64,000 nucleotides of DNA, from the NCBI GenBank assembly GCA_015654835.1, contig JAATGG010000205.1, forward strand, positions 1-64,000, read 5' to 3'. Source of the DNA: Terriglobales bacterium (GTDB lineage: Bacteria > Acidobacteriota > Terriglobia > Terriglobales > Acidobacteriaceae). The notes under the pieces are model-generated. The model was not told where the DNA came from. It did not search any database and worked only from the letters and a program-made list of their open reading frames with translations. Below, piece after piece: positions 1 to 64,000 of the stretch. Position numbers and translations under genes: made by a program. How positions within the stretch are numbered: position 1 is the first letter of the stretch; the number at the start of each line of letters is the position of its first letter.

Positions 1-2
1 CG

Positions 3-2519
3 GTGGCTCCGGCGCAGACACTCAGCGACCGCGAGTACCAGAAGATGCGCGACGCGGCGATTGCCGTGATGCGCGAAATCGGCGTGGAGACAGGCGGATC
101 GAACGTGCAGTTTGCGGTGAATCCAGCGAACGGCCGGATGACCGTGATCGAGATGAATCCGCGTGTTTCGCGCTCATCGGCGTTGGCCTCGAAGGCGACC
201 GGGTTCCCGATTGCGAAGATTGCCGCCAAGCTGGCGGTGGGCTATACGCTCGACGAGATTCCCAACGACATTACGCGCAAGACGCCGGCCTGCTTCGAGC
301 CCACCATCGACTATGTGGTGGTGAAGATTCCCAAGTGGCAGTTCGAGAAGTTTCCCGGCTCCGACGATACGCTGGGTCCGCAGATGAAGTCGGTGGGCGA
401 GGTGATGGCCATTGGGCGCACCTTCAAGGAATCGTTGATGAAGGCCTGGCGAGCGCTGGAGACAGGCAAGAAGACGGGCGCCGAAGTGATGGAGCCGCGC
501 CGCATGACGCAGCGCCTGGTCACTCCGCAGCCGGAGCGGCTGAGTTACATCCGCTTCGCTTTCGAGCGGGGCATGAGCGTGCGCGAAGTGGCGCGGCTCA
601 CGGGAATGGACCCATGGTTCCTGCATCAGATTCGCGAAATCACGGTAGCCCAGAGCGCCATTGCCGAGACGACTCCGGAGACGATCGACACGGAGGCTCT
701 TCGCCAGCTCAAACGCTTCGGGTTGAGCGACGAGCGCATCGCCACCGAGTGGAAGCTTGAGGGCCATGATGGCGTGAAGCAGGTGAGGGAACTGCGCGAG
801 GCGAAGGGCATCAAGCCCGTGTTCAAACTGGTGGACACCTGCGCCGCGGAGTTCGAATCGATGACGCCTTATCTCTATTCGACTTATGACGAAGAGGACG
901 AAGCGCCACCGACACAGAAGTCGAAGATCATTATTCTCGGCTCGGGTCCGAACCGCATCGGGCAGGGCATCGAATTCGATTACTGCTGTTGCCATGCGGC
1001 TTTTGCGCTGAAGGAAGACGGCTATGAAACGATCATGGTCAATTGCAATCCTGAAACCGTCTCGACCGATTACGACACCAGCGACCGGCTCTACTTTGAG
1101 CCGCTGACGCTTGAAGACGTGCTCGCCGTCTATCACCACGAGGCGCAGTCTGGCGCGGAGATTGGCATGATCGTGCAGTTCGGCGGGCAGACACCGCTGA
1201 ACCTCGCACAGCGCCTGCGCGCGGCGGGCGTGCCGATCATCGGAACATCGCCGGAATCGATCGACCTGGCAGAGGACCGCAAGCGGTTCGGCAAGCTGCT
1301 GGAGGACCTGAATATTCCGCAGCCCGCGGGCGGCACGGCGACCAGCGTGGATGAAGCATTGGCGATTGGCGAGCGCATCGGCTATCCGGTGCTGGTGCGG
1401 CCCAGCTATGTGCTTGGCGGGCGGGCCATGGTGATTGCGTACGACGCCGAGGCGGTGGCGCGCTACATGCGCGAGGCGGTGGAGTATTCGCAGGAGCGGC
1501 CGGTGCTGGTCGATCACTTTTTGGAGAGCGCCGTCGAGGTCGATGTCGATGCGCTGTGCGACTCGGAAGACGTGATGATTGCCGGCATCATGCAGCACAT
1601 CGAGGAGGCGGGCATTCACTCCGGCGACTCGTCGTGCGTGCTGCCCGCGGTGGGCATTCGCGAAGAGACGCTGCAGACCCTGCGCATGTATACACGCAAG
1701 CTTGCGCTGGCGCTGAAGGTGATCGGGCTGGTTAACCTGCAGTTCGCCATCCAGCGCGATGCGGAGGGCATGGACCATGTATATGTGATCGAGGTGAACC
1801 CGCGTGCCTCGCGGACCGTGCCTTATGTTTCGAAGGCTACGGGAGTGCCGCTGGCCAAGATGGCAGCGCGCCTGATGACGGGCCGCAGGCTGCGCGAGTT
1901 GCTGCCTGCGCAGCTTGCCTCGGGCAAAGACCTTGAAACGGGGACTTACTATTACGTGAAGTCGCCGGTGTTTCCATGGTCGAAGTTTGCAGGGGTCGAT
2001 ACGGTGTTGAGCCCGGAGATGAAGTCCACGGGCGAGGTGATGGGCGTGGCTTCGACCTTCGGGGAGGCATTCGCGAAGGCGCAACTCTCAGCGGGACAGG
2101 TGCTGCCGACGGGCGGCACGGTCTTCTTCAGTGTGAACGACCACGACAAGGGGGCGGTTGTCGAGCTTGGCCGGCACTATGTGGAACTGGGCTTCAACAT
2201 CGTGGCCACCGAAGGCACGGCCAACGTGCTGGAGCAGGCGGGGCTTGCCGTGGAGCGGGTGTTCAAGGTGAAAGAAGGGCGGCCGAACGTGGTGGACCTG
2301 ATCAAGGGCGACCGGATTCAGCTCATCATCAATACTCCGCGGGGGCAGGACACCTTTTTTGACGAGAAGGCTATTCGCCGGGCAGCGGTGCTGGCGCGGA
2401 TTCCGACGATTACGACCATCGCCGCAGCACAGGCCGCGGTGGAGGGTATTTCCGCGACCCAACGGCGCCACACCAACGTTTACGCCTTGCAGCAGCTTCA
2501 CACAACCACGGTCGTGTAG
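3..2519 (+). CDS. carB: Carbamoyl-phosphate synthase large subunit (C-terminal part; 5' end outside window)
   Basis: ATP-grasp motifs, '[61 protein letters not shown]', MGS-like C-terminal domain. Confidence 0.97.
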
Positions 2520-2773
2520 AGCAGGCAAGGCCGCTGTTCCGGGTGGGGACCGATCCTCGCCCGGAATTTTATGCCACAGGCGCAATTTTTACGAACATAA
2601 AATTAATTATGTGTTAAATTCAAAATCACAGCACCGCAAATGAAGCGGCAGGGGATTGAAACGCCTGTTTCAGTCCGAAGGCCCTTCGCAACGGAAACGA
2701 ACGTGCTAGCCCGAGGCTGTATGCACCGGGATTGGAAGTCACGGATGACACCGGGAAAACGATGCAATTTCCT

Positions 2774-2794
2774 GATCCTAAGTTGTTTAGGATC
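2774..2794. other. Stem-loop (GATCCTAA / TTAGGATC) in intergenic region
   Basis: Perfect 8-bp inverted repeat with 5-nt loop. Confidence 0.5.
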
Positions 2795-3005
2795 GTGTGA
2801 CGCCTTGAGCGGCGCCCCTGTCTTGAGCTTCTGAGTTCAAGCAGGCCTCGCTCATCGCGCCGGGTAGCACAACCGGAGTGTGAAGAGCGAGGATCGCCCG
2901 TCCGCATCTGCTTGATGCCGAACGGGTTTATCCCGTATTTTCGCCCCTTGATGGAGATCTTCAGCAATAAAGCTACTGGAGAGATTGCTCTGGAAAGGCG
3001 GAGCT

Positions 3006-3179
3006 ATGCCTACTACGATGACGCAGCAAAGGATGGGGGCGCGTTCCCTGAATCGCCCTCTGGAGTGTGTCTGGCTGCTCGCAGAGGAAGGGTTGAAGTG
3101 CGTCTGGGTCGAAATTCCTCAGCGAGACAAGGCTCGGGAGGAAACTCCCGAGGAGGATGCGGGCCGGATGGTGGCTTAG
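3006..3179 (+). CDS. Small hypothetical protein with two L-x-C-V-W motifs
   Basis: ORF MPTTMTQQRMGARSLNRPLECVWLLAEEGLKCVWVEIPQR...; upstream GGCGGAG RBS-like sequence. Confidence 0.5.
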   Translation: MPTTMTQQRMGARSLNRPLECVWLLAEEGLKCVWVEIPQRDKAREETPEEDAGRMVA

Positions 3180-3227
3180 AGCGTTGCGGCTGGGGTAAGT
3201 CGATGTGCAGATTTGAGGGCCTGGTAT

Positions 3228-3731
3228 ATGACCTTTGCCACGGTGAATCTGTTTTTCCCGCTTGTATTCGCTCTTCACAACATCGACGAATACTCCCGGT
3301 ACGACGACTTCGCCAGCGCGTATCACTTACGGCTGACGGAAAGATTCACAACGCGTCCTGTCGTACGCGACGCGATGCTACTCCTCACCATTGCGATTGC
3401 GGTTCTGGATGCACATGCCTACGCTTCCCGGACCGCAGTCTTGATGCGGGCTTCAGAGATCGCAATCTTTGCGCTCCTGCTCAACGGCTTCGGCCACTGC
3501 GCCTTGTCCCTCAGACGACACACGGTGATTCCTGGAACGCTCTCGGCGATTGTTCTTGTGCTGCCATATTCAGGAATAGCGATCACAACGATGCGAACGA
3601 GTCTTGGAGCTACCGTTGGATCGCTCGCCTGCGATGCCATCCTGGGCGCGATGACCATGCCGCTCGCGATCCTATTCTCTCTCCGGACAAGCTACGGCTT
3701 ACATCGCTTTTGGGCGGCGGCGCAGGGCTAG
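3228..3731 (+). CDS. HXXEE-like integral membrane protein
   Basis: 'FALHNIDEY' and 'NGFGHCALSLRRHTVIPGTLSA' pattern typical of HXXEE domain proteins; hydrophobic segments. Confidence 0.6.
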   Translation: MTFATVNLFFPLVFALHNIDEYSRYDDFASAYHLRLTERFTTRPVVRDAMLLLTIAIAVLDAHAYASRTAVLMRASEIAIFALLLNGFGHCALSLRRHTVIPGTLSAIVLVLPYSGIAITTMRTSLGATVGSLACDAILGAMTMPLAILFSLRTSYGLHRFWAAAQG

Positions 3732-4190
3732 CTTGGCTCCGATGGAGTAGCCGAGGAGCGCGGCGGCGGGCCAGGTGCCGAGAAACGGTCCGTCATCGTC
3801 GATCAGGCCGCTGGGGCTGGGCCAACTGAATAAAGTCCGCGACAGCTTTTCGGTTGCGGCGCACCGGAAGCATTCGTTCGGTCCGGTGGGCATATCCAGG
3901 ACCCACAAACTGATGATGAGCACCCAGATGAGGCCAACCAGCCACACGACGGTCGCCATTTCATCCTGCCGAAAGCGGGTGACCATGTTGCCGACAACCA
4001 GCGGCACGAACATGGAGAGGGCGAGGATGAGGAACTGGGGGGCAGACACGGGATTCAGCGCATAACCGGCGAGCATGAGCAGCAGCCAGGAGCCAAGCGC
4101 CAGGACGGTGTGCAGCGCAAAGGAAACCACCTGCTGGGAGAGCCTGGCTGCACTCGCTTCCTCTTCGGCTTGCGATATCACTCTCGGCAT
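3699..4190 (-). CDS. Hypothetical membrane protein
   Basis: Several hydrophobic helices (VVSFALHTVLALGSWLLLMLAGY, VVWLVGLIWVLIISLWVL); start taken at MPRVISQ. Confidence 0.6.
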   Translation of the reverse strand: MPRVISQAEEEASAARLSQQVVSFALHTVLALGSWLLLMLAGYALNPVSAPQFLILALSMFVPLVVGNMVTRFRQDEMATVVWLVGLIWVLIISLWVLDMPTGPNECFRCAATEKLSRTLFSWPSPSGLIDDDGPFLGTWPAAALLGYSIGAKLALRRRPKAM

Positions 4191-4346
4191 ACGTACGGCT
4201 CCTGGAGACGGTGCTTGTTGCGGTGAAGGATTATTATCTATTGGATAAAGTACACGGCGCGGGTTCAAAGGACAATGCACAGTACGGCGCGCGGTATGGC
4301 GGGAAGAGGGAACTGGCGTTCCGCCCGGGGTTTTACAATAGACGCT

Positions 4347-5420
4347 ATGCTGATCGAAGGCATTTTTGCCGCAGTGACAACGCCGTTTTATTCGGATGAG
4401 CGGGTCTATTTCCGCAAACTAGAAGCCAACCTGGACCGCTACTCGCGCAGCTTGCTGGCGGGCATGGTTGTGCTGGGCTCGACAGGCGAGGCGGTGACGC
4501 TGGACGACGCGGAAACACGCGAGGTATTGCGGGTTGCCGCAGAGGCGACCGCGCCGGAGAAAGTGCTGATCGCAGGCGTGGGGCGCGAAAGCGTAAAAGG
4601 CACGGTGGAGCTGGCCGAGGCGGCTGCGCAGCTTCATTACGACGCGGTGCTGGTGCGTCCGCCGAGTTATTATGCCGGGCAGTTGTCGGCGGCGGCGGTG
4701 CTGCATTATTTTCGCAGCGTGGCCGACCGGTCGCCGCTGCCGGTGCTGCTTTACAACATTCCCAAGTGCGTTCCATACCAGATTCCCATCGAGCTGATCG
4801 CCGAACTGGCACAGCATCCAAACATTATCGGCATCAAGGATTCGAGCGGCAGCATGGAGCGCATTCATGCGACCGTGGAGGCAACACGGTCCGCTCCGAA
4901 GCGCACGGAGACGGTCACGCTGATTTTTGAAGCGGTGACGGGGCGGATGCTGACGCCCAGAACGTTCGCGGATCGAGCAGGCACTGCTGCGGGCTCATTT
5001 GTTTCCGCCGGTGATTTGGGGGTTGGTGTGGCGCTGGCAACGGCCCCGCCGATGGCACCGATCAAGACGCGGACCAAGAAAGTGGGCTTCCAGGTGCTGA
5101 CCGGGGCGGCGGGGATTTTGCTCGACTCGCTGGAGGCGGGCGCAAGCGGAGCCATCCTGGGCTTTGCGGCATGTGCGCCTCAGGCCTGCCAGGAAGTTTA
5201 TTTTGCCTGGAAGGATCACGATCCGAAGCTGGCGCAGGAGAAACAGCAGAGAATAGCCGAACCCAACCAGCGCATCGTGGGTACGCTGGGAATCAGCGGC
5301 GTCAAGTATGCGTGCGACTTCAACGGCTACTACGGAGGCCGCGCCCGCGCGCCTTTACTGCCGATGGATGCGGAGCAGCGCGCCGAGATCGAAGCTCTCC
5401 TTGCGAACATTCGCAACTAA
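4347..5420 (+). CDS. Dihydrodipicolinate synthase family protein (DapA-like) with internal insertion
   Basis: MLIEGIFAAVTTPFYSDERVYFRKLEANLDRY, GSTGEAVTLDDAE, LLYNIPKC, GIKDSSGSMER, GFQVLTGAA. Confidence 0.9.
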   Translation: MLIEGIFAAVTTPFYSDERVYFRKLEANLDRYSRSLLAGMVVLGSTGEAVTLDDAETREVLRVAAEATAPEKVLIAGVGRESVKGTVELAEAAAQLHYDAVLVRPPSYYAGQLSAAAVLHYFRSVADRSPLPVLLYNIPKCVPYQIPIELIAELAQHPNIIGIKDSSGSMERIHATVEATRSAPKRTETVTLIFEAVTGRMLTPRTFADRAGTAAGSFVSAGDLGVGVALATAPPMAPIKTRTKKVGFQVLTGAAGILLDSLEAGASGAILGFAACAPQACQEVYFAWKDHDPKLAQEKQQRIAEPNQRIVGTLGISGVKYACDFNGYYGGRARAPLLPMDAEQRAEIEALLANIRN

Positions 5421-5563
5421 TGGACCTTTGATAGCGATCCAGAATACCGCCGATCTCTTCATCCGGTTGAGCGGGTCACTACACCAGTAGCTTGCTTGCA
5501 TCCACGATGGTGGACAGGTCAGTCCTATTGACATCGTGTTCAGCCTAAGCAAGGGAGTATGAC

Positions 5564-6460
5564 ATGAAAAGGATTTTGGTTCGATTGGTTCTCATGCTAC
5601 TGGCAGGGTATTTCTGCACTGACATAGCCTCAGGCCAGAAATCTGAACTATTCGTTGACGGACTGGTGCCTGTGCCGATAGCTGCACAAAAGAAACTCGC
5701 TGCGTGTGACTTCAACAACCCGCAAACGTTGTCCTTAGGGCACGTGTATTTAGAAACGCAAAAGGACGGCAGCGTCACATTGCACGGCAAAAACGACGCT
5801 GGGAAACCATGGACATCCAACTACGCTGTGGCTCCGGGGGCGGGATGCGAGCTGTGGGAGGCGAACCTGGATGCAAATACATCGGCATTGTTCCTCGTAA
5901 GCCGCGGAATGGATTCCAGCGGGGGCTGGGACACGACATTGTCGATTCTTTACTTTGATGGTGCGGGAAATCCATTTCCTTGGCAAGCGGAGGGGTATGT
6001 TGAGGTGACGCCTCACGGCCTCGCGAATATTGTCCGCCTGAAAGAGACGCGTGCCGTGGGTGTAATCATAGCCACGCGCGAGATGGGTTCCTCAGCGATC
6101 GGTGACAACAAGTGGGCACACCGAGACGAGTTTCGGCTGTACAAGCTCTCGCAAGACGGTGTGAACGAAATCAAAGGACTAGAGCAGGGTGTCCGCTGGC
6201 CCCTTGAATATGAAAACGCCAAAGATAATTGGGGAACTCGTTCTGCGAGATACGACCTGTCGGTATCGCATCGAAGTGCGGGTGGCACGCTGGCCGGAGG
6301 AGAGGCGGAAAAGAGCAGCCTTCATAAAGTCGAAGGGGTAAGGGCGGTAAACGGCACAAACCCGGAGATCGTGCTATCCGACAGAAAAGAACCGTTTCCA
6401 GACCTCCTTGCGGCCGAAACATTATATCCAATCCAACCATGGCGGATGTTTCAGGACTGA
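5564..6460 (+). CDS. Hypothetical secreted protein (signal peptide)
   Basis: N-terminal MKRILVRLVLMLLAGYFCTDIASG signal-like; AAGGGAG upstream; no family recognised. Confidence 0.7.
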   Translation: MKRILVRLVLMLLAGYFCTDIASGQKSELFVDGLVPVPIAAQKKLAACDFNNPQTLSLGHVYLETQKDGSVTLHGKNDAGKPWTSNYAVAPGAGCELWEANLDANTSALFLVSRGMDSSGGWDTTLSILYFDGAGNPFPWQAEGYVEVTPHGLANIVRLKETRAVGVIIATREMGSSAIGDNKWAHRDEFRLYKLSQDGVNEIKGLEQGVRWPLEYENAKDNWGTRSARYDLSVSHRSAGGTLAGGEAEKSSLHKVEGVRAVNGTNPEIVLSDRKEPFPDLLAAETLYPIQPWRMFQD

Positions 6461-6560
6461 AGATTTCCAATACTACTACTACCACCGCAGAAACGTTCGG
6501 CGACCACTGTACTGGAGATACTTGCCACGCCGTGGTGATCTGGATCAGGTAGAGCAACTC

Positions 6561-6588
6561 GCGGAAGGCAGATGTCCTCTCCTTCCGC
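6561..6588. other. Stem-loop GCGGAAGG...CCTTCCGC
   Basis: 8-bp perfect inverted repeat downstream of the 5564-6460 CDS. Confidence 0.4.
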
Positions 6589-6810
6589 ATTCTCTTGTGC
6601 GCCCGGCATGGAAGCGAAGCGCAACTGCATGTTTGACGAAAATGACCGAGGCTTGCCCCGGGGCGACTTATGCCAATCAATGCAAGAAGATAGATAGATT
6701 GCAAGAGGCATTTCTTTTAGAAAGAATGTCCGATTCTAGGTAGCTATGGCGATTGTTGCTTATCATAACATCTATATACACAATAACTTAACGTGTAGTT
6801 CGTTGTATGC

Positions 6811-6870
6811 GTGTTGCGTGTTTGGTTTTGCCTGTTTTGTTGCGCTCGACACTGAGCTCTCACGCAACAC
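6811..6870. repeat. 10-bp inverted repeat GTGTTGCGTG ... CACGCAACAC in AT-rich region at the presumed end of the island
   Basis: Exact 10-bp arms at 6811-6820 and 6861-6870. Confidence 0.7.
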
Positions 6871-6925
6871 CCGAACTGCGATCATGCATGTCGTTCACCC
6901 CGAGTAAAACTCAATCGACACGCTA

Positions 6926-8737
6926 TTACTTCTCACTTTTGGTTAAGCCGGTGATGCCGGCGACAAAGAAGATCGAGAGGAACCAGCCGGCGATTTTCTG
7001 GCCCATAAACCAGTAGCGGAGCCAACCAATCGCTGCCCAATGGTCAGACATCGAAAAACTGATCGCCGGGAACGTGTTTTCAATAGAAAACATGACCTCG
7101 TTGAAACGCGGATAACCACTTGGAGGATAGCCGTGCTGTACGAAAAAGGAGTAAGCGTCCTTGTCCGTGGGGAAGATGACGTTAGCAAGGCATCCCCAGT
7201 GCGACAGCGCTCCGCCTACAATCAACAGGGAAACAAGCCACAAGCCGGATAGCCACAATTTGTACCCGTAGCCAATCGCCGACTTGAGTAGCCACTGCCA
7301 AATCACATGTAGCCATCTCCTCCAAGAACTACTCGCTTCCTGGATCATCCGGAGATGAAGCAACTCTTCAAGCGAATAAAGAGCCTCACGGGCCTGCAAT
7401 GTGTCGCCCATCCTTAAATAGGCATTTGCGAGCTGCCTGTATGGATGAGGACGACTTGGACGGGATGTGTCGAGTTCAATCCACGTCCGGCGCAATTTGA
7501 AATCAAGTGGAGCTTCGGAGGATTCACCGGGACCATCGAGAGAAACACTCCCTAGTCTCTTATATTTGAATCCGTCGATGAATAAACGACCTGAAAGCGG
7601 CCAACTCATTTCGTCATCATCGACTGCATCCACAGCGGCATTCCGCAAGTCCCATAGTGGCCGGTCACTTTTCATGATCTGCTTGATGCGCAGCGCTCGG
7701 TGAATACGAGCATATCGAAGATCGACTGTGGTCAGCGTCGCACCCCTGAACGACACGTCGTCTGCTGCAAGCCCGCGGAACTCTACGCCACCGTTATGAA
7801 TTGCGAAATTATCAAAGACAGCTTGGCCGGTAATAATTGCGTTCTCTGCATTAAGGCCATTCTTCCCGTCCCCCTCAATGGTGGCTAGCGTGCAATCTAG
7901 CGTGCCAACTTTGGCATTTATGAGTCGTACTGAACCCCTGGACGAAAACCGATTTCGCAGATACACGCTGCCGTTAACTGTGATCCGGTCAGCGCGAATC
8001 GCATAGCGACTGCCGTCCTGATTGCAACACGGGTTGTTAAACGCGCTGCCATCGCATTCGAGGTTGCCTCCTATAATCGCACCTGCAAGTCCGACCTCTC
8101 CTTCAAACGAACTTCCTTGTAGGTGCATGTTTCCGCTCACTTTGATTCGGTCGCATGCTAGGGAGTTGACGGAATTTCCACTGGATTTTTTCGACGGTGC
8201 ATATTCAAAAGTTGCGCCAACTGCGATGAATCCGGCACCGATGTTCGCATCCCTGAAGAGTACCTCTCCGGTCGAGTGGAAGCCATCGCGGAGCCCAACA
8301 TTGTTCACTACTTGAAGCCCATCGGCGAGAATTCTCTTTGTCCAGCACCCCCTGAAGGTCAACGAGGGGATCTTGGCGTTCTTCAGCCAAACCTCGTTGT
8401 TGAAGTAGCACCGCTCAAACCATAACGGAATAGGTATGTCTGTATGACAGAGATCGAGAACGCCTTCGACTTTCGCCCCATAGACATCAATTCCGTCAGA
8501 AGCAGGCCTGCCGTACGTAGCGGCATTCTGGCAGAGCCAGCTAATTACGTCCGCGCGAATGGTGCGAGTCCTATCCCACCGTTCGCCGCCCTGGGGGTTA
8601 TTCGCAGAATTAGAATTGTCGTCATTGCTACCAGCGATTACGCGGTCGTTCTTGACTGCGCGTAACATGTCCTCTTCCGCTCCTGAAAGAGTTGCAAAGC
8701 ATTGCGTTGCTGCTTGCAGTAGCGTATTAATATCCAC
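6926..8737 (-). CDS. Membrane protein with long N-terminal beta-helix-like (pentapeptide-like) repeat region and C-terminal transmembrane segments
   Basis: Repeating xx[L/F]xxAxI/V pattern (VWLKNAKIPSLTFRGC, VRLINAKVGTLDCTLATI, VSFRGATLTTVDLRYARI); C-terminal hydrophobic helices WLSGLWLVSLLIVGGAL and IAGWFLSIFFVAGITGL. Confidence 0.75.
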   Translation of the reverse strand: MDINTLLQAATQCFATLSGAEEDMLRAVKNDRVIAGSNDDNSNSANNPQGGERWDRTRTIRADVISWLCQNAATYGRPASDGIDVYGAKVEGVLDLCHTDIPIPLWFERCYFNNEVWLKNAKIPSLTFRGCWTKRILADGLQVVNNVGLRDGFHSTGEVLFRDANIGAGFIAVGATFEYAPSKKSSGNSVNSLACDRIKVSGNMHLQGSSFEGEVGLAGAIIGGNLECDGSAFNNPCCNQDGSRYAIRADRITVNGSVYLRNRFSSRGSVRLINAKVGTLDCTLATIEGDGKNGLNAENAIITGQAVFDNFAIHNGGVEFRGLAADDVSFRGATLTTVDLRYARIHRALRIKQIMKSDRPLWDLRNAAVDAVDDDEMSWPLSGRLFIDGFKYKRLGSVSLDGPGESSEAPLDFKLRRTWIELDTSRPSRPHPYRQLANAYLRMGDTLQAREALYSLEELLHLRMIQEASSSWRRWLHVIWQWLLKSAIGYGYKLWLSGLWLVSLLIVGGALSHWGCLANVIFPTDKDAYSFFVQHGYPPSGYPRFNEVMFSIENTFPAISFSMSDHWAAIGWLRYWFMGQKIAGWFLSIFFVAGITGLTKSEK

Positions 8738-8822
8738 GGATCACTCTCTCAGAACGTTTGGATGACGCACTATTTGCAAGCTCGGACGACTTCAATTCAC
8801 CATGTGGAAGAATATCCAAAAC

Positions 8823-8855
8823 CTCTAATTCCCCTCTAATTCCCCTCTAAATCCC
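8823..8855. repeat. Three tandem copies of an 11-bp unit (CTCTAATTCCC, CTCTAATTCCC, CTCTAAATCCC)
   Basis: Direct reading; overlaps 3' end of the ginD-like gene. Confidence 0.9.
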
Positions 8856-9250
8856 CGATACCCCTCGTAGAGTTTCAGCAGCTTACTGATTCCACCCAGC
8901 TCCCCGACAGTTCTGATCATGGCCAAGTGGGAAATACGTAAGATTTCGATTTGCCGTTCCAACTCCGCAATGCGGGCGTCCTTCTGGGCAATCTGCGCGG
9001 CAATCTGGTCCCGTGAGCGCTTCGGCATCTGACCACGCATCGCCCGGAATTGTTTCTGCTGTGCCTGGTACTTCGCCAGCAGGGAAGTACGATCAGGGTT
9101 TCTGGTAATCGATGACGCATGCTTCAATATCGGGTGTTTTCTGACCACCGCTCGCGCCGTGATGGTCTCGTCCGCCTCGATCATCGCTTCGAGGATACGA
9201 ACCAACTCCTGGCTATCGTTTCCAACCTTTTCTGGCTCACTGGACGTCAT
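8825..9250 (-). CDS. Small coiled-coil protein, GinD / TnpC-like (DUF6262-like)
   Basis: MTSSEPEKVGNDSQELVRILEAMIEADETITARAVVRKHPILKHASSITRNPDRTSLLAKYQ...QIAAQIAQKDARIAELERQIEILR; start overlaps the stop of the preceding reading frame. Confidence 0.7.
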   Translation of the reverse strand: MTSSEPEKVGNDSQELVRILEAMIEADETITARAVVRKHPILKHASSITRNPDRTSLLAKYQAQQKQFRAMRGQMPKRSRDQIAAQIAQKDARIAELERQIEILRISHLAMIRTVGELGGISKLLKLYEGYRGFRGELEGN

Positions 9251-11529
9251 CGAGCACCATCCCTTTTGCTTTTGCTGGATCATGGGACAGACCCACGCCG
9301 TCAGGAAAGACCAGTTCACCCGGACGGGTCTCCAGCAGTTTCCGAACCGCTGCCAGACGAACCTGAGCATGATGTAACTGGTTGTCCAATCCTACGCCGG
9401 CCGATATGCGTTTCTCAAGTGGCCGTGCCGCCGCCTGCAATTCGCTTGAGTTGCCCTCACCAACAGGCGACGGCACCGGAAGCAGCGATTGTCTCCCCGC
9501 GAGGAGGTTGGCTTTGCGTGCTTCAATCGTTCGCACCGCTGCACCAAGACGCGCCTCCAACTGAACGAGGTTATTCCGCGTCTGCGCAAGATCGGTTGCA
9601 GACAAATGCTTGCTGTATCCGTTTGAATGCATCAACGATGGGGCCACGCGCCTTTCCGGACTTGATCAGTCGTGCTATGGTCGCCGACTTCTCCCCCAGC
9701 CGGGCTTCAACTTCTGGCTTCAGCTCGATCTGCTCCAGTTCTTCGGCAAGGCTCCGGTGGTCATATTCATAGCTCTGGGCCACCTTGCGACGGTTGAACC
9801 GCTTGGTGATGATGGTGTCAGCGATACCAAGCCGGAACAGCTCCGTGTTTTGCAGATGCCGCAGGCTATGTGGCCGAAGCGTCATTTGTCGATCTTCATC
9901 GTTCTGTCCATACACGGAGAAGAGTGTCTGGTCTTTTCCAGCGGAAAGAAAGTGTGTGGTCATCTGCCTATCCATCCGCCCAACGGCGCAGTATCGCGTG
10001 ACGTCGCATAACCCTTCATTCCGACCTTCGCTCAGCGCACGCTTCGGCATAAGGAAGAGTAATTCCCAAGCGGATAGCTCACCATTTGACAACCGTATCG
10101 GCGTACGATCAGACTGCTTTGTCAAGACCGCATTCTTGAGATATGCTTCGATCTCATCTACCCGAAGATAGATCTCCGACCACGTTCTCCTGCCTTCCAG
10201 GTTGTCGTCCAGACAAGCGCCATTCGCCTTGCGGAGCGGTACTCCCTTGAGCCTGCGAAAGTACAAATAGGTAGCTATCTCCAACACCTTTCCATCACGA
10301 ATGGCTTTCATTTGGTCAGCACGGAGGTCATCAAATACCGCCGGATTGAAATCGCGCTGATATGCCTCCACATACTTGCGACGGTATTCTACTGGAAGAC
10401 CTACGATGAACGGATTGCCTGTGAGATAGGTATAGATCTCTGCGGCGCGGACCAACTCACTCTTCTCAAACTGCGTTAGAATCCGGCCCGTTTCCAATTG
10501 ACGCCGCAGCGTATTGCGTAGTGGCTCTGTAGCGGCTACGACCTGATCCAGGGTGCTCTCAAGAACCGCCTCGAACACCGCCGGGACATGTTGCACCGTT
10601 TCAAAAAGGGCAATGCCATCTTTGCCCTGAACCCTCTGCTTCTCTGCGAAATGCCGCAGCATAAGAGAGCGAGAGACCCCACCTGATTGGCCTGCCGGTT
10701 GATCATGGACATCGAAGTATTCGCGAACTCGCTTCCAATCCGCGGGGAGAAGGGCGCATTCGCCGTCTCGAAGCCCAGTCAGAATCAGGGTCTTTGCTTG
10801 CGCAAACCGCAGCAAATCAAGAAAGCTTTTTGGCGTTTCAGTAAAGACGATCCGCACCAACTCCCAGAAGGCACGGCGTTCTGGCAACTTTTCCGAGTGC
10901 TTCCGTTCCTCCAGATCGGATCGAAGATCGTCCACGGACTTAACGAACTTCGAAGTTCTGATATGAACCTTCTTGTCGCGCTCCAGCAATGGCGAGAGCG
11001 GGCCGTTATCCATCAAGTGATTGGGGTCGAGAATGCTCCTGACGACGCCGAAGATCAAATCAGCAAGCTTTCCGGATGCCTGAACTTTCCTTGCCATCTC
11101 GATGGAAAAAGCGACATCATCAACGGTGAGAAGAGATGGATCTGTGCTGGATGCGCATGTCGCTAATACACGCAGAGGGCGTGCCACATTACAGACCACA
11201 TGAGAGCAAGTATTCTTCCGCACGAAGAGCTGATCTATGACCACAGCCTTGATCAGGTCCTGCCAGCCGCGCGAAAGCGGTTTCTTAGTGTAATTGCGCA
11301 CTGGACCGGCAGGCGGCTCCGCTGTAAGAATCTCTACCGTATTCCGGTCCGTCCCGAAGTCGTTGAGCCAATCCGTTGGCGGCGGCGATGCCTTGGCCAT
11401 CAGTGACAAGTTCCACCCCATGCCCTTGGGCGCAACTCCGTCTGGACCAAGCTGCACGTCCCAGGCTACGCCACGCTGCTCTGCAATGGCCTTGGCATCC
11501 CGGACATAGGCTTCAAGATTCAAGTTCAT
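9237..11529 (-). pseudogene. GinC-like tyrosine recombinase (TnpB-like), split: main ORF 9571-11529, C-terminal remnant 9237-9610 in another frame
   Basis: LRPHSLRHLQNTELFRLGIADTIITKRFNRRKVAQSYEYDHRS catalytic end; remnant KHLSATDLAQTRNNLVQLEARLG...RLAAVRKLLETRPGELVFPDG resumes in a shifted frame. Confidence 0.65.
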
Positions 11530-12995
11530 GTGGCTTCTCTCCGAGTTCACTGAGAACTGCCTGGACATTGCAGATCGTGCGTTCAAGCTGCAATGCAGGC
11601 GAGCCACGTTCAGCATGAGACGATGTGTAGAAGAACTTCATGACCCCACGCAGGTCCTCCAGAACCTCTTTGTGAATGGCCTCAATAGCAACTGGCATGA
11701 AACGGCTGCACCCGTAGCAGGACATGATCGGATTGAATGGGCAACTTGGCTGCCCGGATGAACAGCCACCGATACCGGCGATTGGAATACCGTGCGGCAC
11801 ACCGCCGATCTGCTGGTCGCCCTTCAACTCCGCCAGCTCTTCCGGAGTGATGAAACGACCATGAGCAATCTTCATCACGGTCTGATAGGTTTTGGAAATT
11901 CCAAGCGCCTGGTTGATCCTCGCTCCTTGCGCCGGAGTCGAATTGAAATAGATTAGTCCTGTGTTCAGATCGGAGTGCCCCGCTTGCACCCGCATCAACC
12001 AACCGCTGAGCGGCAGTATGGCGCATTTCTGTAACAGTTCTTTGCCGTCCCAATATCGACGATGTCAAGTTAGCTAACTGGACTGAAATCTGGCGAGGTG
12101 TGCGCTTGAACACATGATCTGAACCTGCTAGGCCACTTTGCTGCGCACGCTCGAATAGTTTCACAAATAGAGCGCCCCAATCGCGTTTCACTCGGCGGAC
12201 CATCGGAAACACTTTCTTCGCGGATCGCTGTTTGATCATCGTGAAGGTTGCATGGACAGCGGGGTATTGGTCGATACCGTCCTTCCATATCCGGATATTC
12301 CGCATCTCCAGCTTTGCAATCTGTTTGGCTCGTAGCCCGTACTGGTAAGAACACACCAAGGCGCATACTTGTTCAAGTTCATCATCCGTAACTAACGATG
12401 CATTCTCTCTAATCCGAACGCACACATCAATGATGTACTCAACGATTGCAGCCTCCTCCTCAACCGTCAGGAAGACATCACCTACCCGGACACTTGCATA
12501 CTTATCCACCTTCGGAAGAGGCAGTTGGGAAACTAAATCGAGACAATGTGAATTCCATTTTCCTATGCTATTTGCGCAGAGAAACGAAAGAAGGTTCTTC
12601 ATAGGGCTATAGACTGCATCAGGCAACGCACTGGCGAGGCATACATTCCAAGCGGACCTGAGATCTACAATCTCGCAGGTCACGAGTTCTAGAATCTGGT
12701 CGAGCGAAACAGTAGTGAGTCTGCGAAAGTAATATTCCGTTGTAACCGGTGCGAAGGTGCTTAGCAGATCAGCGCACCAAACCTTCATGAGGGGGCGAAT
12801 CAGGCTCGAATAATCGCTAAAATCGAGCACCACCATTCGGCCATCAACCGATAGACGCCACTGGTCAGAATGGCTGGGCTTTGCTATCTGCTCATACGAG
12901 TCAGAAAAGTCATCGTAGTAGCTTATTACTTCCGGAAGTGGCGGGATATTGGGCAAAGGTCCCGGAGCCTGCGCTAACCTTGATGGTTCCGTCAT
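11513..12995 (-). pseudogene. GinB-like tyrosine recombinase, interrupted by a frameshift near 11978-11990
   Basis: ...EMRHTAAQRLVDAGAS in one frame; VQAGHSDLNTGLIYFNSTPAQGARINQALG... in another; start overlaps ginA stop (ATGA). Confidence 0.75.
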
Positions 12996-14206
12996 TTCGA
13001 CCTCGCCGGCAAGGATTGAAGAATCGCTATTCGTTCGTCAAAATCGTTCATCCATACGGAGGATAGTCGCTCTTCAAACACGGCTCGCGCATACCGCGAC
13101 GGCATCTCGGATTCCCTGGACCAACCGAACAAAGAACGCAAACGTTGCAAAGCATCCTCCATCTCGACTCCTTTCGACAGCATCTGATTAAGCCGTACAA
13201 CAGCGCAGGTGTGTCTCATCGCATGGGCCGTGACGGAGTTACTGCCTGTATGATCATGAAGGATTTTCCGCAAACTGGCGGGAAGGGAATCGGTCACCTT
13301 CTGAAATGTCTTCGAAACAGCCTCAACTGACAGTGGTACTCCTTTCTGCGAATTCAAAAGAAAAGAATGGTCTGCTCTGCCTCTGTAATTTGAGCAATAT
13401 TCTTGGACCATCTGCGCAAGCATACGGCTCACCGGAATCTGTCGAACAGAACTTGAGTTCTTAATGCTTGGCCGCGAATAACGTGGATCGTCCTCGTATT
13501 CGTTGTACTTGATTGACATCCAAAACCGCTCTTTTCCCTGGTTCCGATCAAAGCCACTCTTGATCACATCGATCGGCAGCACTAGGACTTCACCACGTCG
13601 AAGTCCTTGATGAAGTAACAGGACAAAGAGGGTGTAAACACGCCACCGCGAGGCCATGTTCTGAAAAGGGTTCGATTTCGATTCTGGGTCCAGGACTTCG
13701 TAAAGGTGCTCAACGACCTCTGCGGGAAGCGAGCGGATAGACTCCGGGCGGCGCCGTCTTCCAATGTGCAGTTTTCCATGAAGTAGATCGAATCGTGCAA
13801 AGCGTCCAAACAGTTCATCCTGGCCTATGCGATTCAGAGAGTTTCTCGATAGCCGCTGCAACAGTTCTGAGACGAACTGGATCGCTACCTGCCATCGCTC
13901 TTCACTTGCTGGCGTAATCCTGGGCCCATTCCGGATGGACATGAAATATCCTTCGAGAGCATCACCAAGAATCTCCGCGTCAAAATCAGCAATCGCGTTG
14001 TCCAGGGTCCCCAGACCGAGGTGAGCGTCAGCATATTGATAAAAGCTCTCCAAGTGGCTTAGCTTTTTGCCGACTGTCGAGAGCGCATGGTCGGCGGGAA
14101 GGAAAGAAGCCCATACTGTCGCCCAATATCTTGGAATCCCGACGCCATCGACGAGCGCCGGCCCCCGAAGCGCTGGAATTGCGAGAGTGCGGAAATTGGC
14201 AAGCAT
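12992..14206 (-). CDS. GinA-like tyrosine recombinase (intact)
   Basis: QGLRRGEVL, TAHAMRHTCAVVRLNQ, FGWSRESEMPSRYARAVFE contain the R...RHxxx...W...Y catalytic set. Confidence 0.8.
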   Translation of the reverse strand: MLANFRTLAIPALRGPALVDGVGIPRYWATVWASFLPADHALSTVGKKLSHLESFYQYADAHLGLGTLDNAIADFDAEILGDALEGYFMSIRNGPRITPASEERWQVAIQFVSELLQRLSRNSLNRIGQDELFGRFARFDLLHGKLHIGRRRRPESIRSLPAEVVEHLYEVLDPESKSNPFQNMASRWRVYTLFVLLLHQGLRRGEVLVLPIDVIKSGFDRNQGKERFWMSIKYNEYEDDPRYSRPSIKNSSSVRQIPVSRMLAQMVQEYCSNYRGRADHSFLLNSQKGVPLSVEAVSKTFQKVTDSLPASLRKILHDHTGSNSVTAHAMRHTCAVVRLNQMLSKGVEMEDALQRLRSLFGWSRESEMPSRYARAVFEERLSSVWMNDFDERIAILQSLPARSK

Positions 14207-14378
14207 GTCACCTCGATCAAAATCGGGTACTCATCTGGACAAGGCTGTGATTGAAATGTGTTATTAATGTAGGCGAATAGACAGCGAACGTCAAGGTTGG
14301 CTTCATCCAGTTCGACCCCGCTGGACTCTGCGAGAGTTCGATAATGGTTGGACCTCCAGAGAAAGAGAGTTGCCTCCC

Positions 14379-14934
14379 ATGGAAATTAAACATTCCAATT
14401 GGTTTGCGGCAGGTCCAGAGGTTCAGCACGCTCTATTATTGTTGTCCGATGGTGCATTTAGGCTGTTCTTCTACATTTGCCTGAATGCAAGCCGAAGTAC
14501 CGGACGGCTTTCAATGAGCTACTTCGATCTGGCAAACGGGCTGGGAAGGAGCCGGCGTTCAATCGCTTCGCATTTTGACGAACTGCGGCGGCAAGGCATT
14601 TGTCGCATGCATCCGGCGGTTAACCAGCACCAGCGCACCGAGATTGAGGTGTGCGATGAGTTCTGGCCGTATACCAGAGAGCTCTCATGCGCTCGGCTGC
14701 TGCCGAAAATACGTAAGTCTTCTGAACGGAACCGACAGTGGCCCGATCTTCAGCATTGCGTATTTCCGGGATGTCATTGAGGAGGTACAGGATCCCGAGA
14801 CCCAATCCGGGTACTGGGATTACATCACACCGGAGCTGGAGCATCTGGAAAAGAAATGGATCGAGGAACAAGCTAAAGTTGCCGGTGCAAATACTGCATC
14901 GACAAGCCGACCGAAAAGCGCGGAGACGAGATGA
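14379..14934 (+). pseudogene. Winged-helix/HTH protein, frameshifted/internally deleted near 14680-14705
   Basis: MEIKHSNWFAAGPEVQHALLLLSDGAFRLFFYICLNAS...LGRSRRSIASHFDELRRQGIC...DEFWPY (frame 3) continues as CRKYVSLLNGTDSGPIFSIAYFRDVIEEVQ...YWDYITPELEHLEKKW (frame 1). Confidence 0.6.
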
Positions 14935-15127
14935 TGCTCTTAATTCCCACCACCTCTTCAATAGCCATTCCGTTGCATGGTAAAGGGTCGTTTTAGAGAC
15001 CTAAATGCAACACTGGGAAAAGGACCTCCGTGTCCGATAACGGATATTCTGTATAGTTAATGCCGATCATTTACTTTGCTAAGATAGGCCCTTGCTTATG
15101 CGGCCCCAGTTGATAGGAGTTCTGAGG

Positions 15128-15910
15128 ATGAAGCTTCCCCGCAGCGCTGAATGGACCTGGCCGGTTCTTGTGGTTTACACGTTGTTTCAGATGTGGGCTG
15201 CACATGCCTGCGTCTTTTTTGCCCACGAATATGCGCATTCCTTCACCGCTTGGCTGCTGGGCTGGAAGAGTAATCCCCTGGCGTTGTACTTTCCCCGCCC
15301 GACGCCGGTCGTATTCCTGATCCAGTTGGGGATTAACCAGAATGTCGATGAAGGGCCGATCTTCGCAAGTGGACACGGGGCTGATGCGGCGATGATTGGA
15401 GCCGCCGGCGCGCTAATTGGCAATGCTCTGATTACCTATACGCTGAGCCGCTGGGGATATTCCAAGGCGAAGCAAATCGGGTCTCGCGGCTGGGGGATGT
15501 TTGCCTACTGGGCCACTGTAGCCAGCGTGGGCAATTTTCTCGATTATGTGCCGATACGAACCTTCACAACCGACGGAGACATGGGTTCGGTCCAACGAGG
15601 TTTTGGCTGGTCGCCATGGACGATTCTGGTTGTGCTGGGGATTCCTACCTTGCTGGCGCTTGTCTACTTCTTGCTGCGGATCGAGCCAGCTACCTTGGCG
15701 TGGCTTTTCCCGCAGTCGGCCGGAAAGCGATCGGTCCTCGCAATCCTGACTGCCTTCGCGATCTTCGGCTTCTATGGTGCTGCCGGTCTGCTTGAGGGCG
15801 GGCCAATCTCCCACAAGCTTTCCGTCCTCTCCGTCTGCATCGGTTTCCCGGTCATGGCAGCTTTGGGAGCCGTGCTTGTGCAGCGTGAGGCAGCCTCCTC
15901 GTCCGTTTGA
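15128..15910 (+). CDS. Integral membrane protein with HEYAH (HExxH) motif, putative M50-like metalloprotease
   Basis: CVFFAHEYAHSFTAWLLGWKSNPL; multiple transmembrane segments. Confidence 0.6.
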   Translation: MKLPRSAEWTWPVLVVYTLFQMWAAHACVFFAHEYAHSFTAWLLGWKSNPLALYFPRPTPVVFLIQLGINQNVDEGPIFASGHGADAAMIGAAGALIGNALITYTLSRWGYSKAKQIGSRGWGMFAYWATVASVGNFLDYVPIRTFTTDGDMGSVQRGFGWSPWTILVVLGIPTLLALVYFLLRIEPATLAWLFPQSAGKRSVLAILTAFAIFGFYGAAGLLEGGPISHKLSVLSVCIGFPVMAALGAVLVQREAASSSV

Positions 15911-16026
15911 TAGGAGAGTGCGCAGGCGGCCTGAGCCGATGCGCGGACAGTAGAATTGAGGGTAGCCGGCCGCAGAGCTTTTTAGGACCGGCCAGGATGA
16001 ATTCTGCGGGAGTGTCGAGGGAAACT

Positions 16027-17283
16027 ATGGACGGAGTTGCGGCGAGGACTGAAGAACGGACGCACGAACAAAAACTGGATCGGCTTGCAGAAGTCGCGAT
16101 CAAGGTCGGGCTTGGCCTGCGGGCCGGCCAGGAACTGGTGATGACGGCTTCGCTGGACGCGGTGCCGCTGGCGCGCCGCATCACGGAGCAGGCCTACCGG
16201 GCGGGCGCTTCCCTTGTCACCACTTTTTATAGCGACGATGAAGCGGCGCTGATGCGCTACCATTTCGCTCCCGACGAGTGCTTCGACCACGCGGCGAAGT
16301 GGTTATACGACGGGATGGCATCGGCCTTCAAGAGCGGCGCGGCGCGGCTGGCCATTACGGGTGGAAATCCGACTCTGCTCTCGAACGAGGATGCCGACAA
16401 GGTGGGGCGCGCGAATCGTGCGGTGTCCCGCGCCTATCGCCCGGCTCTGGAACTGATTACGCGGCATGAAATCAACTGGACCATCGTGGCGAGTGCAACG
16501 CCGGCGTGGGCGGCGGCCATGTTTCCCGAAGATACCCCGGAGGTGGCGCTGGCGAAGCTGTGGGAGGCGATTTTCAAGACGACCCGCATCGACCGCGAAG
16601 ATCCGGTTGCCGCATGGAAGACGCACGATGCCGAGTTGCAAAAACGGGCTGCGCGCTTGAACGAAAAACGCTATGCGGCGCTGCTCTATCGCGGCCCCGG
16701 CACCGATTTTCGCCTTGGGCTGGCCGATGACCATCTTTGGCTGGGCGGCGGAACCACGGCGGGCAACGGGCTCTATTGCATTCCCAATATGCCGACCGAA
16801 GAGGTATTCACCACGCCCCACAAGGACCGCGCGGACGGCACGGTGACGGCTACCAAGCCGCTTTCGCATCAAGGAACGATGATCGAAGGGATCCAGGTGC
16901 GTTTTGAAAAAGGACGCATCGTGGAAGCCCGGGCGAGCCGGGGCCAGGAGGTGCTGCAAAAACTCATCGATACCGATGAAGGAGCGCGGCACTTGGGGGA
17001 GGTGGCGCTGGTGCCCCACTCTTCGCCCATCGCCCACAGCGGAATGCTCTTTCTGAATACGCTGTTCGATGAGAATGCCGCGTCGCATATCGCGCTCGGG
17101 CAAGCCTATTCCTCCTGCTTGCGCGAGGGAGACAAACTCACGCCGGAGCAACTTGCGGCAAAGGGCGCGAACGACAGCCTTATTCACGTGGATTGGATGA
17201 TCGGATCGGACAAACTGGATATCGACGGCATCACAGCCGGCAATGTCGCGGAACCGCTGATGCGGCAGGGAGAGTGGGTCTAG
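16027..17283 (+). CDS. Aminopeptidase, M29 family
   Basis: GLRAGQELVMTASLDAVPLARRITEQAYRAGASLVTTFYSDDEAAL; NMPTEEVFTTPHKDRADGTV; alternative start at 15997. Confidence 0.92.
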   Translation: MDGVAARTEERTHEQKLDRLAEVAIKVGLGLRAGQELVMTASLDAVPLARRITEQAYRAGASLVTTFYSDDEAALMRYHFAPDECFDHAAKWLYDGMASAFKSGAARLAITGGNPTLLSNEDADKVGRANRAVSRAYRPALELITRHEINWTIVASATPAWAAAMFPEDTPEVALAKLWEAIFKTTRIDREDPVAAWKTHDAELQKRAARLNEKRYAALLYRGPGTDFRLGLADDHLWLGGGTTAGNGLYCIPNMPTEEVFTTPHKDRADGTVTATKPLSHQGTMIEGIQVRFEKGRIVEARASRGQEVLQKLIDTDEGARHLGEVALVPHSSPIAHSGMLFLNTLFDENAASHIALGQAYSSCLREGDKLTPEQLAAKGANDSLIHVDWMIGSDKLDIDGITAGNVAEPLMRQGEWV

Positions 17284-17294
17284 AGCAATCAAGA

Positions 17295-17333
17295 CCTGCG
17301 CAGAGGCTCAAGTTGCTTGAGTCTCTGCGCAGG
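17295..17333. terminator. Long hairpin between convergent genes (18-bp arms, one mismatch, 3-nt loop)
   Basis: CCTGCGCAGAGGCTCAAG-TTG-CTTGAGTCTCTGCGCAGG. Confidence 0.65.
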
Positions 17334-17341
17334 CTGCCTGC

Positions 17342-17830
17342 TTACATCTTGTAGCGGCCAAGGTCTTCGTCGTTGAGGCCTTCGAGCCAACCGCGCAACT
17401 GCTCGGCTGTGGGGCCGTCGGGCGGACCCTGGGTGTTCAGTTTCGCCGATTGCATCACCTGTTCCGATACGTAGATCGGGCAGTCCGCGCGCAGGGCCAG
17501 GGCGATGGCGTCGGAGGGGCGGGCATCGACAGTCATGGGTTCTTCTCCCTGCCGAAGCCATAGGACAGCGAAGAAGGTGTCGTCTCTAAGTTCAGTGATC
17601 ACTACACGTTCCAACTGAGCATTCAAGTGATGGATCAGGTTTCTCGTGAGGTCGTGCGTCATCGGGCGCAGTGCGGCTGCCTTCTCAATTTCGGAGAAGA
17701 TGGCCTGCGCTTCAAAGATGCCCACCCAGATCGGCATCACGGTTTCCGATGCCACATCCTTGAGCACGACGATCGGCATGTTGGTGGCCGGGTCCATCAT
17801 CAACCCGCGTATCCGCACCTCGACATCCAT
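17342..17830 (-). CDS. Bifunctional nuclease family protein (DUF151)
   Basis: MDVEVRIRGLMMDPATNMPIVVLKDVASETVMPIWVGIFEAQAI; DARPSDAIALALRADCPIYV. Confidence 0.92.
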   Translation of the reverse strand: MDVEVRIRGLMMDPATNMPIVVLKDVASETVMPIWVGIFEAQAIFSEIEKAAALRPMTHDLTRNLIHHLNAQLERVVITELRDDTFFAVLWLRQGEEPMTVDARPSDAIALALRADCPIYVSEQVMQSAKLNTQGPPDGPTAEQLRGWLEGLNDEDLGRYKM

Positions 17831-17858
17831 GAGTTCCCTTTCCTGCGTCAACACTTGC

Positions 17859-19178
17859 TTAGATGGCTTCGCCAGCCAGACTGTTTGGATGCGTCGCCGT
17901 GATTCGTACCTGCCGGTAACTGCCGGGCGCGGGCGCGATGGGTTGCGCATCCGTGAAATTGACGGGCTTGTTCTGGCTGCTGCGGCCTGTCACCTGCCCC
18001 CGTGCCGGGTTGTGGCCTTCGACCATTACTTCCATGATTTCGCCCAAGTGCCTGGCGTAATTGACGCGTTGAATTTCGCGTTGACGGTCAAGCAACACTT
18101 TAAGCCGGGCGACCTTCTCCGCTTCCGGAATGGAATCGATCATGGTCAACGCCGGAGTGTTGGGCCGAGGCGAGTATTTGAATCCGAACACGCAATCGTA
18201 CTGCACCTGGGCGAGAAGGTCCATGGTTTGAATGAAGTCGTCCGGAGTTTCGCCGGGGAAGCCGACAATGATGTCGGTGGAGAGCGAGATGGCGCGATGG
18301 GCTGCCTTGATCCAGGCGATGCGTTCGAGATACCAGTCGCTTGTGTACTCGCGGGCCATCATCTTGAGGATGCGCGAAGAGCCCGACTGCACGGGCAGAT
18401 GGACGTGGTCGCAAAGCGTGGGCACGGCGTCGATGGCCTCGACGATGTCGCGGGTGAAGTCGCGGGGATGACTGGTGGTGAAACGGACGCGGCGGATACC
18501 CCCGACCTGGCCGACGGCGGCCAGCAATTCGGCGAAGCTCGACTTCCCTTCCGGATCGCGATAGCTGTTGACGTTCTGGCCGAGCAACTGGATTTCGGTA
18601 TAGCCGAGATCGGCGATGCGGCGGGCCTCGGCGAGGACGGAAGACGAACCGCGGCTGCGCTCTTTGCCGCGCGTGTAGGGGACCACGCAATAGGCGCAGA
18701 ACTTGTCGCATCCCTCAATGATGGTGATGTAGCCGCGATAGGGATTTTTGCGCGCGGTAAACTCGGTCTCGAAGGTTTCGTCGGTCTGACGGTCGTCAAG
18801 GCCGGTGATGTGGGTCTCGCCTGCCTCAAGGCGGGTGAGCATCTCGGGAAGCTTGCGGTAGGAGGCGGAGCCTGAAACGAGCGAAACGTATGGTGCCCGC
18901 TCGAAGATCTTTTCGCCCTCCTGCTGGGCGACGCAGCCCAAGACGCCGAAGCGCTTGCCGGCTTTGTGCAGCTTTTTGTAGTCGTTGAGGCGGTTGAAGA
19001 CCTTTTGCTCGGCTTTGTCGCGGATGGAGCAGGTGTTGTAGAGGATCAGGCCTGCTTCTTCTTCCGACTCGACCTGCCGATAGCCCTGCTGGCAGAGTGT
19101 GCCAATCACCTTTTCGGAGTCATGGGCATTCATCTGGCAGCCGAAGGTCTCAAGGTAGAAGGTTTTCTCGGTTGCCAT
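17859..19178 (-). CDS. miaB: tRNA-2-methylthio-N6-dimethylallyladenosine synthase
   Basis: FYLETFGCQMNAHDSEK; radical SAM motif EGCDKFCAYCVVPYTRGKERSR; TRAM domain. Confidence 0.96.
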   Translation of the reverse strand: MATEKTFYLETFGCQMNAHDSEKVIGTLCQQGYRQVESEEEAGLILYNTCSIRDKAEQKVFNRLNDYKKLHKAGKRFGVLGCVAQQEGEKIFERAPYVSLVSGSASYRKLPEMLTRLEAGETHITGLDDRQTDETFETEFTARKNPYRGYITIIEGCDKFCAYCVVPYTRGKERSRGSSSVLAEARRIADLGYTEIQLLGQNVNSYRDPEGKSSFAELLAAVGQVGGIRRVRFTTSHPRDFTRDIVEAIDAVPTLCDHVHLPVQSGSSRILKMMAREYTSDWYLERIAWIKAAHRAISLSTDIIVGFPGETPDDFIQTMDLLAQVQYDCVFGFKYSPRPNTPALTMIDSIPEAEKVARLKVLLDRQREIQRVNYARHLGEIMEVMVEGHNPARGQVTGRSSQNKPVNFTDAQPIAPAPGSYRQVRITATHPNSLAGEAI

Positions 19179-19346
19179 AGCAATCCCAAGTATAGCCCGG
19201 AGGGAAGCGGAACCGAAATCTCCGATGGCGGGCGGGCGTGGGAGATGTGGTATTTTTGACTTCCCTTCCTGCTCCGAAGTGATTTAATCTCACGCCACTG
19301 CCGCGAGCCGGAAAGAGGGGCGGAGAATACCGGAAGGAGGCTACGG

Positions 19347-19757
19347 ATGCCGATTGAGATGCAAGGGCTGGCACCGCTGCTGCAAGTGTTCGATATGCCC
19401 ACGTCGATCCAGTTTTACCGGGATGTGCTGGGATTCGAGGTAACTCAGAGGTCCAAGGCGTTGTCGGACAATCCCGACGATGTGAACTGGGCCATGTTGC
19501 GGCTGAACGACGCCATCCTGATGCTGAATACGGCTTATGAGCCGGAATCCCGGCCACCCACGCCGGATGCGGCGCGGTTCGCCGGGCACGCGGACACGGG
19601 ACTCTATTTCGGCTGTCCGGATGTGGATGGAGCTTACCGGTTTCTACTGGGCAAGGGCCTGGACGTGAGGGAGCCGGCGATTGCTCCTTATGGCATGAAA
19701 CAACTCCATGTGACCGATCCAGACCGATACCGCCTTTGCCTGCAATGGCCGGCTTGA
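19347..19757 (+). CDS. VOC/glyoxalase family protein
   Basis: DMPTSIQFYRDVLGFEVTQRS...GLYFGCPDVDGAYRFLLGKGLDV...VTDPDRYRLCLQW. Confidence 0.9.
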   Translation: MPIEMQGLAPLLQVFDMPTSIQFYRDVLGFEVTQRSKALSDNPDDVNWAMLRLNDAILMLNTAYEPESRPPTPDAARFAGHADTGLYFGCPDVDGAYRFLLGKGLDVREPAIAPYGMKQLHVTDPDRYRLCLQWPA

Positions 19758-19768
19758 GCCCCAGGCGC

Positions 19769-20152
19769 TCAGGGTTCGCGCAGGCCGGTATGCAGATAGG
19801 CAAGCAGCGCCGCCATCTGGTCGTCGGTAAAGCGGCCGGCGAAGGACGTCATCATGCCTCTGCCTGCCAGGACTACGTGCCGGACTTCGGCGTTGGTCGC
19901 GGGCGCTCCACTCGGCAATTTGGAGTTTTTGAAGACGGAGTGCAGATCCGGGGGAACCTTTTTGAGGGCGAGGTCGTTGTCGCGATGGCAATGGGCGCAA
20001 CGGACGGCATAGAGATGCTCGCCTTCTGCCTCCTGCGGCGTGAGGGGCGGCTCGGAATGGCATCCGGCAAGAGCGATGGCTGTGGCCACGGAGAAAACGG
20101 CCGTGGCCCATCGCAGCAGGTGTGGACTGACAGGAACGTCGATCGGTTTCAT
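19769..20152 (-). CDS. c-type cytochrome
   Basis: AVRCAHCHRDNDLALKKVPPDLH (CxxCH), signal/lipobox-like N-terminus (IALAGCHSEP). Confidence 0.88.
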   Translation of the reverse strand: MKPIDVPVSPHLLRWATAVFSVATAIALAGCHSEPPLTPQEAEGEHLYAVRCAHCHRDNDLALKKVPPDLHSVFKNSKLPSGAPATNAEVRHVVLAGRGMMTSFAGRFTDDQMAALLAYLHTGLREP

Positions 20153-20246
20153 CCTTTTCCATTCCGGCTCGTTGCTTGAGGACTCGATGCTTGAGGAACG
20201 AACCGGGAGTCTCCGCGCCGCAGCCCTGCCCCGGCGCGGGATGTGC

Positions 20247-21005
20247 CTAGCCCAACTGGGAGGTGGCCTTGACCTTGATGCCGTCGGAGAAGCGGGAACT
20301 TACATAATCCCAATTGAGCACTTGGAAGAAGGCTTTGACGTATTCGACGCGGCGATTTTGATACTTGAGATAGTAGGCGTGTTCCCAGACGTCCACACCC
20401 AGAACGGGGACATGGCCGGCGGTCAGGGGGGTGTCCTGATTGGGAGTGGTTTCGATGGCGACACTGCTGTCGGGCAGCTTGACGAGCCATGCCCAGCCAC
20501 TGCCAAAGACGCTCAAGGAGGCGGCGGTCAGCTTGTCCTGGAAGACGGCCAAGGAGCCGAACTTGGTATCGATGGCCTTGGCCAATTCGCCGACGGGCGC
20601 GGTGCCTCCCTTACCCAAGGTCGGCCACCAGAAGGAGTGATTGGCGTGACCTCCACCATTGTTGCGAACCGCGGCGTGGGCAGACTCGGGGACGGCTGCG
20701 GGATTGGTGACCAGCTCTTCAAGCGTCTTGCCGGCCAGCTCGGGGTGCGCGGCGATGGCGGCGTTGAGGTTGGTGACATAGGCCTGATGATGTTTGTCGT
20801 GATGCAGGTGCATGGTTTCCGCGTCGAAGAAAGGCTCCAAAGCGTCGTAGGCATAGGGCAAAGGCGGCAGCTTAAACGGTCCCGCAGGGGGAGCGGGCGT
20901 GGCAGCGGTTTGCCCGCTGGAGAAACCCTCGGCCACAAGGGTCTCGGTCAATAGCAAGGCGGTTGCCGCGCCACCGAGGTGCTTGATTGCAGTACGCCGA
21001 TCCAT
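20247..21005 (-). CDS. Superoxide dismutase (Fe/Mn) with N-terminal export signal
   Basis: PFKLPPLPYAYDALEPFFDAETMHLHHDKHHQAYVTNLN, DVWEHAYYLKYQNRRVEYV; N-terminus MDRRTAIKHLGGAATALLLTETLVAEG. Confidence 0.95.
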   Translation of the reverse strand: MDRRTAIKHLGGAATALLLTETLVAEGFSSGQTAATPAPPAGPFKLPPLPYAYDALEPFFDAETMHLHHDKHHQAYVTNLNAAIAAHPELAGKTLEELVTNPAAVPESAHAAVRNNGGGHANHSFWWPTLGKGGTAPVGELAKAIDTKFGSLAVFQDKLTAASLSVFGSGWAWLVKLPDSSVAIETTPNQDTPLTAGHVPVLGVDVWEHAYYLKYQNRRVEYVKAFFQVLNWDYVSSRFSDGIKVKATSQLG

Positions 21006-21115
21006 CATATTTTGAACGACCTCCATGCTTTCGATGTATGAGGGGGGAGAAAGTCTGCGAAGAATTGGTGATGAGGGGGAATGTCAGGGGGGAGACGCGG
21101 GCTTAACAGCCGCCT

Positions 21116-22501
21116 TCATTCGCCGGGGATTCTGCCCGGCTCTTCGTTTATGTGTCCGTGGATTCCATGTATCCAGGTTGAGATGTCGTCTATGACTTGC
21201 ACTGCTACGTGACTCGGCTTTTGATAGTCGGCTGGCGTGCCGAGTCCGGGGCCTGCGGAACTGCTGGGCATAAAGAGGTGAAAGAGTCCCGGATAGACCT
21301 TGAAGCTCACTTCCGGTTTGCCCGAAAGTGCGTTCTTCCAACCGCTAAAGTCCGCCTCCGTCACTTGGTAGTCGCGATCTCCGCGCAGGATGAGCATGGG
21401 GACCTTCAGTTGTGCGGCGATTTGGGCGGGGGGATGATCTCGCAGGTCAAGGAAATAGGCCCCGGAGATTGGGGAACCAAGAATATTCAGCTTGGTGTCG
21501 GGGGCTAGATTGGGGTTCTCAATCTCCGTGGCCGACTGCTCCGCATCGTCAATTTGTTTCTGCGCCTCGGGACCGATGTTACCTTGGAGGCCGGCAACGT
21601 ATTTAAGCTGCTCAACGAGCGTCCGCTCAAAGGGGCGCGTACCGCCAGCCAGAATTATGAGGCCAGCTATCCCAGCGTCGCCCTGCGCGATCCTCGGCGC
21701 AAGCGTGCCTCCCAGGCTGTGCCCAAGCACGAAGATGCGGCGGGGATCGATCGCAGGCTGTTTCGACAGAAGTGCCGCTGCGGCCCGAGCGTCGATAACC
21801 GTCTCTTCGTTGACCGTAAACTCCGTAGGGAGTTCCTTGGCATACTGCAGCGTTCGCTTGTTGTAGCGGACGACGGCGATATTCCGACTGGCGAGCCCCC
21901 ATGCAATGTCTTTGAAAGGCTTGTTGGCGAGGATGGTTTCGTCCTGATCCTGAGGGCCGGACCCGGCGACCAGCACAACAGCCGGAAATGGTCCGATGCC
22001 GTTGGGCAGCGTCAACGTGCCGGATAGCAACCACGGCGCATCGCCGACGGTGATCGGCTGTTCGTGAAAGCTGGAGGGGTCGGCAAACGGCGGAGGAGTC
22101 CACGATACGGCAGGCTGCAACGGCAGAAAAAACAATCCGGCGACTCGGCCGCTCGAATCAAAGACCCATTTGATATTGAGCGTCGCCTTCTCGAACTTTG
22201 AAGTCACTAGAACGACGCGATAGCCCTGCACCTCTTGACTATGGGTGGTCTCAACCGATTGAAAAGCACCCGCCTGTCCGATCAGCCCGTCCCAGACCTC
22301 CGCCAGCTTCATGGCCGGCATCGCCGAGGTCATTGCTGGATCGAACTGCTTCACAACGGGACCGAATTGCCGCGCAGCCAACTGCCTGGTTAGATCTTTG
22401 GCTGTGTCTTCGAGATTGGGCGTAGCTTGCGGCGACGCAAACATGACCGCACCATATGCAACAGCACAGAGCAGAACGAACGCACTTCTGAGCGTCTTCA
22501 T
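21116..22501 (-). CDS. Alpha/beta hydrolase with N-terminal DUF3887-like domain, secreted
   Basis: FPAVVLVAGSGPQDQDETI; IFVLGHSLGGTLAPRIA; LRGDRDYQV. Confidence 0.85.
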   Translation of the reverse strand: MKTLRSAFVLLCAVAYGAVMFASPQATPNLEDTAKDLTRQLAARQFGPVVKQFDPAMTSAMPAMKLAEVWDGLIGQAGAFQSVETTHSQEVQGYRVVLVTSKFEKATLNIKWVFDSSGRVAGLFFLPLQPAVSWTPPPFADPSSFHEQPITVGDAPWLLSGTLTLPNGIGPFPAVVLVAGSGPQDQDETILANKPFKDIAWGLASRNIAVVRYNKRTLQYAKELPTEFTVNEETVIDARAAAALLSKQPAIDPRRIFVLGHSLGGTLAPRIAQGDAGIAGLIILAGGTRPFERTLVEQLKYVAGLQGNIGPEAQKQIDDAEQSATEIENPNLAPDTKLNILGSPISGAYFLDLRDHPPAQIAAQLKVPMLILRGDRDYQVTEADFSGWKNALSGKPEVSFKVYPGLFHLFMPSSSAGPGLGTPADYQKPSHVAVQVIDDISTWIHGIHGHINEEPGRIPGE

Positions 22502-22609
22502 TGGAAGTTATCTCTCCACGCAGAGTGCCATTGGAGCTATTTTTCTTGACCTGGAGTTACGGCACATTGCGAATATTTCTACGCTACTCCCAACAGCCGA
22601 TCAGGTAGG

Positions 22610-22641
22610 TGCAATTTCATAAATATGCAATTTCATAAATA
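22610..22641. repeat. Perfect tandem duplication of 16 bp (TGCAATTTCATAAATA x2)
   Basis: Direct reading. Confidence 0.95.
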
Positions 22642-22813
22642 TTTGGATTGCGGCTTTGCGGACGGTCAGGCTCATGGGCAAGAATGTACCATGAATCCGT
22701 TGGCGATCATGCAGGGTATGTCGGGGACGCTGCAGTATCCTTGGCCGCTGATCTTGGCCGTTGCCCAGCGAACGGCTGGATGAACCGAGATTCTTCCCAC
22801 TCACGAGGCATCG

Positions 22814-23245
22814 ATGACAGCAATCAGCGAAAATCTAACGCCGATGGCCCATGCGGCGCAGAACCACTGCTTTGGCTGCGGCCAGGCAAATCCGACGGGG
22901 CTGCAACTGGAGTTTCTGCTGGCTGCCGACGAATCGGTGGTCTGCCTGGTGTCGGTGGCAGGCGCGTTCCAGGGACCTACCGGGTATGTGCACGGCGGCA
23001 TCATTGCCACCATGCTGGACGAGACGATGAGCAAGGCCGTGCGCGCCCACGGCTTGACGGCGATGACGCGGCACATGGAGGTCGATTACCGGAGGCCGGT
23101 TCCATCCGACACGCCGATCCGCATCGAAGGGCGCCTGCTGCGCAGCGAAGGCCGGAAGCATTGGACGGAAGCCAGAATTCTCGATGCCGGGGGGACAGCG
23201 CTGGCGCTTGGGAAAGGGCTGTTTATCGAGGTCCGGCCACGCTAG
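22814..23245 (+). CDS. PaaI-like hotdog thioesterase
   Basis: NHCFGCGQANPTGLQLEF; GYVHGGIIATMLDETMSKAVRA. Confidence 0.88.
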   Translation: MTAISENLTPMAHAAQNHCFGCGQANPTGLQLEFLLAADESVVCLVSVAGAFQGPTGYVHGGIIATMLDETMSKAVRAHGLTAMTRHMEVDYRRPVPSDTPIRIEGRLLRSEGRKHWTEARILDAGGTALALGKGLFIEVRPR

Positions 23246-23312
23246 AGAGCATTTTCGGAATACACGTAAATTGCTATAGAGGCTCAGGAAGAGGTTCCGC
23301 TCAAGAAAGAAA

Positions 23313-23350
23313 GCCCCACCGCGCAACGCTGTCGGCGCACGCGGTGGGGC
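23313..23350 (-). terminator. Rho-independent terminator of the flagellar operon
   Basis: GCCCCACCGCG...CGCGGTGGGGC with TTTCTTTCTT following on the minus strand. Confidence 0.8.
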
Positions 23351-23404
23351 AAGTCGATCAAGGGCTTTTGTCCGGCTAGGCCGGATCGCTTTCAGGACTC
23401 AGGC

Positions 23405-24946
23405 TTAGTGGATCATGTTGATCGTTTCCTGGGTCACGGTATCGAAGGTGGTGACTGCCTTGGAGTTGGCCTCAAAGGCGCGCTGGGCGACGATCAGGTT
23501 GGAAAATTCCTGTGAGATGTTGACGTTGGAGGCTTCTGTCTGGCCGCCCTCAACCAAACCGCGGCCCCCTGTGCCCGCCACACCTGTGGAAGCATTGCCG
23601 GAAGCATTGGTCGCCTTATATTCGCTCGATCCCATGTCTTGCAGGCCCTGCTCGTTGTTCACGGTGGCAACCGCCAACTGGCCGATGGCCTGGGTCTGGC
23701 CGTTGGAGTAGCTGGCCAGGATGGTGCCGTCGGAACCGATGGTGAAGCTGTTGTTGTATTCGCCAGCCGGGAATCCATTCTGATCCTGGCCGGATTGGGC
23801 GGATGCGGCTACCGTCTGGCTGACGGTGCTGGAGCCGTTCGCGCCGTATAGATTCCAGGTCAGGTTCATCGGCGCCGCGCCATCGGAGAGGCCCGTGAAG
23901 CTGATGCCGCTCAAATTGCCTGAGGGGCTAACCAAATTGCCTGTTGAATCGAAGGTCAGCGTGCCCGAGGCATTGCTTGTGGACGCTGCATCCTGAATCA
24001 CGGTGCCGCTGGTCGCCGTAGCACCGGTAATCGTCAAAACGCCGCCTACAGAGGTGACTGTTACTGCGTTCGCACCGGTTGTTGCAATGCCGGCAGCCGA
24101 CAAGGCGCTATTCAGGGCCGTGGCATAGTTGTCTAGGCTCTCCCCTGGGGTGAAGGAGGGGACAGCCGTCGTCGCTGTGCCTCCGGCCGTTGCCGGCCCG
24201 GTGATGACGAGACTCGAACTTTTATCGACCGATCCGCCGGTGCCAAAGTCATAACTGACGGTGCTGGGTACGGTGCCGGCCGCGGACATGATGGGGGAGA
24301 CGGTTTGCGGCAGGGTGATGTTATAGCTCCACGTATTCGCCGCCGTCTTGCTGTAGGTGATGGTGGCATCGTAGGAGTTGCCCAGCGAGTCATAGACTTT
24401 AATGGTGCTCTGCGGGGAAGTCGCGCCGATTGCGTCGTTGGAGTTGAGGTTTTGCGTCGCGCTAAAAGTCGTAGTGGCGGATGGCATCATCACCTGTCCT
24501 GTAGGAAGGACGATGTCAGACAAGGTTCCGCTGGTGTTGATGACTCCATTGACACCCGGGTACCCCATCACAGCCTGCCCGTTGGCGCTTTGCAGGACAC
24601 CGCTGCTGCTCACCGTAAAGTTGCCGTTGCGGGTCAGGAATTCCTGTCCGCCGCCGCCATCCAATACAAAGAAGCCTGTTCCGTTGAGAGCCGCGTCAGA
24701 GTATACGCCGGCGACGATACTGCCGTTGGTGAAGTCCGTGGTGTTGGAGGCAACCTGCACGCCCGTGCCTACCTGAATAGGATCGCCCGATCCGGAGGAA
24801 CCCAACTCCTGCGCAAGCAGATCGCTGAAGGTCGTCGTCTGCGCCTTGTAGCCAGTGGTATTCATGTTGGACAGGTTGTTGGCGATGGTATTCAGCGCCG
24901 TCGAGTCGGCGTTAAGACCACTCAGGGGAATGTCGAAACTTGGCAT
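23405..24946 (-). CDS. flgE: Flagellar hook protein FlgE
   Basis: MPSFDIPLSGLNADSTALNTIANNLSNMNTTGYKAQTTTFSDLL; C-terminal NISQEFSNLIVAQRAFEANSKAVTTFD. Confidence 0.95.
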   Translation of the reverse strand: MPSFDIPLSGLNADSTALNTIANNLSNMNTTGYKAQTTTFSDLLAQELGSSGSGDPIQVGTGVQVASNTTDFTNGSIVAGVYSDAALNGTGFFVLDGGGGQEFLTRNGNFTVSSSGVLQSANGQAVMGYPGVNGVINTSGTLSDIVLPTGQVMMPSATTTFSATQNLNSNDAIGATSPQSTIKVYDSLGNSYDATITYSKTAANTWSYNITLPQTVSPIMSAAGTVPSTVSYDFGTGGSVDKSSSLVITGPATAGGTATTAVPSFTPGESLDNYATALNSALSAAGIATTGANAVTVTSVGGVLTITGATATSGTVIQDAASTSNASGTLTFDSTGNLVSPSGNLSGISFTGLSDGAAPMNLTWNLYGANGSSTVSQTVAASAQSGQDQNGFPAGEYNNSFTIGSDGTILASYSNGQTQAIGQLAVATVNNEQGLQDMGSSEYKATNASGNASTGVAGTGGRGLVEGGQTEASNVNISQEFSNLIVAQRAFEANSKAVTTFDTVTQETINMIH

Positions 24947-25039
24947 CGTGAATCTCCTCTTAGGTTAGGCACAGGCCTTGACGCCCGGCAGGTGAATAAA
25001 CTTGGTCGACCGAGATGCGGTGCGCCGGATATCCGGGGT

Positions 25040-25543
25040 CTAGGTTGAGTGGTGCCGTCCATTGAGGGCTTCGGCTACGGCGTGCGCCGCGGGCTTGCCT
25101 TCAGGAATGCTGAGATTGCCGGGAGCTTGTCGAATGGCAGCCGAAGTTCCGGCTCCCTGGCTGGCGGAAGAAACCTGGGGCGTCGCGCCGATATCGGCCA
25201 CGCCGTTCACCGACGCATTGATCGGACTTTTCACGGAACTGGCGTCAGGAGAAGCGCTCACTGCCGTCAATGCCGTCGACAGAGTCTGGTTGATGCTGAT
25301 CAACTGTTCCAGGCTGTTGACCTGGACCAACTGGTTGATGTACTCGTTGGGGTCGGTGTCCGCGGTGGGATCCTGGTTTTGCATCTCGGTCACCAGTAGG
25401 GTAAGAAAATCGTTGGCCGAGATGACGGCCGTGTCGTCGCTGGCGCTGCCGGCCGCGGCGGCCATCGGGCTCGCCGTCTTGCCCGTAGACGTTTGCGCTT
25501 GTGCCAAATGCTGGCTGAAGAGTCCTGCTGCTGCCGCTGCCAT
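25040..25543 (-). CDS. flgD: Flagellar hook assembly protein FlgD
   Basis: ANDFLTLLVTEMQNQDPTADTDPNEYINQLVQVNSLEQLISINQTL. Confidence 0.92.
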   Translation of the reverse strand: MAAAAAGLFSQHLAQAQTSTGKTASPMAAAAGSASDDTAVISANDFLTLLVTEMQNQDPTADTDPNEYINQLVQVNSLEQLISINQTLSTALTAVSASPDASSVKSPINASVNGVADIGATPQVSSASQGAGTSAAIRQAPGNLSIPEGKPAAHAVAEALNGRHHST

Positions 25544-25636
25544 TTTGCCTCCCTGATCTCTTTCTTTCCGGTCCCACTGCGGTCCGGCTTGTTCCTGCGT
25601 TGTGGTGCCTGTTTGCCGCTCAGGCCCGTTCGCTGC

Positions 25637-27922
25637 TTAGGCCATCACGGAAATGTGAACGCCGCCCGTCACCGCCACAGATTCGTGTTGAACGGTTGGC
25701 GACGAGACCGCAGAGATGGGCACGCTTGCCTGTGCACCGATTCCCTGCCCTGTGCTGCGTCCATCATTTTGGTTGGAGTTTTGATTGGAACCTTGCTGCA
25801 TATTCTGGCTTGCGCCCTGGCCCATCGCCTGTTCCGCCACGTGAGCTTCCGGAGCCGCCACCGTCACGTTCTCTACCGGCTTGTGATGTTCGGCCAGATA
25901 GGCATTCAATCCGTCCAGTTGCCCTCCCAGTGTCTGAGCCGCGTCGGCCGATTCCGGCACGAGAGAGGCGTGGATGGTGCCTCCGGAAGAATCAGCGCGC
26001 ACGCCAACCCAGCCCAGCGTCGGGTCGTGAAATCCCGCTTCGGCCTGCTGCGCTCCAGCATGAACCCAGGTCGGAGTAGCTGTTCCCGGTTCCGAATCGA
26101 GCGCCGCAAAGGTGTCGCGGACCGTAGGCGCGCCGGTCGAGGAACCGTCCGCCTGATTGCCAGCAAGAGTGGCCGGGCCATGCTGACCGGCCAGGTCGCG
26201 CGCGAAGGTGAAGCTGCCGTCCTGGGCTGCGGCCACGGCTTGTCCGCCCCCGGCCTGCTCGCCGAGGACGTGGCTCCCAGACTGCCCCGCGCCTGCCGAG
26301 CCGGCGACATGACTCACGCGCGCCACGTCTCCCGCCGCGGTGCGGAGATTTGCTTTTTCCGGCACGGCGGGCGCTGCCGACAGGTGCGGATCTGCCTGGG
26401 CCACGCCGGCGGCTGCGGAGGGAGCATCGGACGCCAGAGCCGCCATGGACGTTGTGGCCGCAGTCCCGGTTCCCGGAAGCGGCGGCTGGCCTGGAGTTGT
26501 GGCTGTCGCTTGCGAAGAGGCATCGGCCGGGGCGCGCAGGCTGCCGGGCGCAACGGCGTGGCTGCTGGAGGAGGCCGACGGGCTGGCGGGCGTCGAGGTG
26601 TCCGCTTTGTCGTCTGCCGCCGTGGAAGCTACATTTGCGGCACGGAGGTTCGCCGAGGACGAATGTGCGGGCAAGACCGCAGTCTCCCTCTTGCCTGCCG
26701 GCTCCTGAACCGCCGTGCGGGAAGCTGCGTCCGTGGGGATGTTGGGTTCGGGACTTAGAGACTCCGCATGACCGGAATCCGTGTGGCCGGCGTTCGAGGT
26801 CGCCTGGGAGCGCAAATGGCCGCCGGTTTCCTGTAAGGCCTGGACCCCCGTTCCGGCCGCCGTGCGGGCATCGGCCGCCTTGGTGCCGGCTGTGCTCAAG
26901 GCGGCCGCTTGGCCGGGCAGAGCCGCTACGGGTGTCGAATTCGAAAGGACCGCACTGGCCGCCGCGCTGCCCTTTGCACCGGGCAGAGCGCTTTTCTCTT
27001 GTGCAGACTGGGTTCCCGGTTCGCGAACCGTGCCGAGGCCGGTGGACGCCTTTGCGCCGCCAGGATTCTCCAGAGAGGCCGCGGCAGACCGGGCACCCAA
27101 TTGGGCCAGATTGGTTTCGGCCAATCCGGGCTTAGCCAGGGCCATTTGAGGCAACGCCGTTTTGCCCAGTGCCGCGCCGAGACCTGAGGCGCTCGCCGAC
27201 AGCGTCTCTTGCGCTGGAGCCGATGGAGGGGCAGCCGATGGTTGTACCGGCGCGGGCTGCACGGCAGTCACCGGAGCGTGCGCGGCCGATGGGATTGCCG
27301 AGGCAGGCAAAGCGGTCTCGGACGATATCTTTTTACCGGAATCCGCCTTGTGGGTGCCCCGGGTATGCTCCGCCGGCCGGGCATCCGCCGTTGCCGCGGT
27401 CTTTGACCCCGGACTTTCTATAGATTGCTTGCCCGATAGCGCTGCCGAGGTCTTCCAGGCCGGTAGGGCCGTATTGACGCCGGCATGAGCCGAAGTTGTT
27501 GCGGTATCGGTTACGGGCGTTCCCGGGAACAGCCCGCGACCCCACTCGACTGCCTGCGTTGCTGTCCCCGAGGAGGCAGCGGCGGGCACGGTTCCGGCAG
27601 TCTCGCTGGAGGCGCTCAAATCGCTTCCGCCGTCTTCGGTTGCGTCCGGCCCGAGGCCATCCGATTCGGCATTCAGAGAAATCAGGAGCGATTGCAAGCC
27701 AGATCGAAAACTATCCGCACTGGACCCCGTCGAGCCCTCGGTCGGAGAGGCGGTGTTATCCGAAGTGGCGCGACTTGCGCCGACCAACGATTGCGTCGGC
27801 ATGAGGTTCTGGCCGGATACCATGCCGATCCCGGTTCCAAAACCAGTCCCGGTTCCAAATTCGCTTCCCTGCACAGCAATCATGCGAGAGATAAGAGCAG
27901 ATTGTGTGCCAAAGATGGACAA
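25637..27922 (-). CDS. fliK: Flagellar hook-length control protein (FliK-like), Ala/Ser-rich
   Basis: Position in operon; low-complexity N-terminal region; C-terminal 'LGWVGVRADSSGGTIHASLVPESADAAQTLGGQLDGLNAYLAEHHKPVENVTV'. Confidence 0.8.
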   Translation of the reverse strand: MSIFGTQSALISRMIAVQGSEFGTGTGFGTGIGMVSGQNLMPTQSLVGASRATSDNTASPTEGSTGSSADSFRSGLQSLLISLNAESDGLGPDATEDGGSDLSASSETAGTVPAAASSGTATQAVEWGRGLFPGTPVTDTATTSAHAGVNTALPAWKTSAALSGKQSIESPGSKTAATADARPAEHTRGTHKADSGKKISSETALPASAIPSAAHAPVTAVQPAPVQPSAAPPSAPAQETLSASASGLGAALGKTALPQMALAKPGLAETNLAQLGARSAAASLENPGGAKASTGLGTVREPGTQSAQEKSALPGAKGSAAASAVLSNSTPVAALPGQAAALSTAGTKAADARTAAGTGVQALQETGGHLRSQATSNAGHTDSGHAESLSPEPNIPTDAASRTAVQEPAGKRETAVLPAHSSSANLRAANVASTAADDKADTSTPASPSASSSSHAVAPGSLRAPADASSQATATTPGQPPLPGTGTAATTSMAALASDAPSAAAGVAQADPHLSAAPAVPEKANLRTAAGDVARVSHVAGSAGAGQSGSHVLGEQAGGGQAVAAAQDGSFTFARDLAGQHGPATLAGNQADGSSTGAPTVRDTFAALDSEPGTATPTWVHAGAQQAEAGFHDPTLGWVGVRADSSGGTIHASLVPESADAAQTLGGQLDGLNAYLAEHHKPVENVTVAAPEAHVAEQAMGQGASQNMQQGSNQNSNQNDGRSTGQGIGAQASVPISAVSSPTVQHESVAVTGGVHISVMA

Positions 27923-28003
27923 GCAGGGTTAGAGCATTGTCACGAATGGGCCGCGTAACCCCCAGATTCGGGTGCAGATCCGGGCGGTTGGATGAAGAGC
28001 GTC

Positions 28004-28501
28004 TTAGAATTCCCCGGTAGAACCGTTTTCGGATGGCTGGTCAGGGCGGGGGCGGGCCGATTCCACTTCCTTTTGATGGAGCCGCGAACTGTACCAATCA
28101 TCGAGAGATCTCTGGCCGCTGCGGTTCGCTTCTATGGCGTCCTGGGCCTCGGTTGCCTGGATCAACGTCTCGGCCTGGCGGCGCTCAATCCGCTTGGCGA
28201 GGAACTGTTCGCGCAGAGCGGCGGCTTCGGTCTCCTGCGAAACGATTCGCGGAGCGAGAACCAGGGCAAAGCGCTGCGCTGCGCGCGTCTCTTCGAGGCC
28301 GGCGAGACGATCCGGCAACTCGCCGGTGTGGACACTGGCCTCAAACAGCCGACGTCCCTGGCGATCGCGCTCGCCGGTGGAGTCGAGCGCGTCTTTGAGA
28401 CGGTTCAGCTCACCCATGGAAGATTCGAGCGCCTGCCGGCACTGTTCTTCCTCCAACTCGCGGATGCGAAGCAAACGCCGCAGAGCACGGGAGACGGCCA
28501 T
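28004..28501 (-). CDS. fliJ: Flagellar export protein FliJ-like coiled coil
   Basis: Coiled-coil protein directly downstream of fliI in the flagellar operon. Confidence 0.75.
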   Translation of the reverse strand: MAVSRALRRLLRIRELEEEQCRQALESSMGELNRLKDALDSTGERDRQGRRLFEASVHTGELPDRLAGLEETRAAQRFALVLAPRIVSQETEAAALREQFLAKRIERRQAETLIQATEAQDAIEANRSGQRSLDDWYSSRLHQKEVESARPRPDQPSENGSTGEF

Positions 28502-28504
28502 GGC

Positions 28505-29818
28505 TTATACCTCCGCCGCCAGGGCTGCGAGTTGCTGCACACAGTCGGAAAAGTGGACGTGTTCGCTCGAATCCTGGGTCATAAAGGCGCGCATGGCGCT
28601 GCGGGCCCGCAAGGCACGGTCGAGGTCGGGGTCCGAGCCCGGCTTGTAGGCGCCGATGCGCACCAGGTCCTCGGAGCGTGCGTAGACGGCCATCAGACGG
28701 CGCAACAACGCCGCGTGCTGCTTATGGGCGGGCTGAGCCACGGCCGACATGAGGCGGCTGATCGAGTCCAGCACCTGGATGGGAGGATACCAACCTTCGG
28801 CCGCCAGGGCGCGGGAGAGCACGATATGCCCATCGAGCAGCGAGCGCACCGCATCAACGAGCGGGTCCTGCTGATCGTCGCCCTCCATGAGCACGGTATA
28901 AAACGCGGTAATCGAGCCCACGCGGAACTGCCCGGTCCGCTCGACCAGGCGGGCCAGCCGGGTGAAGACCGACGGGGTGTAGCCTTTGGCCGTGGGTGGC
29001 TCTCCGGCAGCCAGACCGATCTCGCGGGCCGCCATGGCAAAGCGGGTAAGCGAATCCAGTACCAGCAAGACGTGCTTGCCTTGCGCGGCAAAATACTCGG
29101 CCACGGTCGTCGCCGCCAGCGCAGCTCTCATGCGCATTAAAGGAGACTCATCGGAGGTGGAAACCACCACGACCGAGCGCGCCCGGCCCTCTTCGCCGAG
29201 CGAGTCCTCAAGAAACTCCCCAACCTCGCGGCCGCGTTCCCCGACCAGACCGACGACGGTCACATCCGCCTCGGTGTTGCGGGTCATCATACCGATGAGA
29301 GTGCTTTTGCCGACGCCCGAGCCGCCGAAGATGCCGACGCGCTGGCCGCGGCCCACGGTGAGCAGGCTGTCGAGCACGCGAATGCCGGTGCCCAGCGGGG
29401 TGCGAATCGGCACACGGTCCAGCGGAGAACGCACGGCACCCTCCAAGGGCATGGCGATGCCCGCGGCGGGAGGGCGATGGCCGTCGATTGGAGCGCCCAG
29501 CGCATTAAGCACCCGGCCCATCAGCGCCGGACCCACTTCAATCTCGGGATGGATACCGAGGGCCGCCACCGGATCGCCGAAGCGGATGCCCTCGGTGGTC
29601 TCGACCGGCATGGACAGCACATTGGAGCCGCGAAAGCCGATGACCTCGGCCAGATGCGGATTACCGAACTGGTCCAGAATCTCGCAACACTCGCCCACGG
29701 ACGCCAGCGGGCCGGACGATTCGATGGTCTGCCCCACGGACTCGAGCACCTGTCCGCGCCACCGCCAGGGATTTCCGCGATTGAGCTGGCTGAAGTACCG
29801 GGTCAGGAGCGGGGTCAT
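28505..29818 (-). CDS. fliI: Flagellum-specific ATP synthase FliI
   Basis: Walker A GIFGGSGVGKSTLIG; VVVVSTSDESPLMRMRAALAATTVAEYFAAQGKHVLLVLDSLTRFAMA. Confidence 0.96.
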   Translation of the reverse strand: MTPLLTRYFSQLNRGNPWRWRGQVLESVGQTIESSGPLASVGECCEILDQFGNPHLAEVIGFRGSNVLSMPVETTEGIRFGDPVAALGIHPEIEVGPALMGRVLNALGAPIDGHRPPAAGIAMPLEGAVRSPLDRVPIRTPLGTGIRVLDSLLTVGRGQRVGIFGGSGVGKSTLIGMMTRNTEADVTVVGLVGERGREVGEFLEDSLGEEGRARSVVVVSTSDESPLMRMRAALAATTVAEYFAAQGKHVLLVLDSLTRFAMAAREIGLAAGEPPTAKGYTPSVFTRLARLVERTGQFRVGSITAFYTVLMEGDDQQDPLVDAVRSLLDGHIVLSRALAAEGWYPPIQVLDSISRLMSAVAQPAHKQHAALLRRLMAVYARSEDLVRIGAYKPGSDPDLDRALRARSAMRAFMTQDSSEHVHFSDCVQQLAALAAEV

Positions 29819-30618
29819 TGCGCGGCTCCGGCGTGCTCGGACTGGAGAGCTTCGGAGCCCGGAACCGATCCACCGGCCGGGCCGCCGAATTGGCTGCCGG
29901 GCGGCCCGCCGGCGCGATCGAAGAAGCCACGTTCGATCTCGCCCAGTTGCGCCCGGATGCCCAGATCGACCGAGCCCATCTCGGTTTCGACGACACAATC
30001 GCCCAGATGCATCTCCGCGCCCGCAACCACGGTGGGTTTTACGGCAAGATTCGGCAACAGCCCGATGGCCTGCGTCCACAGTTCCAGCTCGTCGGTGGGC
30101 ACGCGCAGGCGCACCTGGGTCGAATTGGCAAGCTGCCCCAGGGCAACGCGCACCGCACCGGTCAGAAGAAGAGGGTCCATCTGCGCTTCGCGGCGCAGAA
30201 TCCGGGCAGCCACGGCCAGCGCCAACTCCACCACCTCGTGCTCGACCGCGTGCAGGTACCTGTCCTGAGCCTGAGCAAACCGCTCGATCAGATGGGCGGC
30301 CTGGCCCGCGCGCTGCGCCTCGGCCTGGGCCCGCGCCTCGGCCTGGGCCTGCTGCTCGGCCTGACGGCCTTCCTGCTGGCCACGCTCGCGTCCGGCCTCG
30401 AAGGAATGGCGGCTCTCTTCGTCCAATCGTTGCTCGAAATCCTCCCGCAAGCTCGCCTCGGCAGAAGAAGCCTCGCTACCCGGCTGCCGCGGAGCAACGC
30501 CCTCCTCCTGCTCCAGCCCCCAGCCATCCCAGACCGGCAGGGTGGGCACATCGGGCCCCGCGGGATACTCGAAGATCTGGATCGACGCCGGTATTTCGGT
30601 TTCGTCTGCTCTGTTCAT
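29815..30618 (-). CDS. fliH: Flagellar assembly protein FliH
   Basis: Position, overlap with fliI start, Ala/Gln-rich coiled coil and C-terminal FliH/YscL-like domain. Confidence 0.85.
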   Translation of the reverse strand: MNRADETEIPASIQIFEYPAGPDVPTLPVWDGWGLEQEEGVAPRQPGSEASSAEASLREDFEQRLDEESRHSFEAGRERGQQEGRQAEQQAQAEARAQAEAQRAGQAAHLIERFAQAQDRYLHAVEHEVVELALAVAARILRREAQMDPLLLTGAVRVALGQLANSTQVRLRVPTDELELWTQAIGLLPNLAVKPTVVAGAEMHLGDCVVETEMGSVDLGIRAQLGEIERGFFDRAGGPPGSQFGGPAGGSVPGSEALQSEHAGAAQ

Positions 30619-30700
30619 CGCCTGCCAAGTTTCCCTTGTCTGGTTTTATTGCCCAACGAGCCGAATCGCCTGTTCGATCAGGACCTCACGCGCACCGTGC

Positions 30701-31753
30701 TCAAGCCATCATCTCGTCCCCGGTCTCCAGCTTGAGAACGACCTTGCCCTCGGCCTCAAGACGGCGGGCGAGGTTGAGAATCTCCTGCTGGGCCTGGGCC
30801 ACCTCACGCGAGCGCACCGGCCCCAGAACTTCCATATCTTCCTTCAACATTTCGACGGCGCGCGAACTCATGGCCTTGAAGATCTGAGCGCGCAATTCCT
30901 CATTGGCGCCGCGCAGAGCCAGGGCCAACTGCCGCTTGTCCACCCCGGAAACGATCTCGCGGATGGTCGCCGCGGGCACCGTAATCAGGTCTTCGAAGGT
31001 GAACATCAGGTTGCGGATGCTCAAGGCCAGCTCCGGCTGGCCCATTTCGATGGTTTCGAGAATCTTCTTGGACTCTTCGGCGTTGAGGCGGTTGAGCAGA
31101 TCGGCCACCGCCTTGAAGCCGGAGTAGCTCTTGCGCGCCGTGTCGCCCACGCTCTCCAGACGGCGGTGAAGGATGTGGGCCACCTTCTGGGCCATTTCCG
31201 GTGAGAACTGGCGCATCTCGGCCAGTCTCTGGATGGAGACGACCTTGTGATCTTCGCTCAGGTTGTCCAGGACCATCGACGCGCGTTTGGGGTCGAGGTG
31301 AGCCAGCACCAGCGCAATCGTCTGGGGATGCTCGGCGTCGAGCAGTTTTCCCAACTGCTGGGGATCGGTGCGCTGCAGTTTGGCCAGATTGCCCTGTGCG
31401 GCCTCCTGCGAGCGGCGTACCAGAGCCAGCAGGTCCTCGGCGCGCTCCTTGCCGAAGGTATCCACCAGCAGGCGGCTGGCGTAATCGAGGCCGCCATGGA
31501 TCATGAATCCCTGCGTCTCCAGAAGCTGCCAGAACTCCTCCAGCACCTCGGAAGACATTTCGGGGGTAATGCCGCGCAGGTCGGCCAGTTCTTCGGTCAA
31601 CTGCTGCACGTCCGACTCGGGCAGGACGCGGAGGATCTCCTTGGCCAGTTCTTCCCCGACAGCGACCAGGAGAATGGCCGCCTTGCGCGTTCCGCTCAAC
31701 TGCGCCGATACGCGGCGCCGTGCCGCCCGATTTTCGGTTTCCTGCTCCGCCAA
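30701..31753 (-). CDS. fliG: Flagellar motor switch protein FliG
   Basis: GTRKAAILLVAVGEELAKEILRVLPESDVQQLTEELA; EHPQTIALVLAHLDPKRASMVL; MFTFEDL. Confidence 0.96.
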   Translation of the reverse strand: MAEQETENRAARRRVSAQLSGTRKAAILLVAVGEELAKEILRVLPESDVQQLTEELADLRGITPEMSSEVLEEFWQLLETQGFMIHGGLDYASRLLVDTFGKERAEDLLALVRRSQEAAQGNLAKLQRTDPQQLGKLLDAEHPQTIALVLAHLDPKRASMVLDNLSEDHKVVSIQRLAEMRQFSPEMAQKVAHILHRRLESVGDTARKSYSGFKAVADLLNRLNAEESKKILETIEMGQPELALSIRNLMFTFEDLITVPAATIREIVSGVDKRQLALALRGANEELRAQIFKAMSSRAVEMLKEDMEVLGPVRSREVAQAQQEILNLARRLEAEGKVVLKLETGDEMMA

Positions 31754-31863
31754 GGCCTTGAATCCTCTCTGCGAGTGCTCTGTGTTCCTAAAAAGACGAT
31801 AGTCCGAAAAGACAACGGCCTCTTGAAATTCCGTACGACTTCCGTTGGCCGGAATTCATTCCG

Positions 31864-33525
31864 CTATTCGGAGTGAATCCAGCTTTGCAACAGGCGGGAA
31901 CTCTGTGCGGGTTCGCGCTTGAGGTGATCGGTAACCTGATCGAAGATTTCCTGGACCCGGATGCGCTCCGGATCGGGTGGAGGCGGCTCAAGCGGCGGCT
32001 TCACGGCAGGCGCCTCCACCGGAACCGCGGCGGCGGTCGGCAGATCCCTGCCTTTCTTCGCCGGCTGCTGTTTGACCGCCGCCAGCAGGGGCGTTGCCCG
32101 GCTGAGAGCGGGACGCAGCCCGAAGGCTACGACAACGACCAGTCCGAGCACCAGGGCCGCGTATTTGACCAATATCGGCGAACCTTCCGCCTTGGCGAGC
32201 AACTGGCCCAGAAAGGAGACAGGCGGCTGCGGCCGGTTCTGGTCGAAGGCCAGATCCTGGACCGTCAACAGGTCTCCGCGGGTGGTGTCGAAGCCGACCG
32301 CGGCCTGCGCCAGGGCGGTCAGATTGCGCAATTCGTCGGGCGAACGCGGCTGCCATTGCGCCGACTTGCCGTTGGCCGCGACCTGGGTCATGCGGTCGTT
32401 CACAACGATGGCCGCCGTCATGCGCCGTACCCGTCCGGGATTCTCGACCACATGCCGCACCGTCTTCGACGAGCCGTAGGTTCCGGATTCGGACTTGGCG
32501 TTTTGCGGCGGCGTGGTCTGCTGCGGATAGACGGGCAGAGCCTGCGAGTTGGGCGCATTCGAAGCGGTGCCGGGCACCCCGGCCGCAACCGGCTGAGCCC
32601 CGGTGGTCTGCTCGGTCCGCTGCATGGAAAGGGTCACGGTCTGATCCGGATCGTAGGTCTCGTCGGTTTCGTCGCTGGCCGCCGGGTTGTAGTCCAGGGT
32701 GACCGAGGCCCGCACATTGCCCGCGCCGGTTACCGGCTCCAGGGTAGAAATCAGCTTCTCTTCCAGCGCCTGTTCGGCGGTGAGACGCAGGGCGTCGGCG
32801 GTCTTCGGCCCCAGGGGCAGGTTGCCGGCCGCATCGACCAGCACCACGCGGTCGGGGGTGAGGCCATCGACCGCAGAGGCCACCAGGTTGCGGATCGCCT
32901 CCGGCTCGCCGTCGGCCAGGGAACGGTGGCGCAGTTTGATCACCACCGACGCCTTCGCCGGCCGATCCTGATCGCGAAACAGGGAATCATGCGTCATGAC
33001 CAGGTGAACCCGCGCCGACTCGACATCCGCCAGAGAACTCACGGTATGTTCCAGTTCGCCCTCCAGGGCGCGCTGGTAGTTGACCTGCTCGTCGAACTCG
33101 GAACCGACCCAGTTGGGCTTGTCGAAAAGCTCGAAGCCCAGCCGGCCGCTCTTGACGCCCCCCTTGGCGGCGGTCGCCAAACGGGCCTTGTCCAACTGCG
33201 CCACCGGAACGCGGATGCCGGTTCCGTCCGCAGTCGGCTCAAAGGGAATCTGCGCCGCGGTCAGCACCTGCGCAGCCTGGCGCGCGTCTTCCGGATCCAT
33301 GTTGGCGTAGAGGGTGCGCCAGTCGGTGCGCAGGCCATACCAGAGCAGGCCGGCCAACAGGGCCGCCAGCAGCCCGGCTGCGGCCAGCGCCCAGTTGCGC
33401 TGGGTGGGCGACATGCCTGCCCAGCGGACCCGTCCCCGGGTCCACACGGCGCTGAGACGGTCAGTCAACTGAACCTGACCGGGCGTCCCGGGCGCATTTT
33501 TTTCCAACTGTGTTCCGGTGGCCAT
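31864..33525 (-). CDS. fliF: Flagellar M-ring protein FliF
   Basis: DWRTLYANMDPEDARQAAQVLTAAQIPFEPTADGTGIRVP; YQRALEGELEHTVSSLADVESARVHLV. Confidence 0.96.
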   Translation of the reverse strand: MATGTQLEKNAPGTPGQVQLTDRLSAVWTRGRVRWAGMSPTQRNWALAAAGLLAALLAGLLWYGLRTDWRTLYANMDPEDARQAAQVLTAAQIPFEPTADGTGIRVPVAQLDKARLATAAKGGVKSGRLGFELFDKPNWVGSEFDEQVNYQRALEGELEHTVSSLADVESARVHLVMTHDSLFRDQDRPAKASVVIKLRHRSLADGEPEAIRNLVASAVDGLTPDRVVLVDAAGNLPLGPKTADALRLTAEQALEEKLISTLEPVTGAGNVRASVTLDYNPAASDETDETYDPDQTVTLSMQRTEQTTGAQPVAAGVPGTASNAPNSQALPVYPQQTTPPQNAKSESGTYGSSKTVRHVVENPGRVRRMTAAIVVNDRMTQVAANGKSAQWQPRSPDELRNLTALAQAAVGFDTTRGDLLTVQDLAFDQNRPQPPVSFLGQLLAKAEGSPILVKYAALVLGLVVVVAFGLRPALSRATPLLAAVKQQPAKKGRDLPTAAAVPVEAPAVKPPLEPPPPDPERIRVQEIFDQVTDHLKREPAQSSRLLQSWIHSE

Positions 33526-33625
33526 GGTCCCCGTATCCTGCCGCTCTCAAAGAATTGCTGGTTGCCGAATGGAAAGGCGCTTCTGCGCCCTCCTGCCCGC
33601 GTTCTTGTTCCTTCTCGGGAGGAAC

Positions 33626-33979
33626 TTAGAACTGCATGCCGATCACGGTCTGATAGGCCTGAACCGCCTTGTTGCGCACCGCCAGCGCCAGTTCGAATGC
33701 CATGCCCGCCTTCTGCGTGGCAATCATGGCCTGATGCACGTCGACGCCGGTACCGGTCATCAACCCGGTCACCGCGGTGTGGGCCTGGTTTTCGAGTTGA
33801 CCGACCTGGGCGACGGCGTCGGTGAGCAGGTCGGAAAAGGGCGCCGCCGTCTGGCCCGCATCCGAACCAGCATCCGAACCGAGGCCGGAGAGCGCCGGGC
33901 TGGAAAAAGAAGGAGTCGAAGTAGCTGGGGTGGAAAAGGCCGGAGCGATGGCGGTCATAGGATTGATTCCGGATTGCAT
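33626..33979 (-). CDS. fliE: Flagellar hook-basal body complex protein FliE
   Basis: VDVHQAMIATQKAGMAFELALAVRNKAVQAYQTVIGMQF. Confidence 0.93.
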   Translation of the reverse strand: MQSGINPMTAIAPAFSTPATSTPSFSSPALSGLGSDAGSDAGQTAAPFSDLLTDAVAQVGQLENQAHTAVTGLMTGTGVDVHQAMIATQKAGMAFELALAVRNKAVQAYQTVIGMQF

Positions 33980-34073
33980 GGGGCTCCTTTACGGTTGCCG
34001 TTGTTGCGATGAAGTACGGTTCTCATGAACGCAGCATTCTGCGTTTCATGCCTGTTGTCTTGCGCACGGCCGC

Positions 34074-34580
34074 CTACGACTTGGCAATATCCAATGCCGA
34101 AGTGATCATGCCCTTTTCAGCTTGAACCGCGGAACTGTTTAAGCCATATGCACGCGTTGCCCCCATCAGGTCCACCATTTCTGTGAGCGGATTAATGTCG
34201 GGATACGAGACATAGCCGTCGGGGCCCGCATCGGGGTGGCCGGGGTCGTAGCGCCGCAGGGGGGCGGAGGAATCTTCGATCACCTGCGCGATATGGACGC
34301 CCGGAGCGACCGCGCCGGAACCCAGGGTGTTGAGAGCGGGGAGCGCCGGCAGCGAGCCGGCAGCGCTCGAAGCGGACGTGCCCGAGGCCGTGGCCATGGA
34401 ATCGAGAAAACCGGCATCGCCCCGGTTGGCGGCAAAGACGACGTGCTGGCGGCGATAGGTTGCTCCGGTGGCCGTGTGGGTGGTCTCGGCATTGGCCATG
34501 TTGGCTGCCACCACTTCGGCTCTCATGCGCTCGGCCTGCATGGCGCTGCCCGAGGTTTCCATCAATCCAAAAAGGTTCAT
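34074..34580 (-). CDS. flgC: Flagellar basal-body rod protein FlgC
   Basis: SGSAMQAERMRAEVVAANMANAETT; GYVSYPDINPLTEMVDLMGATRAYGLNSSAVQAEKGMI. Confidence 0.94.
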   Translation of the reverse strand: MNLFGLMETSGSAMQAERMRAEVVAANMANAETTHTATGATYRRQHVVFAANRGDAGFLDSMATASGTSASSAAGSLPALPALNTLGSGAVAPGVHIAQVIEDSSAPLRRYDPGHPDAGPDGYVSYPDINPLTEMVDLMGATRAYGLNSSAVQAEKGMITSALDIAKS

Positions 34581-34610
34581 TGCGGGTACTCCTTCCTGCG
34601 GCTTTCCGGT

Positions 34611-34976
34611 TTATTTGTCGGCATGAATGGCGTCCATGATGGACTGGTATTGCCCACGCAGCAGAGACACACCGGTCTTGAACTTCAATTGCGCCTCGGC
34701 CAGATTCAGGCCTTCGCGATCCATGGAAACATCGTTGCCGTCGGGCCGTGCGACCAGCCCGTCCACCTGCGTCACCCGCACCTGGCCGGGAGCCTGTCCC
34801 TGGTCCACTTCGCTCATGGCCTGGCGCATTTCAGCGCCGAAATCCATGCCTACGGCACGATAGCCGGGCGTATCGACGTTGGCCATATTGGCCGCAGTCA
34901 ACTTGGCCTCGCTCGCGGCCAGATCCACATAGCGCGCCACCTGATCGCTGAGCCGGGTTTCGATCTGCATCCCCAT
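34611..34976 (-). CDS. flgB: Flagellar basal-body rod protein FlgB
   Basis: AANMANVDTPGYRAVGMDFGAEMR; FKTGVSLLRGQYQSIMDAI. Confidence 0.93.
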   Translation of the reverse strand: MGMQIETRLSDQVARYVDLAASEAKLTAANMANVDTPGYRAVGMDFGAEMRQAMSEVDQGQAPGQVRVTQVDGLVARPDGNDVSMDREGLNLAEAQLKFKTGVSLLRGQYQSIMDAIHADK

Positions 34977-35090
34977 CGCAACCTCCTCCTAAACCGGTTG
35001 GTTCCTGCATTCGTTGATTGTTTGCTTGCAATTCTGTCCGCCCTGCATCCTAGCTGCTCTACATTCTGGCGGCCCTGGATTTTGGTTGCC

Positions 35091-36482
35091 CTAGTTGACG
35101 GTCAGGCCGAAGTCGATCTCCCGCGAGGTGATGGTCGTTCCCTCCCCGGCAAGAATGGCGCCGCGCTCCAGCACATGCTCCAGTTCGCGCACGTTCCCCG
35201 GCCAGGAATGGGCGGACAACTTGGCCAAAGCGGCCGGATCGACACGCTTGATCGGATCCTGTCGGCCCATCTGCTCAAGAAAGTGCTCGACCAGCAACGG
35301 CAGGTCTTGCGCGTGCTCGGACAGAGACGGGGTACGAATGAGAAAGACCGCCAGACGGTAGTAGAGGTCGGCGCGGAAGGTGCCTTCCTGGGTGTGCTTG
35401 GCAAGCGGGCGATGGGTGGCGGCAATAATACGCACGTCGACCTTGAGAGTCTCGTTGTCGCCCACCCGCTGTAACTCGCCGCTCTCGACGAAGCGAAGCA
35501 GCTTCGACTGCAGGGCCAGAGGCATCTCACCGATCTCGTCGAGAAAGAGCGTGCCGCCGTCGGCGGCCTCGATGCGTCCCACCCTGCCCTGCACCGCGCC
35601 GGTAAAGGCGCCGCGGGTGTGTCCGAAAAGCTCCGCTTCGAGCAGCGCCTCGGGAATGGCCGCGCAATTAATGGCGACAAATGGTTTGCGGCTTCGCAGG
35701 GAGAGGCGGTGCAACGCTTCGGCGACCAGTTCCTTGCCCGACCCGGTCGGCCCTTCAATAAGAACGGGAGTGGTGCGGGGAGCGACCAGGCGGATGCGGC
35801 GGCTCACCTCAAGCATGCAGGGGGCGTTGCCGATCAGCTCCGGCAGACGGTCGCCGACCGTCGCGTCCCGGCCGCTCACGGGAGCCTCTTCGACGACCAC
35901 GGCGGGGATGCCCGGACGCACCAGAGACAAGGCGGCCGGGGAACTCCAGACCGCGGCTCCCGCTTGAATCGGGTCCGCCTCAAGCGCCTCTGCCGAGGGG
36001 AGGGGGGCCGGGGAAGAATCCGCAGGAATTTTACCGAACAGGGGATCGGGCCGATTGAGGACAGGCCCGGGGTTCCAGGGCGAGGTGTCCGCGTCCTGGC
36101 TGCGGCGCAGGGCATAGAGGAGTTCCTGGCGATAGGGCCCGCGCGGGCTCTCCTGCGTGGAAGACCCGTCGGCGGTCACCAGCTCGACGCCGGGAAAACT
36201 CACGCGGAAATCGGTAAGAAACTCCGCCAGATCGAGATCGGGGAGCCAGGAATCGACGATGACGGCTTCGGGAAGAGTGGTTTCCGCCTCGGTCCATGCC
36301 TGGGCGCCGCCATCGGCCTCGCGCACCTGCCAGCGCAGCCCGGTGAGGATCTCGGAGAGCCGTTGACGGAAGCTGCGATCGGCACTGGCCACCAGGGCCG
36401 TACGCGGCCGGCTGCTGCGGAGAGGAGCGGGAACGGAGGCAACTGAAAGAGGAAGCATGAGGATTCTCCTAAAGTCGAGCAA
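35091..36482 (-). CDS. Sigma-54-dependent transcriptional activator (receiver-like + AAA+), no C-terminal HTH
   Basis: GPTGSGKELVAEALH, FGHTRGAFTGAVQGRVGRIEAADGGTLFLDEI, WPGNVRELEHVLERGAIL; ends ITSREIDFGLTVN. Confidence 0.93.
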   Translation of the reverse strand: MLDFRRILMLPLSVASVPAPLRSSRPRTALVASADRSFRQRLSEILTGLRWQVREADGGAQAWTEAETTLPEAVIVDSWLPDLDLAEFLTDFRVSFPGVELVTADGSSTQESPRGPYRQELLYALRRSQDADTSPWNPGPVLNRPDPLFGKIPADSSPAPLPSAEALEADPIQAGAAVWSSPAALSLVRPGIPAVVVEEAPVSGRDATVGDRLPELIGNAPCMLEVSRRIRLVAPRTTPVLIEGPTGSGKELVAEALHRLSLRSRKPFVAINCAAIPEALLEAELFGHTRGAFTGAVQGRVGRIEAADGGTLFLDEIGEMPLALQSKLLRFVESGELQRVGDNETLKVDVRIIAATHRPLAKHTQEGTFRADLYYRLAVFLIRTPSLSEHAQDLPLLVEHFLEQMGRQDPIKRVDPAALAKLSAHSWPGNVRELEHVLERGAILAGEGTTITSREIDFGLTVN

Positions 36483-36502
36483 GTTGAACGAGTTCGAACA
36501 AA

Positions 36503-37243
36503 CTAATTTGCGTCAAGGACCGGGTTGACGGCACCCGGCGCCGGGAGAGGCGAGAGAATGGGAAAGACCAGATCGGCCTCGGAAGGAACCGTGTAGCCCT
36601 GTCCGCGCACCGTCCGGATCAGGTGGCCGGGAGGCGGGTCTTTGAGCTTGCGGCGGAGATAGTTGACGTAGACATCCACGATGTTCGTGGTCTGCGCCGG
36701 CTCCATATTCCAGACCGAGTCGAGCAGATCGACGCGGGAGACGCAATGTCCGCGGTTGAGCATCAAGTGCTCCAGAAGGGCGAACTCCTTATTGGTAAGG
36801 ACAATCTGCAGACCGCCGCGGCGGGCGGTGTGGTCCAGACGGTCCAGTTCCAGGTCGCCGGCGCGCAACTGCAGGCGCGCTTCGCGTTTCCGCCGCAGCA
36901 GGGCCCGGCAGCGCGCGCGGAGCTCATGCAGGCTGAACGGCTTGGTCATCAGATCGTCGGCGCCCTGATCGAGACAGCGGACGCGTGTATCCACCTCTTG
37001 CCGGGCGGTCAGCACCAGGACCGGGAGGTCGGCATTGATGAGGCGAACCTCTTGGAGGACCTGCTCTCCGTCCTTGACCGGCATATTCAGGTCGAGGATG
37101 GTCAGGTCGGGGGTATCTTCGCGAAACGCTTCGACGGCTGCACCACCGTCGCAGGTCAGGCGCACGCGATGCCCATCGGCCTCCAGGCCGCGGGTCAGGA
37201 ACAAACCCAGTGCTTTGTCGTCTTCGGCGATCAACAACCTCAT
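36503..37243 (-). CDS. OmpR/PhoB-family response regulator
   Basis: MRLLIAEDDKALGLFLTRGLEADGH; LDLNMPVKDGEQVL; winged helix NIVDVYVNYLRRKLKDPPPGHLIRTVRGQGYTV. Confidence 0.95.
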   Translation of the reverse strand: MRLLIAEDDKALGLFLTRGLEADGHRVRLTCDGGAAVEAFREDTPDLTILDLNMPVKDGEQVLQEVRLINADLPVLVLTARQEVDTRVRCLDQGADDLMTKPFSLHELRARCRALLRRKREARLQLRAGDLELDRLDHTARRGGLQIVLTNKEFALLEHLMLNRGHCVSRVDLLDSVWNMEPAQTTNIVDVYVNYLRRKLKDPPPGHLIRTVRGQGYTVPSEADLVFPILSPLPAPGAVNPVLDAN

Positions 37244-37539
37244 GGCAGCCTTCCCTTTTTGGCAGCGTTTCTGAATCCGTAGCGCTTGCCTGGTGTTTCC
37301 CGGTGGCCCGCTTAGCGTGTCCTAACCTCGCGGCCTTCTTTACCTTCCCTCATGCAGAAGTGGAACTCAAGATGGAAAAGCACAAAGAATCCGTACCAAT
37401 TCCGGAATCGGAATGAGGAATTTGAATGTTCCAAAACGGGTCAGAATTGACGGAGGCCAATGACCAGGGTCAGTCTTCGCGGCTAAGAGAGCAGATTAAG
37501 AGAAAAATGAGGAAGAAGTAGAAAAAGAGCTGGCGTGGT

Positions 37540-37555
37540 TCGCTTTTTATTCGCT
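37540..37555. promoter_or_regulatory. Candidate LexA operator TCGCTTTTTATTCGCT overlapping the lexA promoter
   Basis: Identical 16-mer occurs upstream of the DinB-family gene at 57235-57250; abuts and overlaps by one base TATAAT at 37555-37560. Confidence 0.6.
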
Positions 37556-37566
37556 ATAATGCGCGC

Positions 37567-38172
37567 ATGGCTGTGACTCGAAGGCAAAAAGAGGTTCTCG
37601 ATTTCTTGGAATCGTTTGTGACTCGCAACGGCTATTCCCCGTCGTTCGAGGAGATCGCGCGGGGCATGGGGTTGAAGAGCCTGGCGACGGTGCACAAGCA
37701 CATCACAAACCTGGAAAAGAAGGGTCTGCTGGACCGGGTGCATAACCGCAGCCGTTCGATCGACGTGCTGCCGCCGGGCAGCCGGACGCGGAGCAGCGAC
37801 AGGCTGCCGCTGGCCGGGCGGATTGCGGCGGGGCTGCCGGTCGAGACGACGGAGACGCCGGAGAGTATTTCGCTGCACGATGTGGTCGGCAACCGCGACG
37901 TTTTCGCGCTGGAAGTACGGGGCGATTCGATGCGCGACGAGCACATTATCAGCGGGGATTATGTGCTGGTGGAGCGAACCCGGACGGCACGCCAGGGCGA
38001 AATTGTGGTGGCGCTGGTGCATGGCGCGGAGACGACGTTGAAGAGGTTTTATTCCGAGGGCAGCGTGGTACGGCTGCAGCCGGCAAATATCGAAATGGAA
38101 CCGATCTATATACCGGCTGCTCAGGTAGCGATTCAGGGCCGGGTGCTGGGCGTGCTGCGTAAATACCGATAG
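37567..38172 (+). CDS. lexA: LexA repressor
   Basis: TRRQKEVLDFLESFVTRNGYSPSFEEIARGMGLKSLATVHKHITNLEKKGLL; GDSMRDEHIISGDYVLV. Confidence 0.96.
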   Translation: MAVTRRQKEVLDFLESFVTRNGYSPSFEEIARGMGLKSLATVHKHITNLEKKGLLDRVHNRSRSIDVLPPGSRTRSSDRLPLAGRIAAGLPVETTETPESISLHDVVGNRDVFALEVRGDSMRDEHIISGDYVLVERTRTARQGEIVVALVHGAETTLKRFYSEGSVVRLQPANIEMEPIYIPAAQVAIQGRVLGVLRKYR

Positions 38173-38235
38173 CCGCCGGCGACGGACTCGGGAAATGACG
38201 CCGGAATAATAGCAACGATTAAGAAAAGCAGAAAA

Positions 38236-38270
38236 GAAAAAGGCCCAGCGGAAAGCCGGGCCTTGGTTTC
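38236..38270. terminator. Bidirectional terminator between lexA and trxA
   Basis: AAAAAGGCCCAGCGGAAAGCCGGGCCTTGGTTT. Confidence 0.8.
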
Positions 38271-38304
38271 AACTTACTTCGTTCTGTGATGCGTAAGTTC
38301 TCAC

Positions 38305-38637
38305 TTAGGCAAGAAGACGTTTTACCCGTTCGTCGATCACGTCCTGCGGCACATAACCAACAATCTGGTCGGCGACCTTGCCATCCTTGAAGAACAGGAG
38401 CGCAGGGATGCCGCGGATGCCATAGCGAGCCGGAACGGCGCCGTTCTGGTCCACATTGACCTTGGCGACTTTCAGCTTACCGGCATAGGTTGTGGCCATA
38501 CCGTCAACAATTGGCGCGATCATCTTGCAGGGCCCGCACCACCCGGCCCAGAAATCGACCAGAACCGGCTGCTCGCTGCGCAGCACCTCCTGATCAAACG
38601 TTCCATCGGAAACTTCCACCACACCCTGTCCAGCCAT
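38305..38637 (-). CDS. trxA: Thioredoxin
   Basis: VLVDFWAGWCGPCKMIAPIVDGMA; GIRGIPALLFFKDG. Confidence 0.95.
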   Translation of the reverse strand: MAGQGVVEVSDGTFDQEVLRSEQPVLVDFWAGWCGPCKMIAPIVDGMATTYAGKLKVAKVNVDQNGAVPARYGIRGIPALLFFKDGKVADQIVGYVPQDVIDERVKRLLA

Positions 38638-38837
38638 GATCCTCCTCGCGATACCTGCGCTTACCCAGTGTACCTTCAACCGCGCTTAAATGAGATGCGG
38701 CAGCAGCGGTGAAAGTCGCATATCAGCTTCCGGCCCCGGAGCACGTGAAGGCGGCCCGGGGAACGGCTGCCGATGAGCGCCGCTTCCGGAAAAGACGCAG
38801 TAAGCTTTTCTTTTCATTATAGATACAGAAGAACAAA

Positions 38838-38870
38838 GCGCCCGGATCCTCAAAAAAGGATCACGGGCGC
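38838..38870 (-). terminator. Hairpin, probable terminator downstream of thrB
   Basis: GCGCCCGGATCC TCAAAAAA GGATCACGGGCGC, minus strand followed by TTTGTTCTTCT. Confidence 0.6.
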
Positions 38871-39058
38871 TAGAGCAGCCCTCCCCCAGAACTGCCCACG
38901 ATTGCGAATTTAGGTGTTTGCACAACGAATAGCAAGAAAACTTAGGTAATGGATGAGGTAATCCCTTGAGGGTTATTTAGCAGAGAGTTAAGGGAGCGCC
39001 GCGTAAATTTACTAAGGAGTCAACAAAGAAATTCCCGGGAGACACGAGCCGGTTGAAA

Positions 39059-40000
39059 TCAGAGACGGGACCTCTCCAGATATTCTCCGGCGCCGAGGGT
39101 CTCGAACGGGCAAACGATCAGCTCCGCCACCTCAGGGCCTTCGAGCGCATCGAGGATGGCAAGTGTGGCGGACTGCACGCTCGCTTGTGCATCCACGATC
39201 ACCAGCACGGCAGGGCCGGCGCCGCTCAGAGCGACTCCCAGGATGCCGTGGGTACCGGCAAGGGGCAGCAGAGGCGGCAACAGAGGACAAATGGCCGCTC
39301 GGTAGGGCTGATGAATGCGGTCGTTCATGGCGGTGCGCAGCAGATCTCCGCGGCCTTGGGCGAAGGCGAGGCCCAGCAGAGCTACGGATTGAATGTTGAC
39401 CACCACATCGGCGCGGGAATAGGCCGCGGGCAGCACGGCACGGGCTTTGCTGGTGGCCAGAGGCTCGACAGGGAGAACGACGATGGCCCGCCAGTCGGCC
39501 GGAGGGGTGACCTGGGCGACGTGGACGGTACGGCCTTCGCGTGCGGCGACAACAAAACCGCCGAGCCAGCAGGCGGCAGCGTTGTCGGGGTGGCTTTCCA
39601 GCACGGAGGCTTCTTCAAGAATGCGTTCGCCATCCCAGCCAAGCTGGCCGAAGTGAACGGCGAGGGCAACGGCAGCCAGCCGCCCTGCCGCCGAGGAACC
39701 GCAGCCCATGCCGAGCGGAATACCGTTGGCCATGCGAATGGCCAGGGGAATCACGGGCCGGCCATTTTCGATGAGCAACCGCTTATAGATTTCGAGGATG
39801 AGATTATCTTCAAGCCGTGCACAGCGGTCGGCATCGCGGCCGGTCGCGGCAATCGAGAACGTCGCGGCGGGGTCCGCTTCGATTTCCAAATGGAAGTTGA
39901 AGGCCACGGCGGCAGCGTCGAAGCCGGGGCCGAGATTGGCTGAGGTGGCGGGCAGGCGCAACCGCAGCCTGCCCGGGTGTGCCGTGGCGGCGTCACTCAT
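39059..40000 (-). CDS. thrB: Homoserine kinase
   Basis: LRLPATSANLGPGFDAAAVAFN; GNGIPLGMGCGSSAAGRLAAVAL; start overlaps thrC stop. Confidence 0.94.
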   Translation of the reverse strand: MSDAATAHPGRLRLRLPATSANLGPGFDAAAVAFNFHLEIEADPAATFSIAATGRDADRCARLEDNLILEIYKRLLIENGRPVIPLAIRMANGIPLGMGCGSSAAGRLAAVALAVHFGQLGWDGERILEEASVLESHPDNAAACWLGGFVVAAREGRTVHVAQVTPPADWRAIVVLPVEPLATSKARAVLPAAYSRADVVVNIQSVALLGLAFAQGRGDLLRTAMNDRIHQPYRAAICPLLPPLLPLAGTHGILGVALSGAGPAVLVIVDAQASVQSATLAILDALEGPEVAELIVCPFETLGAGEYLERSRL

Positions 40001-41352
40001 CCCATTCTGCCCTTCATGGCGGCCAGCACGGCTGCCGGCGTGGCATCGACGGCGACTGCATCGCGGCGATGGCTTTCGATTTCGACCTCGTGCCCGGCAG
40101 CTTCCTGCCCGGTCAAGAGGGTTCCGCGATGGAAATCGATGGTGTAGTCGGCATCCTTCAACGTGTGCCCTGTGAGCAGCAGCACCACAGTCTCGCCGGA
40201 AGCGACCAGGCCCTTTGCACGCAGCTTTTTCAAGCCGGCCAGAGTGACGGCGGAGGCGGGTTCGCAACCCAATCCCTCACTGCCGATTTCGGCCTTGGCA
40301 AGGGCGATTTCGGTCTCGTTCACGTCGAGGCACCAGCCGCCGGTGTCGTGAATGACGCGAGCCGCTTTGCGCCACGAGGCGGGATTGCCGATGCGAATAG
40401 CGGTAGCACGGGTGTGCGCCTCGACCGGTTCCATGGCCGTGCCCTGATTGGCGAGGAAGCTCCGCACCAGCGGGTTGGCGCCTTCGGCCTGGACAACGGT
40501 GATGCGCGGCACCCGCGCCACCAAGCCCAGTTCGTGCAATTCGCGAAATCCTTTGCCCAGGGCGGAACTGTTGGCGAGATTGCCGCCGGGCACGATCAGG
40601 TGATCGGGCACGGTCCACTCAAAGGCCTCGGCGATTTCGAAGGCGGGAGTCTTCTGGCCTTCCAAACGGTAAGGGTTGACCGAATTGAGCAGGTAGATGG
40701 GCTCTTCGCGGACGATCTGCGTCAGCACGCGGACGCAGCCATCGAAATCCGTCTTCAACTGGCAGGTGATGGCACCGTAGTCCATGGCCTGCGACAGTTT
40801 GCCCCAGGCGATTTTGCCTTCGGGAATCAACACCAGGCTGCGCAGGCCGGCGCGCGCGGCATAGGCGGCCATCGCGGCGGATGTGTTGCCCGTGGAGGCA
40901 CAGGCCACCCACTTGAAACCGCGCTCGCGGGCCACGCTCAAAGCCGCCGTCATGCCGGTATCTTTGAACGATCCGGTAGGATTCATGCCCTGATGCTTGG
41001 CAAAGAGCTGATCGATGCCCAAAGCCTTGCCGGCGCGGGGCAGCGCGTAGAGGGGCGTGTTGCCTTCGCGCAGCGTCACGGCGTCGCCAAAGCTATCGAG
41101 AATGGGCAGCAGTTCGCGAAAGCGCCACACGCCGGAGTGATCGAGTTCTTCGGAGGAACAGCGCCGCTCACGCCATAACCATTTGAGCGCGCCAGGATTG
41201 GGGCGGTCGTTGCCCTGCCGCTGGCCCCAGCCAGGGTAATCGACCTCGAACAGGTCGCCACAAACGGCGCAGCGGAAGTCGGGCTGCGCTTCGGGGCCGG
41301 AGATGCGGGCTCCGCAACCGAAACAACGTAGCTGGTGCAAATTATCGTTCAT
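39997..41352 (-). CDS. thrC: Threonine synthase
   Basis: LREGNTPLYALPRAG; KHQGMNPTGSFKDTGMTAALS; ACASTGNTSAAMAAYAARAGL. Confidence 0.95.
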   Translation of the reverse strand: MNDNLHQLRCFGCGARISGPEAQPDFRCAVCGDLFEVDYPGWGQRQGNDRPNPGALKWLWRERRCSSEELDHSGVWRFRELLPILDSFGDAVTLREGNTPLYALPRAGKALGIDQLFAKHQGMNPTGSFKDTGMTAALSVARERGFKWVACASTGNTSAAMAAYAARAGLRSLVLIPEGKIAWGKLSQAMDYGAITCQLKTDFDGCVRVLTQIVREEPIYLLNSVNPYRLEGQKTPAFEIAEAFEWTVPDHLIVPGGNLANSSALGKGFRELHELGLVARVPRITVVQAEGANPLVRSFLANQGTAMEPVEAHTRATAIRIGNPASWRKAARVIHDTGGWCLDVNETEIALAKAEIGSEGLGCEPASAVTLAGLKKLRAKGLVASGETVVLLLTGHTLKDADYTIDFHRGTLLTGQEAAGHEVEIESHRRDAVAVDATPAAVLAAMKGRMG

Positions 41353-41413
41353 ATCTGGTGTTAGCCTACCAGCGTGAGCGGGGTTTTGCCTCACATTTGG
41401 AGACGGCTCGAAC

Positions 41414-42190
41414 ATGCTGAAGAAGATATTCCCTGCACTTCTCGCGGTGCTGTGCCTCATCCCGGTATCGGCACAGACGACCTTGCGCATTGCCGCGGCT
41501 GCCGATCTGCAACCCGTGCTGCCGCCGATCCTCGAACAGTTCCAGAGGGCTACGGGGATTCATGCCGAGGCCACGTACCAGGCGTCGGCCGCATTGACTG
41601 CGCAGATCCAGAACGGTGCGCCCTTCGACCTGTTTTTGTCGGCGGATTTGAGCTATCCCAAGCGGCTGATCGATGCCGGGCTTGCGGATGCGGCGGGCAC
41701 GGCGGATTCATCGACGCCGATCACCTATGCCAAAGGCACGCTGGTGCTGTGGACGCGCAAGGATGCGCATCTGCCAGCGCCTTCGCTCGACCTGCTGCGC
41801 AGCCCGCAACTCAAGCGGCTGGCGATTGCCAATCCCGATCGTGCCCCGTATGGGCGGGCGGCGGTGGCGGCGCTCAACAGCCTCAAGCTTTACGACTCCC
41901 TGAAGCCACGTTTGGTGACGGCTGAGAATATCGGCCAGACGGCGCAGTTTGTGGACTCGGGCAATGCGGACGCCGGTTTGATTTCGCTGACTTCGGCGCT
42001 GACGCCACGACTCTCGGCGAACGGCAATTATTTTGTGATTCCGCGCACTCTCTATCCGTCGATTGAACAGGGCGCGGTGATTGTCAGCAAGAGCACGCAG
42101 CGCGCCGCGGCGCACAAGCTGCTGGATTATTTGCTGTCGGGTCCGGTGCAGGCGCAACTGGCCAAGAGCGGGCTCACACCGGCGAAGTGA
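41414..42190 (+). CDS. modA: Molybdate ABC transporter substrate-binding protein
   Basis: TLRIAAAADLQPVLPPILEQFQRATGIHAEATYQASAALTAQIQNGAPFDLFLSADLSYP. Confidence 0.92.
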   Translation: MLKKIFPALLAVLCLIPVSAQTTLRIAAAADLQPVLPPILEQFQRATGIHAEATYQASAALTAQIQNGAPFDLFLSADLSYPKRLIDAGLADAAGTADSSTPITYAKGTLVLWTRKDAHLPAPSLDLLRSPQLKRLAIANPDRAPYGRAAVAALNSLKLYDSLKPRLVTAENIGQTAQFVDSGNADAGLISLTSALTPRLSANGNYFVIPRTLYPSIEQGAVIVSKSTQRAAAHKLLDYLLSGPVQAQLAKSGLTPAK

Positions 42191-42226
42191 GATGGGAATG
42201 GAATAAAGATTCGTGCCTCATGCATG

Positions 42227-42254
42227 CAGGGCGCGTGCCGAAGCCCGCGCCCTG
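42227..42254. terminator. Hairpin between convergent modA and hemQ
   Basis: CAGGGCGCG...CGCGCCCTG. Confidence 0.55.
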
Positions 42255-42296
42255 TACACACGAAAGTTCTGAAGAACTCAAAAACTTCGAATCGAT

Positions 42297-43169
42297 TTAA
42301 GAGATCAGTTTGCCGGCGAGCCAGGATTCGAGGCGATCGATGGGGAGGCGCACGCCGATGAAGAATTGCCCGAAGAGCGCGTAGACGGCGCTCACCTGGT
42401 CGAAGCGCATTTCATAAATCAGCTTCTTGAAGGTGACGGGGTCTTCAGAGAACAGGTCCACGCCCCACTCCCAATCGTCGTAGCCGATGGAGCCGGAGAT
42501 GATCTGGCGGACGACATCGCCATAACGGCGCCCGATCATGCCGTGCTCGTGCATCATGCGCTGGCGCTCGGCAAAGGGAGTCGTGTACCAGTTCACCTGC
42601 TCGTCGCGCTTGCGGTCCATGGGATAGAAGCAGAGGTATTTGGCATCGGGAATCGCGGGATAGAGGCGGGGCGTCATGGCGTCTGCCTGACGCTTGAGGG
42701 TAGCGGCAACCTCGGCGTTCCACTCGGGCGAATGCTGTTCGAGAGTGCCGGCGGCTTCGTAGGTCTTTCTGCTGGACTCATAGAGCCCGAGCTCGACGAC
42801 CGACACATAGGAGTGGCGCAGTTCGAGAAAGTCGTAAAGCCCGGTCTGGGCGAGATCGAGTTCCACCTGGTTGAGGGCTTCGACCGAATCGCGGAAGTGC
42901 ATCAGGATCAAGTCGCCTTTATGGCCGAGTTGAGAAAAAAGCGCGGTCTGCGCGGAGGCATCGGATTTCTCGCCATGCTCCAGGGCTTTCAATGCCTGCA
43001 CAGCGTCGGCGGCAATCCGGTCGCGGTCCGCCCGGGGGGTTGCGCGCCACGCCTTCCAATCGAAGCGGAAGAACTGGTGCAGCAGGCTGGAGCCTTCAAG
43101 AGTAAGCGGAACGGGGGGGAAATCGGCCAACTGGCACCTCGTTTGGAATGGGTGTAGACAACCCTCCAT
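42297..43169 (-). CDS. hemQ: Chlorite dismutase-family coproheme decarboxylase
   Basis: LCFYPMDRKRDEQVNWYTTPFAERQRMMHEHGMIGRRYGDVVRQIISGSIGYDDWEWGVDLFSEDPVTFKKLIYEMRFDQVSAVYALFGQFFIG. Confidence 0.93.
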   Translation of the reverse strand: MEGCLHPFQTRCQLADFPPVPLTLEGSSLLHQFFRFDWKAWRATPRADRDRIAADAVQALKALEHGEKSDASAQTALFSQLGHKGDLILMHFRDSVEALNQVELDLAQTGLYDFLELRHSYVSVVELGLYESSRKTYEAAGTLEQHSPEWNAEVAATLKRQADAMTPRLYPAIPDAKYLCFYPMDRKRDEQVNWYTTPFAERQRMMHEHGMIGRRYGDVVRQIISGSIGYDDWEWGVDLFSEDPVTFKKLIYEMRFDQVSAVYALFGQFFIGVRLPIDRLESWLAGKLIS

Positions 43170-43387
43170 GCTAACAAACGAAACTCACGGAAGCGTTTTT
43201 GGACGGCATGAAGGGGTTCGAATCGCATGGTTCGAGCGGTATCTCAACAAACTGCAGGGGCGTCGCACGGGGTGGGCGGCGAGGATTCTGTGCTGGCATT
43301 TGAGCGCGAAAATTCCGGAAGTTGCCGATGGCGGGGACGGAGGTCCCGGGAAAGGGACCGCTGCGGCCCTATATACTAAATTCGCTA

Positions 43388-44029
43388 ATGAGCGAGAAAA
43401 TTCTAAACTTCCTCGTACAGTTCATAACGCATGTGATCGACCTTGGCGGCTATGGCGGCGTTGCCGCGTTGATGGGCATCGAGTCGGCATGCATTCCCCT
43501 GCCGTCGGAAATCATCATGCCCTTCGCCGGCTACCTGGTTTACCTCGGGCATTTGAACCTGTTCTGGACAGCAACGGCCGGAGCAGTGGGCTGCAATGCG
43601 GGGTCGCTGATTGCCTATTGGATCGGCGCCAAAGGCGGCCGGCCCCTGGTCGAGCGCTATGGTAAATGGGTGTTGATGAGCCATCACGATCTGGATCGGA
43701 TGACTCGTTTTTTCGACAAGCACGGATCGATCACGGTGCTGCTGGCGCGGCTTTTGCCGGTGGTGCGTACCTTTATCGCGTTTCCTGCGGGAATTGCCAG
43801 GATGCCGCAGCTTCGATTTCACATTTATACATTTGTGGGCTCGTGGCCGTGGTGCCTTGCCTTGGCATACGCAGGCAAGAAACTGGGGGAAAGCTGGGAC
43901 GATCCGCATTCGCCCTTTCATGAACTTTTTCACCGTTTTCACAACGGTGTTTTGGTGCTGCTGGTGGTGGGAGTGGTCTGGTTTGTATGGTCACACCTGC
44001 AACACGCAAAACAAACGGATGCCGTATAG
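43388..44029 (+). CDS. DedA/VTT-family membrane protein
   Basis: GIESACIPLPSEIIMPFAGYLVY; ARLLPVVRTFIAFPAGIARM. Confidence 0.93.
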   Translation: MSEKILNFLVQFITHVIDLGGYGGVAALMGIESACIPLPSEIIMPFAGYLVYLGHLNLFWTATAGAVGCNAGSLIAYWIGAKGGRPLVERYGKWVLMSHHDLDRMTRFFDKHGSITVLLARLLPVVRTFIAFPAGIARMPQLRFHIYTFVGSWPWCLALAYAGKKLGESWDDPHSPFHELFHRFHNGVLVLLVVGVVWFVWSHLQHAKQTDAV

Positions 44030-44141
44030 AGCCTGCGCAAGATGCCATGGCTCGCCGCGAGGCGTACACTGTTGCGGCTCGCGGGATATGATTTTGAACT
44101 GATTGAAACCCGCAGGAATCAAAGGAAGGTTAGGAGAAACG

Positions 44142-45488
44142 ATGGCAACTGAACAGCAAGGCGGCCAAAAGACCGCCGGTGCGTCCACGATTGCGCCCGC
44201 GAAGGGCAAACTGGGAGTGATGGTGGTCGGCATGGGTGCCGTAGCTACCACATTTATCGCCGGCGTAGACGCGGTTCGCCGCGGACTGGCCAAGCCGATT
44301 GGCTCGCTGACACAGATGGGCACGATCCGCCTGGGCAAGCGCACCGACAATAAATCGCCACTGGTGAAGGATTTTGTGCCGCTGGCCGACCTGAACGACA
44401 TCGTCTTCACGGGATGGGACATTTTCGAAGACAACGTCTACGAGGCAGCCGCTCATGCCAAGGTTTTGGAGAAGGAGACGCTTGAACAGCTCAAGCCTTA
44501 TCTGGAAACCATCAAGCCCCTGCCCGCGGTGTTCGATCAGTATTATGTGAAGCGCCTGAACGGCACGCATGTGAAGAAGGGCAAGAACAAGCGCGACCTA
44601 GCCGATCAGGTCATCGCCGACATTCGCAACTTCAAGAAGACCGTGGACCGCGTGGTCGTGATCTGGTGCGGCTCGACTGAAATCTTCATGGAGCCGACCG
44701 CAGTTCACCAGACTATCGAAGCCTTTGAAAAGGGCCTTGAGACCAGTGACATCGGTATTGCGCCGTCGCAGATTTATGCTTATGCGGCGCTGTCGGAAGG
44801 CGTGCCATTCGCTAACGGCGCACCGAATCTGACTGTCGATATTCCTGCACTGATCGAACTGTCGAAGAAGAATGCCGCTCCGATTTGCGGCAAGGACTTC
44901 AAGACCGGCCAGACCTTTATGAAGACGGTGCTCGCGCCGGCCTTCAAGGCGCGCCTGCTGGGCGTCTCGGGCTGGTACTCGACCAACATTCTCGGCAACC
45001 GCGATGGCGAAGTGCTGGACGATCCGGAATCGTTCAAGACCAAGGAAGAGTCGAAGCTGGGTGTGCTCGATTACATTCTGCAGCCCGACCTCTACCCCGA
45101 TCTCTACAAGGACATTTACCACAAGGTCCGCATCAACTATTACCCACCTCGCGGCGACAACAAAGAGGGCTGGGACAACATCGACATTTTCGGCTGGCTG
45201 GGCTACCCGATGCAGATCAAGGTAGATTTTCTCTGCCGCGATTCGATTCTGGCTGCTCCGATTGCGCTCGATCTGGTGCTGTTCCTCGATCTGGCCAAGC
45301 GCACTCCTTCGCTGAAGTCGATCGGCATTCAAGAGTGGCTAAGCTTCTATTTGAAGTCGCCGCAGACCGCTGCCGGGCTCTATCCCGAGCACGATCTGTT
45401 CATCCAGTCGATGAAGCTGAAGAACACCCTGCGCCACATCATGGGTGAGGGCCTCATCACGCACCTCGGCCTTGAATACTACGACTGA
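44142..45488 (+). CDS. Inositol-3-phosphate synthase family protein
   Basis: VVGMGAVATTFIAGVDAVRRG; GWDIFEDNVYEAA; GKDFKTGQTFMKTVLAPAFKARLLGVSGWYSTNILGNRDGEVLDDPESFKTKEESK. Confidence 0.93.
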   Translation: MATEQQGGQKTAGASTIAPAKGKLGVMVVGMGAVATTFIAGVDAVRRGLAKPIGSLTQMGTIRLGKRTDNKSPLVKDFVPLADLNDIVFTGWDIFEDNVYEAAAHAKVLEKETLEQLKPYLETIKPLPAVFDQYYVKRLNGTHVKKGKNKRDLADQVIADIRNFKKTVDRVVVIWCGSTEIFMEPTAVHQTIEAFEKGLETSDIGIAPSQIYAYAALSEGVPFANGAPNLTVDIPALIELSKKNAAPICGKDFKTGQTFMKTVLAPAFKARLLGVSGWYSTNILGNRDGEVLDDPESFKTKEESKLGVLDYILQPDLYPDLYKDIYHKVRINYYPPRGDNKEGWDNIDIFGWLGYPMQIKVDFLCRDSILAAPIALDLVLFLDLAKRTPSLKSIGIQEWLSFYLKSPQTAAGLYPEHDLFIQSMKLKNTLRHIMGEGLITHLGLEYYD

Positions 45489-45515
45489 TAGGGCAACGCA
45501 GCTATAACCGACCGC

Positions 45516-45548
45516 AAAAAGCCTCACCCGAAAGGGCGAGGCTTTTTG
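45516..45548. terminator. Bidirectional rho-independent terminator
   Basis: AAAAAGCCTCACCCGAAAGGGCGAGGCTTTTT. Confidence 0.88.
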
Positions 45549-45576
45549 CATGGCGCTCGATGTGCCGCGGATGGGG

Positions 45577-46893
45577 TCAAAGCCGGAACTGCCGGACTAC
45601 CTCGCTGAGCAAGCGGGCGGAGGAACGAATGCTCTCGCCTGTCTTGGCCACTTCTTCAGAGGCGGTCAGCGACACGGCGGCCAATTCGGCCACTTGCGCG
45701 GCATTGTCGGCAATCTCTTTGCTGGTGGTGGATTGTTCGCCAGCGGCCGTGGCGGTGCCTTCGGCGAGGGACTCGGTCTGACTGGCGCGCTGGATAATCT
45801 CAGTGAGCATCTGGTGAGCTTCTTCGGTGCGCAGGCGGCCGTCTTCGATGCTGCTGCGGCTGGATTCAATGGCAGCGGTGGTGCTGGCTGTCTCCTGCTG
45901 AATTCCAGCCACCATGCCGGCGATTTCTTCTGTCGCGGAGCGGGTGTGCTCGGCGAGGCGGCGCACTTCTCCGGCGACGACGGCGAAGCCGCGTCCCTGC
46001 TCCCCGGCGCGCGCCGCCTCGATGGCGGCATTCAGGGCCAGCAGGTTGGTGTTCTCAGAGATTTCGCGGATGGTGGTGACAACCTTGCTGATCTCATGCG
46101 AGCGACCGTCGAGGCGGCCCATCAATGCGCGGATTTCAGAAGAGGACGAGGCGATTTCTCCCATCGTATGCGCGGCGGTGGCCATGACGGTGCTGCCTGT
46201 TTCGGCGGTGTGCGACGATTCGCGGCTGGCCTCGGCGGCCTGCACGGAGTTGTGGGCGATCTCGCTTCCCTTCTGCGCCAGCAATTGGGTGGAACTCAGC
46301 ACCTGCTGGGCCAGTTCCGCCTGGCGATGACAGTTCCCCGAACTGCACAGGGTCTGATCGGATAGCTCACCGGCCACATTTTCAAGCGCCTGGGCGGACT
46401 CTTTGAGGCCCACCAGGACATCGTGCAGATGGCGGATGGTACGGTTCAGCGCGGCGCTCATCTGGCCCACTTCATCGGTCGATTCAACCTTGGAGGTGAC
46501 CGTGAGGTCGTGCTGAGACAGATGCTCAAGGACCTCACAGGCTTCGAGAATCGGCCGGCTGACGATCTGAGTGAGCCGCCATGCCATCACGATGTCGAGC
46601 AAGACGATGAGACTCAACATGCCGACGATGACGGATTGAACCTGTACCGCAATGCGGTCGGCGGATCGCTTGAGTTCAATCGCCTCGGAGGCAATCTGTA
46701 TGTCCCGCGCCGACCCGGTGACCTGCACCGCAGCGGCATGTTGATCGATCACGTTTCTGATCTGATGGAGCCCAGCCAGACAAACAACGCCCAAGATGAC
46801 CGTAAAAAGACACAACCATCCAAAGGAAATATGTAGTTTGGTCTTTAAGTTCAGATTGCCAAACCAGGTGAGACATGCATTCCAGATACCCAT
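45577..46893 (-). CDS. Methyl-accepting chemotaxis protein
   Basis: [53 protein letters not shown]. Confidence 0.95.
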
Positions 46894-47012
46894 TGTCTCC
46901 CGATACTCCAAGAGGGAAGAAGATGAGAGCGCCCTCATGAGGTTTATCGACAGGAATCAAAAATGCGTTAAGGTTTCTGGATTAACAAGCTATTAACTTA
47001 TCTTCCGACGAC

Positions 47013-49163
47013 TTAGGAGGTTTTGGGAGCTTCATCGCTCAATAGCTTCAACGATCTGCCACCGAGGATAACTTTTTCACCCACTGGAGTTTTCACGAAG
47101 GGATCTGCGATGTTTTCGGTGTCGACGACCTGGCACCAGCTTCTTCCGCTGGGAGACAGAGGCAGGCTGAATTCGACTCCTTCATGGGCCGCGTTGACGA
47201 GGATAAGGAAACTGTCATCGATAATCCACTGGCCGTCGTCGTCGGTTACCTGCAGGGTTTGGCCGTTCAGCAGCAGGGCGATGGCGCGGCTCCACTCGGC
47301 GTTCCATGCTTCGTCTGACACTTCGTTTCCATCGGGATTGAACCACGCAATATCTTTTACGACGCGGACAACGGTGCCGTCGCCCTTTTTGCGAATTTCG
47401 CGGTCCTGGAAAAACTTGCGCCGATGGAGATTCGGATGAGCAAGCCGGAGATGAATGATCTGGCGGGTAAAGTCACGAAGACGTCCCCGCGATTCATCCA
47501 GATTCCAGTCGAACCAAGTCAGGTCATTGTCCTGGCAATAGCAGTTATTGTTACCGTGCTGCGAGCGGGAGAACTCATCGCCTCCGGCAAGCATAGGCAC
47601 GCCTTGAGAAAACAGCAGGGTGGCGAGGAAGTTACGCATCTGGCGCTCGCGCAGGGTGCGAATCGCGGGATCGTCGGTGGGGCCTTCCTCACCCATGTTC
47701 CACGAATCGTTATTGTCGGAGCCATCCTTGTTATCGTCCAGATTGGCTTCGTTGTGTTTCTCGTTGTAACTCACGAGATCGCAAAGGGTGAAGCCGTCGT
47801 GGGCGGTGATGAAATTGATGCTGGCGTAGGGCTTTCGGCCATCGAACTGGTAGAGGTCGCTCGACCCGGTAAGCCGGTAAGCGAAGTCGGAAAGCTGTCC
47901 GCCGTCGCCCTTCCAGAAGCGGCGCACGGTGTCGCGATATTTGCCGTTCCACTCCGCCCATAACACGGGGAACTGGCCCACCTGATAGCCGCCGTCGCCT
48001 ACGTCCCAGGGCTCGGCGATCAACTTGATATCGGCCAGAGTGGGGTCTTGATGAATGGTGTCGAAGAAGGAGGACAGCCGGCTCACGTCGTGAAGCTCGC
48101 GGGCGAGGGTGGCGGCGAGATCGAAGCGGAAGCCATCGACGTGCATCTCGGTCACCCAATAGCGGAGCGAGTCCATGATCATCTTGAGGACGGGGGGATT
48201 GCGGACGTTGAGGGTGTTGCCGGTGCCGGTATAGTCCATGTAGTAACGCGGATCATCCTGCACAAGGCGGTAGTAGGTGGTGTTGCAAACGCCCTTCCAA
48301 CTGAGCACGGGGCCCAGGTGGTTGCCTTCGCAGGTGTGGTTATACACCACGTCGAGAATGACCTCGATGCCGGCGGCGTGGAGAGCTTTGACCATCTCTT
48401 TGAATTCGCGGACCTGGCCGCCCTGGTCGCCGGACGAGCTATAGCGGGACATGGGTGAGAAATAGCCGAGCGTGTTATAGCCCCAATAATCGCTAAGTCC
48501 CTTCTCGACCAGATGTCCTTCATCGATGAAGTGATGAATCGGCAGAAGCTCGACCGCCGTGATGCCCAGTTCCTTGAGATAGCCGATGCTCGCCTCGTGG
48601 GCAAGGCCGGCATAGGTGCCCCGGAGTTTTTCAGGAACCATGGGATTGCGGACGCTGAAGCCTTTGACGTGGACCTCGTAGATGACGGAATCGGACAGAG
48701 GCGTCTCGGGCTTGCAATCGTCGCCCCAATCGAAATTGCTCTCGATGACGACGCATTTCGGCACGCCGGCGGCGCTGTCCTGGATGTCCATCTTGAGATC
48801 GTCGCCGGAAGCGAGATCGTAGGGGAAGATGGGCTGCTTCCAACCGACATGGCCGGAGATGGCCCTGGCATAGGGATCGACGAGCAGCTTGTTGTAGTTG
48901 AAGCGGTGTCCGTTTTGCGGGTCCCAGGGGCCGTCGATGCGATAGCCATAAAGCTGTCCGGGTTTGATGCCGCGAATGAGGCCATGCCATACAAACGCGG
49001 TGCGCTCGCGGAGGGTGATGCACTCGCTCTGTCTGCCATCGGAATCGAAGAGGCAGACATCGACGCGCGCGGCGCCTTCAGAGAAGATTGCGAAATTCGT
49101 ACCGTTGTTGTACGCGGTGGCACCCAGGGGGTAAGGCTGGCCCGGTAAAAGCGTTCGGCTCAT
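47013..49163 (-). CDS. glgX: Glycogen debranching enzyme
   Basis: PLGATAYNNGTNFAIFSEGAARVDVCLFD; VHVKGFSVRNPMVPEKLRGTYAGLA; HVDGFRFDLAATLARE. Confidence 0.94.
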   Translation of the reverse strand: MSRTLLPGQPYPLGATAYNNGTNFAIFSEGAARVDVCLFDSDGRQSECITLRERTAFVWHGLIRGIKPGQLYGYRIDGPWDPQNGHRFNYNKLLVDPYARAISGHVGWKQPIFPYDLASGDDLKMDIQDSAAGVPKCVVIESNFDWGDDCKPETPLSDSVIYEVHVKGFSVRNPMVPEKLRGTYAGLAHEASIGYLKELGITAVELLPIHHFIDEGHLVEKGLSDYWGYNTLGYFSPMSRYSSSGDQGGQVREFKEMVKALHAAGIEVILDVVYNHTCEGNHLGPVLSWKGVCNTTYYRLVQDDPRYYMDYTGTGNTLNVRNPPVLKMIMDSLRYWVTEMHVDGFRFDLAATLARELHDVSRLSSFFDTIHQDPTLADIKLIAEPWDVGDGGYQVGQFPVLWAEWNGKYRDTVRRFWKGDGGQLSDFAYRLTGSSDLYQFDGRKPYASINFITAHDGFTLCDLVSYNEKHNEANLDDNKDGSDNNDSWNMGEEGPTDDPAIRTLRERQMRNFLATLLFSQGVPMLAGGDEFSRSQHGNNNCYCQDNDLTWFDWNLDESRGRLRDFTRQIIHLRLAHPNLHRRKFFQDREIRKKGDGTVVRVVKDIAWFNPDGNEVSDEAWNAEWSRAIALLLNGQTLQVTDDDGQWIIDDSFLILVNAAHEGVEFSLPLSPSGRSWCQVVDTENIADPFVKTPVGEKVILGGRSLKLLSDEAPKTS

Positions 49164-49247
49164 ATCGCCTTCGATGCAGAAGCTGCGGGAGCCTGTTGTA
49201 TTCGAGCTACTCTCACTTGCTGCCGGAGATGCCACGAAACTGCAATG

Positions 49248-51401
49248 TCATGCGGCCAGGGCCTGCGCCAGCCGGCGAACGGTCAAGACGGTAATGTCGT
49301 CTTCCTGTCCGAAGGCCTTGGCGGCCTCGGCAATATAAAAGGCCGACTGGCTGCTGAGATTGTGAACGCGCGCGAAGCCGAATAACTCGCCGGAAGGTTG
49401 GCGGGCCTCGACCACGCCATCGGAGAGCAGAAGAAGCCGGTCGCCGGGATGCAGATAGAGGCGGAACTCTTCATAGCTCACTTCGGGCAAGACGCCGAGA
49501 GGCAGGCCGCCGGGGATCGCGACTTCCTGGCTGTTGAGATAGGGAGGCAGATGACCGGCATTGGCCATCGCCACTTCGCCATTGGGACCGAACCACGCCG
49601 CCTGACAGGTGGTGAAACTTTCGCTGCCGGTGAGCACGCGGTTGAGCGACTCCAAGATTTTCGCAGGATTTCGTTCCGGCGTCCTGCGCAGAGCGCCCAT
49701 CAGCATGGAAACGTTCATGGCCGCCTTCAGGCCCTTGCCGGCCACGTCGCCGATGACGACCAGCAGTCCCCCATCGCCGGTGGACTGGACATGATAGAAG
49801 TCGCCGCCAACCTCATTAGCGGGCGTGTAGACCGACTCCACCTCAAAGCCGGGAGTTTCGAGCTTTTCCTGGGGAATCATCAACTCCTGCACGCTGCGCG
49901 CCGCCGCCAATTCGCTGGCCGCGCGCTCCTGATTGCGGTGAATGCGCAGGAAGCGTACGAAGATGATGAGCACAATCACGAGGAGTCCGGTGAAGTCGGC
50001 AATCGAGGCGAAATGGATCGGGATCGGGCCCGCCTGCAGTGTGAGGGGCGAGCGATAGGGATGGCCGCCCCAATCGGTCATGCCGGTGGTGAAGATGGGC
50101 TCGGTGATTCCCACCATGCTGAGCAGCAGCGGAATCAGCAGCAGGCCAGCCTCGAAGTTGCGTCGCAGCGTAGCCGAAACGAGGGTGACGAAGATGAACA
50201 GCAGCCAGCCGGCGATCCACAAGAGACTGGCGGCGAAGACCACGAATAAGAGAACCCCGACGAGGTGGCTTCGGCCTACGAACAACAGAGTCGGCCCGAC
50301 GCAGGCCAACACCGGAGCCGTATAGCGTGCCAAGGTGATGTACCAGCGTTTGCGAAGAGCCAGAAACGCGATGAGGAACTCGAAGTAGAGATAGGCCGAG
50401 ATGACGACCAGTTGCAGGTAGAGGGCGGCGTACCACAGTTGATCGAGACGGGCCGAGCTACCTGCCAGATCGACGAATCCAATGGGAGCCTGGACCAGCT
50501 CATGCAGGGCCAGCCAGAGATATTCGATATGGCCTTTCTGGGCGAAGTAGAGAGCCAGCAGGAAGATGGAGAGCACGGTCAGCAGGACAGCATCGACGAG
50601 GCGCGGCAGCCGTTCGAAGAGGTTGCGAAACGACCACAATTCCAGTGAACGGTTGAGATCGTCCGGGGCGCCTATGCGCAGCGTGCGGGCGGCAAAAAAG
50701 CTGGTGTAGGCACCCAGGCCAAACGGAATGCGGATGGTGCGCAGGACAAGAGTGAGGGAGGTTTCAGAGGGGGCGAGATTCAGGTTGTAGATGCGCGAGA
50801 TGGACTGATAGTGGTCGGGATCGTCTCCGTGGGAACCTTCCGGCTGGATGTGCCGGCCGTTGGCGAATACATCGACGCTGGGCCCTTGCGAGCCGAGGCT
50901 CATGGTGGTGGTCTGGGCGACGGGCAGATCGATGAGCAGGGAGACCGGGCCGTGGTTCGGAGCCAGCTTCACATGAAGGCGGAACCAGGCAAAATCGCGG
51001 CCGTGCGTTTTGCCCGCGTCTTCTGTGTCGGAGTCTTCGGGGTCGGGCACATCGGCGAAGGATTCCTGGGCGTTCCGGACGGCCCAGGTCGAATCATCGA
51101 AGGTGGAAGCCGAGGCAAAGGCGTCGGCGGTGATCCCGACGCGCCAGCCTTTGTCGAGAACCAACGGCGAGCCAAGGTGAGTGGCGTCAAAGACCGCGGC
51201 AGCGGCTTCGGTGACGGGCTGGACAGCCGCCGGCTTTACCGGGCTGTGCAGCTTGGGGATTTTGCCTTGCGCGGGGATGGCAGGAACCAGAGAAGCGCCC
51301 TGCTGCGCGGCCAGTTGCGTGAAGACGCATAGGGCTGCAGCAGCTAGCGTTAGAATCGTTCGTCGCACGACGTTCACCCCCGATTCCCGGTTGTTCTCCA
51401 C
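49248..51401 (-). CDS. Membrane-anchored PP2C/SpoIIE-type serine phosphatase
   Basis: VESVYTPANEVGGDFYHVQSTGDGGLLVVIGDVAGKGLKAAMNVSMLMGALR; hydrophobic multi-TM region. Confidence 0.9.
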   Translation of the reverse strand: MENNRESGVNVVRRTILTLAAAALCVFTQLAAQQGASLVPAIPAQGKIPKLHSPVKPAAVQPVTEAAAAVFDATHLGSPLVLDKGWRVGITADAFASASTFDDSTWAVRNAQESFADVPDPEDSDTEDAGKTHGRDFAWFRLHVKLAPNHGPVSLLIDLPVAQTTTMSLGSQGPSVDVFANGRHIQPEGSHGDDPDHYQSISRIYNLNLAPSETSLTLVLRTIRIPFGLGAYTSFFAARTLRIGAPDDLNRSLELWSFRNLFERLPRLVDAVLLTVLSIFLLALYFAQKGHIEYLWLALHELVQAPIGFVDLAGSSARLDQLWYAALYLQLVVISAYLYFEFLIAFLALRKRWYITLARYTAPVLACVGPTLLFVGRSHLVGVLLFVVFAASLLWIAGWLLFIFVTLVSATLRRNFEAGLLLIPLLLSMVGITEPIFTTGMTDWGGHPYRSPLTLQAGPIPIHFASIADFTGLLVIVLIIFVRFLRIHRNQERAASELAAARSVQELMIPQEKLETPGFEVESVYTPANEVGGDFYHVQSTGDGGLLVVIGDVAGKGLKAAMNVSMLMGALRRTPERNPAKILESLNRVLTGSESFTTCQAAWFGPNGEVAMANAGHLPPYLNSQEVAIPGGLPLGVLPEVSYEEFRLYLHPGDRLLLLSDGVVEARQPSGELFGFARVHNLSSQSAFYIAEAAKAFGQEDDITVLTVRRLAQALAA

Positions 51402-51645
51402 TCTAATTCAGAAGCGAGGAATACAGAAGCAAGGAGTTCAAGGACGGGCAATCTCCAAACAAATCGCGGAGGCCCGGGAAGGGGCGGAAGCAAATAGATT
51501 TTCGATGCTGCGGAAAGGGTTTGGCGACGCTTCGAAGACGGGCGCGGAATCTTCTTCCGTTCTTGTGCCAAATGGGCTGATACTAGCGTCTAAGGGACTA
51601 AGCGAAGCGGCGTCCTGCGTGGATGGGTCACAACGGAGGTGGGTC

Positions 51646-52866
51646 ATGAGAAAACGTCATGAAGCTTTCAAAGCGATGACGCTGGCCGGGTGGGCCCTGG
51701 CACTGACGACAACGCTGTGGGCGCAGTCCACTCCGCAACCGAGCCCGTCCGGTGGACCTTCGACAACTCCGCCAGCCAGCACGCCGGGCACGACGCCGGT
51801 AGGGGGCGACACCCCGGCAAAACCGCCTGCCCCAGGGGCTCCGGTGAAGGGGGACACGCCGGCTTCGGAGGTCAATCCCGACAAGGTTGTGGAGCCCGGC
51901 AGCGAAAAGATCAACGTGAAGCCGGGAAGCATCGAGGACGTGAGCGCGGTGGGCAATCGCGATATCGGCGGCCGGGGCATGGGCAACTGGTACTCGACCG
52001 ACACCGAAATCAAGATGGGCAAGATGTACTCGATGGAGATCGAGAAGAGCACCAAGTTCATCAACGATCCGGTGATCGGCGAGTACGTGAACCGCATCGG
52101 CCAGAACATCGTCAAGAACTCGGACTGCAAGGTTCCCTTCACGATCAAGATCATCGATTCGGACGAGATCAACGCCATGGCGCTGCCGGGCGGCTTTTTC
52201 TACGTGAATTCGGGGCTGATTCTGAACGCGGACGAGGAGGCGGAACTGGCCGGGGTGATGGCTCACGAAACAGCCCATGTTTGCGCCCATCACGCGGTCC
52301 GCGAGCAGACGCGCATGAACTACGCCCAGTTGGGCACCATTCCGCTGATCTTTATCGGCGGCTGGACAGGTTACGGCATTTACGAGGCCGCCTCGATCGG
52401 GGTGCCGATGACCTTTCTGCACTTTTCGCGCGAGTTTGAGGCGCAGGCCGACTTTCTGGGCGTGCAGTATATGTACCGCGCGGGCTACGATCCGCAGGCC
52501 TTCATCAGTTTCTTCGAGAAGATTCAGGCTCTAGAGAAGCGCAAGCCGGGAATGGTTTCGAAGGCCTTCTCCGACCATCCGCAGACACCGGACCGGATTC
52601 AGCATTCGCAAGAGGAGATTGCCCGGATTCTGCCGCCGCGCGACCAGTACACGGTGACCACTTCAGAGTTCGACGACATCAAGGCCCGGCTGGCGCGCAT
52701 CGAGAACAAGCGCCGTCTGGGAGACTCGAAGAACACCAAAAAGCCATCGCTGCGCAGGGCGAGCACGGGGACGGACGACACCAAGGGGACCGGCCAGGGC
52801 ACAGACAGCGCATCGACCGGCGACGACCGGCCGACACTGCATCGCCGGGACGACCAGACCAACTAA
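51646..52866 (+). CDS. M48-family metalloprotease, secreted
   Basis: GVMAHETAHVCAHHAVREQTR; HFSREFEAQADFLGVQYMYRAGYDP. Confidence 0.93.
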   Translation: MRKRHEAFKAMTLAGWALALTTTLWAQSTPQPSPSGGPSTTPPASTPGTTPVGGDTPAKPPAPGAPVKGDTPASEVNPDKVVEPGSEKINVKPGSIEDVSAVGNRDIGGRGMGNWYSTDTEIKMGKMYSMEIEKSTKFINDPVIGEYVNRIGQNIVKNSDCKVPFTIKIIDSDEINAMALPGGFFYVNSGLILNADEEAELAGVMAHETAHVCAHHAVREQTRMNYAQLGTIPLIFIGGWTGYGIYEAASIGVPMTFLHFSREFEAQADFLGVQYMYRAGYDPQAFISFFEKIQALEKRKPGMVSKAFSDHPQTPDRIQHSQEEIARILPPRDQYTVTTSEFDDIKARLARIENKRRLGDSKNTKKPSLRRASTGTDDTKGTGQGTDSASTGDDRPTLHRRDDQTN

Positions 52867-52989
52867 CAATCCCAGATTGGCAAATGGCCCGGACCCTGAG
52901 CGCCCGGCAGCGCGGATTCGGGTTGTATTCGATGCATGTGCGCGCTACATTGGTTGCTGGAGATACCCTTCCAGGAATCGTTTTTCGCC

Positions 52990-53304
52990 ATGAAAAAGAT
53001 TGCCATCTTTGCGGCTGTGTTTACGTTCATTCTGTTGTTGACGAAGATCGCCAACCAGATGCCCAGCGACCCGCAGCCGGGAAGCACCTTTTCATTGAAG
53101 GCGCAGCATGTGGTGCAATGCTCCGCCGACGAGATCACTCTGCTCGATATTCACCAGCAAGCGACCCACCTCGAAAAGGACCTGACCTGGCCGGACTGCT
53201 CCTCGTTCCAAAAGGATAAGGTGGTGGATTTTTATCTTTCGAGGGGCGACAAAACCAAATTCCTCAGCTTAGAGCCGACCGCCTGGTGGCGCAAGGAACT
53301 GTAG
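52990..53304 (+). CDS. Hypothetical small exported protein
   Basis: MKKIAIFAAVFTFILLLTKIA N-terminal helix. Confidence 0.6.
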   Translation: MKKIAIFAAVFTFILLLTKIANQMPSDPQPGSTFSLKAQHVVQCSADEITLLDIHQQATHLEKDLTWPDCSSFQKDKVVDFYLSRGDKTKFLSLEPTAWWRKEL

Positions 53305-53607
53305 TTCTTCGCGAAGAGCCGGCTTTCAAGATCCGTAGGGGTTGGCCGCCCTGGGGCCTTTCAGGTTTGTGCACCATCTGCCATAACAGCCCAACATCTT
53401 GGGGGAGCGGTCGGCCTGTCTACCGTCCGATGGATGATGCCTTCTTCTCTGCCCGAGCGGGGCTTCGATTATGGGATGAGCGTGCCTATGAATTTACGGT
53501 AACGGCCTGAAAAACCTTGAAATCACAGGCGAAACCGCGCTATATACAAGACTACCGGCAGGTTTGCCGGAATCTCCCCTGAAGCAAAATCTTTTTGAGG
53601 AGGCATC

Positions 53608-53877
53608 ATGCGTAACGCCGCTGCCCGCTCCAATCTGCTGATCCCCGAGGTACGCGAGGTCATGGACATCCGCCAGGCCTCCGACTATCTGGGCATCTCG
53701 CCCGATACGCTTTATAAATACGCTTCCGACGGATTCGTGCCTGCTTTCAAACTGGGAAACCGGTGGCGTTTCAAGCGTTCGCGTCTCGATGAGTGGATGG
53801 ACCGGCAATCGGACCTTCACGCCAGCGATGTCCAACTCGATCCCGATCAGAAAAAGCCGGTTCGCCCCGCGCTGTAG
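53608..53877 (+). CDS. Helix-turn-helix (excisionase/MerR-type) DNA-binding protein
   Basis: MDIRQASDYLGISPDTLYKYASDGFVPAFKLGNRWRFKRSRLDEWM; AGGAGG upstream. Confidence 0.9.
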   Translation: MRNAAARSNLLIPEVREVMDIRQASDYLGISPDTLYKYASDGFVPAFKLGNRWRFKRSRLDEWMDRQSDLHASDVQLDPDQKKPVRPAL

Positions 53878-53981
53878 GCACTTGCGTCCGGATGCGGAGG
53901 CGATTTCGAGGCGTCCGGGTCCGGCCCCCCCTACCTGAAAACCGGCTCGGCTTTCCCGCCCTGTCGTGATATACCTGTCGA

Positions 53982-55073
53982 GTGAACCATTTCCGCCGCA
54001 TGGGCGCACTGCGCCGCAAGATGACCCGCGCCGGCCTTCCCGGTCTCCTGGTTACCGCTCTCCCCGACCTTCGATATCTTTCAGGATTTACCGGCTCCAG
54101 CGCCGCCCTCGCTGTGACTCGCCGCGCCGCGCGCCTGTTTACCGACGGCCGCTATACGGAGCAGGCTGCCGAAGAAGTGGCGGCCGCAGAGGTGCAGATC
54201 GCCTCGGGCTCCCCGGCGATTGCCGCTGTGGAATGGCTTGCGGCATGGCCGGGCGTGGACTTCGCCGGATTCGACCCGGCCCACACGACGGTCGCGGAAC
54301 TGTCCCGCTGGCGGGAGGCTTTGCCCTCCCGATTGAGGCGCAACTTTCTCTCTCCGCTGCCGGTGCCGCTGGTGGAACCGCTGCGCCGGGTCAAAGACGA
54401 AGACGAACTGGCCTTGATGAGCGAAGCCGCGCTGATGGGCTGCAAGCTGTTCGAGCACATCGTCGGCTTCATCCGACCCGGAATTGCCGAGATCGAAGTG
54501 GCCGCCGAGTTGGAACACCGGGCCCGTCTGCTGGGGGCGGAGGGCATGTCGTTCGACACCATCGTTGCCTCGGGCGTGCGTTCAGCCCTGCCGCACGGCC
54601 ATGCGACCACCGCGCGGTTGCCCCGGCGCGGATTTCTGACTCTCGACTTCGGGGTTGCCCTCAAAGCTTATCGTTCAGACATGACCCGCACCGTATACCT
54701 GGGAAAGCCAAGGGCCAACGAGCGCGATGCCTATGCAGCGGTGCTGGAAGCACAGCAGGCCGGCGTGGCGGCGGTGGCCTCGGGCGTAAGCTGCGGCGCG
54801 GTCGATGAGGCCACGCGCAGCGTGTTGCGCCGTGCAGGTTTAGCTGAAGCGTTTACCCACTCCACCGGCCATGGCGTCGGCTTGGAGATTCACGAGTCGC
54901 CCCGTATCGGCGCAGGACAGACAGCCAAGCTGGTCCCCGGCATGGTTGTGACGATCGAGCCTGGAATCTATCTGGCCGGTCAGTTTGGCATCCGCATCGA
55001 GGATATGGTGGCAGTCACACGAACCGGAGGGCAGGTGCTCACTCCCGCACCCAAGGCCCTCATTGAACTCTGA
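53982..55073 (+). CDS. Xaa-Pro aminopeptidase / M24 peptidase
   Basis: YLSGFTGSSAALAVT; SFDTIVASGVRSALPHGHAT; LDFGVALKAYRSDMTRTVYLG; HSTGHGVGLEIHESPRI; TIEPGIYL. Confidence 0.95.
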   Translation: MNHFRRMGALRRKMTRAGLPGLLVTALPDLRYLSGFTGSSAALAVTRRAARLFTDGRYTEQAAEEVAAAEVQIASGSPAIAAVEWLAAWPGVDFAGFDPAHTTVAELSRWREALPSRLRRNFLSPLPVPLVEPLRRVKDEDELALMSEAALMGCKLFEHIVGFIRPGIAEIEVAAELEHRARLLGAEGMSFDTIVASGVRSALPHGHATTARLPRRGFLTLDFGVALKAYRSDMTRTVYLGKPRANERDAYAAVLEAQQAGVAAVASGVSCGAVDEATRSVLRRAGLAEAFTHSTGHGVGLEIHESPRIGAGQTAKLVPGMVVTIEPGIYLAGQFGIRIEDMVAVTRTGGQVLTPAPKALIEL

Positions 55074-55114
55074 ACCATCTCGTCTCAGCGGTTTGTGAGA
55101 GAGTTAAGGAACGA

Positions 55115-55612
55115 ATGAATCCACAAGACATCCAGGATCTGAAACAACTGATCGAATTTTTGAAGGAATATCAGGTTGCCGAGTTCGATTTGGACCGGGG
55201 CGATCTGAAAGTCCGGCTCAAGTTTAATCAGCCCGAGGCAACGGCGGCCGGGTTACCGGAACTGGCGCGCCTGCTGGCCTCGGCTCAAGCGCCGCAGGCA
55301 GCTTCGGCGGCGGGCGTTGCGCCGCAGGTTACGGTATCGCCGGCGGCTCCGGCTGTCGATCCCGACGCTGGCTTGCACATGGTGAAGTCCCCCATCGTCG
55401 GGACATTTTACGGATCGGCCTCCCCGGGCGCGGCGGCGTTTGTTGCCCCGGGCAGCCATGTGGAGAAGGGCCAGGTGATCTGTATCATCGAAGCGATGAA
55501 GCTGATGAACGAGATCGAGTCCGATGCCTCGGGCGAGGTGGTCAAGTGCCTGGTTTCCAATGGCCAGCCTATCGAGTATGGGCAGCCTCTTTTCTCTATC
55601 CGGCTGCGCTAG
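55115..55612 (+). CDS. accB: Biotin carboxyl carrier protein of acetyl-CoA carboxylase
   Basis: MNPQDIQDLKQLIEFLKEYQVAEFDLDRG; CIIEAMKLMNEIESDASGEVVK. Confidence 0.96.
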   Translation: MNPQDIQDLKQLIEFLKEYQVAEFDLDRGDLKVRLKFNQPEATAAGLPELARLLASAQAPQAASAAGVAPQVTVSPAAPAVDPDAGLHMVKSPIVGTFYGSASPGAAAFVAPGSHVEKGQVICIIEAMKLMNEIESDASGEVVKCLVSNGQPIEYGQPLFSIRLR

Positions 55613-55738
55613 CATCTGAAGCGGAGTTCGCGGAATCAGTAAGGTTAGCGGAGTTAGCCTGAGTGCCGCGATCGAGTCCGATAGGTTGACCCGCATGGAT
55701 CTGCTTACTCCGCCAACCCGTTCGTAAAAGGTTTCTGC

Positions 55739-57091
55739 ATGTTTCGTAAAGTACTGGTTGCCAATCGCGGCGAAATCGCGCTGCGTGTTTTGAATGCCTG
55801 CCGGGAACTCGGCATCCGCACGGTCGCTGTGTATAGCGAGGCGGACCGGGACTCGCTGCATGTTCGTTTTGCCGACGAGGCCATCTGCATCGGGCCGCCG
55901 CGCCCTTCGGATAGCTACCTGAACGTGCCGGCGGTTATTTCAGCCGCCGAGATCGCCGATGTGGACGCGATCCATCCGGGCTATGGGCTGCTGAGCGAGA
56001 ACGCCAATTTTGCCGAAGTGTGCCGCGCTTCGAATATCAAGTTCATTGGACCGCCGCCCGAGGTGACGCGCCTGATGGGCGAGAAGGAAAAAGCGCGCCA
56101 GGCCATGAAAAAGGCCAAGGTGCCGATTCTGCCCGGCTCCGACGGGATTATCGCTACCGCCGAAGATGCGCAGGGCTGGGCGAAGAAGGTGGGTTACCCG
56201 GTCATCCTGAAAGCGAAGGCCGGCGGCGGTGGCCGCGGGATGAGGATTGTGCGCTCTGCCGAGGAGTTGCCCAATCTTTTCTATGCAGCTTCGACCGAAG
56301 CGGCCAATGCGTTCGGCAACGGCGAACTTTACATGGAAAAGTTCATCGAGCAGCCGCGCCACATCGAGTTCCAGATTCTGGCTGACGAACACGGCAACGT
56401 CACGACGCTTTTTGAGCGCGAGTGTTCCATCCAGCGCCGCCATCAAAAGCTGATTGAAGAGGCTCCGTCGCTGCAGGTAACGCCCAAGATGCGCGAAGAG
56501 TTGAGCCGCACTTTGTGCCGCTGCCTCACCGATATCGGCTATCAGAACGCGGGCACAATCGAGTTCCTCATGGACGACGACGGCCAGCTCTACTTTATCG
56601 AAATGAACACGCGCATTCAGGTAGAGCACCCGATTACCGAGTTCATCACCGGCGTGGACCTGGTGAAGGCGCAATTGCGCATCGCGGCCGGCGAGCGGCT
56701 CGATGCGATTCTGCCGCCGAAGATCGAGTTGCGCGGCCATGCCATCGAGTGCCGCATCAATGCCGAGCATCCGCAGAAGTTCACCCCGTCGCCGGGGAAG
56801 ATCACGGTCTTCAACGTGCCGGGAGGCAACGGCGTCCGCGTGGATACGGCGCAGTATGCGGAGGGCATTGTGCCGCCCTATTACGACTCGCTGATTGCGA
56901 AGCTCGTTGTCCATGGCCACGACCGTGCGGAGGCGATTGCCAAGATGGAGCGCGCACTCAGCCAGTTCGTCATCCAGGGGATCGACACGTCGATTTCACT
57001 GCACCAGGAGATCTTTCAGGACCCGGGCTTCAGGGCTGGAGAATTCGATACGAAATTCATGGAGCGTTTTCTGGCCAAGCGGGGGCAGTAG
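55739..57091 (+). CDS. accC: Acetyl-CoA carboxylase biotin carboxylase subunit
   Basis: [90 protein letters not shown]. Confidence 0.97.
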
Positions 57092-57189
57092 GCGTGGCAT
57101 GCCTGTTCGGGCCGCAGCGCTTGCTGGCAGACTTCAAAGAGAGCAAAGCGCGGTTCCTCGCAAAACATGCCTTTTCATTAGCCTGAAGT

Positions 57190-57219
57190 GAAGATAGGCC
57201 CACACTGGGGCCTATCTTC
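57190..57219. terminator. Terminator-like hairpin downstream of accC
   Basis: GAAGATAGGCCC-ACACTG-GGGCCTATCTTC, 12-bp arms. Confidence 0.7.
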
Positions 57220-57234
57220 GCTTCTGCATGATTA

Positions 57235-57250
57235 TCGCTTTTTATTCGCT
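57235..57250. promoter_or_regulatory. Candidate LexA operator TCGCTTTTTATTCGCT upstream of DinB-family gene
   Basis: 16/16 identity with the motif overlapping the lexA promoter. Confidence 0.6.
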
Positions 57251-57300
57251 TATTCCGTCCCATTGGACTATTCTTGTTTCGCAATACTGGAGACATTTGA

Positions 57301-57804
57301 ATGGATATCCAAAAAGAACTGGTTGCCGAATATGAGAGCGAGACTGCGAAGAGCCGCAAGATGCTGGAGGCGCTTCCGGCCGATGTCGATTTCACCTGGA
57401 AGCCCCATGCGAAGTCGATGACTTTGGGCCGCCTGGTGACCCATCTGGCGGAAACGGCCGGTAACTGGGCGCTCCATACGCTGGTAAAAGACAAGATGGA
57501 GTGGACTCCCGCCGACAAGCCCAATCCCGCGCCTCACATCGACAAAGCGGCGTTGCTGGCGCAGTTCGACAAGCAGGTTGCCGAAGTAAAAGCCGCCCTG
57601 GCCAAGTTGCCGCTTGAGAAGTGGGACGCAAACTGGAAGTTTGTGGCCGGCGATCAGGTGTGGATCGATGACTCGAAATACAGCGTCTGGCGGAACTGGG
57701 TGATCAATCACCTTGTCCATCACCGCGCACAGGTTGGCGTCTACCTGCGCATCCTCGGACATCCGATTCCGGGCTGCTATGGTCCTTCGGCGGACGAGAT
57801 GTGA
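57301..57804 (+). CDS. DinB-family protein
   Basis: YESETAKSRKMLEALPADVDFTWKPHAKSMTLGRLVTHLAE...NWVINHLVHHRAQVGVYLRILGHPIPGCYGPSADE. Confidence 0.92.
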   Translation: MDIQKELVAEYESETAKSRKMLEALPADVDFTWKPHAKSMTLGRLVTHLAETAGNWALHTLVKDKMEWTPADKPNPAPHIDKAALLAQFDKQVAEVKAALAKLPLEKWDANWKFVAGDQVWIDDSKYSVWRNWVINHLVHHRAQVGVYLRILGHPIPGCYGPSADEM

Positions 57805-57860
57805 GACAGAGAGCAGAAGATAGGGATCAGGGAACAGAAAAAAGAGAACAGAGATCAGTG
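57803..57860. repeat. Purine-rich imperfect repeat (variants of GACAGAGATCAG)
   Basis: gagacagagagcagaagatagggatcagggaacagaaaaaagagaacagagatcagtg. Confidence 0.5.
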
Positions 57861-57900
57861 ATCGAGGCATGGAGGGGGTTGCTCCCTGCCTCGATCACTG
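57856..57900. other. Hairpin with perfect 14-bp arms
   Basis: CAGTGATCGAGGCA ... TGCCTCGATCACTG; nested GGAG...CTCC. Confidence 0.7.
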
Positions 57901-57934
57901 ACAAGTGGCCGTGGCGTCTTCTACTCTAGATGGC

Positions 57935-58576
57935 ATGGTCAGTTCATTTCCGAAGGTTTATCCCATTCTGGATTCGTCCATCATCCCTTCAATCGGTCGC
58001 AGCGGGTTTCTGCATAAGCTCGGCAGCTCGCTTTTTCAAGCCGGCGTGACGCTGCTGGAATATCGCAATAAGCAGGGTGACGAGGCCCAGTTATCCGCCG
58101 ATGCGGAGATTCTTCGCGCCACGATGCCCGCCGGGCAGGTCAAGCTGATTCTCGACGACCGGGCCAAGCTGGTAGTGCAGTTTGGATTCGACGGCGTGCA
58201 TGTCGATGCGGGCGATGTGTCGCCCGCGGAGGCTCGCCGCATTCTAGGGCCGGACCGCATCGTGGGCACCTTTGGCGGCAGCGAAGCGCTGATCCCGGGA
58301 ATTCTGGAAGCGCCGGCAGATTACTTTGCCGTCGGCCCCGTGTTCCGGACCACGACCAAGCAGACGGACAAAGAGCCTATCGGTCCGGAAGGCGTGCGGC
58401 GCTTGCGGGAACAGGCAGGGCCGGGGCCTGTATTCACAGCCGCCGCGGGCATCACGCTGGAAACAGCGCCGCTGGTGCTGGCGGCCGGTGCGAATGCTGT
58501 GGCTGTCTCCGCCGCTCTCTTCCGGCGTCCCGATCCGGCAGCCGAGTTCCGCAAGTGGATCGCCGCACTGGCTTGA
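57935..58576 (+). CDS. thiE: Thiamine phosphate synthase
   Basis: LILDDRAKLVVQFGFDGVHVDAGDVSPAEARRILGPDRIVGTFGGS; YFAVGPVFRTTTKQ. Confidence 0.9.
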   Translation: MVSSFPKVYPILDSSIIPSIGRSGFLHKLGSSLFQAGVTLLEYRNKQGDEAQLSADAEILRATMPAGQVKLILDDRAKLVVQFGFDGVHVDAGDVSPAEARRILGPDRIVGTFGGSEALIPGILEAPADYFAVGPVFRTTTKQTDKEPIGPEGVRRLREQAGPGPVFTAAAGITLETAPLVLAAGANAVAVSAALFRRPDPAAEFRKWIAALA

Positions 58577-58620
58577 TTGGGACAGAGGGCAGAGATCAGG
58601 GGACAGAGATCAGCGAATAG
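58577..58620. repeat. Purine-rich imperfect repeat (GACAGAGATCAG variants), second copy of the type seen at 57803-57860
   Basis: gattgggacagagggcagagatcaggggacagagatcagcgaat. Confidence 0.5.
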
Positions 58621-58843
58621 CGGACAGCGGGCTGAATTCTAATCGACTCGTTTCTTCTGTCCAAGAGCAGTTCTTCCATCCAAAGGCAGTTCTTCGATTT
58701 GAGGTGGCGTTTTCTTGAGGAAACGCCACTCGGCGGTCGCGGTTTCCTTCTATAGCCTTGGGAGAACTGCCATAGGCCGAATGTGCCCAATGGGCGGAAG
58801 ACGAGAAAACTAAAGACATCCGGAACAAAATCCGGTAGAAATC

Positions 58844-60457
58844 ATGCAAGTGACGACCCAAGACACCCGTTTTCGCCCAGAGGCCGCCGCATCGCCCGCA
58901 ACCCCGTCCAGCCCGCCGCGGCTTGTGCAAAGTCTCGGCCTTTTCAGCTCGACAGCCCTGGTGATCGGGTCCATGATCGGATCCGGGATCTTTATTGTCG
59001 ATGCGGACATTGCGCGGGGCGCCAATTCACCGGCGTTGTACATGGGGGCGTGGGTGGTGACGGCCTTCCTCACCATGACCTGCGCGCTCAGCTATGGCGA
59101 GTTGGCGGCCATGATGCCCAAGGCCGGCGGCCAATACGTTTACCTGCGCGAGTCGCTGGGACCGCTGTGGGGCTTTCTCTATGGCTGGACGCTCTTCCTG
59201 GTCATCCAGACGGGCACGATCGCCGCGGTGTGCGTGGCATTCGGCAAATTTCTGGGGGTCTTTTTCCCTGCTATTTCGACCACTCACTGGTTGTGGCACA
59301 TTGCCCATGTGCCCGCCTTCCCTATCGGCCCCATGGTGCTCGGCAACATGGATATCGGCGTCAGCACCGCGAACCTGGCGGGCATTCTGGTCATTTTCTT
59401 TCTGGCCATCGTGAATATTTTCGGGGTTCGGCTGGGCTCGTTGATCCAGAACGTTTTTACCTCGGCGAAAGCCCTGTCGCTGGCGGGGCTGATTCTGCTT
59501 GCCTTTGCGATGGGCCGGAACCGGATTGCGTGGCAGGCGAACTTTGGCGATGGCCTGAGCCAGTTCTGGAAGAATGCCGGTTGGCATTCGCTGCACCCGG
59601 TGCAGATCGGCATCGGCGGCCCCACGGTGATGGTGAACCTGCTGGTGCTGCTGGCGGTGGTGCAGGTGGGCTCGCTGTTCTCGTCCGATGCCTGGAACAA
59701 CATCACGTTCACGGCCGGCGAGGTCAAGAATCCCAAACGAAACATTCCGCTGTCGCTGGTTCTGGGCACGGGATTCGTGCTGACGGTCTACTTTTTCGCA
59801 TCGCTTGCCTACCTCGTAGTGCTGCCGCTGCACGGGGACCCGAACGGCACGACGGTGCTGGCGCGGGGCGTGCAATATGCCGCCGAAGACCGCGTGGGCA
59901 CGGCAGTGCTGGAGCAAATCTTTTCGTCCGGCGGAGCCTACCTGATGGCTGCCGCGATTCTGGTGTCGGTCTTCGGATGCGCCAACGGGATGTCGCTGGC
60001 CGGAGCCCGCGTGTACTATGCGATGAGCCAGGACGGCCTGTTTTTCAAGTCCGTGGGCAAGCTGCATCCGCGTTATCGCACGCCGGTCGCGGGGCTGCTG
60101 TTGCAGGCTGCGTGGGCCACGGTGCTGTGCATTTCAGGCTCATACGGGCAACTGCTCGACTACATCATCTTCGCGGTGCTGCTGTTTTATATTCTGACGA
60201 TTCTGGGTTTGTTCGTGCTGCGTTTCAAGCGGCCCGACGCGCCCCGGCCCTACAAAGCGCTCGGCTACCCGGTGCTGCCCGCACTATATCTTGGGATCGC
60301 ATCCTGGATCTGTATCGTATTATTGCGATATAAGCCTCAATACACGTGGCCGGGCCTCGTGCTTGTCTTGCTCGGCATCCCTGTCTATCTTTTCTGGTCG
60401 CGCCGGGCCGCAGGCCAAGCGCAAGGCGGCCCAACTCAATTCGATATCAACCGCTGA
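58844..60457 (+). CDS. APC-family amino acid permease
   Basis: GLFSSTALVIGSMIGSGIFIVDADIARGANSPALYMGAWVVTAFLTMTCALSYGELAAMMPKAGGQYVYLRE. Confidence 0.93.
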   Translation: MQVTTQDTRFRPEAAASPATPSSPPRLVQSLGLFSSTALVIGSMIGSGIFIVDADIARGANSPALYMGAWVVTAFLTMTCALSYGELAAMMPKAGGQYVYLRESLGPLWGFLYGWTLFLVIQTGTIAAVCVAFGKFLGVFFPAISTTHWLWHIAHVPAFPIGPMVLGNMDIGVSTANLAGILVIFFLAIVNIFGVRLGSLIQNVFTSAKALSLAGLILLAFAMGRNRIAWQANFGDGLSQFWKNAGWHSLHPVQIGIGGPTVMVNLLVLLAVVQVGSLFSSDAWNNITFTAGEVKNPKRNIPLSLVLGTGFVLTVYFFASLAYLVVLPLHGDPNGTTVLARGVQYAAEDRVGTAVLEQIFSSGGAYLMAAAILVSVFGCANGMSLAGARVYYAMSQDGLFFKSVGKLHPRYRTPVAGLLLQAAWATVLCISGSYGQLLDYIIFAVLLFYILTILGLFVLRFKRPDAPRPYKALGYPVLPALYLGIASWICIVLLRYKPQYTWPGLVLVLLGIPVYLFWSRRAAGQAQGGPTQFDINR

Positions 60458-60475
60458 GGAGGAAGTCCCTCATCC

Positions 60476-62008
60476 ATGTCCAGGCTGCTTCGCGTTAAAC
60501 CCATGTCGTTGCTTTCGCAAGAGGCGAGTGAAGAGGGCGAAAATACGCTCCGGCGCTCGCTGAGCGCAACGAACCTGATCACACTCGGCATCGGCGCAAT
60601 CATCGGCGCGGGCATTTTTGTGCTCACCGGCCAGGCCGCCGCGCGGCATGCCGGCCCCGCGGTCGCGCTCAGCTTTGTGCTGGCAGGCATTACATGCGCC
60701 TTTGCCGGCCTTTGCTATGCCGAGTTTGCCTCCATCATTCCCATTGCCGGTTCGGCATATACCTACGGGTATGCGACGCTGGGCGAGTTTGTTGCCTGGA
60801 TCATCGGCTGGGACCTGGGACTGGAGTACGGATTTGGCGCGGCGACGGTGGCCTCGGGATGGTCGGGATATTTCAATAGCCTGCTGCAACAACTGCACAT
60901 CTACATTCCTCCGCAACTGACGGCCACGCCGGGCACGATTCTGGTGTTCTTTCACCAGCGCTGGCTGCCGCTTTCTTCGCTGCCGCCGGGGATCGACTCG
61001 ACTGCCCTGCCCCATGCCACGGGACTGTTCAACCTGGTGGCCATTCTTGCCATCCTGGTGATCACGACCGTGCTGGTGGTCGGCATCAAGGAGTCGGCCA
61101 ATCTGAATTCCGCGATTGTGGTGGTCAAGCTGGCCATCGTCGGCATCTTCCTGGTGCTCGGCGTCTACTTCCTTATCCGTCATCCGGAACTGGCACGGGC
61201 CAACTGGCACCCCTTCATTCCGCCATCGGACGGGCACGGCAACTTCGGCTGGCACGGCATTGCGACCGGCGCGGCCTCGATTTTTTTCGCTTACATCGGC
61301 TTTGACGCCGTCTCGACCGCCGCACAGGAAGCGCGCAATCCGCAGAAAGACATGCCGCTCGGCATTCTGGGCTCGCTGGTAGTGTGCACCATTCTCTACA
61401 TTCTCGTTTCCACCGTGCTCACCGGACTGGTGAACTACAAAGCTCTGAACGTCGCCGACCCGGTTGCGCTGGGCATCGACGCGACCGGCGTCAGTTGGGG
61501 CTCGCTGCTGGTGAAGATCGGCGCAGTCTTCGGCCTGGGCACCGTCATGCTGGTCATGCTGCTGGGGCAGTCGCGCGTCTTCTTTTCCATGTCCCGCGAT
61601 GGACTGCTGCCCAAATGGGCCGCGGACATTCATCCGAAGTTCCGCACGCCATGGATCTCGACGATCGCCGTGGGCTGCGTGGTGGCCATTTTGCCGGCAT
61701 TTTTGTCGGTCGACCGGCTGGCAGAACTGGTGAATATCGGCACGCTGCTGGCCTTCACAATTGTGTGCGCCGGCGTGTGGGTTCTGCGCGTACGCCATCC
61801 AGATTTGCACCGGCCCTTTAAGACGCCGCTGGTGCCGCTGGTGCCGATTCTCGGCATCATTACAGCGGTCTACCTGATGACCAATCTGCCGTTGATTACG
61901 TGGACGGTGATGATCGGCTGGCTTCTGCTGGGACTGATCATTTATTTCGGCTACTCGATCAAGCACAGCAAGGTGCAGAAGCTGCCGGCCGGGGTTGAAA
62001 GCGATTAG
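60476..62008 (+). CDS. APC-family (cationic) amino acid permease
   Basis: SLSATNLITLGIGAIIGAGIFVLTGQAAARHAGPAVALSFVLAGITCAFAGLCYAEFASIIPIAGSAYTY. Confidence 0.94.
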   Translation: MSRLLRVKPMSLLSQEASEEGENTLRRSLSATNLITLGIGAIIGAGIFVLTGQAAARHAGPAVALSFVLAGITCAFAGLCYAEFASIIPIAGSAYTYGYATLGEFVAWIIGWDLGLEYGFGAATVASGWSGYFNSLLQQLHIYIPPQLTATPGTILVFFHQRWLPLSSLPPGIDSTALPHATGLFNLVAILAILVITTVLVVGIKESANLNSAIVVVKLAIVGIFLVLGVYFLIRHPELARANWHPFIPPSDGHGNFGWHGIATGAASIFFAYIGFDAVSTAAQEARNPQKDMPLGILGSLVVCTILYILVSTVLTGLVNYKALNVADPVALGIDATGVSWGSLLVKIGAVFGLGTVMLVMLLGQSRVFFSMSRDGLLPKWAADIHPKFRTPWISTIAVGCVVAILPAFLSVDRLAELVNIGTLLAFTIVCAGVWVLRVRHPDLHRPFKTPLVPLVPILGIITAVYLMTNLPLITWTVMIGWLLLGLIIYFGYSIKHSKVQKLPAGVESD

Positions 62009-62030
62009 GGGATTAAGTAGGCAGCAACAT

Positions 62031-62063
62031 AAAACGGCCTCCCAAGCGGGAGGCCGTTTTACG
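62031..62063. terminator. Bidirectional rho-independent terminator
   Basis: AAAACGGCCTCCCAAGCGGGAGGCCGTTTTA. Confidence 0.88.
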
Positions 62064-62081
62064 TTGCGTGAGTTATTGCGC

Positions 62082-62510
62082 TTAGGCAGTGGCTTTGGCG
62101 CAGAACTCGTCGAAGGCACGGATCAGTTCACCGGCGATCTGCTGCGCGGTGGCCTGCTCGATGACGGAGCGCTGCATGAGGTAAACCAGCTTGCCGTCGC
62201 GGAGAATGGCAATGGCCGGCGAGGTGGGTGGGTTGCCCTCGAAGTAGCTGCGGGCGCGCTCGGTGGCTTCGCGATCCTGACCGGCGAAGACGGTGATCTT
62301 GTGGTCAGGGGCATTGGTGGAGTTGGTGAGCGCCAGCCGTACGCCAGGCCGCATCTTACCGGCCGCACAGCCGCAAATCGAGTTCACCACCAACATGGTC
62401 GTACCGGGCTGAGCCAGGGCAGCGTCCACGTCCTCGGCAGTCCGGGATTCCTTGAAGCCCGCGCGCGTAAGCTCTTCGCGCATGGGAATTACCATCAATT
62501 CTGGGTACAT
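62082..62510 (-). CDS. BrxA/BrxB-family bacilliredoxin
   Basis: MYPELMVIPMREELTRAGFKESRTAEDVDAAL; VVNSICGCAAGKMRPGVRLAL. Confidence 0.92.
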   Translation of the reverse strand: MYPELMVIPMREELTRAGFKESRTAEDVDAALAQPGTTMLVVNSICGCAAGKMRPGVRLALTNSTNAPDHKITVFAGQDREATERARSYFEGNPPTSPAIAILRDGKLVYLMQRSVIEQATAQQIAGELIRAFDEFCAKATA

Positions 62511-62593
62511 TTTCGCCTCCGGCAGGGAAAGCTGCCTGCACTTATTCTACCGGCAAATGCGGGCGGCGTCCTTCTCGTTTGGTTGGCGCTGCT

Positions 62594-63547
62594 CTAGGTG
62601 TTCTGCGGGTCCACCGTTTTGAAGCCGTAAGTCTCATAGCGCCAATCGATTTTGCCGGCGCGCAGACTCACCACGGTAAAGCCCTCGGGAGTGCCCCAGC
62701 GGGTGCCGTGCCACCAGTTTCCGCAGACCGCGCCCGATGTTACATAGTGGATTCCGCGATAATGCACCACTTCATTGAGGTGGGTGTGGCCCTGGAAGAC
62801 CGCCAGCGTGTTGTGCTTTTGCAACTCGGCCACAACCTCGCTGGCGTTGGCGACGATGAGTTGCGGATGCCTGGGGGCTTGCGCGGAGGCCGAGGCCGGG
62901 TTCGATTCCCCATAGGACGCGACACCGGAGACGAGCGGCACATGCGCGGACACGACGATGGGCGTACCGGCAGGGGTTCCGGCAAGATCGGCCTTGAGCC
63001 ACGCGAGTTGCGGCTGGTCGATGCGGGCCTCCCAGGAACGGTCGTCCGTGGGCTGGATGGTGTCAAGCACGACGAAGTGGTAGCCCTTGTGATCGAAGGA
63101 GTAGTAGGTCGGCCCGACGCGCTGCTGATACAACTGCTTGCCATAGCCGGGGCTGCCCGGCTCGATGCCGCTCTTGGCAAACAGACCGAAGTGGTCGTGA
63201 TTGCCGATGGTGTGATGCACCTTGAGGCCGAGAGCCTGCTCGGTGTGCCCGTAGAGATCGAAGAGGCTGTCGGCCCGTTTGCGATCCACGGCCAACGCGT
63301 CGAACACATGGTCTCCGCCCTGCAGGACGAAATCCGCCTTGATGCCCGCGGCCTTTTTGAAGGCCATTGCGCAGCCATGGGCCGCATCGAGTTCCGGCTC
63401 AAGGTGCGTGTCGGTGATAAACAGAAAGTCGAAGGCGCCGGGCGTCTCTGCCGAGGTAGGAGCAGCCGAGACTGCGCCCAGAGGACCGGGAACGAGGGTG
63501 GCTCCGGCAGCCAGGGATGCGGTAGCGAGGAAGTCTCTGCGGTTCAT
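62594..63547 (-). CDS. Metallophosphoesterase with twin-arginine-type signal
   Basis: MNRRDFLATASLAAGATLVPG; FITDTHLEPE, GGDHVFD, GNHDHFG, GHTHLNEV. Confidence 0.92.
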   Translation of the reverse strand: MNRRDFLATASLAAGATLVPGPLGAVSAAPTSAETPGAFDFLFITDTHLEPELDAAHGCAMAFKKAAGIKADFVLQGGDHVFDALAVDRKRADSLFDLYGHTEQALGLKVHHTIGNHDHFGLFAKSGIEPGSPGYGKQLYQQRVGPTYYSFDHKGYHFVVLDTIQPTDDRSWEARIDQPQLAWLKADLAGTPAGTPIVVSAHVPLVSGVASYGESNPASASAQAPRHPQLIVANASEVVAELQKHNTLAVFQGHTHLNEVVHYRGIHYVTSGAVCGNWWHGTRWGTPEGFTVVSLRAGKIDWRYETYGFKTVDPQNT

Positions 63548-63654
63548 TCGACTGTGAGATTAACATGGGTCTGTTACAAATGCTGCCGGTTTGCGCCAGG
63601 CTTGCCGGTGTGGCCCTGGCCGGGGCGACGGGCTCATGATTTAGCCTTGAGTGA

Positions 63655-64000
63655 ATGCTCCTGGAAGAAAACAAGCCGCTTGCTCCGTTCACGACCCTTG
63701 GCATCGGTGGGCCCGCACGCTGGTTCGTTTCGGCTGCCAGCGAAGAAGAGGTTGCCGAAGCTGCGAGTTGGGCGCACGAGCACGGAGTTCCGCTTTTTGT
63801 GCTGGGCGGCGGCAGCAATCTGCTGGTTTCGGATACCGGCTTCCCTGGGCTTGTGCTCCTTGTGGCGCTGCGCGGAATCTCGGCTGCTGCCCCTGCGGAC
63901 GATCACGGCCAAGTGGCGGAGCGAGGCGTTTATCGAGTGGCGGCCGGTGAGGAGTGGGACGCCTTTGTCGAGCGCGCCGCCGGGGAGAACTGCGCGGGCA
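63655..64000 (+). CDS. murB: UDP-N-acetylenolpyruvoylglucosamine reductase (3' end outside window)
   Basis: MLLEENKPLAPFTTLGIGGPARWFVSAASEEEVAEAASWAHEHGVPLFVLGGGSNLLVSDTGFPGLVL; open to window end. Confidence 0.93.
   Translation, partial: MLLEENKPLAPFTTLGIGGPARWFVSAASEEEVAEAASWAHEHGVPLFVLGGGSNLLVSDTGFPGLVLLVALRGISAAAPADDHGQVAERGVYRVAAGEEWDAFVERAAGENCAG

Follow-up and report, generated by a model that had tools for sequence, protein, structure and literature searches.

The direct repeat TTCGC-N6-TTCGC is very probably the SOS operator of the acidobacterial lineage studied here, and its predicted ligand is LexA. Two copies of the element lie in the window, by which we mean the whole 64,000-nucleotide stretch of DNA that was analyzed, one in the promoter of lexA and the other upstream of a gene of the DinB superfamily. 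The sequences show directly the element with its position and conservation, its repeated presence at repair genes, and a LexA that is intact; binding by LexA, repression and induction by DNA damage are deduced from them. What is new is the phylum-wide picture, in which an 11-bp direct repeat is kept and the half-site switches between TTCGC and TTCAC together with one residue of the recognition helix. For a soil phylum that is large but has received little study, the SOS operator is defined well enough to predict a damage regulon.

The operator and promoter of lexA

The upstream region of lexA in the window was compared with those of the 79 Acidobacteriaceae loci for which an upstream region was available. 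A perfect TTCGC-N6-TTCGC with an 11-bp period was present in 78 of these 80 regions. At the 76 promoter-proximal sites, the box adjoins the -10 box, all ten half-site columns are invariant and the spacer is T-rich, while the flanks are far less conserved than the half-sites. Further upstream, only a stretch rich in A and a weak -35 box stand out from near-random sequence. The -10 box is followed by the ATG after 6 nt in the window as well as in 70 of the 76 orthologs, and from this position of the start the lexA mRNA is predicted to be leaderless. Terracidiphilus gabretensis (L030) retains both box and -10 box, with the start codon located about 70 nt downstream.

Table 1. Position and assignment of the features discussed in the text (window coordinates).
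Feature	Coordinates	Strand	Basis or remark
Possible further box, TTCGCTGTCTATTCGC	14273..14288	-	Perfect half-sites; an integrase-like gene on one side, a divergent HTH-like ORF on the other
Putative LexA operator at lexA (TTCGC-TTTTTA-TTCGC; half-sites repeated directly at a period of 11 bp)	37539..37554	+	Ortholog conservation
-10 box TATAAT, adjoining the operator	37555..37560	+	TATAAT in 63/76 orthologs
lexA, 201 aa, HTH and S24 peptidase domain, recognition helix SLATVHKH	37567..38172	+	TIGR00498, PF01726, PF00717
Second putative LexA operator, ATCGC-TTTTTA-TTCGC	57234..57249	+	Position kept in same-genus orthologs
DinB-superfamily (PF05163) gene, 167 aa, putatively SOS-regulated	57301..57804	+	PF05163, E=1e-13

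The first-pass annotation had described a 16-mer, TCGCTTTTTATTCGCT, that overlaps the TATAAT of lexA by one base and contains the repeat TCGCT-N6-TCGCT. The overlap is as described and the repeat is indeed direct, but its unit is better written as TTCGC-N6-TTCGC.

In three lexA promoters (L013, L037 and L051), the proximal site is missing its first direct half-site. These promoters are near-identical to each other, and the half-site is either lost or inverted (AGCGA-N6-TTCGCT); in L037, a regular box was found about 90 bp further upstream. A genome-wide search for the inverted half-site seen in L013 and L051 gave no excess worth claiming.

The protein encoded downstream of the box scores 194 bits against the LexA equivalog model TIGR00498 (cut-off 111), and the two Pfam domains are matched as well. 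It aligns over its full length with LexA proteins of solved structure, and its segments RIAAGLP, GDSM and LKRF align with the Ala-Gly, Ser and Lys motifs of the latter. Judged by these alignments, the LexA of the window is intact and retains the residues for self-cleavage.

In a LexA dimer, each of the two winged-helix domains would contact one TTCGC half-site and, with a single helical turn separating the half-sites, both domains would lie on the same face of the DNA. Because the operator adjoins the -10 box of lexA, bound LexA would block RNA polymerase and thus repress its own gene. Upon DNA damage, RecA filaments would stimulate self-cleavage of LexA at the Ala-Gly bond, which would relieve the repression of lexA, recA, uvrB, the Y-family polymerase gene, the DinB-fold gene and others.

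The second site and the DinB-fold gene

The second copy of the 16-mer (57235-57250) is separated by 50 bases from the ATG of the DinB-fold gene. Within the genus, 16 orthologs had a readable start, and every one of them carries a box 65 to 70 bp ahead of the ATG (around -67); 15 of these boxes are within one mismatch, one has two (L151), and the flanking sequences diverge. The usual form at this gene within the genus is ATCGC-TTTTT-N-TTCGC. No box precedes the orthologs that belong to another family of the order.

The DinB fold family owes its name to a damage-inducible Bacillus gene. The designation of the gene as DinB-family holds with respect to the PF05163 fold and is accompanied by the conserved box. 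The gene does not, however, encode DNA polymerase IV, a candidate that was rejected, as the protein matches PF05163 and PF12867 and not the IMS family (PF00817). The canonical Pol IV paralogs themselves carry no box, save for one distal match in ten.

Occurrence of the element in the window and the genome

A genome-wide search of the 4.71 Mb genome containing the window revealed no exact copy of the 16-mer beyond the two that had been noted, at 37540-37555 and 57235-57250, so the full motif is not one that recurs at random. With up to three mismatches allowed, five matches were found in the window compared to 0.5 expected from shuffled sequences, and none of the shuffles reached five. The bare half-site pattern behaves differently: TTCGC-N6-TTCGC with one mismatch occurs nine times in the window versus 10.6 expected, that is at chance density, and genome-wide the counts of 81/83 versus 69/68 for a reversed-pattern control show no clear excess. 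About 8% of random 200-bp stretches contain a box within one mismatch when both strands of this upwardly biased pool are considered. The evidence for the operator therefore lies in position and conservation and not in the rarity of the half-sites, and isolated matches to the bare pattern are no proof of a site.

The chance density of the half-sites in the window is also what could suggest that the two identical 16-mers are a mere coincidence of T-rich sequence. Both sites, however, are kept in place in orthologs whose flanks diverge, and the 16-mer is confined genome-wide to these two loci. The ortholog comparisons rule out a chance origin for both sites, and we regard coincidence as next to impossible.

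Matches to degenerate patterns within genes or ahead of unrelated genes were treated as chance, and the site at 23611 was rejected as it falls within a long ORF. A candidate site upstream of dnaB (C151:1909) lies 107 bp before the start and has one degenerate half-site. The box in the window at 14273-14288 is located 65 bp upstream of an integrase-like ORF (14206-12992, PF00589); it possibly marks a mobile element under SOS control, or may be due to chance. One relative, G008, contains about 118 pattern matches, many of which belong to repeated copies of ATCCCTCCCCCTTCGCT and to TTCGCC-type sites arranged as inverted pairs at a distance of about 67 bp. These repeats are a family that is either unrelated to the box or mimics it.

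Boxes at other SOS genes

Conserved sites, often in degenerate form, were found upstream of recA, uvrB, imuA, the SRAP genes and the gene of a UmuC-like polymerase, which shows that the motif does recur at SOS promoters. For recA, where the motif had been expected, a box is present and conserved in the genus of the window, but it is degenerate and not the exact 16-mer, reading TTCTCCAAATCTTCGCC in the genome of the window itself. Within the genus, the recA box follows TTCnC-N6-TTCGC with one degenerate half-site and is located upstream of the core promoter, 31 to 33 bp ahead of the -10 box in most members. Nine of its ten half-site columns carry 1.7 to 2.0 bits and one carries 0.5, whereas most flanking columns stay under 0.7. 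Several members of another family of the order have TTCGCTTTTTCTTCGCC upstream of recA, and one has TTCGCTAAAGTTTCGCT.

The uvrB gene carries TTCGCCAGACATTCGCT in the genome of the window, and its counterparts in G004 and G149 have boxes that resemble it. At the UmuC-like Y-family polymerase, nearly all relatives have a box within one mismatch, which lies on the opposite strand in the genus of the window and on the strand of the gene in the other family. Boxes were further observed 9 to 15 bp ahead of the start of imuA in G009 and G013 and at SRAP (SOS-associated peptidase family) genes in the genomes of two relatives. The sequence TTCGCCATATATTCGCC (L268, 1461-1477) overlaps the start codon of a radical SAM gene resembling PA0069/Rv2578c, both in the genome of the window and in relatives, and the gene is a possible further SOS target.

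The element thus has the features by which a direct-repeat LexA operator is recognized, namely an 11-bp period, a place in the lexA promoter and recurrence at recA, uvrB, translesion polymerase genes and imuA. Its fixed spacing to a strong TATAAT at lexA would also suit a promoter motif for an alternative sigma factor, conserved through transcription initiation with no repressor involved. At recA, however, it sits well upstream of the -10 box in most members of the genus, at the DinB-fold gene it lies about 67 bp before the ATG, at the Y-family polymerase of the window's genus it is on the opposite strand, and the genes that carry it are the SOS set. Variation of this kind in location and strand agrees with an operator, and we consider a sigma factor motif highly improbable.

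Comparison with known LexA boxes

Acidobacterium capsulatum belongs to the same family of bacteria as the source organism. A study from 2006 reportedly gave its LexA box as GTTC-N7-GTTC, the alphaproteobacterial form, and is said to have found recA damage-inducible but without a box. Compared to that reported box, the conserved core here extends to TTCGC, and recA of the relatives analyzed here does carry a conserved, degenerate box. The strict form GTTC-N7-GTTC describes few of the sites: G is present at both places in only 3 of 76 lexA sites, and the lexA site of the window reads GTTC-N7-ATTC. TTCGC-N6-TTCGC is therefore the better description.

The recognition helix of alphaproteobacterial LexA differs from the acidobacterial one found here. 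The alphaproteobacterial box, GTTC-N7-GTTC (PMC3323433), shares with the present element the direct repeat, the 11-bp period and the TTC core, whereas here the first G is not conserved and the GC following TTC is. The A. capsulatum box was published by Mazon et al. (2006, Microbiology 152:1109; cited in PMC7739468 and PMC3323433), and PMC7739468 names it among the LexA motifs that are direct repeats; the two cases share the phylum and a direct-repeat LexA operator. The proposal of the first-pass annotation that the element is the SOS operator of this lineage is supported by the conserved sites at SOS genes, but the type of box is not wholly new: a direct-repeat LexA site is already known from one relative, and TTCGC-N6-TTCGC is a refined description. 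The LexA box of the Balneolaeota, TTACACATATTTTWTACATA (PMC7739468), is likewise a direct-repeat operator from another phylum with other, TTACA-like half-sites, and it is resembled by TTACAC-N5-TTACAC in some families of the Acidobacteriota (L318, L218). The boxes of Escherichia coli and Bacillus involve the same protein family and target genes but are inverted (palindromic) repeats in contrast to the direct repeats found here. Full-text searches of papers outside subscription turned up none that describes an acidobacterial LexA motif at the level of the phylum.

Half-site and recognition helix across the Acidobacteriota

The 110 bp upstream of 88 LexA-family genes sampled across the Acidobacteriota were scanned for direct repeats of periods 7 to 17 with no motif given. 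Perfect 6-mer repeats were found 26 times at period 11, compared to one to five times at each of the other periods. The half-sites in the phylum are TTCGC, TTCAC, TACGC and TACAC, with a TTCGA-like form in one family.

From 108 promoters with a clean site, 100 distinct rows were obtained in which the two half-sites agree. The third residue of the helix motif SLATVHKH is Asn in 29 rows, and in all of these the fourth base of the half-site is A. Among the 71 rows with another residue it is G in 70, the exception being L214 (Ser-Gly). The proposed code would thus read TTCAC or TACAC for Asn and TTCGC or TACGC for Ala or Gly.

This association bears on the question of which protein binds the element. 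In some bacteria, repair genes are controlled by regulators other than LexA, and a different damage-responsive regulator might on this general ground occupy the box. Yet the element is strongest at lexA itself, and its half-site base tracks the recognition helix of LexA in 99 of 100 rows across the phylum, which leaves another regulator with very little likelihood and favors LexA.

On a tree built without the columns of the recognition helix, we counted four residue changes and three base changes; three of four independent pairs were concordant and none opposed (p=0.25), and a smaller first set gave two of three concordant pairs. With only three to four independent switches, the link between residue and base cannot reach significance once corrected for descent, so that it appears strong as an association and is unproven as coevolution. 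We nevertheless lean toward the view that the acidobacterial operator has kept its architecture while its half-site was rewritten several times, the base at position 4 probably being set by the residue that corresponds to Ala40 of the LexA studied here. If this is true, all operators of the regulon had to switch together with LexA, and the phylum would offer a natural series for the change of a regulon code. The phylum-wide match of one LexA residue to one operator base is a case in which joint change of a regulator and its many sites can be put to a direct test.

Six further loci (L336, L337, L344, L345, L349 and L355) encode a second LexA-like family, characterized by TPPGETR... and an AVESARxH-type helix, and their promoters contain a palindromic CAGACA-N2-TGTCTG-like element in place of the direct repeat.
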